Position numbers and translations under genes: made by a program. A stretch of DNA of 47,862 bases, taken from Thermoproteota archaeon. Its GTDB lineage: Archaea > Korarchaeota > Korarchaeia > Korarchaeales > Korarchaeaceae. The DNA lies in contig JAOZGJ010000012.1 of NCBI GenBank assembly GCA_027491785.1, positions 1 through 47,862 on the forward strand. Reading direction: 5' to 3'. The notes under the pieces are model-generated. The model had not been told where the DNA came from. It was given only the letters and a program-made list of their open reading frames with translations, and did no database searches. Position 1 is the first letter of the stretch; each line of letters starts with the position of its first letter. This document shows, in pieces, positions 1 through 47,862 of the stretch.

Positions 1-52
1 TCTTATCCTTTCTCATTACTTTTATCGTCCGAGAAGCTCTTTATACCTTATT

Positions 53-307
53 ATGTCACATAATTACACTAAGTATACCAAAAGAGCTGATGGAGAGAAT
101 GAGAAAGCATCCAAGGGTCAAGTGAAGCTGGTTGCTAGGAAGCTAAGGAGGTACTTGATGGAACTTGAGGGAGGGATACCAGGAGCAGGAGAAGATCTCT
201 TAGACGAGCTACTTGAGGACTTAAGAAAGAAGGTGGAGGAAGCTGGGTGGAGAAAGTTCTCGGAGGGTATTGTAAGTCTCAGGGGTTCTAGAACGAAGGG
301 TGATTGA
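53..307 (+). CDS. small hypothetical protein, 84 aa
   Basis: This is an unrecognised small, charged, probably soluble protein. It has a Lys/Arg-rich N-terminal half and a helical stretch (about residues 44-66) rich in Leu, Glu and Asp. No signal peptide, membrane segment or catalytic motif is visible. The ATG at 53 has a TATA-like stretch (ACTTTTATC, 18-26) about 27-35 bases upstream, which fits a leaderless transcript. It points away from the ABC exporter genes that follow on the other strand. Clean codon use and a placed promoter favour a real gene; the function is unknown. Confidence 0.5.
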   Translation: MSHNYTKYTKRADGENEKASKGQVKLVARKLRRYLMELEGGIPGAGEDLLDELLEDLRKKVEEAGWRKFSEGIVSLRGSRTKGD

Positions 308-460
308 TGGAAGTTCTGAATATAGAACTCACTGAGGGAAGAAGGAGCCTTACAACGATTTTCAATAAATAGAATATCCTCCAGCTGCTAAGGGTAGCGA
401 GACCCTCCCCGAGAAAGATAATTATCTGAAGGCGGTCGAGATGATGTAAGAGTAAGATCA

Positions 461-2068
461 TCAGGATGCAATGTCGTAGGAGGAGATGATATCTGCCAGC
501 GGGCTAGTTAGGAGTTTAAGTAGGAGCCAAGATGAAATCACAGCCACCAGGGATAAGAAGACCGCTTCAGAGCTTGATAGGAGGGACAGGGCAATCTTCA
601 GGAGTAAATCCGATATCATGTATACTGGAATTACTACTAGCATGAGCAGGCCTGCAGCCAATTCCTCGAGCATGTAAAGCCCGGAAGGCGCTTGCTTGAC
701 GATCCTACGCTTGGATGCCAGATACGTCACGATCATGAGCAATATGCATGCTATCAGGACAGTGAGCGGGAGCATGAGCAAGGGAAGGAAGAGCATCAAG
801 AAGTTGCTGCTAGCAACAGCATCGAAGACCGATATCACCAGAAACGCCTCTGACAGATATAGAGCGTATTTCATCATAAGGCTCTCGGCCATTGGTTTTA
901 GGTCCTTAGCGTACACCCTATATATCCAAAGTGCCGCGAGGTCCCGTGCCATCGAAGCATTAATTAGGAAGGCTAGTGCCTCAGAGACAAGCAATGGAAT
1001 GAGAAAAATTGATATGAACTGGAAAGAGCCAAATAGAATCCCAAGCTTACCAGACGCGACCTCCTTCAAGAAATAGGTAGTGAACCAAGTAATGAGCGTA
1101 ATTAATGAGATCGTAGCGATATGCTTAATGTTCAGGACCTCTAAGCGAAATATGTAGTTAAATATGGCCTTTCTGGGATCTCGCGAGTAGAACTCTGCAT
1201 TCCTCTTAGGTTTTTTCTTTTTTACCTTCATCAGGGCCGAAGCGGGTTTAATGTATTCTGGACTGATACGACCAGCCAATCCGAGATCTAGGAGGAGCAT
1301 TAACAGGAGGATTAGTAACCCCTCCCCTATAGAGAGCAGAACATCAGATGTTCCCTCTGAGATCGTAGCGCAGTAGACTATAGATTCCGCAAGAGGTCTG
1401 AATGGTACAGATAGTAAGGGAGAGATCCCCCAAGATAGAATGGAGTGTATTATGGAAATAAGGGCATAGGAAGAGGCAATCAGGCGAATGTAATCTCCTC
1501 TCCAAGTGATTTTCAGCTCATGTATTAGGGTGGCGAGGGCTGACAGGTAGGCGGTGAGGAGCAGGATTGATATTGGAAGGAGCGCTGCCTTCGGATTACC
1601 TCCTGACAGATCCATTGCTATTGGCACAAAGGCGATATACCACGCTGTAAAAGCGAGCATCTGAGCTGTATCCCTCAGGAACCTCCCAAGGAAATAGGTC
1701 TCCATATCTAGGGGCTGAGCTAGGAGGATCTCATACTCTGCCTCCTCCATTACCGTTATCGCCGCTTTACCCGTGATCGCTCCCAAGAGGATCATAAGCA
1801 TAAGGGAAGCGCTGATGAGGTCTATGATGGCGAACTTGTTCAGTCCCAAGGCGAGGAGGCTTCCCCTGATTGATGGGCCTAGGGACTCGTTGCTCTCATT
1901 CTCAGGCGCTGATGTAGAGGATATCACGATGGCAGCTGCAATAATACCGACCATCACTGCCAGCGCTATGATGAGTATTGCTTTCCTCCTCAAACCTTTC
2001 AGGAAAGGGTTTACAATGTAATTCTTGATGAGGTACTTCGATATCGTGAGGGACTTACCTAGGTCCAT
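461..2068 (-). CDS. ABC-2 type transporter permease, 535 aa
   Basis: This is the membrane subunit of an ABC exporter. About a dozen hydrophobic segments run through the protein, with a short basic loop (residues about 280-300, several Lys in a row) dividing two membrane halves. The length suits a single-chain ABC-2 permease carrying both halves. Its ATG follows the TGA of the ATPase gene with no spacing (stop 2069-2071, start 2066-2068), so the two are translationally coupled. The substrate cannot be read from sequence; such pairs export drugs, lipids or peptides or act in envelope maintenance. Confidence 0.8.
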   Translation of the reverse strand: MDLGKSLTISKYLIKNYIVNPFLKGLRRKAILIIALAVMVGIIAAAIVISSTSAPENESNESLGPSIRGSLLALGLNKFAIIDLISASLMLMILLGAITGKAAITVMEEAEYEILLAQPLDMETYFLGRFLRDTAQMLAFTAWYIAFVPIAMDLSGGNPKAALLPISILLLTAYLSALATLIHELKITWRGDYIRLIASSYALISIIHSILSWGISPLLSVPFRPLAESIVYCATISEGTSDVLLSIGEGLLILLLMLLLDLGLAGRISPEYIKPASALMKVKKKKPKRNAEFYSRDPRKAIFNYIFRLEVLNIKHIATISLITLITWFTTYFLKEVASGKLGILFGSFQFISIFLIPLLVSEALAFLINASMARDLAALWIYRVYAKDLKPMAESLMMKYALYLSEAFLVISVFDAVASSNFLMLFLPLLMLPLTVLIACILLMIVTYLASKRRIVKQAPSGLYMLEELAAGLLMLVVIPVYMISDLLLKIALSLLSSSEAVFLSLVAVISSWLLLKLLTSPLADIISSYDIAS

Positions 2069-2797
2069 TCACGATTCACCAACTAGCCTGAGGAATACCT
2101 CCTCGAGAGATGCCTCCTCTCCAGCCCTTTGCTTGAGGTCTTCCAGACTTCCTTCAGCGATCAGCTCTCCTCTGCTTATTATTCCAAGTTTAGTGCAGAA
2201 CTTCTCGACCATATCCAAGAGATGGCTGGATATGAGAGCTGTTACGCCTTGAGAGGCCATTCTCTTCACCTCCTCCTTGAACACGTGCTGGGCCTCTGGA
2301 TCCATGCCTGCCATGGGCTCATCCATTATCAGGACCTTCGGTTTAACCATGAACGCTGCCGATGCTAGAACCTTCTGGATCATGCCCCGCGATAGGTTTC
2401 CTATGAACTCATCTCTCTTTCCCTTCAGCTCAAATAAATCGAGATAGTGATTTATGGCTTCCTCGACGCTCTCTCGATCTAACCTCCTGAGCGATCCTAT
2501 GAACTCCAAGAACTCCTTCACCGTGAGGTTCTGGAAGCAGACGGGATTTTCCGGTATATATCCGATGAGGCTTAATGCCTCTACCCTATGGGAGACTATG
2601 TCCCGTCCGCAGATCCTAGCAGTCCCGCGATCTGGCTTGAGGAGGCCCACTAATATCTTGAGTGTCGTCGTCTTCCCGGCTCCGTTGGGACCCAGCAGCC
2701 CATATATCTCACCCGGTTTTACCTTGAAGGTCAGGCCCCTCAACGCCTCAGTCTCACCGTAACTCTTATGGAGGTTGAGCACCTCTATGGCGTACAT
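2069..2797 (-). CDS. ABC exporter ATP-binding protein, 242 aa
   Basis: This is the cytoplasmic ATPase of the exporter encoded with the next gene. The Walker A motif is GPNGAGKTT near residue 37, the signature is LSRGMIQK near residue 135, Walker B is LIMDEP, and the switch His lies in SSHLL. The C-terminal tail with a Glu/Leu-rich end is typical of the CcmA/DRA family (COG1131). A TATA-like AATAAAAATTATT on the minus strand at about 2830-2845 lies some 40 bases before the ATG, so this gene probably leads a two-gene operon. Confidence 0.88.
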   Translation of the reverse strand: MYAIEVLNLHKSYGETEALRGLTFKVKPGEIYGLLGPNGAGKTTTLKILVGLLKPDRGTARICGRDIVSHRVEALSLIGYIPENPVCFQNLTVKEFLEFIGSLRRLDRESVEEAINHYLDLFELKGKRDEFIGNLSRGMIQKVLASAAFMVKPKVLIMDEPMAGMDPEAQHVFKEEVKRMASQGVTALISSHLLDMVEKFCTKLGIISRGELIAEGSLEDLKQRAGEEASLEEVFLRLVGES

Positions 2798-2944
2798 TTT
2801 CCTACGAATATGAGCTTCCGATGTGAGGTAATAATTTTTATTAATCTAGGTGCGTGAAGATCCTTAAATAACTTCGATCTATTTTACCCTCTATTCACCG
2901 CATTACAACCATTTATTTAATGGATGCCCTTACTGCCGTTACAT

Positions 2945-3250
2945 TCAAAGCTCTGTACCGTAACTCACAGCTTCCCTAACTATCCCCAACTCGTCCTTCT
3001 TCCTCTCGAATTCCTCGACCGTATAACAGAGGAACTCTAGCGGCAGCACTACTCCCTTCCTATAGAGATGTTTAAGGAGCAATGCTGCTCTCCTAATGAA
3101 GGGAACCCCCTCGAACCTCTTGGACACCACTATGAGATCGTAATCGCTGTGCTTAAGATGGTCCCCTCTCGCCCTAGAACCGAAGAGGATTATCCTAGCT
3201 TCAGGATCCCACTCCCTTATCACTTTGACGATCTCATCGATCTCCTGCAT
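2945..3250 (-). CDS. MNT-type nucleotidyltransferase (antitoxin of HEPN/MNT pair 1), 101 aa
   Basis: This is a minimal nucleotidyltransferase of the pol-beta superfamily. The motif GSRARGD-x6-SDYDLIVV near residues 25-43 supplies the Gly-Ser and the two metal-binding Asp of active MNT domains. It overlaps the end of the upstream HEPN gene by 31 bases, so the order is HEPN then MNT. In characterised HEPN/MNT modules the MNT protein neutralises the HEPN RNase, in some cases by adding AMP to it. Family assignment is firm; the antitoxin role is inferred from the arrangement. Confidence 0.85.
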   Translation of the reverse strand: MQEIDEIVKVIREWDPEARIILFGSRARGDHLKHSDYDLIVVSKRFEGVPFIRRAALLLKHLYRKGVVLPLEFLCYTVEEFERKKDELGIVREAVSYGTEL

Positions 3251-3606
3251 GCCTCCATCACCCTTTCTGCTGTCCTGATATGCTTACTAGCTATGTTCTC
3301 ATTATACATCTCCGCTGGGATGCCGTTAGCAGCATCAGGATATTTAGTCACAGAATATTCGGGATTCAGCTCCATGAGATCCTCTAGAAGATCTTCCATG
3401 CCGAGGGCCTTGCCCAGTTCAACTAAATTATGAGTTTTTGGGTATAGTTCCCTCCTCAGTTCTATGTAAGCAGCCTTGAGGAATTTTTCAGCTACTTGAT
3501 GAGAGAAGAACACGGAGGCATAGTAACGACCAGCTTTCAGCAGTATCTTAGCTGTTTTCAAGTCCTCTAGTCCTTGCTTCCATAAGGCCTCGGATTCCGG
3601 TCTCAC
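3220..3606 (-). CDS. HEPN domain protein (putative RNase toxin of pair 1), 128 aa
   Basis: This all-helical HEPN protein has the family pattern: an N-terminal helix with a Lys-x-Ala core, the HQVAEKFLKAAY helix (about residues 36-47), KTHNLVEL (about 57-64) and a TKYPDA loop (about 86-91). The Rx4-6H RNase motif of the HepT branch is not obvious; KTH may be the equivalent. The start is a GTG at 3606. An AT-rich imperfect palindrome (3627-3651) containing a TATA-like core precedes it and could be promoter and operator for the pair. Confidence 0.82.
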   Translation of the reverse strand: MRPESEALWKQGLEDLKTAKILLKAGRYYASVFFSHQVAEKFLKAAYIELRRELYPKTHNLVELGKALGMEDLLEDLMELNPEYSVTKYPDAANGIPAEMYNENIASKHIRTAERVMEACRRSMRSSK

Positions 3607-3787
3607 AAGCTATATAACGTGGTGGGAATTTAAGCTTACATTTAAAATTCACAAGAACAAGAACCTGGAAGAGCTTGGGGATATGGACGCCTTTCCCGAT
3701 CCGATCTGCAGGTATCACCGGTTACGGGATACTGAAACTATAATCCAAAGGATCTGAGAAGGAGGTATTTAGGAGATGAAGGGTAGA

Positions 3788-3820
3788 GCAATGGGAAAGG
3801 GAAAAATGGGGGAAGGAAAG
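3788..3820 (-). terminator. polypyrimidine terminator after cooC
   Basis: On the minus strand, just after the cooC stop, the RNA-like strand is a long C/T tract including runs of five T and five C. Pyrimidine-rich, T-containing tracts of this kind follow several operons in the window, matching factor-independent archaeal termination. No stem is needed or seen. Confidence 0.45.
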
Positions 3821-3824
3821 TCAG

Positions 3825-4754
3825 CTAGGCGTACTTCTCTAGGATCTCCATGAGCTCTATCATCTTATCCAAGATCTTAGAATCTGCCTGCCCATTGATT
3901 ATCGGATCTATGCTGGGTTCCACTTCCAGCAGGGTTTCATCGAAGGGGAGCACCGTAACAGTATCGAAATCGACCTTTCCCATGGAATTCATCCATTTAT
4001 TAACCTTATCTACATCTGCCTGCTTCCTTACCTTATTTACCACCAAGTGAATATGCTTTATGTTAAGCTCCTTTGCCAGCTTCCCCAAGTAGACACCTAC
4101 CTGTATGGAATTGAAGGAGGGCTCGGTCACTATGACGGCTTGGGAAAATCCCTCGGATATTGCTCTTCCGAAGTGCTCCATTCCCGCTTGCGTGTCCATT
4201 AATATGACTTCCTTCTCTCTAAGGATTATGTAGTCCATTACAGCATCTAGCAGCGCATTCTCAGGGCACATGCATCCGGTCGCTGCTTGAACCACGGTTC
4301 CCATGACTAGAAGCCTCACCCCATCTGGTCCTGTGAGGCCGAACCTCTCCACGACATCATCCACATCAGGACTGAGCCTTAGGTAGATCCCCCACCCTTC
4401 TCCAGGTCTAGCGCCTGTCTTTTCTTCTATGTAATCAGCGTTCTTGCTTAATGGAACTATTCTGCTCGCTTCCTCTGGAGGGAGGCCTAGAGCAAAGGGT
4501 AGATTCATCTGAGGATCTTCATCTACAGCCAGTACTTTGTAGCCCTTTCTAGCGAACAATCTAGCGAGAATAGCAGTAATTGTAGTCTTTCCAGCCCCAC
4601 CCTTACCTGTAACGACTACTCTAAATCCTTCTTCCTTTGCACCAGTTTTCTTCGCCATTTCCTTTATCCTAGTAGCTAGATCAAATGTTTTCTCCTTCCA
4701 TTCCTTTGTTTTCTCGAAGGAAGCTGAAGGGAAGTATTTCTCAGGTTCGGACAA
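3825..4754 (-). CDS. cooC: CooC, CO dehydrogenase nickel-insertion ATPase, 309 aa
   Basis: This MinD/CooC-type P-loop ATPase couples ATP hydrolysis to nickel insertion into the C-cluster of CooS. The deviant Walker A GKGGAGKTT starts near residue 50, a MNLPFALG stretch follows the second Asp motif, and the CooC-type Cys pair is in CMCPEN near residue 162. The start is TTG with GGTGGT just upstream. It carries about 45 extra residues before the P-loop compared with classical CooC, which begins almost at the motif. An internal ATG (Met33) is possible, but the upstream codons look coding. It is the last gene of the cooF-cooS-FNOR-cooC operon. Confidence 0.87.
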   Translation of the reverse strand: MSEPEKYFPSASFEKTKEWKEKTFDLATRIKEMAKKTGAKEEGFRVVVTGKGGAGKTTITAILARLFARKGYKVLAVDEDPQMNLPFALGLPPEEASRIVPLSKNADYIEEKTGARPGEGWGIYLRLSPDVDDVVERFGLTGPDGVRLLVMGTVVQAATGCMCPENALLDAVMDYIILREKEVILMDTQAGMEHFGRAISEGFSQAVIVTEPSFNSIQVGVYLGKLAKELNIKHIHLVVNKVRKQADVDKVNKWMNSMGKVDFDTVTVLPFDETLLEVEPSIDPIINGQADSKILDKMIELMEILEKYA

Positions 4755-4787
4755 GTTACCACCATCCTTAACTATTGAGACTTAGCG

Positions 4788-5138
4788 TTAATATGAGGGG
4801 GATAGAGGATATAAGGATGCATACCCTTCCCCCTCAAGCAGGGCGTTCGCAATTACTCTACCAATATTGAATTTATCGCTCAATATAATATCTTTAAATG
4901 CCGATATATCCCTCTTACTCACCATCAGGGAATTATAAATGCCCGCGTTCTTCCTAGTGTTGATCAGCATATATCCTACGATCCTATTGTCCTTCAAGTA
5001 CATCTTCTTGTAAACGCCATCCTCAAAGTTCTTCAGGACCTCCCCCTCATAGTGGCCATCCGAGACCACAGGTACGTTGAACACCCTGATTATCGTCTGT
5101 ATCGTGGATCCGAGGTACTTGACCCTCCTTCCAACCAT
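4788..5138 (-). CDS. C-terminal fragment of the split FAD/NAD(P) oxidoreductase (FNOR), 116 aa
   Basis: This is the dimerisation domain of a NADH-oxidase-like flavoprotein, cut from its N-terminal part. It begins at MVGRRVKYLGST, which in intact relatives directly follows the AGYNM helix ending the FAD domain. The first in-frame ATG lies inside the second copy of a 24-base repeat, two to six codons after a TAA. The true reading continues from the preceding gene: deleting the 61 bases between the repeat starts (5130 and 5191) joins both parts in one frame of about 423 residues. As written it is probably a fragment and not an independent protein. Confidence 0.7.
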   Translation of the reverse strand: MVGRRVKYLGSTIQTIIRVFNVPVVSDGHYEGEVLKNFEDGVYKKMYLKDNRIVGYMLINTRKNAGIYNSLMVSKRDISAFKDIILSDKFNIGRVIANALLEGEGYASLYPLSPSY

Positions 5139-5214
5139 GTTATAACCGGCTATACGTTATACCTCACAACTATCCCCTGGACCCCTCTGATCCAACCATG
5201 TTATAACCGGCTAT
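5130..5214 (-). repeat. 24-base direct repeat bounding a 37-base insert in the FNOR gene
   Basis: The 24 bases at 5130-5153 and 5191-5214 are identical and encode IAGYNMVG. The 37 bases between them carry in-frame stops. The copies are 61 bases apart, which shifts the frame by one. Recombination or slippage between them would remove exactly 61 bases and restore one open reading frame. The insert itself is not repeated, so this is not a simple tandem duplication. Confidence 0.9.
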
Positions 5215-6120
5215 CGATCCTTGAATGAGAGCATTGGACCATAGGAGGATAGGCCTTTCCTCACCAGTTACTATATCTATCGCTTCAGCTATATCACCTG
5301 CAGCGTACACGTCCCTCGCACTAGTCTCCATGAATTCGTTAACGATTATCCCACCGCGTTCCTTGAACTTGATACCACTGTCCCTAATTACGTCCTTGTT
5401 AGGCCTGACCCCGGTAGCCACTACGACCATGTCAGCATCCAGTACCCTGCCATCTCCCAACCTCACTTGGCTCACGACACCATCACCCACTACCTCAGTT
5501 ACCCTGCTATTAACGAGCGCCTCGACCCCGTTCCTCTCGACTATCTCCTTGACTATAGTTCCCATCTCTCGATCGAACATGGCTGGAAGGAGCCTATCTA
5601 GAAGTTCGACTATGGTTACCTTAACCCCATGGGCTTTAAGTCCTATAGCAGCATCCAAGCCTATGAATCCTCCTCCTATCACGACAGCTTTCTCCACATC
5701 ATGGTGCTTCAGCCATTCGTGCATCCTATCTGCATCTTCCAGGGTCTTAAACGTGAACACTCCCTCCTTATCCAATCCACCTATTGGAGGAAGCGCCACC
5801 TTACCCCCAGCAGCTATTAAGAGCTTATCATAGCCTATAGTCTCACTGCCAACCTTTACCGTCTTCTTCTCAGTATCTATTCGGCTAACGGGCTTGCCCA
5901 ATATGGGAGTGACATCCATTCTCTCATAGAAATCCTTACCCTTCCAGAAGACCCTATCCCTCTCCTTTTCATTCTCCAAGTAATCTACGAGAACGCAGGC
6001 AGAGTAGGGGGGAGTATCCTCCCTCGATATCATGATTATCTCGGATGAATCATCGTACCTCCTTATGGATTCCACAGCACTCACGCCAGCTCCTCCAGTT
6101 CCTATTATGACAAATCTCAT
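5170..6120 (-). CDS. FAD/NAD(P)-dependent oxidoreductase (FNOR) of the CODH operon, N-terminal part, 316 aa
   Basis: This flavoprotein of the NADH oxidase/nitrite reductase family has a FAD-binding GTGGAG at its N-terminus, a second dinucleotide-binding GGGFIG near residue 152, and the FAD signature VYAAGDIAEA near residue 274. The chosen start is the ATG at 6120, where the Rossmann strand begins; the frame stays open to a GTG at 6129. A CooF-linked flavin oxidoreductase next to cooS is known in several CODH clusters and is thought to move CO-derived electrons to NAD(P). The frame stops at 5170 because of the insertion, losing the C-terminal domain. cooS is 38-47 bases upstream. Confidence 0.82.
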   Translation of the reverse strand: MRFVIIGTGGAGVSAVESIRRYDDSSEIIMISREDTPPYSACVLVDYLENEKERDRVFWKGKDFYERMDVTPILGKPVSRIDTEKKTVKVGSETIGYDKLLIAAGGKVALPPIGGLDKEGVFTFKTLEDADRMHEWLKHHDVEKAVVIGGGFIGLDAAIGLKAHGVKVTIVELLDRLLPAMFDREMGTIVKEIVERNGVEALVNSRVTEVVGDGVVSQVRLGDGRVLDADMVVVATGVRPNKDVIRDSGIKFKERGGIIVNEFMETSARDVYAAGDIAEAIDIVTGEERPILLWSNALIQGSIAGYNMVGSEGSRG

Positions 6121-6140
6121 ACCTAACACCCTATCTAAGC

Positions 6141-6160
6141 TAAAAAAGAGAGGGAAAATG
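6141..6160 (-). terminator. T-rich tract after cooS
   Basis: The 47-base gap between cooS and FNOR contains a minus-strand pyrimidine tract ending in six T. It may give partial termination inside the operon, so that cooF and cooS are made in excess of FNOR and cooC. Confidence 0.3.
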
Positions 6161-6167
6161 GAATTAT

Positions 6168-8044
6168 TTAGGGAAGCCCTAGGGCCTTCCTCTTCTTCTC
6201 TATATGGTCTATTATCAGTTTAGCCTCCTTCTCAGGATCCGGATCTACAGCGAAGGTTGCTCCTATAACATCGTCTAGATCCCTTGTAAGAAGATTCGTT
6301 ACGTTCACGCTACCTAGCACCGGAGGAACTGGTCCCAGCACAGTGAATATCCCGCTTGCCACAACATATGTCCCTATGCTAACCGCCTTCTCGGACATCC
6401 ACTCGGGGGCGGCACCTGCTATCGGCAGGTCGCTTATATCTACCCCGAGGTACTTGGCCACCTCCGCGGCCAGCACCAAAATCCTGCTGTTATCAACGCA
6501 AGATCCCATGTGAAGCACGGGAGGTATCCCATATTTCTTGCAGAATTCCCTTAGCCCTTCTCCTGCTAGATCAGCTGCTTCTGGAGTCATTAATCCCGCC
6601 TTACCGTTAGCTATGGCGGCGCACCCAGTCTCCACCACCAAGATGTTGTGCTCTATGAGCCTCTTCGTCAGGGTGACGTGGTTGTAGTCCTGCTTTATCT
6701 TCGGGTTGTTGCATCCGACTATGCCAGCGACTCCCCTTATCTTGCCTTCCTTAATTGCATCGACTAGAGGCTTGACTGAACCACCGAACGCCTTTAATAT
6801 GGCTTCAACGGAGAATCCAGCGAGGAGCTTCATGGATCTCTTGGGTATCCTCACCCTATCTGGGTTCCTATTCTCATACGCCTCTATAGCCATCTTCAAT
6901 ATCTCCTTTGCCGTGTCATAGCCATGCTCCGGCTCAAACTGCACGTGAATGGCTCCTGGGATCTTGGCCTTGTCCGATGTGGTGACCACCTTCGTATGAT
7001 AGCACTTGGCTATGTGAGTAACGGCGGGCATTATACACTGATAATCGACTATCATCACTTCAACTGCACCGGTAGCTATAGCTAGCTCCTGTAGGAGGAA
7101 GTTACCAGCAATTGGGATCCCCTGCCTCATCAGGAGTTCATTCCCAGTGCAGCACATTCCAACAACGTTTATCCCCTTGGCCCCTTTCTCCTGAGCCAGT
7201 TTAACTAGTTCAGGATCCTTAGCAGCCTTGGCTATCATGAAGGAGAGGACAGGATTGTGGCCATGCACCACGACGTTGACCATATCCTCCCTTAGGACGC
7301 CGAGATTGACCATTCCCTCCAAGGGTTCTGGTGTTCCGAACAGGACATCACTGAGCTCCGTTGCTATCATCGATCCTCCCCAGCCGTCAGCTATAGCTGC
7401 CCTTACCCCCTGCAGCAGTATGCTAACGTAATCTGCATCGACCCCTATATGGGTCCTGTGCATTATCTCGACTATCTCCCTGTCAATCCCTCTGGGAGTT
7501 ACACCCAGCTTCTCCCAGACCTTCTTCCTCTTATCGGGAGCCCTTTCCACGAATTGTATCCTATCTTTAATCATTCCGAATTCCCTCATCATCTCTATTG
7601 CCAAGTCCTTCGCTATTTCCTGGGGACTCCTGCCATCCACCTGGATCCCGTATTCATTGGCCAGCCTCTTAAGCTTCTCAACATCTGTCAGTTCATATCC
7701 CTGTGCCTCTCCCAAGGCAGTCTTGTACAACACCTCGACTATATCCCTGCCATGATCTGAATGAGCTGCTGCACCTCCTGCTATCATCCTAGCTAGATTC
7801 CTAGCTACGATCGTATCTGCATCAGCTCCACATACGCCCCTCTTCGGACCGTTCCCGAAGGGATCGATCCTACATGGTCCCATACCGCAGTTCCTGCAGC
7901 ATATCCCCAGGAGGCCGTAGCCGCATTGGGGCTGCTGTGCCTCTAACCTGTCCCACGCTGTCTCGAGGTGTTCTTGGGCAGCAACCTCAACATCTCTTGG
8001 GCGGCAGGGTCATACGATCTCTTCAAGATATCCTCCTTCCTCAT
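6168..8044 (-). CDS. cooS: CooS, Ni-Fe carbon monoxide dehydrogenase catalytic subunit, frameshifted near its N-terminus
   Basis: CooS interconverts CO and CO2 at a Ni-Fe-S C-cluster. From the ATG at 8044 (GGAGGTGA just upstream, overlapping the cooF stop) the reading gives SYDPAAQEMLR and then leaves frame; the frame from about 7984 on gives VAAQEHLETAWDR through to 6168. One missing G between 7985 and 7984 explains this. The restored protein is about 625 aa, normal for CooS. D- and B-cluster Cys fall at 41, 49, 50, 53, 58 and 72, the same spacing as the Carboxydothermus enzyme. C-cluster ligands are present in HGHNP, CCTGNE, YQCIMP, VGCNN, TGCAA and GSCVDNS. The uninterrupted main frame runs 6168-7883. 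Confidence 0.88.
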
Positions 8045-8053
8045 AAAATCACA

Positions 8054-8671
8054 TCACCTCCCACCAACCTCCTTCATAGAACGACCCAACTCCCGCCACA
8101 AGCGTATATTATCGGGGACAGCTTCCTCTATCATCTCTTCCCCTATCTCAGTGGCTAGTACTATCCTCTTAGCCGTTTCCTTCCTTTCCTCCTTGAGAAT
8201 TTCGTTTATATCTCCGTAAACCAGTGCACCTGTCTTACAGGCCTCGACGCAAGCAGGTAGCAGCCCTTCTCTCACCCTGTCTATGCAGTTATCGCATTTG
8301 GTAGCTACTTCCCTATCTATGGCTATCTTCCAGCTTCTCTTGTAAGTTATAACGTCGAAGGGACATACTATCGCGCACATACCACAAGCTATGCATTTCT
8401 CCTCATTTATCACGACGGTATCGTATTCGCTTACTCTAGTTATGGCGCCTGTTGGGCAGACCTGCATGCAAGGAGCCGGATCACAGTGCCTGCATTTATT
8501 CGGGAAGGTTCTTATCCCTATCGTAGGAGTCACGTGGATCCTAGGCGTTGGAGGGGGATCCTCGTATATAGCTGTGAAGAGGTTCTTCGTCTTGGAGTGT
8601 TCGACTGCACATGCGATCTCACACTGCTTGCAGCCAATGCATCTCTCAGGCCTTACAAATACGGTCTTCAT
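8054..8671 (-). CDS. cooF: CooF-like polyferredoxin, 205 aa
   Basis: This ferredoxin-like electron carrier takes electrons from CooS. Four Cys-rich clusters are visible: CIGCKQCEIAC, CRHCDPAPCMQVC, CIACGMCAIVC and CDNCIDRVREGLLPACVEAC, enough for four [4Fe-4S] centres as in the CooF/HycB family. The ATG at 8671 is preferred because GGGTG lies about six bases upstream; a GTG at 8680 would add three residues. Its TGA is nine bases before the cooS ATG and overlaps the cooS ribosome site, so the pair is coupled. It leads the CODH operon. Confidence 0.88.
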   Translation of the reverse strand: MKTVFVRPERCIGCKQCEIACAVEHSKTKNLFTAIYEDPPPTPRIHVTPTIGIRTFPNKCRHCDPAPCMQVCPTGAITRVSEYDTVVINEEKCIACGMCAIVCPFDVITYKRSWKIAIDREVATKCDNCIDRVREGLLPACVEACKTGALVYGDINEILKEERKETAKRIVLATEIGEEMIEEAVPDNIRLWRELGRSMKEVGGR

Positions 8672-8711
8672 GAAAAACACCCGGGAGTTTGCTAATCTTT
8701 CTCTCCTCTCT

Positions 8712-8728
8712 AAAATTTAAGCTTTTCT
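8712..8728 (-). promoter_or_regulatory. probable promoter of the cooF-cooS-FNOR-cooC operon
   Basis: On the minus strand a purine-rich GAAAAG (BRE-like) is followed by CTTAAATTTT (TATA-like), about 45-55 bases before the cooF ATG. This predicts a start about 20 bases upstream of the ATG. No inverted repeat for a CO-responsive regulator was recognised. Confidence 0.4.
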
Positions 8729-9077
8729 ACCCTATATTGGGAAAAATTATTAAGCATAATGTTGAAAATTTTTATCTATATTCTGAGGAAGCCAGCTCAG
8801 TAGAAGAATAAATAATTATTATATTCTTACAAAACCCATTGTATCTGTATAATTAACTACTGTTATCTATAATATATAAAAGGATGATAGTTAGATCGTT
8901 TATTAAGGTTAATATGGGAAGATACAGCCTAATAACGTTTAAAGAGAGGGAAAGCTAAATGTGATTGAAGTGTAGTTACTCTTGAAGGTTTTTGCGCCCC
9001 TTTAATTAGATAAATTCAAATAGCATCGTTAAGGTAAGGTTAGCTCATATAGGAGTTTTCTTTGGGGAAGGGATGTT
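8729..9077. other. AT-rich spacer, no gene recognised
   Basis: This is about 350 bases of very AT-rich sequence between the CODH operon and the COG1665 gene. A short open piece begins with ATG near 8914 (MGRYSLITFKERES then stop); it looks like the start of a small DNA-binding protein but ends after 14 codons. Nothing else is recognisable. Confidence 0.4.
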
Positions 9078-9165
9078 TTATAATTCTGCAATAGGTTCAA
9101 TCCCTAATTTTAGTGCTTCTTCATAGGGATCCCTCTTTTCACAATTTCTCTCAGATGATTCCTGT
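9078..9165 (-). pseudogene. out-of-frame tail of the COG1665 gene
   Basis: After the stop at 9166 the minus strand stays coding-like in other frames: EVVYVIDRNHLREIVKRGIP, then YEEALKLGIEPIAEL and a stop at 9078-9080. One extra base near 9181-9186 and another near 9126-9128 would fuse this to the upstream protein as ...IKPEEVVYVIDRNH. Both proposed missing bases lie in G/C runs. It is therefore either a real C-terminus hidden by two indels or a decayed gene end. Confidence 0.5.
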
Positions 9166-10245
9166 CTATGACGTAAACCACCTCTCTGGCTTGATGTAAT
9201 CCCTTCCACCTGCTTCAAAGGATCCTATAACGACTCGATGATACTCCTTACCATATCTCCTATCAAGGACCCTTTCTAGCCTCCCAAAGACCCTTATCTG
9301 TTCTCCTATATCAGCTATATCCGTATATATGCTCTCAAAAGAAGCTACTTCCCTTATATCCTCTACCTTCGGTCCCTTCGTAACTTGGACATCATCGACT
9401 TCGTATACTGCAGGCATGAACAACGAGTACTCGTTGTTCTTCACCCTAGCTCTTATCTCTACAAGTCCCTCCCCTCTGTATATCCTATCTCCATATCTCT
9501 CAGGGGTTTCATCCTCTCTGAGCACTGGATGCATGGAGAACTGCCTCCTGTTGAAGAAGAGGCGATCCCATTTATCCTTCCCGCGTAGGATCATGGCTTC
9601 CCTTAGATTCAGTGGTTGTACCCTTACGAGTTCCCTGGCCCATTCCTCCAGAACTTCACCTGATGGCCTATAAAAACGAGGATCTTCCTCTATGAGCCTC
9701 TTTATCGAGTCCCTTATCGCGAACGAGTTATCCTTCCCATAGACGACTAGGTCTATATCTGAGTACATCGGATTATGGATCTTGAGCAGAATGGACCCGG
9801 TTACCCCGAATGATGAGGGAGGAACGTCAGAATATTCAGATAGTATATTCACAAGTTCAGCGGTCTCCCTCTCTAATTCATCTAACTGATCCCTTGAAAT
9901 CGAAATTACCTCATTTATCCTCTCCTCCGGAAGTAGGCGCCTAATGATATCGGTGCGAGGAACTTCGATCATCTCTATTCCCAATACATCATCCCATACT
10001 AGGTAGTCCGGGTGGTCTTCCTCGATGGCTTTTCTAGTGAGGGATACGCCAATGGCGCTGTAGAACGGGAGGATCCTATTAAAGAGCACATTTCCCTTCC
10101 TCCATATGGTCTTTATTCTAGAAGAGCTTGGTGCATATTTCAAATAGGAGATCACCCTATCATGGGGATGAACGTTCCCTATCACGCAGAAATACAGTCC
10201 ATCTTTAGTTTCAAAGAAATCCCTATCTAGAAATGCCTCCCTCAT
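9166..10245 (-). CDS. COG1665-type predicted nucleotidyltransferase, 359 aa
   Basis: This archaeal protein has a pol-beta-type nucleotidyltransferase core in its middle: GVTGSILL followed by YSDIDLVVYG (about residues 148-168), with the Gly-Ser and two Asp needed for catalysis. The N-terminal 140 residues and the C-terminal beta-rich part match the layout of the COG1665 family, whose substrate is unknown. The protein as read ends abruptly in RWFTS; the following sequence suggests a longer native tail reached through frameshifts. It stands alone, with a poorly coding 450-base region upstream. Confidence 0.75.
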   Translation of the reverse strand: MREAFLDRDFFETKDGLYFCVIGNVHPHDRVISYLKYAPSSSRIKTIWRKGNVLFNRILPFYSAIGVSLTRKAIEEDHPDYLVWDDVLGIEMIEVPRTDIIRRLLPEERINEVISISRDQLDELERETAELVNILSEYSDVPPSSFGVTGSILLKIHNPMYSDIDLVVYGKDNSFAIRDSIKRLIEEDPRFYRPSGEVLEEWARELVRVQPLNLREAMILRGKDKWDRLFFNRRQFSMHPVLREDETPERYGDRIYRGEGLVEIRARVKNNEYSLFMPAVYEVDDVQVTKGPKVEDIREVASFESIYTDIADIGEQIRVFGRLERVLDRRYGKEYHRVVIGSFEAGGRDYIKPERWFTS

Positions 10246-10695
10246 CTCGTCTCAGCCTTTTATGTAAGTAGCTCAGCTGTCGTTATAAAGTCATGCAGCT
10301 TAAACAATTACGGAAGTGGAAGCTCACCTTCCATCATTGATCCCCTGCAATGATCCATGGTTGAAGCATACTTTCTAACAATTTAGCGAGTTCTGCAGCT
10401 TTGGATAGAGGCTCCATCAGTTGAATAAATGGAGCGAAGGATTTACGCCAAGAGCGGCCCGGTAGCTAGGGAATCGGTTCTTTTTATGATTTAGATTTAA
10501 ATGAAAATAGAAAAATTATAATATAATTTTACCAATTTGTGTTATTTATCTAATAATTAAACGGAATATGTTTTGGCAATAGAGAAAGGATGACCGTGTT
10601 CAATTTCACTTAGTATTTGCCAGAGATATATAAATACCTTCTATAAGCGAAGCTAAGTTATCAACCTTTTTAGGATAGTAGGGCTTCATTATACG
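10246..10695. other. intergenic region with the Ldh_2 promoter and a possible tiny minus-strand frame
   Basis: The right part holds a TATA-like GATATATAAATACC (10624-10637) about 60 bases before the Ldh_2 GTG. On the minus strand 10334-10465 is open for 43 codons and looks protein-like (MEPLSKAAELAKLLESMLQP within it), with an ATG allowing a 27-residue peptide. The stretch 10490-10560 is extremely AT-rich. No tRNA or known RNA fold was recognised. Confidence 0.35.
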
Positions 10696-11820
10696 GTGAT
10701 CCCATTGTCCTATGAATCTTACGATAAGGCTCCACCCATACCTCCCGAGGACTACTATATTGTGAAGCATGAGGATCTCCTCAATTTTGTAAAATCCGTT
10801 TTCGTTAAGTTGGGGGTTCCAGAAGAGCATGCCTATTGGACGGCTGACAACTTGGTCACTGCTGATCTGAGGGGAATTAGCTCCCACGGTGTAGCTAGAT
10901 TAAGGAGGTACGTTGACGGTATTATCAACGGGGCCGTTAAGACCCATCCGAACATAAAGATCGTCAAGGAAGGTCCTGTTTACGCTTTGGTCGATGGGGA
11001 TTCTGGCCTAGGTCAGGTAGTTGGAAGGAAAGCCATGGAACTAGCGATTAGCAAGGCAAAAGATGGGGGAATAGGATTCGTAACAGTTAGGATGAGCAAC
11101 CACTTCGGAATATCCGGCTACTACGCCATGATGGCTTTAGATCATGATATGATAGGGATCTCCATGACAAATGCTAGACCCTTGGTTGCTCATACAGGTG
11201 CTCTAGGTAAGTGGATAGGTACGAATCCAATCTCGTTGGCAGCTCCGACAAAGGTTCCGCCTCCCTTCGTCTTGGACATGGCTACGAGCATAGTCCCAAT
11301 AGGGAAGATGGAGGTCTACTCTAGGAGAGGCAAGAAAGCTCCCCTCGGATGGGGAATAGATGGTCAGGGGAAGCTAACAGACGATCCCATGATCATAAGA
11401 AAGGAAGGAGCTTTACTGCCATTGGGAGGATTAGGGGAGACCTACGGTGGCCACAAGGGATATGGATTGGCTGTCTTGGTTGAGCTTCTGACTGGGGTGC
11501 TGAGCGGCGCTGCCCTCCTGAAGGATGTCGGGCAGACTGAGGGACCTGGACCGAGCAATGTAGGTCACTTCTTCATGGCCGTAAACGTTGAGAGCTTCAT
11601 GCCCATCGACGAATTCAAGGAAAGGATGGACTACATGATAAGGACCCTGAAGTCAGCCCCGCTGCACCCGGACTTCAAGAGGATATGGATTCATGGGGAG
11701 AAATCCTACTTAACAACTCAGAAGAGGATGAGAGATGGTATACCCATCTACAAGAAAGTAATGAGCATGATGAAGGAGGTAGCCGATAGGGTAGGGGTCG
11801 AATTTCCCTGGGAACTGTGA
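10696..11820 (+). CDS. malate/L-lactate dehydrogenase family (Ldh_2, COG2055) oxidoreductase, 374 aa
   Basis: This NAD(P)-dependent 2-hydroxyacid dehydrogenase has the non-Rossmann Ldh_2 fold. Family marks are RGISSHGVARL near residue 55, VDGDSGLGQVVG, RMSNHFGISGYY, TNPISLAAPT near residue 175, and GGHKGYGLAVLVELL near residue 253. Relatives act on malate, lactate, sulfolactate, ureidoglycolate or cyclic imino acids, and the sequence does not settle which. The start is GTG; no better in-frame start lies nearby. It sits within 4 kb of LarE, which makes lactate a tempting but unproven substrate. Confidence 0.88.
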   Translation: MIPLSYESYDKAPPIPPEDYYIVKHEDLLNFVKSVFVKLGVPEEHAYWTADNLVTADLRGISSHGVARLRRYVDGIINGAVKTHPNIKIVKEGPVYALVDGDSGLGQVVGRKAMELAISKAKDGGIGFVTVRMSNHFGISGYYAMMALDHDMIGISMTNARPLVAHTGALGKWIGTNPISLAAPTKVPPPFVLDMATSIVPIGKMEVYSRRGKKAPLGWGIDGQGKLTDDPMIIRKEGALLPLGGLGETYGGHKGYGLAVLVELLTGVLSGAALLKDVGQTEGPGPSNVGHFFMAVNVESFMPIDEFKERMDYMIRTLKSAPLHPDFKRIWIHGEKSYLTTQKRMRDGIPIYKKVMSMMKEVADRVGVEFPWEL

Positions 11821-11917
11821 ATGCCGTACACTACGCTGGCTTTTCTCCTCTCTACCCTATTTTTAAATTCTTGAGCGGGCATCCTGCCAGCTTTTCATTT
11901 GCAGCTACGTTTCCACC

Positions 11918-12805
11918 TCATGGAAGCCTGTATCCATCCAAGACGAGGAGACTCAGGGATATTGCCATTATATCTGCTAGGCTACCTGGATTCCTCCTAT
12001 GGCCTTTCTCCCTAAGGAACCTATCGTACTCCTCCAGGGAGATTGAACCTTCAAGGGTCTTCCTTGCCATCTCCTTCACGACCCTAGCCTCTTTAATCCC
12101 AGCCTTCCTAGCGATGAGGGTGTCTATGTTCTGGGAGAGTAGCTCTAAAAAGGCAGTAATTACCGCGCGCTCGAACCTCTGAGATTTGACCAGGTCTTTA
12201 ACCCTTAAAAAGGTTTTATAGCTCAGCTTATAGCCATGAAGCCACTCACAGAACAATAACTCGTATTCACATTCTATCTCAGCTATTCTCCTCAGGTTTA
12301 TCCCGTCTCTCCTTAGCTCCTCGAAGACGTTTTCCCCATAGACATCATATCTTATTCCTTTCCTCAATCCGCTTGGGTTAGCCATTCTAACAGCTTTATA
12401 AAACTCTACAGAATCTTCTGAAGTTGTTCTCTCTATCAGGATCTTGGATATACTCGATGCTCCCATTAAATCGTCAGATATGGAGCAGGCCATTGCTAGG
12501 GGTACAGCTAATGCTATAATCCCGAAGTTGGCATTAGAATTTTGAGCTGACCTAGATTCCTCAAATGCGTGCTTTATTAGATTACCTATCCCTGCTTCTT
12601 CATAGCCTACCTCGCCCTCACTGATGAGTCTTCCCCTCTCGGCGGCCTCATAGAGAACCTTGCTCATGAATATATCCCCGAACAGGAAGTTATAGATCGA
12701 GAGATCATCGAAGTCCTTGTACCTGTTCACGTTCCCCGGCTTCGGTATGGTCACCTCTAGCAGAGGACCCAAGGTGAAGGCCCTCGTCACATCCCATGGA
12801 TCCAT
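11918..12805 (-). CDS. CitG/triphosphoribosyl-dephospho-CoA synthase family protein, 295 aa
   Basis: This protein belongs to the CitG family (COG1767). The hallmark TIPKPGNVNRYKDFDDLS near residues 19-36 is followed by a helical body with NANFGIIALAVPLAMA near 96-111. Bacterial members make the prosthetic-group precursor of citrate or malonate decarboxylase from ATP and dephospho-CoA. Archaeal relatives occur without those decarboxylases, so the real product here is uncertain. A degenerate copy of the larE 3' end lies just upstream (12819-12869), suggesting that larE and this gene were once adjacent on the same strand. Confidence 0.78.
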   Translation of the reverse strand: MDPWDVTRAFTLGPLLEVTIPKPGNVNRYKDFDDLSIYNFLFGDIFMSKVLYEAAERGRLISEGEVGYEEAGIGNLIKHAFEESRSAQNSNANFGIIALAVPLAMACSISDDLMGASSISKILIERTTSEDSVEFYKAVRMANPSGLRKGIRYDVYGENVFEELRRDGINLRRIAEIECEYELLFCEWLHGYKLSYKTFLRVKDLVKSQRFERAVITAFLELLSQNIDTLIARKAGIKEARVVKEMARKTLEGSISLEEYDRFLREKGHRRNPGSLADIMAISLSLLVLDGYRLP

Positions 12806-12818
12806 GGCAATCCCTCAT

Positions 12819-12869
12819 GTGAATCCAGTATATCCCTTAAGATCTAAGTTAATGTTATTGGATAGAGGC
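12819..12869 (-). repeat. degenerate copy of the larE 3' end
   Basis: About 50 bases resemble the real larE end at 13732-13778. A core of 19 bases is identical (12828-12846 and 13741-13759), and a four-base insertion breaks the homologous frame. The last codons still read LDLKGYTGFT then TGA, against LDLKGYTRST then TGA in larE. The two copies, in the same orientation, flank HEPN/MNT pair 2. Confidence 0.75.
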
Positions 12870-12896
12870 TAGCTAAACCTGCTAAAATTAATTAGG

Positions 12897-13328
12897 ATGG
12901 AGGATCATTCACAGGGATACATGTTGGTTGAGAGGAGTAAAGACTGGTTGGATCAGGCTGAGTGGGATCTAGAACATGCAAAGCACGATCTTGAAGCTGG
13001 TTTTTATGATTGGGCCTGTTTCTCAGCTCAGCAGGCGGCTGAAAAGGCAGTTAAGGCGGTTATTCAGAGGCAAGGTGGGGAGGCCTGGGGGCATTCCGTC
13101 TATGAGCTACTTCTTGAAATTAGGGGAAAGTTCGAGTTCAAGTTCGATGTTGATTCTCTCCTAGATAAGGCTTTAGAGCTAGATAAAGCCTATATACCAA
13201 CTAGATATCCAAATGCTCACCCTTCCCTATCTCCAAGGAGGAGATATACGAAGATAGAGGCTGAGAGGTTAATATCATATGCGGAGGAGATCGTTAATGT
13301 GTGTAAAAGTATATTATCCAAGATATAG
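12897..13328 (+). CDS. HEPN domain protein (pair 2), 143 aa
   Basis: This helical HEPN protein shows the pattern WLDQAEWDLEHAKHDL near residue 18, the Cys-x-Ser-Ala-Gln-Gln-Ala-Ala-Glu-Lys helix near residue 40, and the TRYPNAHPSL loop near residue 102. As in pair 1, no clear Rx4-6H motif is visible. It is followed by an overlapping MNT gene, the typical toxin-first order. A direct repeat GCTAAA-CCT-GCTAAA at about 12872-12887 lies just upstream and may be regulatory. The pair is transcribed against its neighbours. Confidence 0.83.
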   Translation: MEDHSQGYMLVERSKDWLDQAEWDLEHAKHDLEAGFYDWACFSAQQAAEKAVKAVIQRQGGEAWGHSVYELLLEIRGKFEFKFDVDSLLDKALELDKAYIPTRYPNAHPSLSPRRRYTKIEAERLISYAEEIVNVCKSILSKI

Positions 13329-13629
13329 CAGGGAGCACGTTATAAGGGCCCTTAAGGAATACTTTTCTAAGAATGCGGGTAAGCTGGGCATCCTAGAAGT
13401 ATATCTCTTCGGCTCCTATGCGCGAGGCGATCAAACAGCCTTCAGCGATATAGACTTGCTGATCGTAGTTGGAGATGGTGTTGATCGTGATAGGCTTTAC
13501 TTGGAGCTCAGAAAGAGCATCGATATCAGGGGACTCGAGCCGCAGATAATAAACTTGAGCGATTATTTAAAAATGAAAGCCGGAAGGTGGATAAGGACTA
13601 TAAAGAGTGAGGGAGTAAGGATCTATTAG
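13297..13629 (+). CDS. MNT-type nucleotidyltransferase (pair 2), 110 aa
   Basis: This minimal nucleotidyltransferase has GSYARGDQTAFSDIDLLIV near residue 35, with complete catalytic Gly-Ser and double-Asp motifs. The ATG at 13297 is chosen because GGAGGAGA lies six bases upstream; the frame is open to an earlier ATG at 13279. It overlaps the HEPN gene by 32 bases in another frame, almost the same overlap as in pair 1. It probably neutralises the HEPN partner. Confidence 0.84.
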   Translation: MCVKVYYPRYSREHVIRALKEYFSKNAGKLGILEVYLFGSYARGDQTAFSDIDLLIVVGDGVDRDRLYLELRKSIDIRGLEPQIINLSDYLKMKAGRWIRTIKSEGVRIY

Positions 13630-13727
13630 TTAGCTACCAAGACAAGAATAGCTTAGATCGATTAAGCTCCCCTGCAGGTATCTCATAACTACCTCTGCTT
13701 ACCGGTCAACCGTGATGGTCTAATACT

Positions 13728-14510
13728 TCAGGTGGATCTGGTATATCCCTTAAGATCTAATGTTATCGGATCGAAGCCCAGTTTCATCAATTCCTCCACT
13801 AGTGCCTCTCTAATACCCTTCCTCACAAGTTTCTGAAAGTCATCAGGGAGTACCTCTATTCTCAGCCCCCCGTGAAAGTACCTAGCTCTCACTAACGATA
13901 CGCCCCTCCCTAGAATGGCCTCCTCCGCTAGATCTATCCTCCTCAAAAGACCTTCGTTCACTTGGAAATCGTGAGGAAGTCTCGTTAGGAGGCAGGTATC
14001 TGGCAGAATTTCAGGAACGTTAAGCTCCTTTGCCATTTCCCTTATCCTCTCTTTGGTTACCTTGAGAATTGCGAACGGGCTTATAACACCAAGCTCCTCT
14101 AAAGCCCTCAATCCGGGCCTAATTTCGCTCAAATCATCGAAATTCGTTCCATCTACAACTAAGTCGCACCCCTCCATTTCAGCTGCTCTAATTATCATGG
14201 ACATCATTCGCCTCTTGCATGCGTAGCACCTGTATAATCCGTTCCTCGCTATTTCCCCATCTTCCATAATTTCTTTGTCTATCAGCACCATATGAGGTAT
14301 ACCCCACTTCCTAGTGAACTCTTCGCCCCTCTTTATTGCCCTCCTTGGTATATAGGGGAAGTAAACCGTTATAGCTATGATCTCTTTACCTGCTTCTTGA
14401 AGTAGGCGAAGGAGAACTGAGCTATCTAATCCGGATGAATAAGCAACTGCTATGCATTTACGATCCTTCAAAAGCTCGGATATCCTATTTAATTCTTTGA
14501 GATCCGGCAT
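13728..14510 (-). CDS. larE: LarE-type ATP-dependent sacrificial sulfur transferase, 260 aa
   Basis: This PP-loop enzyme activates the carboxylates of the nickel-pincer cofactor precursor and donates sulfur from its own Cys. The PP-loop reads YSSGLDSS near residue 24, RCYACKRR is near 94, DGTNFDD near 120 and RPGLRALEELGVISPF near 131. Cys173 in LPDTCLLTRLPH matches the sacrificial Cys of the single-turnover LarE type. LarA, LarB and LarC are not in the window. LarE homologues can also serve other sulfur transfers. It starts 116 bases from the divergent CofE-family gene. Confidence 0.85.
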   Translation of the reverse strand: MPDLKELNRISELLKDRKCIAVAYSSGLDSSVLLRLLQEAGKEIIAITVYFPYIPRRAIKRGEEFTRKWGIPHMVLIDKEIMEDGEIARNGLYRCYACKRRMMSMIIRAAEMEGCDLVVDGTNFDDLSEIRPGLRALEELGVISPFAILKVTKERIREMAKELNVPEILPDTCLLTRLPHDFQVNEGLLRRIDLAEEAILGRGVSLVRARYFHGGLRIEVLPDDFQKLVRKGIREALVEELMKLGFDPITLDLKGYTRST

Positions 14511-14583
14511 CTTACTACTATGAGCCAGTGACCTATAAGATATCGCATTTACTCCGCTGTCCTGTAATGAGTAATCGGCAGTA

Positions 14584-14603
14584 TTAACTTAACTTAGCTT
14601 AGC
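14584..14603. repeat. pentanucleotide repeat TTAAC-TTAAC-TTAGC-TTAGC
   Basis: Four consecutive five-base units lie in the spacer between the divergent larE and CofE-like genes. Similar five-base tracts are found in other spacers of this window. Confidence 0.7.
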
Positions 14604-14626
14604 TAATGTAGTCCCTAGGTAATCTC

Positions 14627-15472
14627 ATGACCGTAAAATTTCTCGTGATGAAGAGGCCTATGAGATACTGGGTACCTGGATATGATTTCTCGGCTGAGAT
14701 AATCAGGGTATATGGCAGTTCCTTGAGGAACAAGGACTTTCTCATAGTATCGGAAAAGGCACTGGCCATCGCTCTAGGTCACATATATGACGAATCTATC
14801 ATAGAAGAGAGCAGGATTACTTCTTTAGCTACTAGTGCGGTGAGAGAGCTGTGGGGCATTATCGGTGCACGATGCAGGTTAGGGGAAGGGACCATCACCA
14901 TGTTAAAAAGCGTTCCTTTAGAGCTCCTGACTAGACATAAACAGCTTTCTCTCTCAATAGGTGGATTGAAGCATTTCCTCAAACCCGTATCTGAGGCCGG
15001 TATCGATACATCCAACTTACCCTACTCGTATGTATCCCTGCCCCTCCAAACGGCAGATGAGATCGCCGACCAGATAAGGGAAGAGGTATCAGGTAAGTTG
15101 GGTAAAAAAGTTAGTGTCCTTATACAGGATACGGACAAGACTTTTCTCCTTGATGGACTCGATCTGGGCTTAGCTACCAGGCCCTCTAAGGTGAAGGGTA
15201 TTATAGATTTAGGAGTGGTTTCGTATATCCTTGGGATGTGTACTCACTTTTTTAGAGCGTACCCAACCCCTGTAGCATTCTCAGGCCCTCGAATCCCCTT
15301 AAAACTTATGCTTAATATAGCAAGAGCTGCTGAATCATCCAGAGGATGGGGAGCGGGGAGAAACGTCGTTGAAATGACTGAAAGGTTTAATTCAGGGTTT
15401 GAAGGCGTGACCTGGCATATGCTCATGAGAGGGAATCACTTTCCGGTGGTAATAGTTAGGTTGCGAGATTGA
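14627..15472 (+). CDS. divergent CofE-family (F420-0:gamma-glutamyl ligase-like) protein, 281 aa
   Basis: The middle of the protein matches the F420 ligase fold: VSEKALAIALG near residue 41, AGIDTSNLPYS near residue 124, then ADEIADQIREEVSGKLG and VSVLIQDTD near residues 140-165, and a closing PVVIVR. The family adds glutamates to F420-0 using GTP. Here the GxPwRxG-type motif after the DTD and the usual C-terminal half are strongly changed, so another substrate is possible. A closer CofE relative lies at the right edge of the window. Confidence 0.65.
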   Translation: MTVKFLVMKRPMRYWVPGYDFSAEIIRVYGSSLRNKDFLIVSEKALAIALGHIYDESIIEESRITSLATSAVRELWGIIGARCRLGEGTITMLKSVPLELLTRHKQLSLSIGGLKHFLKPVSEAGIDTSNLPYSYVSLPLQTADEIADQIREEVSGKLGKKVSVLIQDTDKTFLLDGLDLGLATRPSKVKGIIDLGVVSYILGMCTHFFRAYPTPVAFSGPRIPLKLMLNIARAAESSRGWGAGRNVVEMTERFNSGFEGVTWHMLMRGNHFPVVIVRLRD

Positions 15473-15643
15473 AATTCCATCTTGATCTGATAATTAATTA
15501 ATTGATTGATTTTATTGCGTTTTTGTCCCCGTGCGGAATAGTTCCTTTTTTGTTATGTGTAGATAATCAATAGAAGATGGAATATAAAATGTACCTCCTT
15601 TAGATCATCAAGCTTTATTTGACTTAACTGGTAGATGTCCTAG

Positions 15644-16240
15644 ATGAATAATACCAGCCGTTGGGTTTGGTTTTCCATCGCTATAGTAGTTGTGATATTA
15701 TTGTTAGTAGGCTCTTATTACTATATCTACGCACCCAAGGGAAAGAAAACACGCATTTTGCCAAGTGAAGTAGAGAATAGGATAACTGCGGAGGTTAAAG
15801 ATTCAACGTGCCATTACAAGCAAGAAAGAGTGTGGAGCGAGAAGGAATTCCAGCAAATATTGGGAGATGAAGAAGGATTCAAAGAGAGAATGGTAAATGA
15901 CTTCAAAGAAGCGCATGAGCCCTACGGAATAGTCATAAAAAACTGTTACATTCACTTGGACAAGGATAATAGAATTACGACTCTAGAATGCGATGTAGAG
16001 GGATTTGTGTACAAGAGCGATGATTCCTATACCGCCGAATTCGATTGGCTAATTAGACCTCTCGGTTTGGATTTCATAGACAATAAGTTCAATGAAACCA
16101 AAGATTCACTCTCTTGGAGTGGAGTTATAAATGGAACTAAAACATCCATTCTAATAAGACTTCCGCCCATGAATAAAACTTATGCAGCTTGGGGGCAGCC
16201 AAATGGACACTGTCATGCCCACGTTTGGTGGAAGGGATAG
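15644..16240 (+). CDS. membrane-anchored extracytoplasmic protein of unknown function, 198 aa
   Basis: A single N-terminal membrane helix (about residues 8-29) is followed by a hydrophilic domain that is probably outside the cell. Several NxS/T sites occur late in the protein, and two Cys (in STCHYK and IKNCYIH) plus others could form disulfides. The end is unusual: GHCHAHVWWKG, a possible metal-binding tail. The gene is AT-richer than its neighbours and stands alone. No known family was recognised. Confidence 0.6.
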   Translation: MNNTSRWVWFSIAIVVVILLLVGSYYYIYAPKGKKTRILPSEVENRITAEVKDSTCHYKQERVWSEKEFQQILGDEEGFKERMVNDFKEAHEPYGIVIKNCYIHLDKDNRITTLECDVEGFVYKSDDSYTAEFDWLIRPLGLDFIDNKFNETKDSLSWSGVINGTKTSILIRLPPMNKTYAAWGQPNGHCHAHVWWKG

Positions 16241-16251
16241 AATCACTGAAG

Positions 16252-16689
16252 TCAATTTGATCTATACTCACTTATATGTCTTACCAATTGCTCCTTACCC
16301 TCAAGCTGTCTGAGGAGCTTCTCATCTGCAGTGTACACTAAGGTGTTAAGCTCTTGCGCAATTACTATGTAATATGCATCGTAGATAGTAACTCCTCTTC
16401 GTATCGAGTAGTCAAGTGCCTTATTCACTAGACCTTCCTTCTCCTCAACAAAGCGGGGAGCTGACTCTACAAGAAGCCTATAAATAGTTAGAATCTCGTT
16501 CATACCAATTATCTTCTTAATCACATACTTCCTTAATGCATTAGCGAATTCTAGTAATGCATATCGTGGAACAACCACAACCACATTACCATGGAGGTGA
16601 TCCTTTAGAAGAGCTTTCGCCTCTTCATGATAATCCTCCGGAATAAACCACTTCACGAGGATATTGGAGTCAACCACAACCTCAGACAT
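16252..16689 (-). CDS. vapC: VapC family PIN-domain toxin, 145 aa
   Basis: This PIN-domain RNase keeps the four acidic positions: Asp in VVDSNILVKWF near residue 7, Glu in LLEFANAL near residue 47, Asp in IYDAYYIV near residue 104, and Asp in TADEKLL near residue 119. Length is normal for VapC. Its ATG lies two bases after the stop of the antitoxin gene, so the two are one operon. It is expected to cleave RNA when not bound by its partner. Confidence 0.88.
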   Translation of the reverse strand: MSEVVVDSNILVKWFIPEDYHEEAKALLKDHLHGNVVVVVPRYALLEFANALRKYVIKKIIGMNEILTIYRLLVESAPRFVEEKEGLVNKALDYSIRRGVTIYDAYYIVIAQELNTLVYTADEKLLRQLEGKEQLVRHISEYRSN

Positions 16690-16691
16690 GT

Positions 16692-16916
16692 CTATCCTCT
16701 TTCTCTATCTTCTCGTATAAACTCTACCGATATATTCCCCTTGATCCTCCCAATTGTTTTCTCTAAATCCCCTAATTCCCTCAATATCTTTTCTGCCTTC
16801 TTTTTTCTCACAAGGTATTCTAGGAATTTTCTCACCTCCTCAGAGTAGTTGATGTTCAACTTCTCTAGGTCTTCCTTCAACTTCTTCGGGACCCTTATCC
16901 CTATCACCGAGCTCAT
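16692..16916 (-). CDS. vapB: VapB-type antitoxin, 74 aa
   Basis: This small protein has a ribbon-helix-helix-like N-terminus (VIGIRVPKKLKEDLEKLNI then YSEEVRKFLEYLV) and a charged C-terminal part for toxin binding. The ATG at 16916 is chosen because the conserved strand begins there; the frame is open to 16925. A perfect inverted repeat abuts the start codon and a TATA-like element lies 34-44 bases upstream, so it probably represses its own operon. Confidence 0.83.
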   Translation of the reverse strand: MSSVIGIRVPKKLKEDLEKLNINYSEEVRKFLEYLVRKKKAEKILRELGDLEKTIGRIKGNISVEFIREDRERG

Positions 16917-16918
16917 GT

Positions 16919-16935
16919 TTAACACTCTTTGTTAA
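16919..16935. promoter_or_regulatory. vapBC operator, TTAACA-N5-TGTTAA
   Basis: A perfect six-base inverted repeat with a five-base spacer lies directly before the vapB start codon. The TATA-like ACATATATATG of the minus strand (16950-16960) places transcription start within or beside it, the usual place for VapB autorepression. Confidence 0.6.
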
Positions 16936-17091
16936 CGGCCGCTGTCATCATATATATGTTTTACGCATAAAAACGAAGCGCTGCAATCCCTCTTTAATTA
17001 CTGAGCGCCAGGTTGATGCCATCAGCTCCGTTCCGACACGTTTCGTCATGCATCCTTTTTATTACTTTGTTCTAAATTCGATGGATGGAAC

Positions 17092-18426
17092 TTGAATCTG
17101 AGGGATAAGGGGCTTGTAATCGTATCCGTAGTGATAGCTCTTGCATTCATCCTCTATGAGATGAAGGAATTCTCAACACCCCTACTCTATGGTATAGACG
17201 GCCCCTACTACTACGTACAAGTGAGCAGCATTTTGAAGGAAGGCGCCTTACTCTATCAAGATCCTCCTCTCGCCTTCTACATACTTACAGGCTTCTCCTT
17301 ACTTCTAGGAGATATTATGACGGGAATTAAAGTCGGATCTATTCTTGTGACACTGCTGGGGGCCTTCGCCATCTACTATCTGGTCAAAGAGATGACCAAC
17401 GAGATAGGGGGAATAGCTAGCTCTATCTTCTACGTTGCTAACCCTTGGATGGTCAGGATGAGCATGGATCTTATAAAGAACGCTATGGGCCTTACCTTCC
17501 TCTCCTTCACCCTTTTATTCGCTTATCTCTCAGTTAAGAGGGAGGATTTCAGGTTCTCGCTTCTCTCTTCCATGTTCATAATACTCACGGGGCTAACTCA
17601 CGTCTTGGACTTTGGAGTAGCTATGGCTATCTTATTCCTGGCCTTTCTCTTCCATATAAGAGACGAAAAACTGTTGAAAATGATCTCTCTTCCCCTCATA
17701 GCTGCTTTAGCCTTGCTCTTCCTTGGCTTTACCACGAATGTCATGGGAGGAGATCCATATAAGGGAGTGGCTTTTCTCCAAGAGCTGGTATCAAGTAAAA
17801 CAAGGGGACCCATAGCTAGGCCTCCTATCAAGCCCATGAAGGGCGGTCAGAGAGGGATACTCGATGTGATATACTCCATTACGATAGCCCTCGCTGGACT
17901 TGTACTTTCGATGAGAATACCGCATCCTGCTAAGGAGTTCCTCCTCTCCTCATCACTCATACTGCTTGTTTTAGTTCTCCCATTTAACCCAGGCAATTTC
18001 CTCTGGAGATTCGATCTCATGACGGCAATACTCGCTCCTCTAATCTTAGGAGCGGCTGTAGGGAGAATAGGAGATACTAGAACTACTGTAGCGATTACCC
18101 TCATAATACTCGGCTTATTACTACCCTTGGTCTTCTCACAAGCCCTTTCAATAAAGCCGAGTATTCCTCCAGAGGAGTATGAGGAGCTGAAGGACCTAGT
18201 TTATCGCTTGAAGGGTAAGTACTCCCTCGTCGTCCCATCGGTGAGGCTCCTGTACTGGGTGCAATCAATCGATCCTAATGCTACTCGATCACCGCACGAG
18301 ACCAATGGATTGCCGCCTGTAATAATCGTCGATAGAAGAGCACCTTATCCCCATTCAGTCCCACATGCAAGCATAATATATAGGGGGAGGTTCCTAGAGG
18401 CGTATCTTGTGAAGAGGAGGCCTTGA
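17092..18426 (+). CDS. GT-C-like polytopic membrane protein, 444 aa
   Basis: This protein has about ten hydrophobic segments. The first is near residues 6-22, followed by an outward loop with YGIDGPYYYVQVSSIL (about 34-49), the position where GT-C glycosyltransferases carry acidic residues. A hydrophilic C-terminal domain follows from about residue 350. This resembles the dolichol-phosphate-sugar-dependent protein glycosylation and ArnT/PMT group, but no diagnostic motif proves it. The start is TTG; the next ATG (17161) would cut off the first membrane helix. Confidence 0.55.
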   Translation: MNLRDKGLVIVSVVIALAFILYEMKEFSTPLLYGIDGPYYYVQVSSILKEGALLYQDPPLAFYILTGFSLLLGDIMTGIKVGSILVTLLGAFAIYYLVKEMTNEIGGIASSIFYVANPWMVRMSMDLIKNAMGLTFLSFTLLFAYLSVKREDFRFSLLSSMFIILTGLTHVLDFGVAMAILFLAFLFHIRDEKLLKMISLPLIAALALLFLGFTTNVMGGDPYKGVAFLQELVSSKTRGPIARPPIKPMKGGQRGILDVIYSITIALAGLVLSMRIPHPAKEFLLSSSLILLVLVLPFNPGNFLWRFDLMTAILAPLILGAAVGRIGDTRTTVAITLIILGLLLPLVFSQALSIKPSIPPEEYEELKDLVYRLKGKYSLVVPSVRLLYWVQSIDPNATRSPHETNGLPPVIIVDRRAPYPHSVPHASIIYRGRFLEAYLVKRRP

Positions 18427-18480
18427 TCTTTTTCTGCCCCTTCCTCTCCTTCCTTACCCCTTCCTCGTCACAAGATTTCC
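18427..18480 (+). terminator. polypyrimidine terminator after the GT-C-like gene
   Basis: The 50 bases after the stop are almost all C and T with a run of five T, the same type of tract seen downstream of other transcription units here. Confidence 0.45.
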
Positions 18481-18535
18481 TCCCTCCTTTCTTTAATCTC
18501 GCTTCAGCATACCCATCGCACTATTGCCGGTTAGT

Positions 18536-18565
18536 GCTTAGCTTAGCTTTGCTTAGCTTAGCTTA
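18536..18565. repeat. six GCTTA-type units in tandem
   Basis: Thirty bases read as GCTTA x2, GCTTT, GCTTA x3. This is the clearest of the five-base microsatellites in the spacers and lies about 60 bases before the UPF0282 gene. Confidence 0.85.
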
Positions 18566-18623
18566 GGGACCAAACCGAACTGAATTTATGTTCTAGCTGG
18601 TAGGTTATATGATGAGATGAGGA

Positions 18624-19640
18624 GTGAAGGTCGAGATACTGGGAACGGAGACCCTCGGTGTGAGAGGTCTATCCACATTCATAGACACGGCTAAGGTTCT
18701 AATAGACCCAGGAGTGGCCTTAGGATTCTCCAGATATCACCTTCACCCCCATCCAATTCAAGCTGTTGTTGGAGATGAAGTGAGGGCTAGAATAATTGGA
18801 GCATGGAAGAGAGCTGGAGATATAATTATAAGCCATTTTCATGGAGATCATATCCCTTTAGCTAATCCAAACCCCTTTCAGCTTGGAATCGATGATATCC
18901 TTAATTCCCATTCCACAAATTCGGATGTGAGGATATGGGTGAAGGCTGAGAGGTTCTGCAAGGGTATTGAGAGAAGGAGGTTGAGAGATCTCAAGAGAGT
19001 GTTCGGTAGCCAGATGGTTGAGGCTGAGCCCAGCAGAGGAGATGGCCTGCTGGAATTCATTGGTCCATTCCAGCATACTGGAAACTCGGATACCCTAGTT
19101 CTGGGTACTCTAATCAGGGGTGAGAAGACGGTACTTCACCTCTCAGATGCAGATATCTTCAGCGAGGAAGTAGCTAGAGCTGTAAGTAGGGTAAACCCTG
19201 ATATCGTAATATCCGATGGACCTTCAATCTACAGACATAGGTTTGACGGTAGGCTCGTCGATTATACCCTCTCAAGGGCTTCAAGGTTGGCGGATTCTTG
19301 TGGGACCTGGATAATAGATCATCACCTCATGAGGTGCGATGAGGGAATCAAATGGCTTAATTCCCTAAGGAAGGAGAAGGGAGGATGTAAAATCCTTTCT
19401 GCAGCCGATTTCATGATGAGGCCCCTTACAATGCTGGAAGCTTGGCGCAGGACTCTTTACAAGCTAGTGCCAGTATCTAACGAGTGGTTCAGGGATTACT
19501 CCCTCATGAAGGGATTGAAGAGGAATTACAAGGATATATGGCCCGAAATAGAGATAGATCTAGGTAGGGAAAGGCCGAATAGTGAGAAGGAGTTTGAGGG
19601 AGTGCTGAGATATTCCTTGGAAAGAATTGATCTGATCTAA
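18624..19640 (+). CDS. UPF0282 family metallo-beta-lactamase-fold hydrolase, 338 aa
   Basis: This MBL-fold protein belongs to the archaeal COG2248 group. The metal-binding SHFHGDH motif is near residue 72, with further candidate ligands in HTGNSD (near 151), HLSDADIF (near 173) and IIDHHLMR (near 232). The N-terminal EILGTETLGVRG is typical of the family. Its natural substrate is unknown; the fold suggests nuclease or phosphoesterase chemistry. The GTG at 18624 is used because the first beta strand begins there. Confidence 0.85.
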   Translation: MKVEILGTETLGVRGLSTFIDTAKVLIDPGVALGFSRYHLHPHPIQAVVGDEVRARIIGAWKRAGDIIISHFHGDHIPLANPNPFQLGIDDILNSHSTNSDVRIWVKAERFCKGIERRRLRDLKRVFGSQMVEAEPSRGDGLLEFIGPFQHTGNSDTLVLGTLIRGEKTVLHLSDADIFSEEVARAVSRVNPDIVISDGPSIYRHRFDGRLVDYTLSRASRLADSCGTWIIDHHLMRCDEGIKWLNSLRKEKGGCKILSAADFMMRPLTMLEAWRRTLYKLVPVSNEWFRDYSLMKGLKRNYKDIWPEIEIDLGRERPNSEKEFEGVLRYSLERIDLI

Positions 19641-19666
19641 TAAGTCCCTAACAAATAATCCAATCA

Positions 19667-20302
19667 TCATCTGCTCTTTACCTTTATCAGTGAGTTAATC
19701 CTTTCTTCTATCTTTTTTTGCCCTTTTACGCTCCTCTCCTTCAGGATCTCAATGTACTTCCTGATCTTATTCGTATCGATTATCTCAAGCAGCCCAGGTA
19801 TGATATCATCGCTCGCTGGATACCTGAAGTATATGATATCTATAAGCGTCTTCTCAGGATCTGAAACCCTTACCCACTCTCTTAAATCCCCTAAATACTT
19901 GTACTCATATCCAAAATACATTTTACTTGAGATTTTTCTAAGTACTACCTTGAAACCAGCCACTTCACGAACTCCATGCTTGGCGATTCTCGAAACATCA
20001 GGGGAGAGTATGGTAACTGCTGTTACTTGGTTCCATGCCCCATGAAGGAATGCTGCTGATCCCAGTCCCACATAAGCTCTAGGCAGTGCTTTAGCCACCA
20101 TATAAGGCGATTTCTTGAAGGAGTACACTCCTTTCAATAGCTCAACTATCTGACCCTTCCTCCTCAAGTTATGAATGAGAACCTTGGCATAATTCCTCCC
20201 CACTGCTGCCTCAACTGACCTGAATGTGAAGAGAGATGCCTCCTTCAGCTTCTGAACGAGTTCGGAATGCCTAGTGGGCAAATCTCTCAACCTTCCTGAC
20301 AA
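19667..20302 (-). CDS. AbiEi-family antitoxin/transcriptional repressor, 211 aa
   Basis: This is the antitoxin of a type IV AbiE system. An N-terminal winged helix (about residues 10-60, ending in LLKGVYSFKK) is followed by the AbiEi C-terminal domain with AYVGLGSAAFLHG and RVSDPEKTLIDIIYF (about 146-160). It overlaps the end of the toxin gene by 32 bases. In known systems AbiEi represses its own promoter by binding two inverted repeats, and such a pair is present upstream of this operon. Confidence 0.82.
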   Translation of the reverse strand: MSGRLRDLPTRHSELVQKLKEASLFTFRSVEAAVGRNYAKVLIHNLRRKGQIVELLKGVYSFKKSPYMVAKALPRAYVGLGSAAFLHGAWNQVTAVTILSPDVSRIAKHGVREVAGFKVVLRKISSKMYFGYEYKYLGDLREWVRVSDPEKTLIDIIYFRYPASDDIIPGLLEIIDTNKIRKYIEILKERSVKGQKKIEERINSLIKVKSR

Positions 20303-20906
20303 TGGTCTCGAAGCTGGGGGGCCTTCCCATCAGCACAATCTCCTTCAGTATGGGGTAGTCCTCCGGTGGGCTCTTCAGGATGTATAGGAGTTCCTTGATA
20401 GGATTCCTTATTGACTTATCTTCACACATATCCAAGAGGTAGTACACGTCGTACAGATCTCTAGCCTTTCTCCTATTCATGTAAGCCCGTATCTTCTCCT
20501 CTAGGAGGGAGCAAGGTGACAGGGTCTTTACAACGATGCTGCTACCATCAATAAGCCAGAAGTCTTCCTCAATCACCTCCTTATCCTCGAACATGGGAGA
20601 AGCCTCTAGCTCCACCTCCGCTCCATCACTAACCCTTAGGTAGAGAACCCTAGAGGGTGTGATCTTCACCCTAGTTACGTTTAGGGCAGAGGAAAGGATC
20701 TCGGGAATCTTCTCAATATCTTGGCAGTATACATCCACGTCATATGAGAACCTCTTCCCCCCGTAAATCCTCCATATGGCCGTACCTCCATGTACTATGA
20801 AATCCACTTTCCTCGATAGTTCTAGAACAAGTGCATCCTGCACCTCAGCTATCTTAAGCATGGCACCCTTCAGTACCCTCATTAGAGGGATCCTCTTGTA
20901 CATCAT
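20271..20906 (-). CDS. AbiEii-family nucleotidyltransferase toxin, 211 aa
   Basis: This AbiEii/AbiGii-type nucleotidyltransferase has the core HGGTAIWRIYGG then RFSYDVDVYC (about residues 39-62), and SPCSLLEEKIRAYMNRRKARDLYDVYYLL (about 129-157) holds the conserved K/R-x-RDxYD motif. Characterised relatives block growth by modifying tRNA acceptor ends. The first of two adjacent ATG codons is given (20904-20906); the second is at once downstream. Here the toxin gene comes first, reversed from the common antitoxin-first order. Confidence 0.83.
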   Translation of the reverse strand: MMYKRIPLMRVLKGAMLKIAEVQDALVLELSRKVDFIVHGGTAIWRIYGGKRFSYDVDVYCQDIEKIPEILSSALNVTRVKITPSRVLYLRVSDGAEVELEASPMFEDKEVIEEDFWLIDGSSIVVKTLSPCSLLEEKIRAYMNRRKARDLYDVYYLLDMCEDKSIRNPIKELLYILKSPPEDYPILKEIVLMGRPPSFETIVRKVERFAH

Positions 20907-20915
20907 ATTTTATTG

Positions 20916-20945
20916 ACCTAGGTTATATTAAATTATAACCTAGGT
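20916..20945. promoter_or_regulatory. AbiE operator: perfect 12-6-12 inverted repeat around the TATA box
   Basis: ACCTAGGTTATA and TATAACCTAGGT face each other across TTAAAT. Each arm contains the palindrome ACCTAGGT (20916-20923 and 20938-20945), with centres 22 bases apart, two helical turns. The AT-rich middle is the likely TATA element of a leaderless toxin mRNA starting near 20906. The remaining bases up to 21254 show no gene. Confidence 0.8.
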
Positions 20946-21254
20946 AAATGAATTATATCCCAGCGGTAGTCCTCATCTACGGGAGCAGTTTGCAGAGCTC
21001 CATTGCTACTTAAGTCTTCAATAGATTGACTCAGCATATCCCCTAAACTATTTTGATTAGTTCTGAGATTAAATTAACTAATTTGATCAAGCAACTGGGA
21101 CCACCTCCAGAGCATTGATCCATAGCTCTCCATGCGCGCGGCTCAGGTAAGGAGCCTAGTATAAGGGAGATAGGTAGATTAGATTGGATATGATGGAGAC
21201 TCCTTGAAACATTAAGGCGTAACAATTATCTCGCTTAATCCCTCTACTTACTAG

Positions 21255-21941
21255 ATGCTAGATAGGTTCTTCATAGTGGCCCATAGGGGAGCCAGCGCCT
21301 ATGAGCCGGAGAATACGCTCAGGTCCATACGTCGGGCCATAGAGATGGGCGCGGATGCCGTGGAGGTCGACGTGAGGATGACATCAGATGGAGTTCCAGT
21401 GATAATGCACGATCCAACAGTCGATAGGACGACGAATGGGAAGGGAGAGGTGAGGTACATGTCTTTAGAGGAAATGGAGTCTCTAGATGCAGGTCTCGGG
21501 GAAAAGGTTCCAAGGCTCGATGAGGTGCTCGATGAGGTGAAAGGGAAAGTCGATTTGCTCATAGAACTTAAGGTAGATGAGGCATCTCTGCCTGCCCTTA
21601 AGCTTGTGGAGGATAGGGGTATGATAGATAGCGTTCTATTCATATCTTTTTCGATAAGGGCCCTTGAGTCCGTTTTGAGATCGCAATTTAAGGCTCATAC
21701 AGGCCTCATATACTCCAAGCCGGGCGATTGGATCGTGAGGGCTAAGCAGATTGGTTGCGAGTTCATATTGCCTAAGTATCATCTGGCCACTAGGAAGGCT
21801 ATAGATCTCGCACACAGATCCCACTTGAGAGTCATCCCTTGGGTCATAGATGATCTGGAGCTAGCTAAGGAGCTGAAAGATAGGGGATCAGATGGCATAG
21901 CTACGAACAGGCCAGATATCATGGTTTCGCTTAAAGAGTAG
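21255..21941 (+). CDS. glycerophosphodiester phosphodiesterase (GDPD family), 228 aa
   Basis: This enzyme hydrolyses glycerophosphodiesters to glycerol phosphate and an alcohol. The TIM-barrel GDPD signature is complete: AHRGASAYEPENT near residue 8, AVEVDVRMTSDGVPVIMHD near residue 35 with the metal-binding Glu and Asp and the catalytic His, and LIELKV near 100. The closing GSDGIATNRPD is also typical. No signal peptide is seen, so it is probably cytoplasmic and may act in membrane lipid turnover. Confidence 0.9.
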   Translation: MLDRFFIVAHRGASAYEPENTLRSIRRAIEMGADAVEVDVRMTSDGVPVIMHDPTVDRTTNGKGEVRYMSLEEMESLDAGLGEKVPRLDEVLDEVKGKVDLLIELKVDEASLPALKLVEDRGMIDSVLFISFSIRALESVLRSQFKAHTGLIYSKPGDWIVRAKQIGCEFILPKYHLATRKAIDLAHRSHLRVIPWVIDDLELAKELKDRGSDGIATNRPDIMVSLKE

Positions 21942-22110
21942 CTTTACTGGGAGACCCCTCCCTATTAACCTATCCAGTTTCCCTTTCCCATATAAGCGAT
22001 GAGGGCTACGCGCGATCGCTTGCTCACATGCTTACAAATAAAGGGTAAGCCAGAGGTGCGATCTGCCAGTTTACATCTAGATTATTTACTAAAACAATCC
22101 CCAAATACCT

Positions 22111-22899
22111 ATGGCTCCCATCTCCCGGTTAGATGAGGATATAGTTAGGGATATCTCTTTAGAAGGTAAGGTCGCGGTAGTGACGGGTGCATCCTCAGGA
22201 ATTGGGCGAGCTATTGCTATAAAGCTTGCTAAGGCTGGAGCTGAAGTTGCCATACTCGATATAGATATCGAGGATGGATTGAAGGTCCAAAATGAGATAG
22301 GTAAAGCCAAATTTTACAGATGCGATGTAGCATCAAGTGAGGAAGTTAAAGGGACCTTAAGATCTATCTATAGGGATTTTGGCAGAATTGATATAGTCGT
22401 CAATGCTGCTGGCGTTATAGTCAGGAAAAATGTTTTGGAGACGAGCGAGGAAGATTGGGATCGCGTCATAAACGTTAATTTGAAGGGTCCTTTCCTCGTC
22501 TCAAAGCATGCTATCCCTTACATGAAGGAAAGAGGAGGTGGAAGTATAGTTAACATAGCCTCAGGATGGGGCCTTAAGGGAGGACCGAAGGCGGTAGCCT
22601 ACTGCGCTTCCAAGGGAGGATTGATTAATATGACTAGAGCGATGGCAATAGATCATGGAAAAGACGGCATTAGGGTCAACTGTGTAGCTCCCGGAGATAT
22701 AGATACTCCTATGCTCAGAGAGGAGGCGAAGCAGCTGGGAGTTAATCTTCAGGAGTTTTTAGAGGAAGCTGCGGATAGACCAATAAAGAGATTAGGAAAA
22801 CCAGAAGATGTAGCTAATGCTGTTCTTTTCTTGGCTAGTGATCTCTCAAGCTGGATAACTGGCTCCGTTATTGTGGTTGACGGGGGAGGTCTAGCTTAA
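22111..22899 (+). CDS. SDR family oxidoreductase, 262 aa
   Basis: This short-chain dehydrogenase is closest in layout to the FabG/glucose dehydrogenase group. TGASSGIG (about residues 30-37) binds NAD(P), NAAG is near 97, the catalytic Ser is in NIASGWG, and YCASKGG gives the Tyr and Lys. The end SSWITGSVIVVDGG is standard. An Asp after the second strand (LDIDIEDG) favours NAD over NADP. It is the first gene of a tight set with the GcvP-like pair and the kinase, 14 bases from the next gene. Confidence 0.9.
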   Translation: MAPISRLDEDIVRDISLEGKVAVVTGASSGIGRAIAIKLAKAGAEVAILDIDIEDGLKVQNEIGKAKFYRCDVASSEEVKGTLRSIYRDFGRIDIVVNAAGVIVRKNVLETSEEDWDRVINVNLKGPFLVSKHAIPYMKERGGGSIVNIASGWGLKGGPKAVAYCASKGGLINMTRAMAIDHGKDGIRVNCVAPGDIDTPMLREEAKQLGVNLQEFLEEAADRPIKRLGKPEDVANAVLFLASDLSSWITGSVIVVDGGGLA

Positions 22900-22913
22900 A
22901 TTGAGGTGATACG

Positions 22914-24308
22914 ATGGCTACTACTCCCTATTCTCATCCCTATATCCCCAACTCCTTAGATAGGGTAAAGAGGGAAATGTTGAGATACATAGGGGTTGAG
23001 AGTATAGAGGAACTTTACGCAAGTATACCCGAAGATCTGAGATTTAAGGGGAAGATGAACCTTCCTGAACCTCTTCTTTCAGAGTATGAGCTCGTGAGGC
23101 ATATAAAGGGAATACTCTCCAAGAATAAGAGCTGCGAAGATTACCTATGCTTCATGGGAGGTGGTACTTGGCCTCATTACGTTCCTGCGATATGCGATGA
23201 AATTGCCAGGAGATCTGAATTTCTCACTGCTTATGCGGGGGATCCATGCGAGGATCATGGTAGATGGCAAGCTCTCTTCGAGTTTCAAAGCCTAATGGCT
23301 GAGCTAGTTGATATGGACGTCGTCACAGTTCCCATCTATAGTTGGGGACATGCAGCAGGAACAGCAATGAGAATGTCTCACAGGATAAATGGCCGCAAGA
23401 AAATTCTTATACCTTCAACAATATCCCCTGAGAGGTACATGGTCGTGAAGAACTATACAGATCCAGCTCTGACGCTAGAAAAGGTGAGATATGATGAAGA
23501 GACTGGGATGATGGATCTAGGCGATCTCGAGAGGAAGATGTCAGAGGATGTCTCTGCAGTTTACTATGAAAATCCTTCCTACTTGGGCTTTATAGAGACT
23601 AGAGGTAGAGAGATATGTGATATAGCCCATAATATGGGAGCTTTATGTCTAGTTGGGGTAGATCCAAGCTCTCTTGGAGTTTTAGAACCTCCAAGCCATT
23701 ACGGTGCCGATATAGTTGTTGGGGATCTCCAGCCATTAGGCAATCACATGAATTTCGGAGGAGGACTTGCAGGCTTCTTGGCAACTAAAGATGAAGTTAG
23801 GTTCGTTAGGGAGATACCTTATAGAATATTCGGCTTAACCAAGACATCTCAAGAAGGTGAGTATGGATTTGGGGATGTGCTCTTCGAGAGGACCTCTTTT
23901 GAGAAAAGGGAGAAGGCAAAGGAGTTCGTTGGGACAGCTACGGCTCTCTATGGAATAGTAGCTGCAGGATATTTATCCTTAATGGGGCCCAGGGGGATGT
24001 ACGAGCTTGGCAAGACCATACTCGAGAGATCCAAGTACGCTATGAAGATCCTGTCGGAGATAAACGGAGTTACTGCGCCCATGTTTAAAGCCCCTCACTT
24101 CAAGGAATTCGTGGTGAACTTCAATACCGATAAGAGCATCGCTGAGATAAACAGGGAACTGCTGAGTGAGGGGATCTTTGGAGGTATAGATCTTAGGACC
24201 AGCTTCCCAGAGCTTGGTAACTCCTCACTCTACTGCTTCACTGAGGTACACACCAAGGAGGATATAGACAGGCTCGCGAGTTCCCTTGAGAGGATATTAA
24301 AGGGGTGA
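22914..24308 (+). CDS. gcvPA: GcvPA-like PLP-fold subunit, 464 aa, divergent
   Basis: This protein is homologous over its length to the N-terminal half of glycine decarboxylase. It keeps the opening YIPNSLDRVKREML, a DLPExL-like region, RRSEFLTAY, and late GG(G)LAGFLATKDEVRF and TSQEGEYGF-type segments. Several near-invariant motifs differ: the usual TPYQPEISQG reads AGDPCEDHGRW and the usual NASxYDGxTA reads VPIYSWGHAAGTA. These face the active site in the known enzyme. It may therefore act on another amino acid. It is four bases from its partner gene. Confidence 0.8.
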   Translation: MATTPYSHPYIPNSLDRVKREMLRYIGVESIEELYASIPEDLRFKGKMNLPEPLLSEYELVRHIKGILSKNKSCEDYLCFMGGGTWPHYVPAICDEIARRSEFLTAYAGDPCEDHGRWQALFEFQSLMAELVDMDVVTVPIYSWGHAAGTAMRMSHRINGRKKILIPSTISPERYMVVKNYTDPALTLEKVRYDEETGMMDLGDLERKMSEDVSAVYYENPSYLGFIETRGREICDIAHNMGALCLVGVDPSSLGVLEPPSHYGADIVVGDLQPLGNHMNFGGGLAGFLATKDEVRFVREIPYRIFGLTKTSQEGEYGFGDVLFERTSFEKREKAKEFVGTATALYGIVAAGYLSLMGPRGMYELGKTILERSKYAMKILSEINGVTAPMFKAPHFKEFVVNFNTDKSIAEINRELLSEGIFGGIDLRTSFPELGNSSLYCFTEVHTKEDIDRLASSLERILKG

Positions 24309-24312
24309 TCTT

Positions 24313-25872
24313 ATGGGGATAATAAAGCTTAGAAGGGAATTCCACGAAGCCAGATGGGAGGAGCCCATAATATTCGAGCTGAGCAATGAGGGGGAGAGAG
24401 GGATCTTAGTTCCAAGAGACGAAGAGATGGAGGAAATGGTAGGAGATGTCATATCGGCGTTGCCGAGCGAGATTGTCAGGAAGGAGCCCCCCAAGCTGCC
24501 GGAACTCTCACAGAAGAGAGTTCTTATGCACTACCTCAGGCTCTCCCAAGAGACGCTAGGGGCCGATATTAACGTAGATATAGGGCAGGGAACGTGCACT
24601 ATGAAATACAGTCCCAAAGTAAACGAATTTCTCGTTCAATCTCCGAAGGTCAGCGAGCTTCATCCTTATCAGAGCGAAGAAACTGTTCAAGGAGCCTTAG
24701 AAATAATGTATAAGCTTGATCTATTCCTTAGGGAGATATCTGGCTTAGATAGATTTGTTTTCCAGCCTGGGGGAGGATCTCAGGCTATCTTCGCTATGGC
24801 ATCGATAATCAGGGCTTACCATAAGAGCAGAGACGAAAATAGGGATGAGATCATAACGACAATATTCTCGCATCCATCTGATGCTGCGGCCCCAGCAGTG
24901 AAGGGCTTCAGGGTGATCACCATATACCCTGACCCAGAGACCGGTATCCCTGATGTGGAGGCTCTGAAAGAAGCTGTCTCTAGAAGGACTGCTGGACTTA
25001 TAATAGCAAATCCGGAGGATACGGGGATATTCAATCCGAAGGTAAAGGAATTCACCGATATAGTCCATGAAGCCGGAGGTCTCTGTGCCTATGACCAGGC
25101 CAATGCAAACGGCCTCCTCGGCATGGTGAGGGCGAGGGAATGCGGCTTCGATATGGGTTTCTTCAACCTACATAAGACATTCTCATCACCCCACGGGAGT
25201 GGAGGACCCGCTGTGGGGGCATTGGGAGTTAGGAAGGAGCTTGAGGGATTCCTTCCAGTTCCAATAGTCGAGTATGATGAATCGAAAGGTAAGTACTACC
25301 TTAGATACGATCTTCCAAATACTATAGGGAAAGTCAGAGAGTTTTATGGAGTCTTCCCAGTGGTGCTAAGAGCCTATGCTTGGATAATGTCCCTTGGAGA
25401 GGAGGGAATTAGGGAAGTAGCTAGGATAGCTGTCTTGAACAACAACTATGTCATGCATAAGATATTGAGGGAGGTAAAAGGTGCTGATATATCTTACCCA
25501 GCTAATAAGCACAGGATAGAGCAGGTCAGGTATACTTGGGAGAAGGTTAGGAAGGATACTGGGGTAACCGTTGAGGACGCCATAAACAGGATGTATGACT
25601 TTGGATTCCATCTCTGGACGAGTCATCATCCATGGATCATACCTGAGCCATTCACCATAGAACCGACGGAATCCTACTCGAAGGAGGAGTTAGATGAATA
25701 TATAGAAGGACTGAAGGAAGTAGCTAATGAGTCCTATGAGGAACCTGATAGAGTGAAGCTTGCCCCTCACAGGAGTTCCATCCATAGGATAGATGTAAGT
25801 TGGCTTAACGATCCATCTAAGTGGGCTATCACTTGGAGGCTCTATCTTAGGAAGCACGGTGATGCCCGTTGA
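24313..25872 (+). CDS. gcvPB: GcvPB-like PLP-fold subunit, 519 aa, divergent
   Basis: This is the PLP-binding partner of the previous subunit. The Schiff-base Lys is Lys288 in NLHKTFSSPHGSGG, and the TCTMKYSPK stretch (residues 94-102) is kept. Other landmark motifs of glycine decarboxylase are changed: LQPAAGAHGE is FQPGGGSQAIF, PDSAHGTNPASA is SHPSDAAAPAV, TNPNTLGLF is ANPEDTGIF, and DGANLNA is DQANANG. This suggests a real change of substrate or partner. GcvT, GcvH and Lpd are absent nearby. Its TGA overlaps the TTG start of the kinase gene. Confidence 0.8.
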   Translation: MGIIKLRREFHEARWEEPIIFELSNEGERGILVPRDEEMEEMVGDVISALPSEIVRKEPPKLPELSQKRVLMHYLRLSQETLGADINVDIGQGTCTMKYSPKVNEFLVQSPKVSELHPYQSEETVQGALEIMYKLDLFLREISGLDRFVFQPGGGSQAIFAMASIIRAYHKSRDENRDEIITTIFSHPSDAAAPAVKGFRVITIYPDPETGIPDVEALKEAVSRRTAGLIIANPEDTGIFNPKVKEFTDIVHEAGGLCAYDQANANGLLGMVRARECGFDMGFFNLHKTFSSPHGSGGPAVGALGVRKELEGFLPVPIVEYDESKGKYYLRYDLPNTIGKVREFYGVFPVVLRAYAWIMSLGEEGIREVARIAVLNNNYVMHKILREVKGADISYPANKHRIEQVRYTWEKVRKDTGVTVEDAINRMYDFGFHLWTSHHPWIIPEPFTIEPTESYSKEELDEYIEGLKEVANESYEEPDRVKLAPHRSSIHRIDVSWLNDPSKWAITWRLYLRKHGDAR

Positions 25873-27014
25873 AAGTAGGCCTCATAGTCAATCCAATAGC
25901 TGGAATGGGTGGGAGGGTCGGCCTGAAGGGAACGGATGGTCCTGATATACTGAGGAAAGCAATAGAACTTGGAGCAAAGCCTTGGGCTGAAGATAGGGCT
26001 TACGAATCTATGAAAGTCTTGAGGAGCCTCATACCTGACGATTCCCTTGACGTCTACACGTACCCAAGTAAGATGGGAGAGAGCTCCGCCAGAAGGGCAG
26101 GTTTCTCCCCTAGGGTGATAGGGAAGATAGGGGATGAAACCACAGCGGAGGACACTGTAAGGGCAGCGAAGGATATGAACAACTTGGGAGTAGACCTAAT
26201 ACTCTTCACTGGAGGCGATGGAACTGCGAGGGATGTCTACAGAGCTATAGATGAGAAGCAAGTTGTCTTAGGGATACCCGCTGGGGTCAAGGTATACTCC
26301 TCCGTTTTCGCTGCCAGCCCCAGAGCAGCGGGGGAACTTGCGGCTAGGTTCCTCAGAGGGCAGGTAACTGAAGTAGTGGAGGCCGAGGTCTTGGACATAG
26401 ACGAGGATGCCTTTAGGGAGGGGAAGCTATCCATCAAGTTATATGGCTACCTGAAGATCCCATACGACTCCCTCTACATACCTGGAGGGAAGATCCCCTC
26501 GGGCCACTCCGAGAATTACGCGAAGGAAGCAGCGGCTACTGAATTCATAGATAATATGGAAAAGGATTGCATCTACATAATAGGACCGGGAACTACGACA
26601 AAGGAGATAATGAAGAAGTTGGGGCTTGAGTATACGCTGCTGGGAGTCGATGCCATTGAGGGAGGCAAGCTCATAGGGAAGGACCTGAACGAGGAGCAGA
26701 TAATCGACCTGATATTCGCTAAAAGGGATAAAGCTAAGGTCAAGGTTGTGGTATCTCCAATAGGGGGCCAGGGATACATCTTCGGCAGGGGGAATCAGCA
26801 GATAAGCCCGAAGGTACTGAGGATGATAGGCAAGGAGAATATTATCATCATAGCAACTCCTGGAAAGATAGAATCCATGAGGGGAAAGCCCATGCTCATT
26901 GATACCGGAGATGAAGAGCTAGACGAGGAACTAAGTGGCTACTATAGGGTGATATTGGGTTACAGGGAATATATAATTTACAAGGTGGTTCCTGGATATG
27001 GTGGAGGCTCTTAG
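25869..27014 (+). CDS. AcoX-like ATP-NAD kinase family protein, 381 aa
   Basis: This COG3199-type member of the NAD kinase/diacylglycerol kinase-like superfamily has NPIAGMGGRVGLKG at its N-terminus and the nucleotide-binding FTGGDGTARDVY near residue 118. A second GPGTTTKEIM near residue 236 and GGQGYIFGRGNQQISP near 298 match AcoX of acetoin gene clusters. The role of AcoX is not established; NADP supply for a linked dehydrogenase is one idea. The TTG start overlaps the gcvPB-like stop by three bases, so it is translationally coupled. Confidence 0.8.
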   Translation: MKVGLIVNPIAGMGGRVGLKGTDGPDILRKAIELGAKPWAEDRAYESMKVLRSLIPDDSLDVYTYPSKMGESSARRAGFSPRVIGKIGDETTAEDTVRAAKDMNNLGVDLILFTGGDGTARDVYRAIDEKQVVLGIPAGVKVYSSVFAASPRAAGELAARFLRGQVTEVVEAEVLDIDEDAFREGKLSIKLYGYLKIPYDSLYIPGGKIPSGHSENYAKEAAATEFIDNMEKDCIYIIGPGTTTKEIMKKLGLEYTLLGVDAIEGGKLIGKDLNEEQIIDLIFAKRDKAKVKVVVSPIGGQGYIFGRGNQQISPKVLRMIGKENIIIIATPGKIESMRGKPMLIDTGDEELDEELSGYYRVILGYREYIIYKVVPGYGGGS

Positions 27015-27106
27015 GAGCATTTAGAACACCAGATTATGTAGGGCTGGGAAGCTGAGAAGAAAGTCAGGTAAGTAAGTCAAGTTGATTAGCGATAAGGTTA
27101 AAAGAC

Positions 27107-27712
27107 ATGTATTCCGGTGATCCTAGGCTTGAGATGTCTCTAACTTCCGAGGAGAAGAAAAAGTTCCTCAAAGCCCTTGAGGAGGATGAGGAGTTCAAAT
27201 ATGCTGTAGGTGGACTGCTTGGCTATAAGGAGATACTAGATAGGATAATCTCCATAGAGGAGAGGCAGGCGAGGCTTGAGGAGAGACAAACGAGGCTTGA
27301 GGAGGAGATGAGAAACACCAGGAGACTACTTATGGTAATAGCCCACAGATTTGGGGTATTATCAGAATCTTCATTTAGAGAAGGTATGGAGTACGTAGTC
27401 GAGGAGATATTAGGAGTAGCTGAAGTTTCAAGGTTCATCATGAGGGATGATGAAGGCCTAGTTTACGGGCATCCATCGGATGTGGAGGTAGATGTACTCG
27501 TCAAGGACGATCAGCACATATTGATTGAGGTAAAGTCCCGCGTATCAAAGGGAGATGTAGCAGAGCTTTATAGGATAGGTCTCCTCTATGAAAAGAAACG
27601 GGGTGTCAAACCCAAGCTGCTCATCATAGGAGGATTCATTGATGAGGGTGCTAAGGCCTTAGCAAAGGAACTCAACGTCGAGATAAGGCCGATCGTTGAG
27701 GAACCATTGTGA
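27107..27712 (+). CDS. DUF3782-type protein with coiled coil and nuclease-like domain, 201 aa
   Basis: The N-terminal part is a charged coiled coil with repeated heptads (ARLEERQ, TRLEEEM; about residues 45-70). The C-terminal part has a PD-(D/E)XK-like core: DVEVDVLVKDDQHILIEVKS (about residues 139-158) with Asp and the E-x-K pair. This arrangement matches the DUF3782/DUF3783 proteins common in thermophilic archaea, whose function is unknown. It follows the kinase gene by about 90 bases and may be separately transcribed. Confidence 0.7.
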   Translation: MYSGDPRLEMSLTSEEKKKFLKALEEDEEFKYAVGGLLGYKEILDRIISIEERQARLEERQTRLEEEMRNTRRLLMVIAHRFGVLSESSFREGMEYVVEEILGVAEVSRFIMRDDEGLVYGHPSDVEVDVLVKDDQHILIEVKSRVSKGDVAELYRIGLLYEKKRGVKPKLLIIGGFIDEGAKALAKELNVEIRPIVEEPL

Positions 27713-27754
27713 AGATGCTTTCATGGAGCATCACACACCTAACGGGATTGACTG

Positions 27755-28062
27755 CTCTTCATGCCAGAATCAACCACGAGTTGCCCTAATGTGGCGCAAG
27801 TTGCACCTATAAGGAGATCTCTATCACCTAGTAATACATAGTATCGACCATTACACCTTTAACGCTGATCGCGTAAAAGTAAGGTGAGGGTATGGCAACA
27901 CCTGTGATGAGTAATCCTCCTAAGAGAGTTTTTGCCCATCCCCTTACCTAGGGGTACAATACTCAGTAAATAGGCGCTGTGATGAGGGCATTCCAGAGTC
28001 GCATTGATGGGAGATATTAGTCTAAGGCGAATTTTTCCACTATGGGGGTCAGAGTGTAGCAT
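27755..28062 (-). pseudogene. possible decayed membrane-protein gene
   Basis: No intact gene fills 27713-28146. On the minus strand a protein-like reading can be followed through two frame changes: about SPINATLECPHHSAYLLSIV, GKGMGK, then TLLGGLLITGVAIPSPYFYA and ISVKGVMVDTMY, then LLGDRDLLIGATCATLGQLV and a stop near 27755. One extra A near 27935 and one missing base near 27840 would join the pieces. The hydrophobic pattern fits a membrane protein. The family was not recognised. Confidence 0.35.
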
Positions 28063-28146
28063 AGGGAGGCAAAGAGGCTCAATAAAACGTCAAGTTTAAG
28101 GGAAGCACCTTATTCTCCTCGAATTAATTGGTATTAGCAGTAGAGG

Positions 28147-28614
28147 TTAGTCAGCTATTATCATGTCCGGTCTCAGGGCCCAAAGAATAGCCCACCTACC
28201 CTCCTCGTTCCTCTCCAAGCAGAATATCCCGCCCGTTGTGAACCTCGCTATCTCCTCATCTTCCCTTCCAGTTATCAGCAGGCTCACAAGCTTACTCAAA
28301 TGAGGGATATGACCGACCAGCATCAAATCATCCTCTTGATCCTTCAGCTTGCTTGCCCATACATTTGGATCCGCTAGTGGATTTAATGCATCAGATTCCT
28401 CCATCCTTTCAATGTGAAGTTCTCTAGCTATTATCTCAGCTGTCTGACGGGCCCTCAACTTAGTGCTATGTACTATGCGATCGACTCCGATACCTAACTT
28501 AGCGATAAAATCAGCAACTCTCTTGACATCCTCCCTCCCCCTGTCAGTGAGAGGTCTTCTGGGATCTTCCTCCTTACTCTTAGCCTCACCATGCTGAACT
28601 AGATAGAGCTTCAT
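28147..28614 (-). CDS. SixA-like histidine phosphatase family protein, 155 aa
   Basis: This is a phosphoglycerate-mutase-fold phosphatase of the SixA branch. The catalytic His is in LVQHGEAKS near residue 8, RRPLTDRG follows, STKLRARQTAEI is near residue 50, and the second His is in MLVGHIPHLSKL. The ATG at 28614 is chosen because the first strand with the catalytic His begins there; the open frame continues upstream to 28674 without homology. Substrates could be phosphohistidine proteins or small phosphates. Confidence 0.82.
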   Translation of the reverse strand: MKLYLVQHGEAKSKEEDPRRPLTDRGREDVKRVADFIAKLGIGVDRIVHSTKLRARQTAEIIARELHIERMEESDALNPLADPNVWASKLKDQEDDLMLVGHIPHLSKLVSLLITGREDEEIARFTTGGIFCLERNEEGRWAILWALRPDMIIAD

Positions 28615-28731
28615 AAGTCTTCCATCACCGATAGCTAATATGGTTGATGGATGATTACATTTTTCATTGTGCATTGTGCACAGAGAGACGGGATGAGATA
28701 AGGGAATAAGTTAGCACCGAGATCTTTACCT

Positions 28732-29520
28732 ATGCCCTTTAATGCATGGCTGGCCCTTGGACCAGTTGGAATGATCTTAGTTGGCGTTCTCTCGATCATA
28801 ATATGGAGATTTAGGAGTCGCACAAAAATGAAATACTTCCTAGTCGGAGGAGCCGTGTGGGCCGCAGCCATATCGCTTAAGCTGGTCTTGGAGCTTACAA
28901 TCACACCGAAGCTGCTATGGATCTCTTCGTTAGGATCAACAGTATTTCTAGCAGTCATTGGAGCATACGTGGGAATAAGAACAGGGTTGTTCGAATGCGG
29001 GTTGACTTACATAACATTCATCAAAAGCGATCTGAGGAATATGTCCTTTGATGAAGCTGTAGCGTTTGGGATAGGCTTTGGCGCTTTAGAAGCCATTCTG
29101 CTTGGCTTTCAATCCTTGATACAGATCCTGATGTTTACGTTCAATCCGAAACTTCTCTTCCTGATACCTGAACCCCAGAGGAGGATTGTGGAAGCCAGTC
29201 TTAGCATGCCGACATGGGTAGCCGCTGCTCCAGTGATAGAGAGGATCTTCACCCTCTTCTCTCACATCTTCGCTATCCTGCTTATACTGGTCTCTGTGGC
29301 TCGGAGCAGGCTTATCTTCTTTCTACTCTCCTTCTCCTACAAGAGCCTTCTAGATGCCCTACTACCGTACATCCAAGTGACGTTCAAACCGAACATCTCG
29401 CCCATAGGAGCCTATGAGGCGGAGATCTGGATCGTCTTCATGGGGTCTATAGCCCTCCTTGGAACCACTTGGGTGAGGAGATATCTCTTATCGACACCTG
29501 CTTCCTTCGTAGTTAAATGA
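28732..29520 (+). CDS. YhfC-like intramembrane protease family protein, 262 aa
   Basis: This polytopic membrane protein has about seven helices. Motifs of the YhfC group (PF10086) are visible: FGIGFGALEAILLG near residue 110 with the conserved Glu, GLFECGLTY with the preceding Glu, and PVIERIFTLFSHIFAILL near residue 163, which supplies Glu and His. The family is predicted to be metalloproteases but has little direct characterisation. It is divergent from sixA across a short spacer. Confidence 0.65.
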   Translation: MPFNAWLALGPVGMILVGVLSIIIWRFRSRTKMKYFLVGGAVWAAAISLKLVLELTITPKLLWISSLGSTVFLAVIGAYVGIRTGLFECGLTYITFIKSDLRNMSFDEAVAFGIGFGALEAILLGFQSLIQILMFTFNPKLLFLIPEPQRRIVEASLSMPTWVAAAPVIERIFTLFSHIFAILLILVSVARSRLIFFLLSFSYKSLLDALLPYIQVTFKPNISPIGAYEAEIWIVFMGSIALLGTTWVRRYLLSTPASFVVK

Positions 29521-29530
29521 CCAAGTTTAT

Positions 29531-29560
29531 CTTACTCTAGAGTATCTTACTCTAGAGTAT
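29531..29560 (+). promoter_or_regulatory. twin palindromic operator before Arch_ATPase 1
   Basis: The 15-base unit CTTACTCTAGAGTAT is present twice in perfect tandem. Each copy holds the palindrome ACTCTAGAGT (29534-29543 and 29549-29558), with centres 15 bases apart. The second ends three bases before the start codon. A TATA-like AGTTTATC is at about 29524-29531. The same layout precedes the paralogue at 42574. Confidence 0.8.
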
Positions 29561-29561
29561 T

Positions 29562-30986
29562 ATGTTTGTTGACAGATCAAAGGAACTTGAAATATTGGAG
29601 TCGAGATATAAATCAGGAAAGGCAGAGCTTATTTTTATATACGGAAGGAGAAGAATAGGAAAAACACGCCTCATCAAGGAGTTCCTAAGGGGAAAGAGAT
29701 CTATATATCTGCTTGCCCGCCAAACAAGCCTAAAAGAGAACCTAGCAATGTTTTCACGGAGAATAGGAGAGTCTCTAGGGGATAAGATTCTTCTATTCTC
29801 CCCCTTGAGGAACTGGGATGCTTTCTTCCATTATATATCAAAAAAATCAGAGGAGAGGCTCATCGTAGCCATAGATGAATTTCCATACCTTGTGGAGCTG
29901 GATCCTTCCCTGCCCAGCATCCTTCAGTCGTTCTGGGACGAGATTCTCTCATCCACAGGGATCTTCTTGCTGCTCTTGGGCTCCACCGTCTCGACAATGG
30001 AAGGGCTTATGGGCTCCAAGAGCCCCCTCTATGGTAGGAGAACTGGACAAATTCGCCTAAATCCAATGGATTACTTTAATGCTAGGCTTTTCTTCCCCCA
30101 CTATGGTACTGAAGATGCGGTCCGCTCTTACTCCATTCTGGGAGGGGTTCCAGCTTACTTAAAACTGTTCTCAGATGAAATGAAGCTCGAAGATAATCTA
30201 AGGGCACAGTTAAGGATGGATTCCCTCCTTTATGCGGATGCTAACTTCCTCCTGAGGGAGGAGCTGAGGGAACCTAGGCACTACATGGCAATTCTCGAAG
30301 CCATTGCTTCAGGCTACAACAGATTTGGCCAGATAGCCGATGTAACTGGGCTAAGTAGATCCTCATTGGGCAAGTACCTTTCAGTGCTGGAAGAGCTGGA
30401 TTTCATAGAGAGAGTAGTTCCTTTAGCTAGGGGAAGGAGACCGAGGAGGGGAATTTACAGGATAACGGATCCGTATTTCAGGTTTTGGTTCAGATTTGTT
30501 TATCCAAATCAAGATTTGGTGGAGTTCGGTGAAATAGATGAGCTCGTGAGAATAGTAATGAGGGATCTCGAAGCCTATGTAGGAACAGTATTCGAGGATA
30601 TAGCAGCTCATTTATTGAGGAAAATGAATTCTATGGGACAGCTTCCCTTCAGATTCAGTAGATTAGGGAAGTGGTGGGAGAGAGATAAGGAGTTCGATCT
30701 TGTGGCCTTATCTAGATCAGGTGAGAGGATCCTGCTAGTAGAAGTCAAGTGGTCCGATCTGGATGAGAGGGATGCAAGCAGAATTTTGGCTAAAATGGAG
30801 GAGCGAACTAGAGGAACGCCTTTTGAGGGTAAGACTGTTAACTTCCTAGTTATCGCAAGGAAGTCTAGTGATCCTAGGGTAGTATCGTTCGAGGAATGGG
30901 ACTCTCGCTTCCTTAAAGAATCTGTGGATGTTAAGGGGAGGAACAAGAGTGGGAGGAAGATGACCAGAAGCCAAGGAGGATTTTAA
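29562..30986 (+). CDS. Arch_ATPase/DUF234 family ATPase 1, 474 aa
   Basis: This AAA-type archaeal ATPase has Walker A YGRRRIGKTRLI near residue 28 and Walker B IVAIDEFPYL near 105. LGSTVSTMEG and LYGRRTGQI follow (sensor region). A winged helix around residues 245-285 (FGQIADVTGLSRSSLGKYL) and the C-terminal DUF234 nuclease-like domain with EFDLVAL and ILLVEVKW (about 385-405) complete it. This family is widespread in archaea with unsettled function. The helix-turn-helix could bind the twin palindromes at its own start. Confidence 0.85.
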   Translation: MFVDRSKELEILESRYKSGKAELIFIYGRRRIGKTRLIKEFLRGKRSIYLLARQTSLKENLAMFSRRIGESLGDKILLFSPLRNWDAFFHYISKKSEERLIVAIDEFPYLVELDPSLPSILQSFWDEILSSTGIFLLLLGSTVSTMEGLMGSKSPLYGRRTGQIRLNPMDYFNARLFFPHYGTEDAVRSYSILGGVPAYLKLFSDEMKLEDNLRAQLRMDSLLYADANFLLREELREPRHYMAILEAIASGYNRFGQIADVTGLSRSSLGKYLSVLEELDFIERVVPLARGRRPRRGIYRITDPYFRFWFRFVYPNQDLVEFGEIDELVRIVMRDLEAYVGTVFEDIAAHLLRKMNSMGQLPFRFSRLGKWWERDKEFDLVALSRSGERILLVEVKWSDLDERDASRILAKMEERTRGTPFEGKTVNFLVIARKSSDPRVVSFEEWDSRFLKESVDVKGRNKSGRKMTRSQGGF

Positions 30987-31021
30987 GGAATGCTTAATAC
31001 CTAAACCATCCGAGGTTAACT

Positions 31022-31471
31022 ATGCCTGTCGATCCCAAGTTCTTTGATCTGGTAAATTACGGGATATGCTATGTTTTGAACGAGAAGTACGGTAGAGAGG
31101 AGACAGAAAAGATATTTAAGGAGGTTGGTAGGGTCCTCTACACCAGGATAAAGGAGGAAGGCCTAATAAATCCTGCGAACGATCCTATGGATGCTCTCAT
31201 AGAGGTAGCCCGGTTTCTAGAGAGGATGGGCTATATGGAAAAGATCGACATAACTAGGAGGAGCGATAAGGAGCTAGAGCTTGACATGTATGGTGTATCG
31301 GTCCTAAATTCCTCGTTAAAGCTTGTTGAATCTGGGAGGGCTCCTTCTCATTACATGACGAACATAATGTTCGCTGCCCTTCAAGATTACGGAATAGATG
31401 CCGAATTAATAGATCTGGGGTTTGATACTGAGGAAAATCACGTAAAGGAGAAATGGATCCTAAAGAAATAG
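31022..31471 (+). CDS. conserved hypothetical protein, 149 aa
   Basis: This soluble alpha/beta protein was not assigned to a family. Visible features are a helical N-terminus (FFDLVNYGICYVLNEKYG), VLYTRIKEEGLI near residue 38, RFLERMGY near 68, ELDMYGVSVLNSSLKLV near 88 and PSHYMTNIMFAALQDYG near 111. The last contains His and Met that might bind a ligand. The overall layout recalls small ligand-binding domains of the V4R type, but that is only an impression. A TATA-like CTTAATACC lies about 25 bases before the ATG. Confidence 0.6.
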   Translation: MPVDPKFFDLVNYGICYVLNEKYGREETEKIFKEVGRVLYTRIKEEGLINPANDPMDALIEVARFLERMGYMEKIDITRRSDKELELDMYGVSVLNSSLKLVESGRAPSHYMTNIMFAALQDYGIDAELIDLGFDTEENHVKEKWILKK

Positions 31472-31576
31472 AAGCAAGTGAACCTTGAGATGAAGTGAAG
31501 CGGGGTTGAGTAAAGAAAGAAGAGGGAAAAGAGGAGATCCAATGTTCAGTTTACCTACCGCGTAGGTTAAATGGGA

Positions 31577-31594
31577 TGTGGAAAGGGAGGGAAA
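31577..31594 (-). terminator. pyrimidine-rich terminator after the peptide transporter operon
   Basis: On the minus strand the spacer after the oppF-like stop is C/T-rich here, with a second longer tract at 31511-31536. Either could end the five-gene importer transcript. Confidence 0.35.
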
Positions 31595-31611
31595 GCTATA
31601 GCCTGTCAAAG

Positions 31612-32589
31612 CTATGAGTAGAGGTGACACGCTACTAAGTGGCCTGGCTTAATTTCCTTGAGACCGGGCTCCTCTTTATCACAGGGATCGAATCTCATCG
31701 GACATCTCGTATGAAACCTGCAGCCGGGAGGTATATCTATTGCGGATGGGATCTCTCCCCTCAGTTTTATTCTCTCCCTACTTTTCCCAGGAGTAGGCAC
31801 AGGAATCGCGCTAAGAAGAGCCTTGGTGTATGGATGTAGGGGTTCTCTAAAGAGATCTCTCGTTTTACCCATCTCCATGATCTTACCTAAGTACATTATG
31901 GCTATCTCATCAGAGATGTACTTAGCCACAGCTAGATCGTGTGTTATGAAAAGGTAGGCGACGCCGAACTCCTTCCTGAGATCCATCATCAGGTCAAGGA
32001 TCGATGCTCTCAAGGAGACGTCTATCATGGAAACGGGTTCATCGGCGACAACGAGTTTAGGTCTCGTGATCATAGCCCTAGCTATGGCTACCCTCTGCCT
32101 CTGCCCTCCACTCAGGTAGGCAGGGTAGGATTCATAAAATATCTCAGGAGGGGTCAATCCGACCTTTTCAAGCATCTCAAGAACCATCTCACGAGCTTCA
32201 TTTCCCTTAGCTATACCGTGTATCAGGAGGGGATCCATTATGGTCTCCCCAACCTTCATCCTCGGATTCAGTGAGGCGTAAGGATCTTGATATATTATTT
32301 GCATGTGCTTCCTGAGAGGTCTCAGCTCTTTCTGACTGAGGGAGGTTATGTCCTTACCCTGGAAGATTATTTGACCATCTGTCGGATCTATAAGTCTTAG
32401 GACAAGTTTTCCTGTAGTTGTCTTTCCACTACCAGACTCTCCTACGAGGGAGAATACTTCTCCTTCCTCTATATTGAAACTTATACCATCTACTGCCTTT
32501 ACATACCTCTCTTCCCTTGTTAAAAGTCTCTCTATGAACGTCTTAGCGACTGGAAAGTACTTCTTAAGGTTCTTAACCTCTAGAAGCAT
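31612..32589 (-). CDS. peptide-type ABC importer ATP-binding protein OppF/DppF, 325 aa
   Basis: This is the second ATPase of the importer. Walker A is GESGSGKTTTG near residue 46, the signature LSGGQRQRVAIARA near 155, Walker B LVVADEP, and the switch His is in FITHDLAVAKY. The C-terminal oligopeptide domain with four Cys-region residues (CRFHTRCP and CDKEEPG) marks the Opp/Dpp family and may hold an Fe-S centre. The ATG at 32589 is preferred because the conserved LLEVKNLKK begins there, leaving a short gap after the oppD-like stop instead of an overlap. Confidence 0.9.
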   Translation of the reverse strand: MLLEVKNLKKYFPVAKTFIERLLTREERYVKAVDGISFNIEEGEVFSLVGESGSGKTTTGKLVLRLIDPTDGQIIFQGKDITSLSQKELRPLRKHMQIIYQDPYASLNPRMKVGETIMDPLLIHGIAKGNEAREMVLEMLEKVGLTPPEIFYESYPAYLSGGQRQRVAIARAMITRPKLVVADEPVSMIDVSLRASILDLMMDLRKEFGVAYLFITHDLAVAKYISDEIAIMYLGKIMEMGKTRDLFREPLHPYTKALLSAIPVPTPGKSRERIKLRGEIPSAIDIPPGCRFHTRCPMRFDPCDKEEPGLKEIKPGHLVACHLYS

Positions 32590-32593
32590 GGGA

Positions 32594-33544
32594 TCACCTT
32601 CCATAAAGCCAGCATTTCACGAGCCTCCCATCAACCGTCTTAGCTGGAGGTTCCTCCTTCTCACAGATGGGCATTCTGTCTGGGCACCTGGGATGAAACC
32701 TGCAACCAGATGGAGGTTCATGTAGGTCTGGGGGGGAACCTGGTATTGATACCAACTCCTGATCTTCGAGCTCAACGTTAGGTATTGCCTTCAGGAGCTC
32801 CCTGGTATAGGGATTGAGCGGTTTCTTCGCTATATCATCAGCATTAGAAAGTTCCATCAACCAACCAGCGTACATGACCCCTATCTTATCTGAGACTTTG
32901 AGTTCCAAGGCTAGATCGTGGGAGATTAGGATTATGGCTACGCCGAACTCCTCCCTGAGCTTGGAGAATAGATCCATTATCTGATCCTGAACTATGACAT
33001 CCAGGGCTGTTGTAGGCTCGTCAGCTATTATCAGCTTTGGATTCAGGGAGACAGCCATAGCTATCATAACTCTCTGCCTCATTCCGCCGCTCAGCTGGTG
33101 TGGATAGTCGTTGAACCTGTCTTTAGATATCCCTACCTCTTCCAATAGTTCCAAAGCTCTTTTCCTAGCTTCCTCCTTTCCCATATCCTCATGGGCTAGC
33201 ATGGCTTCCACTAACTGGTCCCCTATTCGCATTAAGGGATCCAATGAGGTCATCGGGTCCTGGAAGACCATTGCTATCTCCTTTCCTCTTATCTCCCTCA
33301 GTTCCTTCTCGCCCATCTTGGTCAGATCCCGACCGTTGAGCCTCACGCTCCCTTTCACTATCCTGCCGGGAGAGGGGACTAGGTTCATTATGGCCAAGCC
33401 CAATGTGCTCTTCCCGCTACCTGACTCCCCTACTATTCCCATGATCTCGGCCCTATCCAAGGCGAAGGAGATCCCTTCAACAGCCCTCACTATGCCTCTC
33501 TTCGTGTAATAATAAACGTGGAGATCATCCACCTCTAGAAGCAT
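32594..33544 (-). CDS. peptide-type ABC importer ATP-binding protein OppD/DppD, 316 aa
   Basis: This is the first ATPase of the importer. Walker A is GESGSGKSTLG near residue 38, the signature LSGGMRQRVMIAMA near 153, Walker B LIIADEP, and the switch His is in LISHDLAL. The C-terminal CRFHPRCPDRMPICEKEEP region is standard for the family. Its ATG follows the permease stop immediately (stop begins 33545), with GGAGGTGAGATGA just upstream as a strong ribosome site. Confidence 0.9.
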   Translation of the reverse strand: MLLEVDDLHVYYYTKRGIVRAVEGISFALDRAEIMGIVGESGSGKSTLGLAIMNLVPSPGRIVKGSVRLNGRDLTKMGEKELREIRGKEIAMVFQDPMTSLDPLMRIGDQLVEAMLAHEDMGKEEARKRALELLEEVGISKDRFNDYPHQLSGGMRQRVMIAMAVSLNPKLIIADEPTTALDVIVQDQIMDLFSKLREEFGVAIILISHDLALELKVSDKIGVMYAGWLMELSNADDIAKKPLNPYTRELLKAIPNVELEDQELVSIPGSPPDLHEPPSGCRFHPRCPDRMPICEKEEPPAKTVDGRLVKCWLYGR

Positions 33545-34402
33545 TCATCTCACCTCCTTCTGACCAAGCACCTTGTTAAGCCCCTCTCCCAGCAGACCGA
33601 AACCTAACGCTAGGAGGATTATCATCATACCTGGGAAGAGAACTGGCCACCATCTGCCGGAGAGGAAGTATCTCTGCCCATTCTTAAGATCAAAACCCCA
33701 ATCTGGTGTAGGGGCAGGGACGCTCAACCCAAGGAAGCTCAGCCCAGCCTCCGTGAGTATTGCATCGGCAACGTTCAGCGAGAACACCACAGCTATTATG
33801 AAGAACACATTTGGGAATATGTACTTCCTCAATATCCTCCAATCAGTTGCTCCCAAGGCCCTAGCGGCCTCCACAAATAGCTGTTCCCTCAGGGAAAGAA
33901 CCTGCCCCCTTACCATCCTGAAGTAAGTGGGTATGTAAACTACCGCTAGGGAGATGGACGTATTGTATATTCCGGGACCTAGCATGGCAGCTACGGCTAT
34001 AGCCAATATAAGCCCAGGAAATGCGTATATACTGTCCATTATGAGGGAAAAAGTTCTATCCAGCTTTCCCCCGATGTAGCCAGATATCAAGCCTAGGGGA
34101 ATACCTATAGACATAGAGAGCGCTGTAGACATGAGTATAACTATAAGTATCGTTCTAGATCCATAAACAACTCTGCTGAATACGTCTCTACCTATAGTAT
34201 CGGTTCCCCATGGATATTTAGGAGAAGGTGGTACCACGGGCATGCCAACTATCTTCACAGGATCATATGGTGCTATGAACTCCGCAAACACAGCCATTAC
34301 TAGCACGATCAATACTACTACGAGGCCGAAGACCATCATATATCCGTCAAGCCCTGCATCCTTGACTATGCGGAAGAAACGGGAGAAACCGAAGGTCCTC
34401 AT
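33545..34402 (-). CDS. peptide-type ABC importer permease DppC, 285 aa
   Basis: This inner-membrane subunit has six helices and the DppC-type sequence WGTDTIGRDVFSRVVYGSR after the first helix. The EAA loop is ARALGATDWRILRKYIFPN near residue 185, which contacts the ATPases. The end is GLSFLGLSVPAPTPDWG then a final helix, as in other DppC. It lies 14 bases after the DppB gene. Confidence 0.9.
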   Translation of the reverse strand: MRTFGFSRFFRIVKDAGLDGYMMVFGLVVVLIVLVMAVFAEFIAPYDPVKIVGMPVVPPSPKYPWGTDTIGRDVFSRVVYGSRTILIVILMSTALSMSIGIPLGLISGYIGGKLDRTFSLIMDSIYAFPGLILAIAVAAMLGPGIYNTSISLAVVYIPTYFRMVRGQVLSLREQLFVEAARALGATDWRILRKYIFPNVFFIIAVVFSLNVADAILTEAGLSFLGLSVPAPTPDWGFDLKNGQRYFLSGRWWPVLFPGMMIILLALGFGLLGEGLNKVLGQKEVR

Positions 34403-34416
34403 ACAATCACCTCAGT

Positions 34417-35427
34417 TTAATATCTTATCCTCGGATCCACGTATGCGTAAACTACATCAACGACTAGGCTGATCAGAGCGACAAACAGAGCGTAGAAGAC
34501 TATGGAACCCTGTATCGTAGTGAAATCTCTGTATGTAATCCTCTCAACTAGGAATGTACCCATACCAGGCCAAGAGAATGTTGTTTCTGTAAGAACGGCC
34601 CCAGCTAGCAAAAGAGCGAACTGAAGTCCCATCATGGTTAGTATTGGTATCAAAGCATTCTTCAGGGCATGCCTGAAGAGTATGACCCTCCCAGGTAATC
34701 CCCTAGCCCTGCACGCCCTTATGAAATCCTGACCGAGGACCTCCATTAGGCTGGATCTGACAAGCCTAGTATATATTCCCGATAGGACGAGCCCTAGTGT
34801 AAAGGAAGGTAAAGCTAGATGAGCTAGGGCATTTAGTAAGCTATCGAGCCTCAAGGTCAGTATCGAATCAACAACATAGAGCCCTGTTATTGAAGGAGGC
34901 TCCAGTCCGGGATCTATCCTACCTCCCACTGGGAATATCCTGAGCCATACCCCGAAAACAAGCTGAAGCATCATGCCCAACAGGGGAATGAAAAGGGAGT
35001 AAACAACTATGCTATAGATCCTCATGGAGGCATCGATCTTTCCTCCAGACCTAACACCTGCGATCATACCCGTCAACAATCCCAAGAGGACGCTGACTAG
35101 GAACCCTCCTATTGTTAGCTCTAAAGTAGCTGGGAAGTGGTCCATTATTTCCTGTATAACGAGCCTCTTACCCCATATCATAGACCTACCGAAGTCCCCT
35201 CTCATTAGATTCGCTAAGTAGTCAACATATTGCAGCCAGAGAGGTTTATCTAACCCAAGCTGGTGTTCTAATTGCTTTATGTACTTAGGAGAAGCCTTCA
35301 TACCGACCATGGCTATGACTGGGTTACCTGGAAGCACCCTCATCACTAAGAAGACGAGAGTAAGCAGAATGAGGATCATTGGTATAGTTAGGAGGATCCT
35401 AGTTATCACATAAGCTCTGAGGGACAT
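34417..35427 (-). CDS. peptide-type ABC importer permease DppB, 336 aa
   Basis: This is the second membrane subunit. The N-terminal RILLTIPMILILLTLVFLV helix with the following VLPGNP is typical of DppB, and LGLDKPLWLQYVDYL precedes the second helix. The EAA loop is ACRARGLPGRVILFRHALKNA near residue 235, and FSWPGMGTFLVERITYRD near residue 290 is also conserved. It follows the binding-protein gene after a C/T-rich spacer. Confidence 0.9.
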   Translation of the reverse strand: MSLRAYVITRILLTIPMILILLTLVFLVMRVLPGNPVIAMVGMKASPKYIKQLEHQLGLDKPLWLQYVDYLANLMRGDFGRSMIWGKRLVIQEIMDHFPATLELTIGGFLVSVLLGLLTGMIAGVRSGGKIDASMRIYSIVVYSLFIPLLGMMLQLVFGVWLRIFPVGGRIDPGLEPPSITGLYVVDSILTLRLDSLLNALAHLALPSFTLGLVLSGIYTRLVRSSLMEVLGQDFIRACRARGLPGRVILFRHALKNALIPILTMMGLQFALLLAGAVLTETTFSWPGMGTFLVERITYRDFTTIQGSIVFYALFVALISLVVDVVYAYVDPRIRY

Positions 35428-35450
35428 TGAGATTCACCTAGGGAAGGTAG

Positions 35451-35487
35451 AGAAAAATAAAAAGGAAAAAGGAAAGGGTGAGGGGGG
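35451..35487 (-). terminator. C/T-rich tract between the binding-protein gene and dppB
   Basis: The 61-base spacer on the minus strand is nearly all C and T, with runs of seven C and several T groups. As a partial terminator it would allow more binding protein than membrane subunits, as is usual for such importers. Confidence 0.4.
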
Positions 35488-35488
35488 G

Positions 35489-37153
35489 TCAGCCGCCGAT
35501 CTCTTTGTAGAGGAGGAAGTACCTGAGGAGCATTATTGGATCGAGAATTATCCCATGGACATTCTTCTTAGCAACCACGTAGAGCTTGCCTTGGAATATC
35601 GGTACTATGGGAGCATCATCGGCGAGAATCTGCTGAACCTGCTTGTAGAGCTGCACTCTCTTGTTATGATCAAAGGTTACCTGAGCCTGCTCCAGTAACT
35701 TATCCATCTGGGGATTACTGTAGGGCTCGCCGAGCCACCTATTTGAGCCTGTGTGTAGGAACGGATACAGATAGTCATCTGGATCTATGTAATCAGGATA
35801 CCAGCCATAGAGAGTTACGGGGAGTTGTCCTTTTCTAGTTAGCTCCAGATATGTACTCCACTCTGCACTCTTTATCGTTACCTCTACCATTCCAGTTTTC
35901 TCCCATGCCTCCTTTATGAGAGCAGCCACATCGGCTTCCGTATCACCATAGTGAGACGGTGTATACCAAAGTTCCACCTTAAGCTTGTGGTTCTCTGAAT
36001 ACCCAGCCTCACTAAGTAGCTTCTTTGCAAGCTCCAAGTTAGCTTCGCCATACTTCTCCTTGAACACATCTTCGTGGCTCCACATTCCCATGGGAACTAA
36101 GCTATAGAGAGGATCTACTGTACCTAAGAAGACCCTCTGAGCTATAGCATTCCTGTCTAAAGCTGCTGCTAAGGCCTGCCTAACTTTCTTGTTATCAAAG
36201 GGCTTTATCTTCGTGTTGAAGACTATGTACCTGATGAAGGATCCCTTGCCCTCTATTACCTGCAAGTTCGGGTTCTTTCTCAAGTCCTTTATATCCGTTG
36301 GGTTAAGCGTCCTCCAAGCCACATCTATCTCTCCACTCTCAAGAGCGAGCCTCAGTGTAGTAGCATCCTTGTAGAACTTTATTATTATCCTCTTGGTTTT
36401 CGGTTTCTCACCATAGTAGTACGGGTTCGTCTCCAGTATCAGGACCTGGTCTCTCACCCACTTAGTTATCTTGTAGGGACCAACGCTACCTGCAGTATTA
36501 TCTGAGGATATCTCATTGGGAGGATACTTGTTAGGTGGTATGGGGAAGTAAGTTGGAACAGCAAGAACAGCTGGATAGAAGGCTACAGGATTTTTCAGAG
36601 TTATCTTCAATGTATAATCATCTATAACCTCTGTCTTGTTCACGAAATCCAAGACGAACCAGGCAGGATCTCCCTTAATCCTAGCAACCCTATCTATAGC
36701 CCATTTCAGGTCTTTAGCTGTACAAGGTGTACCATCAGCGAACTTCAGATCCTTCCTCAGCTTCAATATATAGACCTTGCCGCCTTCCTCGACCTTGTAA
36801 TCCTCTATTATTCCCTTTATTAGCTCTGTAGTCCCTGGTTTATACTTGAAGGGACCTTCCCCTATGTTATTGAAGACTTCCCACGTATAGAAATCATAGG
36901 CATTAGCAGGATCTAAATCTGAAACTTTATCAGTGACTCCTATCGTTATGGTATCCGCGTACTTCTTCGCAGGGGTGGTTTGAGTTGTAGTTGCGGGAGG
37001 AGGTGCTCCAGCAGTTTTAGTAACGGTAACCGTACTAGTGGATGTCTTAGTTACAGTGACTGTTTTCGTTCCGCCAGGGATAGCGGCAAGATATCCGATT
37101 ATTAACCCGATTATAAGTAGAACTATTACTATTACCCAGTCTTTTCCGGTCAT
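35489..37153 (-). CDS. peptide-type ABC importer substrate-binding protein (SBP family 5), 554 aa
   Basis: This is the external receptor of the importer. An N-terminal membrane helix (about residues 6-27) is followed by a Thr/Ser/Pro-rich linker (about 30-65), typical of archaeal membrane-anchored, glycosylated binding proteins. The family 5 body starts near residue 70 (DTITIGVTDKVSDLDPANAYD) and includes LRKDLKFADGTPCTAKDLKWA near 132 and DNKKVRQALAAALDRNAIA near 322. The substrate may be peptides, sugars or nickel chelates. It leads the operon; GGGGTG lies eight bases before the ATG. Confidence 0.88.
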   Translation of the reverse strand: MTGKDWVIVIVLLIIGLIIGYLAAIPGGTKTVTVTKTSTSTVTVTKTAGAPPPATTTQTTPAKKYADTITIGVTDKVSDLDPANAYDFYTWEVFNNIGEGPFKYKPGTTELIKGIIEDYKVEEGGKVYILKLRKDLKFADGTPCTAKDLKWAIDRVARIKGDPAWFVLDFVNKTEVIDDYTLKITLKNPVAFYPAVLAVPTYFPIPPNKYPPNEISSDNTAGSVGPYKITKWVRDQVLILETNPYYYGEKPKTKRIIIKFYKDATTLRLALESGEIDVAWRTLNPTDIKDLRKNPNLQVIEGKGSFIRYIVFNTKIKPFDNKKVRQALAAALDRNAIAQRVFLGTVDPLYSLVPMGMWSHEDVFKEKYGEANLELAKKLLSEAGYSENHKLKVELWYTPSHYGDTEADVAALIKEAWEKTGMVEVTIKSAEWSTYLELTRKGQLPVTLYGWYPDYIDPDDYLYPFLHTGSNRWLGEPYSNPQMDKLLEQAQVTFDHNKRVQLYKQVQQILADDAPIVPIFQGKLYVVAKKNVHGIILDPIMLLRYFLLYKEIGG

Positions 37154-37190
37154 ATGGACACCCCTTAGGGCAAAAGTTATTCCTACAGTG

Positions 37191-37203
37191 TATAATATAA
37201 AAA
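37191..37203 (-). promoter_or_regulatory. TATA element of the importer operon
   Basis: TTTTTATATTATA on the minus strand lies 38-50 bases before the binding-protein ATG. It predicts an mRNA with a short leader that includes the GGGGTG ribosome site. Confidence 0.5.
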
Positions 37204-37237
37204 TGACGTTTAAAGGATAGGTTCGATCCTCGCAATG

Positions 37238-37360
37238 CTAGTTTTCATTAACATCTCTAGCTTCTTTCCAATTAATCTTTGATTTACCTACCTTCAACAG
37301 ATCCTCCGACATAAGGCTTATTCTCCCCCAATTCACTAATTTCTCCCTGATGATTTGATC
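37238..37360 (-). pseudogene. orphan C-terminal protein fragment, possibly HEPN-like
   Basis: Forty sense codons without a usable full gene end at a TAG (37238-37240). The reading contains REKLVNWGRISLMSEDLLK and INWKEARDVNEN. The pattern of a hydrophobic helix followed by xxWKEARD resembles the region before the RNxxVH motif of DUF86/HEPN proteins, but it stops there. A remnant of another toxin-antitoxin module is likely. The rest of 37361-37558 shows no gene. Confidence 0.35.
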
Positions 37361-37558
37361 TTAGAGGCTATAGCGATAGAATCAAAAGAGGTAGTCTTGA
37401 GAATTAAATTATTGCCCTAAATTCGTCGTATTAGAAAGAACTAACCGCCTAGACAGTACCACTACGAATACTTTCCCCTCTTTCTTTTTCTTCCCTTCCC
37501 TTCATATATGAACTTTAACGACGCCTTTTCGATCCGATCTGACTGGCTATTCATGATA

Positions 37559-37999
37559 TTAGTTGCTAGACTCTAGATATAACCTAACATATCGAATGAA
37601 CTCCTCTAGATCATCCAATCTCCCCTTAAGAAAGCCATACAGCTTATTCAAGTCCGCCTCACCATATTGATGTACTAGTATGTTTCTAAAGCCTGCCATA
37701 GGAGCAATCTTCTCGGAAAATTCTCTTGGAAGAACTTCAAGTTCTCCTAACTTTAGAAAGATCTCTCTATAGGTTTCAGGCATTTTAGCTCCCTCCTGAG
37801 AGAGTACCATCTCCCCTATGTCTATAGCTGCCTCTATCGCTATCTCGAAGTTCCTCTTGATAGCGCTTCTCAGCTCGTAGTTTGATTCTAAATCAGTTAA
37901 ACTGACATTCTCCTTACTCTTGAGATATAATAGCGCCCTCTCAAGATACCTCAATCTATCAGAAATCTTCTCCTTGAAGAACAAGTTATCATCCCACAC
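37559..37999 (-). CDS. HepT-like HEPN (DUF86) RNase, 146 aa
   Basis: This HEPN protein carries the full catalytic motif Rx4HxY as RNILVHQYGE near residue 108, preceded by MAGF. The N-terminal helices (ISDRLRYLERALLYLK) and FEIAIEAAIDIGEMVLS near residue 54 match the DUF86/HepT family. HepT is the RNase toxin of MntA/HepT modules. No intact MntA gene adjoins it: the frame overlapping its GTG start by 11 bases is only 35 codons long and lacks the nucleotidyltransferase motif. Confidence 0.83.
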   Translation of the reverse strand: MWDDNLFFKEKISDRLRYLERALLYLKSKENVSLTDLESNYELRSAIKRNFEIAIEAAIDIGEMVLSQEGAKMPETYREIFLKLGELEVLPREFSEKIAPMAGFRNILVHQYGEADLNKLYGFLKGRLDDLEEFIRYVRLYLESSN

Positions 38000-38096
38000 C
38001 CGACCGTTGTATCACTATCTCAGCCCTTCTAGGATCATAATATCTCCTGTCCAGATAGGTCCTCATGATTCGATAGATGAACTTCGCTCCTCCCAT
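37989..38096 (-). CDS. short frame overlapping hepT, possible antitoxin remnant, 35 aa
   Basis: The reading MGGAKFIYRIMRTYLDRRYY ... RRAEIVIQRSGVG ends within the hepT start, the position where an antitoxin gene normally ends. It is strongly basic and has no recognised motif. The same frame is open upstream to about 38165 without an obvious better start. It may be the C-terminal remnant of a lost partner or a small unknown partner. Confidence 0.3.
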   Translation of the reverse strand: MGGAKFIYRIMRTYLDRRYYDPRRAEIVIQRSGVG

Positions 38097-38143
38097 ATTA
38101 GCGGATATCGACTCCGACGGGAGAGCTGAGATTATCTTGGCAG

Positions 38144-38350
38144 GTGGCCACCATATTTACTCGCTTGATAGCTCAGGTAAGATCAAGTGATCGGTTGATA
38201 TGGACAGGCGCGCGAGAGAATATTCCTATTTATTCTGTGTTACTCGTATTATTGACTCTCCTAGCCGCTGTCATCATTGTATTCAATCCCACGAGATTTA
38301 TAAGCTGGACGCGTTCTTCTAAGAAATGTTTTAAGGTAAGACAGGATTAA
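38144..38350 (+). CDS. possible small single-pass membrane protein, 68 aa
   Basis: From a GTG, the frame contains one strong membrane helix (SVLLVLLTLLAAVIIVFNP, about residues 31-49) followed by a basic tail. No clear ribosome site or promoter supports the start, and no family is recognised. It is kept only because the helix and the flanking charges look protein-like. Confidence 0.25.
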   Translation: MATIFTRLIAQVRSSDRLIWTGARENIPIYSVLLVLLTLLAAVIIVFNPTRFISWTRSSKKCFKVRQD

Positions 38351-38445
38351 AACCTGATTGATGCTCGCGTCAGGATCGTTGGGTGATATGGTACACCAAT
38401 AGAACAATTGAAACATTTATCTAATGAGAGTTCCCCATTATTACT

Positions 38446-39204
38446 ATGAAGTATGCTGCCTCTACCTTCTACTATCATATCGAAGGCCTCGCTGATTATT
38501 TTAACCTATTCATCGACAAGTTGTTCAACAAGCTCTCGCTTAATGGAACCGCTATAACTGACAAGATATTAGAGGGAGATCTAGTGAGAGTATCAGTCAA
38601 GTACAAGGACGAAAGGGGGAAGTTAGCGGCTTCAACTGTGGAAGATGATATTAAGGTGCTTTATGAGGTGGAGAGCGGTGGTATATTGAGGAAGGGAGTC
38701 CTAGGTGCCCTCATGGGAGGAGGCCTAGCGGGCTTAGCGAGCAGCCTCTTAGCTGGGGATGTGGACAGCATTAAAAGCGCTTTGGCTGGCGCGGTTGTTG
38801 GAGGAGCATATGGAATGCTGGATGGCTTCAATACAGCTATGGATGAGGCTACAGAGTTCTCCCGGCTCCTAGCTGGGTGTATCAGAGATGTCGAGCATGA
38901 GCTCCTCGATATAAGGAGGAAAGAGGAGGAGAGGAGAAGGGAGGAAGAGTTAGAGAAGGAGTCCATAGAGGAAGAGCTGGAAAATGTCTACGCAGACATG
39001 GTATCGATGGGAGACGAGATAGCTCTCCTAGAGGCCGAGGGTAGAGACGTTTCCAAGGCCAAAGCTAGGTATAATATTGCTTTAAGGAACTTAGAAGATG
39101 CCAAGGAGGCTTTAAGGAGGGGAGATAACCTTGTCGCCAAGGCAAAGATTAGATCAGCATCAAGGATGATTGAGCTAGCTAGAGAGGAACTTAGAGCGCT
39201 TTAA
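38446..39204 (+). CDS. hypothetical protein with glycine-rich core and C-terminal coiled coil, 252 aa
   Basis: The first 75 residues form a small alpha/beta region. Next is a glycine/alanine-rich, weakly hydrophobic stretch with GxxxG spacing (about 84-125: LGALMGGGLAGLASS, then AGAVVGGAYGML), as in glycine-zipper membrane-inserting segments. From about residue 140 a long charged coiled coil follows (RRKEEERRREEELEKE onward) to the end. The family is unknown. A TATA-like CATTTATC at about 38412-38420 is 26-34 bases before the ATG, suggesting a leaderless mRNA. Confidence 0.6.
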   Translation: MKYAASTFYYHIEGLADYFNLFIDKLFNKLSLNGTAITDKILEGDLVRVSVKYKDERGKLAASTVEDDIKVLYEVESGGILRKGVLGALMGGGLAGLASSLLAGDVDSIKSALAGAVVGGAYGMLDGFNTAMDEATEFSRLLAGCIRDVEHELLDIRRKEEERRREEELEKESIEEELENVYADMVSMGDEIALLEAEGRDVSKAKARYNIALRNLEDAKEALRRGDNLVAKAKIRSASRMIELAREELRAL

Positions 39205-39325
39205 TGCTGATCTAGAGGTGTCTGCATCGCATCTCCAAAGAATTGGCATATCTAATCTCACTACACTACAGATGAAAGGGAGGAAGGACGTGGAGTGAAA
39301 TAGATAGTAGTTCAGAGCAAAAATA

Positions 39326-39340
39326 GCTTAGCTTGGCTTC
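39326..39340. repeat. GCTTA-GCTTG-GCTTC pentamer tract
   Basis: Three five-base units lie in the spacer between the coiled-coil gene and aconitase, of the same type as at 18536-18565. Confidence 0.5.
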
Positions 39341-39358
39341 TTAATTGAGCTATTAATG

Positions 39359-39391
39359 AGGGATGGAAAGAAAGGAGAAAGGGAAGTTTCC
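39359..39391 (-). terminator. pyrimidine-rich tract downstream of aconitase
   Basis: The minus strand is C/T-rich about 90-120 bases after the aconitase stop, similar to tracts that follow other operons here. Confidence 0.3.
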
Positions 39392-39479
39392 AAAAAATCT
39401 GATCGTCTCTTTTACCTGTCAAGTAGAAATAGAATAGTGTTAGATTGGGATATGATTGGAAGATTAGGGAGGAAAAGGA

Positions 39480-42197
39480 TCATCTCCCCAGCATCTTCCT
39501 CAGAACGTACTGGAGTATCCCTCCATGCCTGTAGTATTCCACCTCCTCGTGGGTGTCGAGCCTGGTCCTCACCTTGAACTCGATCGCTCTTCCATCGGGC
39601 TTTGTAGCCCTAACGGTTAGTACCTTACCCGGCTCCAGTCCCTCCTCTATTCCTATGATGTCAAATACCTCATCCCCCCTCAGACCGAGGCTGCGCCAGC
39701 TCTCGCCCTCCATGAACTGAAGGGGCAGTACCCCCATTCCAACGAGGTTGCTCCTATGTATCCTCTCGAAACTCTCAGCTATCACGGCCCTGACACCGAG
39801 AAGGGCAGTGCATTTCGCAGCCCAGTCCCTGCTGCTCCCTGTCCCATACTGCTTACCAGCAAGCACTACTAGGGGAATTCCCTTCTCCTTGTACCTCATT
39901 GCGGCATCGTATATCCACATTTTCTCTCCAGTAGGCCAGTAAACGGTCTTACCACCCTCCTCGTCCACTAGCAGGTTCCTTATCCTCACGTTGCTGAAGC
40001 AGCCGCGGTTCATCACCTCATGATTCCCCCTCCTACTGCCGAACGTGTTGAACTCCTCTAACTTAACACCGTGCCGGATCAGGTACTCTCCGGCAGGGCT
40101 GTCTGAAGGTATGGCTCCAGCAGGGCTTATATGATCTGTGGTTATCCTGTCGCCGAAGAGAGCCAGTACTCTAGCACCCCTTATGTCCCTAGGATTGGGA
40201 ACCTCGGGTGTCATGCCCTCGAAGAACGGGGGCTTCTTTATGTATGTGCTGTCGGGATCCCAAGAGTAGAGATCACCGCTCGGGGCGTGGAGGGACTCCC
40301 ACCTCTCATCACCCTTAAAAACGTCCTTGTACTTCTCTTTGAAGAGATCTGGATTTAGAGCGTGCTTAACAGCCTCCCTCAGTTCCTCTTGCGTGGGCCA
40401 TATGTCCCTCAGGTAAACTGGCTCGCCATTCGGATCGTAGGCCAGGGGTTCGCTCGTCAGGTCCACGTCTATCCTGCCAGCTATGGCATAGGCCACCACC
40501 AAAGGCGGGCTCGCTAGGAAGTTACCCCTAGAGAGTGGATGTATCCTCCCGCTGAAGTTCCTGTTACCACTCAACACGGAGACGACGTAGATATCGTGCT
40601 TCCTTATCGCCTCCTCAACAGCCGGTCTCAGGGGACCGCTATTGCCTATGCAAGTTGTACATCCGTAGCCGACGACGTGAAACCTGAGCGCCTCCAAGTA
40701 GGGAAGGAGACCTGCCTGCCTCAAATAATCTGTAACTACCCTGCTTCCAGGTGCGAGGCTGGTCTTCACCCAAGGTTTGGTTCTAAGCCCCCTCTCCACG
40801 GCTTTTTTAGCCAATAGACCAGCTCCGAGCATTACGGTAGGGTTACTCGTATTGGTGCAACTAGTTATGGCGGCTATTATCACGCTGCCATGCCTGAGCA
40901 AGACCTCCTCGTCATCTAGGGTGATGGGAACGCCTTCCCCTTCCTCTCCGGTTCGCCCAAGGGCGTCTAGATAGGACTTCAAGATCTCTGAAAGTTTCCT
41001 CTTGGATTCCCTCAGCGGTATCCTGTCCTCAGGGTGGCTAGGGCCGGAGATGCTGGGCTCGACCTTGCCCATGTCCACCTCGACCACATCCGTGTAGGCT
41101 GGATCGGGTTCATCGGCCTTTCTGAAAAGCATATTGGTCTTCGTATACTTCTCAACGAGTTTCACGTGATTCGGATCCCTTCCTGTCCTTAGCAGGAAGT
41201 CTAGGGTTGCATCGTCGACCGGGAAGAACCCCATCGTGGCACCGTACTCCGGACTCATGTTAGCCAAGGTCGCCCTGTCCGGGACGCTCAGCTTCTCGAC
41301 GCCCGGGCCAAAGTACTCGACGAATTTCCCCACAACGCCCTTCTTCCTAAGTATTTCAGTTACTGTGAGCACCAAGTCCGTGGGAGTAGCCCCCTCGGGA
41401 AGCTCGCCCACTAGTTTGACTCCTATAACCTCTGGAAGAACCATAAAGTAGGGCTGGCCGAGCATAGCAGCCTCGGCCTCTATTCCTCCTACTCCCCAGC
41501 CCATAACCCCCAATCCATTGATCATGGTGGTGTGACTGTCTGTGCCAAGCACACTGTCTGGGAAGAGAGTGAGTTCACCGTTTATCTCCCTGAGCTGAAC
41601 TACCTTCGCTAGATACTCGAGGTTCACCTGATGGATTATGCCCCTGCCGGGGGGCACGACCCTGAAGTTGGAAAATGACTTCTGGGCCCACTTCAGGAGG
41701 TTATATCTCTCCTTATTCCTCCTGAACTCCAGTTCCATGTTCTTGGCCAGTGCGTAGAGGGCGCCGAAGAAGTCAACTTGAACGCTGTGGTCTATTATCA
41801 GATCAGCTGGTATGAGGGGATTTACCTTATTCGGATCCCCGCCCAGCTCCCTCATCGCATCCCTCATGGCTGCAAGGTCAACGACCGCGGGCACTCCTGT
41901 GAAATCCTGCATAACAATCCTAGCGGGCATGAATGGAATCTCAGTTCTTCCTTGCTTCTCCTCCCACAAGGCAACCTTCTCAACATCTTCCTTTCTGACG
42001 ACATGGCCATCATAATTCCTCAATACATTCTCCAGCAGTATCCTTATACTGTAGGGAAGTCTGCTAACCCTGATCAATCCTTCTTCCTCTAAATATCTGA
42101 GATTCCAGAATTTAGCCCTCCCAGACTGAGTATCTATGTAATCGACAAGATCAGAAGGGTTAATGTCTACCAAGTCGGTCACCTCTAGAGACGACAC
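39480..42197 (-). CDS. acnA: aconitate hydratase AcnA type, 905 aa
   Basis: This enzyme interconverts citrate and isocitrate with a [4Fe-4S] cluster. Cys447 in ITSCTNTSNPTV and Cys513/Cys516 in YGCTTCIGNSGP are the cluster ligands. DSHTTMINGLGVMGWGVGGIEAEA near residue 211 and the C-terminal swivel domain with TFGSRRGNHEVM near 695 and YGTGSSRDWAAKG-like GTGSSRDWAAK near 773 are complete. Length is normal for the AcnA/IRP1 branch. The start is GTG; a TATA-like ATTATTTTTTAG at about 42208-42222 suggests a leaderless mRNA. No other citrate-cycle gene is nearby. Confidence 0.93.
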   Translation of the reverse strand: MSSLEVTDLVDINPSDLVDYIDTQSGRAKFWNLRYLEEEGLIRVSRLPYSIRILLENVLRNYDGHVVRKEDVEKVALWEEKQGRTEIPFMPARIVMQDFTGVPAVVDLAAMRDAMRELGGDPNKVNPLIPADLIIDHSVQVDFFGALYALAKNMELEFRRNKERYNLLKWAQKSFSNFRVVPPGRGIIHQVNLEYLAKVVQLREINGELTLFPDSVLGTDSHTTMINGLGVMGWGVGGIEAEAAMLGQPYFMVLPEVIGVKLVGELPEGATPTDLVLTVTEILRKKGVVGKFVEYFGPGVEKLSVPDRATLANMSPEYGATMGFFPVDDATLDFLLRTGRDPNHVKLVEKYTKTNMLFRKADEPDPAYTDVVEVDMGKVEPSISGPSHPEDRIPLRESKRKLSEILKSYLDALGRTGEEGEGVPITLDDEEVLLRHGSVIIAAITSCTNTSNPTVMLGAGLLAKKAVERGLRTKPWVKTSLAPGSRVVTDYLRQAGLLPYLEALRFHVVGYGCTTCIGNSGPLRPAVEEAIRKHDIYVVSVLSGNRNFSGRIHPLSRGNFLASPPLVVAYAIAGRIDVDLTSEPLAYDPNGEPVYLRDIWPTQEELREAVKHALNPDLFKEKYKDVFKGDERWESLHAPSGDLYSWDPDSTYIKKPPFFEGMTPEVPNPRDIRGARVLALFGDRITTDHISPAGAIPSDSPAGEYLIRHGVKLEEFNTFGSRRGNHEVMNRGCFSNVRIRNLLVDEEGGKTVYWPTGEKMWIYDAAMRYKEKGIPLVVLAGKQYGTGSSRDWAAKCTALLGVRAVIAESFERIHRSNLVGMGVLPLQFMEGESWRSLGLRGDEVFDIIGIEEGLEPGKVLTVRATKPDGRAIEFKVRTRLDTHEEVEYYRHGGILQYVLRKMLGR

Positions 42198-42206
42198 CGC
42201 ATCCCT

Positions 42207-42222
42207 AACTAAAAAATAATGA
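42207..42222 (-). promoter_or_regulatory. probable TATA element of acnA
   Basis: A minus-strand T/A-rich box lies about 10-25 bases before the GTG at 42197. The rest of the 376-base spacer to 42573 holds a pentamer tract (GAAAT then AGAAT x3, 42375-42394), a short frame starting MIRTDLSDEEVKHSYNG near 42298, and the operator of Arch_ATPase 2. Confidence 0.4.
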
Positions 42223-42541
42223 GTTGATAGCCACCTGGGGAATCTTGGAGAAGAGATTACCGAACGTTAGATATTTTCGATTTGAAGCTAATATTATGAT
42301 CAGAACTGATCTCAGCGATGAGGAGGTTAAACACAGCTATAATGGGTGAGTATTAGGCATGATGGAATGCTATTGAAATAGAATAGAATAGAATCTTTTG
42401 ACCAGAGATGCCTCGCTTGACTGCTTTTCCTGGCTTTGTTTAATGATCAGCCACGCATTTGGTAGTAAGAGAAGCTCCTAATCCTTATTGGGATTACCTC
42501 AGCCCTCAACACACATGCATCGGCGTGCTTCTTCAAAGTAA

Positions 42542-42566
42542 ACTTTAAAGTATTATACTTTAAAGT
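42542..42566 (+). promoter_or_regulatory. twin palindromic operator before Arch_ATPase 2
   Basis: The palindrome ACTTTAAAGT occurs at 42542-42551 and 42557-42566, centres 15 bases apart, and ends seven bases before the ATG. A weaker third copy (TCTTCAAAGT) is at 42530-42539. Shape and spacing equal those before Arch_ATPase 1 although the central bases differ (TTAA against CTAG). The AT-rich palindromes probably overlap the TATA box. Confidence 0.8.
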
Positions 42567-42573
42567 TTATACT

Positions 42574-43911
42574 ATGAAGTTCATAGATAGGAAGAGGGAA
42601 CTCTACTTCTTGGAGGAGGCCTACAAATCTCCAAAACCCCAGCTGGTGATAATATATGGGAGGAGAAGAATAGGGAAGACTGAGCTTGTGACGAGATTCC
42701 TCAGGGATAAACCCCACGTTTACTATCTCGCGGACCTAGAGTCAGAGCCCTCCCAGCTGAGCAAGTTCAAGAGATCCATGGAATCCTTGGTGCAGGAAGA
42801 AACCTTCAGGAGAGCGGAGTTCAGGAACTGGGAGGACATCTTCGCGGCCTTCGTAGACAGATGGAGGGGAGATACGAGGCCTGTCATAGCTATAGATGAG
42901 TTCCCTAACTTGGTGAGGGTGAATCCGGCCTTCCCCTCAATACTACAGCGCATCTGGGACCTTTATCTCTCAAAAGCCAGCATTATGATGATCTTAACTG
43001 GTTCTTCAGTTTCTGTAATGGAAGAAGAGGCCCTCAGCTCAAAGTCCCCCCTGTATGGGAGGAGAACGGGCCAGTGGAAACTTGAACCGATCAGCCCCGA
43101 GTATCTTAGGGAGTTCCTACCATACGAAGATGAGGATCTCGCCAAGGCCTATGGGGTGACGGGCGGGGTGCCCCACTACCTCAACCTCTTCGATCCAAAT
43201 CTCCCGTTCTGGGACAATGTGGAGAGATTAGCACTTAGTAAAGGCGGAGTACTCTATGAAGAGGCAGATTTCCTTTTAAGGGAGGAGCTTAGGGATCCCT
43301 CAAATTATAAGAGCATATTAGAGGCCATAGCTAAGGGTGCGACAAGATTGGGGGAGATATGCAACCTGTCGGGTTTGGGCAAGGGTCTCATCTCAAAATA
43401 TCTCAGCGTGTTGGAGAGACTGGACATAGTAGTTGGAGAGAGGCCCTATGGATCAGGGCCGAGAAGTAAGAGGAAGAGGTACAGGATAAAGGATCCCTTC
43501 TTCAGATTTTATTTCAGGTACATTCAGCCCAACAAGTGGATGATTGAATCGGGCTTGGGGAGTGAGCTGAGAAATGACATAGCGGCCGATTACGATAACT
43601 TCATGGGGCCTACCTTGGAGGAAATATGCAGGAAGGTTCTCCCCAAACGCTTCCGCGCTAGGAGGGTGGGTAGATGGTGGAGCGGGGAAGGAGATCTTGA
43701 CCTAGTGCTGGAAGGCAGGGGCACCGTGGTAGTGGAGTGCAAGTGGGGGATTGCGAGGGTGCAGAGGGAGGAGACCCGGATGAAGAGGCTAGCAGCCTTG
43801 GCCGGCATAAGGGCGAGCACCTACGTGATAGTGGGTAGGAAGTTCGAGGGTGAGCCGGGGCCTGATGTCAAGCTTCTCTCCCTGAAAGAGCTGTTGTCCC
43901 ACTTCACCTAG
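42574..43911 (+). CDS. Arch_ATPase/DUF234 family ATPase 2, 445 aa
   Basis: This paralogue of the gene at 29562 has the same architecture: Walker A YGRRRIGKTELV near residue 28, Walker B VIAIDEFPNL near 106, TGSSVSVMEEE and LYGRRTGQW, a winged helix with LGEICNLSGLGKGLISKYL near residue 262, and a C-terminal nuclease-like domain with GDLDLVL and VVVECKW (about 370-390). The two proteins align throughout. The DNA-binding domain and the shared palindromes suggest that each regulates its own gene. Confidence 0.87.
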   Translation: MKFIDRKRELYFLEEAYKSPKPQLVIIYGRRRIGKTELVTRFLRDKPHVYYLADLESEPSQLSKFKRSMESLVQEETFRRAEFRNWEDIFAAFVDRWRGDTRPVIAIDEFPNLVRVNPAFPSILQRIWDLYLSKASIMMILTGSSVSVMEEEALSSKSPLYGRRTGQWKLEPISPEYLREFLPYEDEDLAKAYGVTGGVPHYLNLFDPNLPFWDNVERLALSKGGVLYEEADFLLREELRDPSNYKSILEAIAKGATRLGEICNLSGLGKGLISKYLSVLERLDIVVGERPYGSGPRSKRKRYRIKDPFFRFYFRYIQPNKWMIESGLGSELRNDIAADYDNFMGPTLEEICRKVLPKRFRARRVGRWWSGEGDLDLVLEGRGTVVVECKWGIARVQREETRMKRLAALAGIRASTYVIVGRKFEGEPGPDVKLLSLKELLSHFT

Positions 43912-44486
43912 TGGGGAGATGAATTCCTTACATGTTCTTAAAATTGTTCATAATTCGAGATTTTATTAATAACATTGAATCTAGAGGAAGCCTGATTTGC
44001 AGGAACGAGGATGGGAGTGGAATTCACATGGTCTATTTGAGGGATTTGGTTCGTCTCTTCCTTTCCTTCTTTAGGAGAGTTGGATAGCCCTTAACAGATT
44101 CCTCTCTTAGGAAGCTCTCTCCTATGAACTTACTCATTAGGGAATATCTCTATTTCGATTTCTACATGGAGTTCCTGAGATAATAGAAGGGGCAAAAGAT
44201 GCTTGATCGAGAAAGAGAAAGGGAGATACTTTGGAGAACACTCACAAAGAACAGGAGTTAATAGATGATGTTGAGAAATGATAGAGGAGGTGATGCTCTA
44301 TCAATGAATCCCTTAACTCCTCTCTTCTTGGGATGATAGCAAAGATATTCGACTGCTTGTCGAGGAGCTGGCTAAAGTCAAGGTAAGATGAGAAGCTTGT
44401 TACGTTCATTTCGGAGGACGCATATATTGAGTGAATGTATAGAAGATTGAACTGATTTATTAATATTCCATGAGCTGGGTAGGAGG
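43912..44486. other. 575-base spacer with scattered coding-like fragments
   Basis: No intact gene is present. On the plus strand short protein-like pieces are MVYLRDLVRLFLSFFRRVG, then a TAG and MNLLIREYLYFDFYMEFLR (same frame, about 44028-44183), LENTHKEQELIDDVEK near 44231-44280, and DDSKDIRLLVEELAKVKVR near 44333-44390. They look like remnants of one or more decayed genes. A TATA-like TTTATTAATATT at 44455-44466 serves the CopB gene. Confidence 0.35.
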
Positions 44487-44492
44487 TTGGAG

Positions 44493-46643
44493 ATGGGTCA
44501 CATTCACTACGAGCATGGAGGCGTTCATGATAGGTATGTACCTGCTTGTCCCAAGCAGAAATACGAGCATCCTGCTATGCATCAAGAGAAGAAAGTAGGA
44601 TTACAAGGGCATAGAGGTGAAGCTGAGGACAGTTCTTTAGGGAACCACTCCCACAGGCATGGTCGCTCAGCTCATCGTAAGCACATGATGGAGGACTTCA
44701 AGAGAAGGTTCATTGTCTCTACCTTAGTCACAGTGCCTATCCTCTTCCTCTCTCCCCTCATCCAGAGGTTCTTGGGGATTAAAGTAACATTCTTTGGAGA
44801 TGATCTTGCTCTCTTCGCTCTCTCCCTCTTCATATACATCTATGGTGGGAGGCCCTTCCTAGAGGGCATGGCCAGAGAGTTTAGGAGTAAAAACCCAGGG
44901 ATGATGACTCTTATAGGGTTGGCGATATCTGTAGCTTTCTTTTACAGCTCTGCAGTCACCTTCGGTCTCCAAGGAAGGACCTTCTACTGGGAACTCGCTA
45001 CTCTTATTGACATAATGCTCCTCGGGCACTACATAGAGATGAGATCCGTCTTGGGGGCATCTAGAGCTCTAGAGGAGCTCGTGAAGCTAATGCCGACCGA
45101 GGCCCATCTAATAACGGGCAGCGATATCAGGGAAGTCCCAGTTAGCGGGCTCAAGCCAGGAGATCTGGTTCTGGTGAAGCCCGGAGAGAAGATCCCCGTC
45201 GATGGAACAGTGGTCGAGGGAGAGACCAGCGTGGATGAGTCGATGCTCACAGGAGAGTCTAATCCTGTCTACAAGGGACCGGGAAGCGAGGTGATAGGTG
45301 GCTCAGTTAACTTGGAGGGCTCCCTCAAAGTGAGGGTCAGGAGAACGGGCGAGGAGAGCTATCTGATGCAGGTCCTAGAGCTTGTCAGGAGAGCCCAAGA
45401 GTCCAGATCAAGGACCCAAGATTTAGCTAACAGGGCATCTTTCTGGCTAACGGTCCTCTCGATAACAGTCGGTGCGATAACCTTTGTAGCTTGGCTCCTG
45501 ATGGGTATGCCTTCGGTCTTCTCTTTGGAGAGGACCGTCACGGTCATGGTGATAACGTGCCCTCATGCCCTCGGATTAGCTATTCCTCTGGTGATTGCCG
45601 TATCTACGTCCCTTTCAGCGAGAAAGGGCATACTGGTCAGGGATAGGGAGGCCTTCGAGAGGGCAAAGAACGTGGAGATAGTAGTCTATGACAAGACAGG
45701 CACCTTGACCGAGGGTAGGTTCGTGGTAACCGATGTGATCCCAATGGCTGAGGACGAAGGTAAGGGCAGAGATGAAGATGGAGTTGGGAGTTGGAGCGAG
45801 GAAGATGTGCTGAGATATGCTGCAGCCCTGGAGTCTAGATCGGAGCATCCCATAGCTAGGGGTATAGTTGAGGAGGCCGAGAGGAGAAATATTAGCTTTG
45901 GGGAGGCGAGCGAATTCAGAGCCATTCCAGGTAAGGGAGCCGAGGGCTTGGTTGAGGGGAGAAAGGTAACCGTAGCTAGTCCCAAGCTCCTCCAAGAGCT
46001 GGGTATAGAGCACGATGAAGAAGTCAGGGAAGTCATGGAGCAGGGAAAGACCGTTGTGATGCTGCTAGTGGATGGAAAGCCTGTGGGAGCCTTAGCCCTA
46101 GCTGACAGGGTGAGGGACGAGTCGAGAGAAGCAGTCGCCAAGCTCAAGGAGAGGGGAATCAGGGTCTTCATGCTAACAGGCGATAACTCCAAGGTGGCAA
46201 GGTGGGTATCTGAGGAGCTCGGACTGGATGGCTACTTCGCTGAGGTGCTGCCGCACGAGAAGGCGGAGAAGGTGGAGGAGCTGAGGAAGCAGGGCGTTGT
46301 GGCCATGGTTGGGGATGGGATAAACGATGCTCCCGCATTGGTGCAAGCTGACGTCGGCATAGCAATAGGCGCCGGTACTGACGTGGCCATCGAGAGCGCT
46401 GACATAGTGCTCGTGAGAAACGATCCTAGGGATGTGATCGAGGTGATAGACTTGGCTTCTAAGACCTATGGGAAGATGGTCCAGAACTTGGCTTGGGCAA
46501 CCGGTTACAACGCGATAGCCATACCTTTGGCTGCTGGAATTCTCTATCCGTGGGGGATATTGCTCAGCCCGGCCGTTGGGGCCGTTCTGATGTCCCTCAG
46601 CACGGTAATAGTCGCAGTGAATGCGAGGTTCCTTAGGGCCTGA
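44493..46643 (+). CDS. copB: CopB-type (P1B) heavy-metal-transporting ATPase, 716 aa
   Basis: This is an ATP-driven metal exporter of the cell membrane. The phosphorylated Asp is Asp400 in [13 protein letters not shown] begins at residue 253, and the membrane metal site is CPH at residue 356, the mark of the CopB group (Cu, possibly Ag). The hinge [18 protein letters not shown] is complete. The first 70 residues hold many His plus a Cys and Met but no CxxC domain, again CopB-like. The ATG at 44493 is preferred, with AGGAGG six bases upstream. It stands alone. Confidence 0.9.
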
Positions 46644-46743
46644 TCCACCGATGGGAAATCAGATGGAACATTAAACGTAGGTAGTCATTCCCATCTCCGA
46701 TACCGATTCAATATTTTCATTCTCAACCTAATTCTACCCAATT

Positions 46744-46769
46744 CAGCTCAGCCCAGCTCTCAGCTTAGC
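46744..46769. repeat. CAGCT/CAGCC pentamer tract
   Basis: Five-base units CAGCT-CAGCC-CAGCT followed by CTCAGCTTAGC lie in the spacer after CopB. A second pyrimidine-rich pentamer tract (TTTCA/TTCCA type) is at 46931-46960. Confidence 0.45.
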
Positions 46770-46778
46770 GGTAGGTAG

Positions 46779-47009
46779 AGGCCCAGCGCGACCTTGATAC
46801 TTTTATTGGAGCCTTTTGAGATCTCCTCGCTGGGCCCACTCCTTGCCTTTCTGGTTACCGTAGTTCCAAGGTTCATTAGTAGGTAGGAGGAGAACTTGGC
46901 TCTTTTGGAAATACTTCACTTCGCTGCATTGTATTTCATTCCATTTTATTTCGTTCCATTGCTCCTGTCAGCTGTACACCCGAAGTCCTTGAGAGATCGC
47001 TTCCGTTAG
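46779..47009 (+). pseudogene. possible decayed small membrane-protein gene
   Basis: One plus frame reads like a membrane protein (TLILLLEPFEISSLGPLLAF, LVTVVPRFISR, a TAG at 46884, then ENLALLEILHFAALYFIPFY and FVPLLLSAVHPKS) and ends at a TAG at 47007. There is no start codon with a ribosome site. It could also be an accident of C/T-rich DNA. The spacer also contains a nine-base perfect stem, GGCCCAGCG (46780-46788) with CGCTGGGCC (46828-46836). Confidence 0.25.
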
Positions 47010-47042
47010 TAAGTCAGGTAACTATGCAGCTAACATGCCTCT

Positions 47043-47862
47043 CTACAAAACGTGGAGGATCATCCTGAGGAAATGTCTAACTCCAAGGACCTTCCTTGTA
47101 TGACTGATTATATGCCTAATTGCCTTGGAACCGTTCCTCCCCGTCCTAACCCTATCCCTATATCCACATTCACAACTCTCATATCTCAGCCCTCTGATCA
47201 GCGCTACAGGTATCCCCTGACCAGTTTGCCTCATCACCAGAGCGGCTGATGCACAAACCTCATGGGCTATCGCATCTATTCCACCGAATTTGGGCTTACC
47301 ATATAGATCTGGCTCTCCAAAACCTCTATCTATAGGTTCGATTCCATAAGATCCTCTAGCAATATCTATTGAGCCTGCTAGAAAGGCTTCCGTGTCGCAC
47401 ACTACCACGGAAACCTCCTTCCCAGTAAGCTCTCTTATCCTATCTCTGATACTTCTAGCCACCTCATCAGAGTTCCTAGGTGGTATGGAAACGATTCCTG
47501 GCGGATGATTTGAGGAGTCGAGGCCTGCATCCGTCCATAACATCCCATCGCGCAGGACCAAGAAGATCGTCGGGAACTCATCTAAAGTCCTTTTAGCTAG
47601 CTCTGGATCCCTGGAGAAGGATTGAAAATCTAGTATACCTTCATCTGCAAGCTTCTTGACGGGTATCGCGAGGAGAAGCTTATCGCTCTCCCTCAGGAGA
47701 ACTTCAATGAATCTAGGGTCCTCCTCTACCTTAGAAGCTATCCTCAGGGCCCTATCAGAGGGCTTAACCTCATTTAGCTTGACGATTAATCCCATGGACT
47801 TTGATAGTATCTTACAGGTAACTGCTATCACGTCCCCATCTTCAAGTCCAAGGCCCTGCTCT
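47043..47862 (-). CDS. cofE: CofE-family F420-0:gamma-glutamyl ligase, cut by the window edge
   Basis: In F420-making organisms this family adds glutamate to F420-0 with GTP. The visible part begins inside the gene (GLEDGDVIAVTCKILSK, matching the GDvivvt.K motif) and continues through DAGLDSSNHPPG, ARSIRDRIRELTGKEVSVVV with CDTEAFLAGS, and HEVCASAALVMRQTGQGIPV then ALIRGLRYE. These match the CofE core well, although the usual DTfGRPwR reads CDTEAFLAG. The N-terminus lies beyond position 47862. The C-terminal tail after GLRYE is basic and unusual. Confidence 0.8.
   Translation of the reverse strand, partial: EQGLGLEDGDVIAVTCKILSKSMGLIVKLNEVKPSDRALRIASKVEEDPRFIEVLLRESDKLLLAIPVKKLADEGILDFQSFSRDPELAKRTLDEFPTIFLVLRDGMLWTDAGLDSSNHPPGIVSIPPRNSDEVARSIRDRIRELTGKEVSVVVCDTEAFLAGSIDIARGSYGIEPIDRGFGEPDLYGKPKFGGIDAIAHEVCASAALVMRQTGQGIPVALIRGLRYESCECGYRDRVRTGRNGSKAIRHIISHTRKVLGVRHFLRMILHVL

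Follow-up and report, generated by a model that had tools for sequence, protein, structure and literature searches.

A 61-base insertion with CRISPR-unit geometry in an archaeal FNOR gene: a candidate off-target spacer integration

How did the flavoprotein oxidoreductase (FNOR) gene of a CO-dehydrogenase operon come to be broken by 61 extra bases, 24 of which repeat the adjoining coding sequence exactly? The gene belongs to an uncultured archaeon and lies on contig C12 of its draft genome (1.79 Mb in 114 contigs, 95% complete, 6.96% contamination). This contig, 47,862 nucleotides in full, is the window of our analysis, and outside the insertion it matches other members of the genus, the best places being 73-89% identical. 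On balance, we think that the 61 bases were probably gained in a single off-target integration of a CRISPR spacer by Cas1-Cas2.

The interrupted gene and its operon

The N-terminal part of the FNOR gene (5170-6129, minus strand) encodes the FAD and NAD domains of a pyridine nucleotide-disulphide oxidoreductase (Pyr_redox_2, 1.1e-68) and is truncated by the insert. The C-terminal part (4788-5138, minus strand) is out of frame after the insertion; its product matches a Rubredoxin_C-type domain at 3.6e-5, just under the curated cut-off, and aligns with residues 290-414 of the FNOR relative from G026, a genome of the same phylum (locus L003). At the junction, two perfect copies of a 24-base direct repeat, R (TCCAACCATGTTATAACCGGCTAT), lie 61 bases apart, start to start, at 5191-5214 on the side of the N-terminal part and at 5130-5153 on the side of the C-terminal part. 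Between them are 37 unrelated bases, S (5154-5190), which on the minus strand, like both copies of R, belong to the reading direction of the gene and introduce an in-frame stop. On neither side do the bases next to the two copies agree, and the length of R is thus exactly 24. About 2e-9 exact 24-mer repeats would be expected by chance at offsets of 58-68 in the 48-kb window, and a chance origin of the pair is negligible.

The upstream copy of R encodes IAGYNMVG in frame with the N-terminal part, residues that are conserved in relatives. The initial annotation had described these identical 24-base copies, separated by 37 bases, and had proposed that removal of 61 bases yields one protein of normal length. 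Both points are confirmed: when the flanks are joined, a single protein of 426 residues from a GTG, or 423 from an internal ATG, is obtained, and the relatives from G026 and from a Lokiarchaeota MAG (L006) measure 416 and 411 aa, respectively. Neither relative is interrupted at the insertion point, and the ancestral site was a single copy of the target. Since both read straight through, R is original coding sequence, with S and one R gained later; the copy at 5130-5153 is the second copy of the duplicated 24-bp target. The proposal that the insertion is secondary and breaks a normally single gene is thereby upheld. In a DNA search, none of the 15 further genomes of the genus gave the FNOR gene, a short weak match in G007 aside, which is not located within a comparable operon.

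The operon has the order cooF, cooS, FNOR, cooC, all on the minus strand. Its cooF-like ferredoxin gene (8054-8680) and its cooC-like maturation ATPase gene (3825-4754; 309 aa, as in G026) are intact. The cooS gene for the CO dehydrogenase catalytic subunit (6168-8044) apparently starts at a late internal ATG at 7883. The true start lies further upstream, at 8044, directly after cooF, from where the frame reads MRKEDILKRSYDPAAQEML and then shifts to VAAQEHLETAWDRLEAQQPQCGYGLLG. Set against G026 (KRSNDPAAQKMLEVTAEEH) and L006, cooS appears to lack a single base near 7987/7988, and the portion cut off by this frameshift (7883-8044, minus strand) holds conserved cysteines of CO dehydrogenase. Elsewhere in the 48-kb window, the main ORFs are free of obvious breaks, and two neighbouring pairs that had looked suspicious are ordinary toxin-antitoxin pairs. 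Because both visible lesions of the contig fall in this one accessory operon, decay of the operon is suggested, with base-level errors as the alternative. Selection against damage to FNOR is probably weak, given that the same operon carries the cooS frameshift. The initial annotation had offered three origins for the insertion: a reversible switch, a recent inactivating mutation or an assembly join. Inactivation fits best among them and is now accompanied by a second lesion in the operon; in this respect its interpretation is partly supported, and its observation is confirmed.

HEPN/nucleotidyltransferase and AbiE-type toxin-antitoxin pairs are found in the window at 12897-13629 and 19667-20906, and further pairs of a similar kind at 2945-3606 and 37559-37999.

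CRISPR repeat-spacer units of the genus

What the initial annotation missed is that the 61-base geometry equals that of a CRISPR repeat-spacer unit of the genus: 24 + 37 = 61 is one such unit within the range of the congener arrays. The host genome contains two cas1 genes, on contigs C98 and C83. On C83, a csa1-cas1-cas2-cas4 cassette (typed by PADLOC models) is intact, and intact cas1 and cas2 are thus present in the same genome as the insertion. The orthologous cassette of the congener G012, whose Cas1 is 62% identical to that of C83, adjoins 24-nt repeats (GAATCCCGAAGAGGGAGTTGAAAG). Spacers in G012 are mostly 37-41 nt long (periods mostly 61-65), ranging from 34 to 42 nt in the 24-nt array and again mostly 37-41 nt in a 25-nt array. 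In a second congener, G002, the corresponding cassette (Cas1 66% identical to C83 Cas1) is accompanied by repeats of 23-24 nt with periods of 60-64. The duplication of exactly 24 bp therefore compares with the 24-nt repeats next to the orthologous cassettes, a repeat length taken from the congeners and not from a host array, and the 37 nt of S fall inside the congener spacer range (34-42 nt in the 24-nt array of G012).

Searches of the host assembly with the repeat pattern and with a three-unit TTGAAA pattern did not find a 24-nt-repeat array, and a lone match to the array pattern on contig C40 looks like chance. The missing array is unsurprising, since C83 ends 141 bp past csa1 and thus stops short of the distance at which the orthologous cassettes carry their arrays (about 237-446 bp past csa1). 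CRISPR arrays commonly break assemblies. A likeness between the end of C83 and the G012 leader was dismissed, as it covers only 14 bp and does not exceed the best of 500 shuffles. Four short host contigs (L074, L075, L083 and L088) are entirely N-masked, which leaves a few kilobases outside the examined sequence.

The Cas1 of C98 was rejected as the maker of the insertion; it is associated with 37-nt repeats and predicts a duplication of 37 bp, not 24. The array on this contig (L020 6463-9197; G000:C98:16362-19096) consists of 34 identical 37-nt repeats with spacers mostly of 39-49 nt, and one of its repeat-spacer units is exactly duplicated beside the contig end. On C83, genes at L018 1864-6747 and 13017-15781 (G000:C83) encode Cas7, Cas5 and Cas3 that score best with subtype I-B models, and the assignment of this contig is mixed, the same contig carrying a Csa1-type (I-A) adaptation cassette.

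We infer that the C83 cassette is responsible for the insertion, that the array belonging to it has repeats of 24 nt and that S came from a foreign source. Cas1-Cas2 carrying a DNA fragment of about 37 bp would have attacked the FNOR gene instead of a CRISPR array, and its two 3' ends would have been joined to opposite strands at points separated by 24 bp, which is the length of the repeats that go with this type of cassette. Filling of the gaps would then have duplicated the 24-bp target, resulting in R-S-R and a broken FNOR gene. Later deletion of the insert through recombination or slippage at the 24-bp repeats would be possible in principle, as a side effect and not as evidence of a switch.

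When the source of S was sought at up to 3 mismatches in the host assembly and in 28 relatives, no further copy turned up. Neither strand nearby offers a template, and the IMG/VR viral contigs, phages and plasmids searched gave no convincing match. Partial matches in viral contigs reach 26/37 at best, consistent with chance. Most spacers have no known source.

Alternative origins of the insertion

The main rival to off-target integration is an assembly artefact, in which reads from a strain variant or from another organism were joined at a shared 24-mer and no cell carries R-S-R. We regard this as unlikely, while giving it more weight than any other alternative. The draft is fragmented and partly contaminated (114 contigs, 6.96%), and the one-base deletion in the nearby cooS could also be a consensus error. 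Such a join, which the initial annotation had also considered, does not predict the combination of 24 and 37 bases, and it would need a source DNA for S that starts after R and stops before R. Moreover, an overlap of 24 bases would be unusual as a k-mer size, the usual sizes being odd, and apart from the two lesions the main ORFs of the window have no obvious breaks, the suspicious neighbours being ordinary toxin-antitoxin pairs.

A rare replication or end-joining error, capturing a 37-base filler at a break and duplicating 24 bp of flank, would yield the same topology, and it would have struck an operon that is apparently under weak selection. This origin appears improbable: a host-templated repair error or template switching is disfavoured because S has neither another copy nor a local template, on either strand, nearby or in the assembly, and the values of 24 and 37 would both have to coincide by chance with the CRISPR unit of the genus. 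A hairpin or template-switch origin was likewise rejected, as R-S-R folds no better than shuffled sequences do (z -0.18) and no template was found.

Could R-S-R itself be a young CRISPR locus? We consider it very improbable that this candidate off-target insertion marks the natural birth of a new locus, able to gain spacers or to be transcribed with the operon; if true, this would show how ordinary genes can give rise to arrays in nature. The structure is not a CRISPR array proper, as it has one spacer only and R is unlike the repeats of the genus. With 5-6 matches out of 24, R resembles the array repeat no better than random window positions do, and the idea that R is a CRISPR-repeat-like sequence was dropped, the similarity not being above chance. 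At up to 3 mismatches, R is absent elsewhere in the 1.79-Mb host assembly.

A remnant of a mobile element, or a very small one, with a 24-bp target-site duplication is highly improbable. Insertion with duplication of the target is the general signature of transposition, and as in transposon target-site duplications, a direct duplication flanks the insert. Unlike a transposon, however, R-S-R carries neither terminal inverted repeats (as judged by eye for S) nor a transposase, its body measures 37 bp, it occurs in one copy only, and a duplication of 24 bp is unusually long. To our knowledge, this exceeds what is usual for known mobile elements, and we know of no transposon that fits R-S-R.

Equally hard to credit is phase variation, with the 24-bp repeats serving as a dedicated on/off switch that slippage or recombination could reverse, as initially proposed: although precise deletion between perfect repeats would restore the frame and is physically possible, the assembly holds no second allele, the arrangement is not conserved (the relatives being uninterrupted), the deletion would be one-way, since S has no other copy, and cooS, another gene of the operon, is broken as well. 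Slippage might remove the insert but could not have produced it, because S does not copy any nearby sequence; as S is unlike its surroundings, an origin by tandem duplication was also rejected.

Insertion site and comparison with known adaptation systems

Directly upstream of the duplicated target on the gene strand lie the four bases ATCG (5215-5218, minus strand), with which the leaders of both 24-nt-repeat arrays of G012 also end. The match is suggestive only, being short, chosen in retrospect and without an in-register counterpart in the G002 leader. Such weak similarity at the site is acceptable for off-target integration, because published Cas1-Cas2 complexes integrate non-specifically or at junction-like sites (PMC5815122, PMC6895254). 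The second of the two G012 arrays lies at about 3030-4500 of L162 (G012:C2), and its leader ends in GCATCG, as does that of the L063 array.

Most of what is known of off-target spacer integration comes from laboratory systems and in vitro assays. Nivala, Shipman and Church reportedly found, in 2018, that an insert of spacer size had entered the chromosome outside CRISPR, between copies of a repeat-length duplication. R-S-R is like these E. coli inserts in combining a spacer-sized insert outside CRISPR with a duplication, here of the repeat length seen in congeners; unlike them, it is apparently natural and lies inside a metabolic gene of an uncultured archaeon with a Csa1-type cassette. As cited in a later article, the E. 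coli work reported non-array integration in the genome, in laboratory E. coli with overexpressed Cas1-Cas2 (Nivala 2018, in PMC11788318).

Closer in gene content is Sulfolobus type I-A adaptation, for which the host has the same csa1-cas1-cas2-cas4 set. Previous in vitro experiments showed that the Sulfolobus Cas1-Cas2 integrates non-specifically without host factors (Rollie et al., PMC5815122); these used plasmids, whereas R-S-R is a genomic scar. For the type II-A Cas1-Cas2 of Streptococcus thermophilus in vitro, off-target sites are similar to the leader-repeat junction and not to the whole repeat, and the position of the second cut is set by a ruler (Kim et al. 2019, PMC6895254). Our site may show a weak form of this, in that ATCG agrees with the G012 leader end and R is not repeat-like; the type II-A system differs in its 36-nt repeat and in its mostly half-site integrations on plasmids.

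If R-S-R is such a natural scar, Cas1-Cas2 mutates host genes outside the laboratory. The locus also offers a search rule, namely an exact repeat-length duplication around a spacer-length insert that is absent in relatives, which could be used to measure the frequency of such events across genomes and to find newborn CRISPR loci. A single example of R-S-R is known in the host. We scanned stretches totalling about 0.41 Mb of host and about 0.40 Mb of G012 sequence for exact repeats, 16 bases or longer, at a spacing of 30-200. Structures of this type are rare, as these roughly 0.8 Mb of genus DNA gave no other unit like 24 + 37 in an ordinary gene outside arrays. The other repeats in the scan were CRISPR arrays, repetitive protein-coding or low-complexity DNA, and a few pairs of 16-18 bases; a 26-bp repeat in L077 with a spacing of 123 is apparently an in-frame protein repeat.

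Follow-up and report, generated by a model that had tools for sequence, protein, structure and literature searches.

Comparative sequence analysis identifies a widespread and mislabelled family of enzymes that share descent with the P-protein of the glycine cleavage system. One member is encoded in an operon of a heat-loving korarchaeote, within the 47,862-nucleotide stretch of DNA analyzed here (the window), where we name the GcvPA-like and GcvPB-like subunits PA* and PB*. We favor, with a probability of about 0.5, a reading in which PA*PB* is a P-protein-derived PLP enzyme that acts independently of H-protein, decarboxylates an amino acid other than glycine and releases a free amine.

A second P-protein-like pair in a korarchaeal genome

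The operon consists of four same-strand open reading frames within positions 22111-27014, encoding a short-chain dehydrogenase/reductase (SDR), PA*, PB* and an AcoX-type kinase. The genes and the residues discussed below are as follows:

22111..22899, + strand: SDR oxidoreductase, 262 aa, NAD-type, accessory operon member (PF13561/PF00106)
22914..24308, + strand: PA*, GcvPA-like subunit, 464 aa (NF001696, PF02347; separate clade)
23232..23246, + strand: PA* residues 107-111 (YAGDP), a shortened form of canonical YTPYQPE with the second Tyr deleted and the first kept
24313..25872, + strand: PB*, GcvPB-like catalytic subunit, 519 aa (NF003346; separate clade)
25018..25020, + strand: Asp236 of PB*, replacing the canonical Thr of NPNTLG (D in 100% of PB*, T in 100% of canonical sequences)
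25174..25176, + strand: codon of the PLP lysine, Lys288 of PB* (HKTF), invariant in two alignments
25528..25530, + strand: Arg406 of PB* (EQVR), a new clade-diagnostic arginine (R in 100% of PB*, V in 85% of canonical sequences)
25869..27014, + strand: AcoX-type (COG3199-like) kinase, 381 aa, TTG start (PF01513, PF20143)

A first-pass annotation of this DNA had described the same arrangement, and its gaps of 14 and 4 bases stand; the overlap between PB* and AcoX is 4 bases (TTGA) rather than 3. It had also remarked on the absence of GcvT, GcvH and Lpd, which holds within the window but not for the genome: canonical GcvPA/PB and GcvH lie on contig C53, GcvT lies on contig C47, and a lipoamide-dehydrogenase-like protein scores under its curated cut-off. 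Because the canonical subunits are on another contig, PA*/PB* is a second copy in this genome. The sections considered here of a published korarchaeal reconstruction attribute glycine use to GcvPA and do not mention a second copy (PMC10667645).

Three trivial accounts of the operon were ruled out. Compared with their counterparts in the nearest relative, PA*, PB* and AcoX have dN/dS ratios of 0.04-0.06, with dS saturating in that pair, and the ratios in a closer pair are 0.06-0.10; these low values indicate strong purifying selection on the three genes and dismiss a pseudogene reading. Contamination is dismissed because the locus in the related genome G012 (L036) keeps the flanking genes in the same order at 77-94% identity, and chance adjacency because the gene order recurs in Clostridia and in other korarchaeotes with changed flanks.

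Descent, motifs and genomic linkage of PA* and PB*

The NCBIfam equivalog models call PA* GcvPA (NF001696, 512 bits, cut-off 364) and PB* GcvPB (NF003346, 559 bits, cut-off 441), that is, glycine dehydrogenase in both cases and above curated cut-offs. AlphaFold2 monomer models agree in fold, with 9a73_A and 1wyt_A as the best PDB matches of PA* (pLDDT 82.6) and 9a73_B and 1wyu_B as those of PB* (pLDDT 74.7). From these models, each of a single subunit of an enzyme whose active site sits at the PA/PB interface, we conclude that the predicted two-subunit P-protein fold is present. The next fold neighbors after glycine decarboxylase are group II decarboxylases and sphingosine-1-phosphate (S1P) lyases.

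Phylogeny places the pair elsewhere than its annotation does. PA* and PB* fall into a single clade with full support (60-61 sequences), set on a long stem apart from 42-46 canonical sequences, with an SH-aLRT of 100 for the split in both the PB and the PA tree (quick trees, midpoint-rooted for drawing). The separate clade anticipated by the first-pass annotation is thus present, and the trees rule out that the pair is simply an archaeal GcvP that diverged in the ordinary way. Members of the clade come from Korarchaeota, Clostridia, Chloroflexota, Desulfobacterota, Bipolaricaulota, Actinobacteria, Alphaproteobacteria and one haloarchaeon. The korarchaeal operon is nested among Bacillota, and its probable source is bacterial, namely thermophilic Bacillota. 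Our literature search found no description of this family.

All six landmark motifs that had been noted as altered in this operon are replaced consistently across the family. The family retains TPYQPE..SQG in 0/60 (against 38/44 canonical sequences) and S.YD in 0/60 (37/44); of the remaining four, it retains AAGA.GE in 0/61 (canonical, 32/46), AHG[TS]N in 0/61 (46/46), PNT.G in 2/61 (40/46) and DGAN.NA in 0/61 (44/46). The PLP lysine, also named in that annotation, is invariant in the family alignments, and the His/Asp landmarks near it are kept in PB*. Clade-wide switches comprise T214D, V378R, H375E, Y405H, M415T and G167P in PB and deletion of Y98 in PA. The deleted tyrosine (Thermus thermophilus numbering) is missing in 60/60 PA* sequences and is Tyr in 42/42 canonical ones; mapped by eye with the numbering of PMC7259800, it corresponds to human GLDC Y164, which is listed there as an active-site residue. 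Our literature search found no list of glycine-site residues beyond that source.

Linkage to the remaining glycine-cleavage genes differs as well. GcvH adjoins none of 83 PA*/PB* loci, while it stands beside 31 canonical loci. Clostridium symbiosum (G043) carries PA*/PB* but lacks GcvT, a true GcvH and any canonical GcvP, and none of the three was found in four further genomes with PA*/PB* (G040, G044, G036 and G050), which are drafts, so that absence from them is no proof. Two genomes were left out of this list, G053 (locus L085) for a canonical PB with a partial PA at a contig end and G061 for GcvT-domain proteins. Taken together, the separate clade, frequently accompanied by SDR and AcoX and never beside GcvH, and the genomes that lack GcvT, GcvH and GcvP lend good support to the first-pass view that PA*/PB* is probably not glycine decarboxylase. 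That annotation had listed GcvT, GcvH and Lpd co-evolving with the pair in the genome among the findings that would speak to the contrary; GcvT and GcvH do exist in the window's genome, alongside a canonical P-protein. Since relatives occur in bacteria that have none of the other glycine-cleavage components, another amino acid is very probably the substrate. Because the family is named above cut-off, genome-based claims of glycine cleavage or reductive-glycine metabolism can be wrong where PA*PB* is the only "GcvP", for example in C. symbiosum and Enterocloster.

Operon partners and the candidate reactions

SDR and AcoX each occur in 44 of 65 PA*/PB* loci, so the expected association is common rather than universal, whereas the expected lack of GcvH neighbors is complete. 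Several other neighbors are found at 0/49 canonical loci: a PrdR-like sigma-54 regulator (11 PA*/PB* loci), class III aminotransferase (7), NhaC-type antiporter (6), acyl-CoA synthetase (4), APC permeases and, in a single case, a primary-amine oxidase. Amino-acid transporters, omega-transaminase, amine oxidase, SDR and acyl-CoA synthetase together suggest amino-acid catabolism. The amine-consuming enzymes are restricted to some actinobacterial, alphaproteobacterial and Chloroflexota lineages, and the conserved partners in Clostridia and Korarchaeota are SDR and AcoX. Hydroxyproline- or opine-like genes (DAO, 2Fe-2S/FAD, DapA, 3HCDH, SSADH) adjoin actinobacterial and alphaproteobacterial members; as a substrate clue they were set aside, because the clostridial and korarchaeal members do not have them as neighbors.

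By its residues, the SDR is of the classical NAD-dependent type: the family alignment retains the catalytic Ser (39/39), YxxxK (39/39) and an Asp after beta2 (38/38). In L036, the nearest relative, it has decayed (stops, YCASK lost) with the other three genes intact. The best PDB matches of the SDR were uninformative. The kinase matches PF01513 (79 bits) and PF20143 (74 bits) above cut-off and DAGK_cat weakly, and GGDG is present in 50/50 members of the AcoX tree, in which PA*PB*-linked AcoX separates from canonical-gcv-linked AcoX with support of 100/99. A phmmer search of AcoX against the PDB matched only artificial alphaRep repeats. Korarchaeotes carry a second, shorter NAD-kinase-type gene elsewhere (contig C75 in the window's genome).

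In the decarboxylase reading, PB* would form the aldimine at Lys288, with the opposite wall of the active site contributed by PA*; CO2 would then leave the amino acid, and the amine would be set free rather than passed to lipoyl-H-protein. In some lineages the product would be oxidized further by an omega-transaminase or amine oxidase, and in others perhaps by the NAD-linked SDR. The least certain step is that of AcoX, which may phosphorylate a small hydroxylated compound belonging to this pathway. The amine-consuming neighbors and the group II decarboxylases among the fold relatives fit this reading; the restriction of those neighbors to some lineages and the single occurrence of the amine oxidase weigh against it. 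A plain decarboxylase, moreover, needs neither SDR nor AcoX, so their conservation in Clostridia and Korarchaeota counts against it.

Both partners would have roles if PA*PB* were instead a carbon-carbon lyase or an enzyme cleaving a beta-keto acid, which we regard as possible and the strongest of the competing accounts. Here a beta-hydroxy amino acid or an amino alcohol would be oxidized by the SDR or phosphorylated on its hydroxyl by AcoX, and PA*PB* would cleave the product by a retro-Claisen or retro-aldol reaction, a logic comparable to that of sphingosine kinase and S1P lyase. The intact NAD-type SDR, the DAGK_cat match and the S1P lyases among the fold neighbors are in keeping with it. 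However, those fold neighbors are generic representatives of fold-type I, the SDR cannot be obligatory given its decay in L036 and its absence from several loci, and the amine oxidase and transaminase contexts are left without direct explanation.

That PA*PB* is still a glycine decarboxylase, an alternative P-protein whose acceptor would be the GcvH encoded in the genome, a different lipoyl protein or free lipoamide, is unlikely. The retained fold and PLP residues, the NCBIfam scores and the presence of GcvH in the window's genome and in most genomes where canonical GcvP accompanies the pair would suit it, but the replaced motifs, the lack of any adjoining GcvH and the genomes of C. symbiosum and the four drafts do not, and the enzyme would duplicate what the canonical copy in this genome already provides. 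Somewhat less probable again is that an amino acid undergoes transamination, racemization or elimination with no loss of CO2. Fold-type I enzymes change reaction readily, and the new invariant Arg406 in the C-terminal part of PB* would be compatible with such a change, but the glycine decarboxylase architecture with its separate PA subunit is retained. Finally, the first-pass proposal that the SDR uses the PLP product while the kinase makes NADP for it, drawn from gene order and family names, is very improbable, because the SDRs carry the NAD-type Asp, a second NAD-kinase-type gene is present and AcoX is kept in L036 despite the decayed SDR.

We also entertain, tentatively, a broader proposal in which PA*PB* and AcoX make up a catabolic module of P-protein origin whose reaction is new for the fold, the kinase, of the NAD-kinase superfamily, and the H-protein-free enzyme acting sequentially on a shared substrate, a hydroxylated amino acid or amine. 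Horizontal transfer would have carried such a module, labelled glycine dehydrogenase everywhere, through both anaerobic and aerobic bacteria and on into archaea. If our preferred decarboxylase reading is correct, the family would exemplify a lipoyl-dependent decarboxylase turned stand-alone enzyme, and its class-diagnostic residues open the substrate to direct testing.

Comparison with known enzymes

PA*/PB* shares with GcvPA/GcvPB (T. thermophilus 1WYT/1WYU; the B. subtilis-type model 9A73) the fold, the two-subunit architecture, the HKTF lysine, the conserved His and the Asp of the D-x-A-N motif. It differs in its replaced substrate- and H-protein-side motifs, the loss of PA Tyr98, the lack of GcvH linkage, its presence in genomes that have no glycine cleavage system and its separate clade; identity to the canonical korarchaeal subunits is about 37-44%. 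The group II PLP decarboxylases (MfnA L-tyrosine decarboxylase) and S1P lyase are likewise of fold-type I, and the chemistry proposed for PA*/PB*, decarboxylation to an amine, would resemble that of MfnA. These are nonetheless distinct families (~13-19% identity), single-chain and without a PA-type partner. The operon SDR has the intact Ser-Tyr-Lys and Rossmann motif of classical SDRs such as PRK06138-type oxidoreductases, but its score against the best equivalog, 289.8 bits, does not reach the curated cut-off of 312. Its kinase shares GGDG and both NAD-kinase domains with the AcoX/ATP-NAD kinase family (COG3199-like, PF01513 and PF20143), but its gene accompanies PA*PB*, not acetoin dehydrogenase genes, and it groups apart from the canonical-gcv-linked korarchaeal AcoX.

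A divergent P-protein-type pair in a four-gene operon

The operon comprises four genes, spaced by 14 bases, 4 bases, and then a 4-base overlap:

22111–22899, same strand as the other three genes: SDR
22914–24308, same strand: PA*, GcvPA-like protein (Pfam, NCBIfam)
24313–25872, same strand: PB*, GcvPB-like protein (Pfam, NCBIfam)
25869–27014, same strand: AcoX/NAD-kinase-like protein (AcoX)

The P-protein subunit identity of PA* and PB* was recognized by both Pfam and NCBIfam, with 512 bits for PA* against the NCBIfam GcvPA equivalog (cut-off 364) and 559 bits for PB* against that for GcvPB (cut-off 441). The best solved folds for their AlphaFold models were GcvPA (9a73_A, 1wyt_A) and GcvPB (9a73_B, 1wyu_B), respectively. 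Against the nearest relative (locus L036 of genome G012), dN/dS was 0.04–0.06 for PA*, PB*, and AcoX, at a dS above 1.5 that is near saturation, and a closer pair gave 0.06–0.10; the PA*/PB* pair is under strong purifying selection. Because the SDR of L036 (5500–6400) is a pseudogene with stops and a lost catalytic motif (YCASK) while PA*, PB*, and AcoX are intact there, these three are the functional core of the operon.

PA*/PB* is a second copy in its genome, which its relatives mark as korarchaeal (1.79 Mb, 114 contigs): canonical GcvPA/GcvPB and GcvH lie on contig C53 and GcvT on contig C47, so the statement of the first-pass annotation that GcvT, GcvH, and Lpd are absent holds for the window but not for the genome. 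Among 29 genomes of the phylum compared, seven others carry PA* at 78–89% identity. Six of these seven also have a canonical copy, ~40% identical to PA*; in G024, a 72% complete genome, the only match was PA*. The operon genes remain together in these relatives and the flanking genes differ (at L037, a short contig, AcoX falls past the contig end). In the window, two overlapping minus-strand ORFs (19667–20906) look AbiE-type by sequence, a nucleotidyltransferase-like protein with a transcriptional-regulator-like partner, and downstream of the operon lie a DUF3782/PDDEXK_10 protein (27107–27712) and a YhfC-type intramembrane metalloprotease (28732–29520).

Phylogeny and distribution

The anticipated separation from canonical GcvP was borne out: in quick trees, built from 107 PB and 102 PA rows and rooted by midpoint only, a single branch with support 100 sets all PA*/PB* apart, with a stem of 0.79 changes per site for the PB* clade. 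When 84,980 species genomes were searched with a diagnostic segment of PB*, members turned up in Clostridia (C. symbiosum, Enterocloster, Filifactor, C. hydrogeniformans, Alkaliphilus), Fermentithermobacillaceae, Chloroflexota, a Desulfobulbus MAG, Bipolaricaulota, Acidobacteria, Aminicenantes, and Actinobacteria. Occurrence is patchy, with a full-scoring member in ~6 of 391 genomes in a sample of one clostridial class (matches >700 bits read as members, those near 500 bits as canonical). Korarchaeal PB* nest within Bacillota, adjoining Fermentithermobacillaceae (support 98 in the quick, midpoint-rooted tree), which points to acquisition of the operon from bacteria.

Plasmid-borne PA*/PB* occur in Gemmobacter, Rhodococcus jostii RHA1, R. 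qingshengii, Sphingomonas, Paracoccus aminophilus, Antarctobacter, Roseicitreum, and the haloarchaeon Natronosalvus. In L164, L165, L166, and L171, plasmids of Actinobacteria and of Alphaproteobacteria bear AcoX-PA*-PB* arrangements that are closely related, which suggests a mobile catabolic module.

Landmark residues and glycine-cleavage partners

The replacement of landmark motifs first noted in the window extends across the family. TPYQPE..SQG and S.YD were present in 0 of 60 PA*, and LGSCTMKY, AAGA.GE, AHG[TS]N, and DGAN.NA in 0 of 61 PB* (PNT.G in 2 of 61), versus 32–46 of 44–46 canonical sequences. Site-by-site comparison with canonical subunits (T. thermophilus numbering) revealed near-complete switches in PB (T214D, V378R, H375E, Y405H, M415T, G167P, A131G, P162T) and PA (P97G, S103D, Q308S, and deletion of Y98, which, mapped by eye, matches human GLDC Y164, a listed active-site residue (PMC7259800)). 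The PLP lysine and the histidine beside it are kept, as are the AHG/SHP His, the DxAN Asp, and much of the glycine-rich framework. The segment TREQHIRRDK..TSN, placed at the H-protein interface by docking (PMC7259800), is mostly replaced, but its two key basic positions are still basic, and so this change is not decisive by itself. At the level of sequence, PA*/PB* are P-protein family members with altered landmark motifs and conserved PLP machinery.

GcvH lay beside 0 of 83 PA*/PB* loci (not de-duplicated), whereas the identical query found it beside 31 canonical loci. In C. symbiosum ATCC 14940, PA* is the sole P-protein-type gene, GcvT was not found, and the only GcvH-profile match, a marginal ~22 bits inside a 156-aa frame, we read as a biotinyl-type domain. 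In four further genomes (G040, G044, G036, G050), P-proteins are solely PA*-type, GcvT was not found, and no GcvH scored above the cut-off. The majority of other hosts also have a canonical system. In some hosts, the genome context rules out a function in glycine cleavage, and PA*/PB* are independent of GcvH/GcvT in several genomes.

Neighboring genes and the candidate reaction

A homolog of the window's SDR and AcoX each occur in 44 of 65 loci, as frequent rather than universal partners. Asp after β2, the usual mark of NAD preference, is present in 38 of 38 comparable SDRs, whose catalytic residues are intact, and korarchaeotes have a second NAD-kinase-type gene (mostly ~290–300 aa) apart from the AcoX-type gene, both of which make it unlikely that AcoX exists to supply the SDR with NADP, as had been suggested. 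In several korarchaeotes lacking PA*PB*, an AcoX-type gene lies within a few kb of canonical gcvPA/gcvPB (L043, L044, L046, L047, L054, L055), which suggests a general link between AcoX and P-protein-type enzymes; genomes with PA*PB* have their AcoX in the PA*PB* operon instead (G012 perhaps in both places). The two AcoX groups split with support 100/99.

Several neighbors of PA*PB* (958 kb) were found at 0 of 49 canonical loci (445 kb): a PrdR-like sigma-54 regulator (11 PA*PB* loci), class III aminotransferase (7), Sox/DAO-type oxidases (6–7), NhaC-type antiporter (6), 3HCDH-family dehydrogenase (6), acyl-CoA synthetase (4), APC permeases, and, in Gemmobacter, a primary-amine oxidase. The GcvH contrast carries more weight than these zeros, because it runs the opposite way and the canonical loci total less sequence. 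Six of the seven aminotransferases form one group (59–87% identity; Actinobacteria and Antarctobacter). Overall, the neighbors suggest that amino acids are taken up and broken down, and several lineages have enzymes that consume amines. Two Anaerolineae have a gene for a CaiB-type CoA-transferase between PA* and PB* (L066:6234–7430, L071:932–2128). Some Clostridia have two to three pairs (L144, L146, L148, L149; G040, G042, G044) with differing transporters (TRAP, oligopeptide ABC, NhaC), as if specialized for different substrates.

We favor, with a probability of about one-half, a PA*PB* that decarboxylates an amino acid other than glycine. PB* would bind PLP at Lys288 and PA* would complete the active site; the amine would be set free rather than passed to lipoyl-H-protein, and it or its oxidation product would then serve as substrate for a transaminase, an amine oxidase, or an SDR, depending on lineage. 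The main rival, C–C cleavage of a β-keto or phosphorylated hydroxy compound made by the SDR or AcoX, is less likely. Glycine decarboxylation with another acceptor is improbable. We found no description of the family in the literature searched, which covered few subscription journals. Compared with the canonical P-protein, PA*PB* has the same fold and the same PLP chemistry as its base, but its partners are different and its substrate very probably differs as well.
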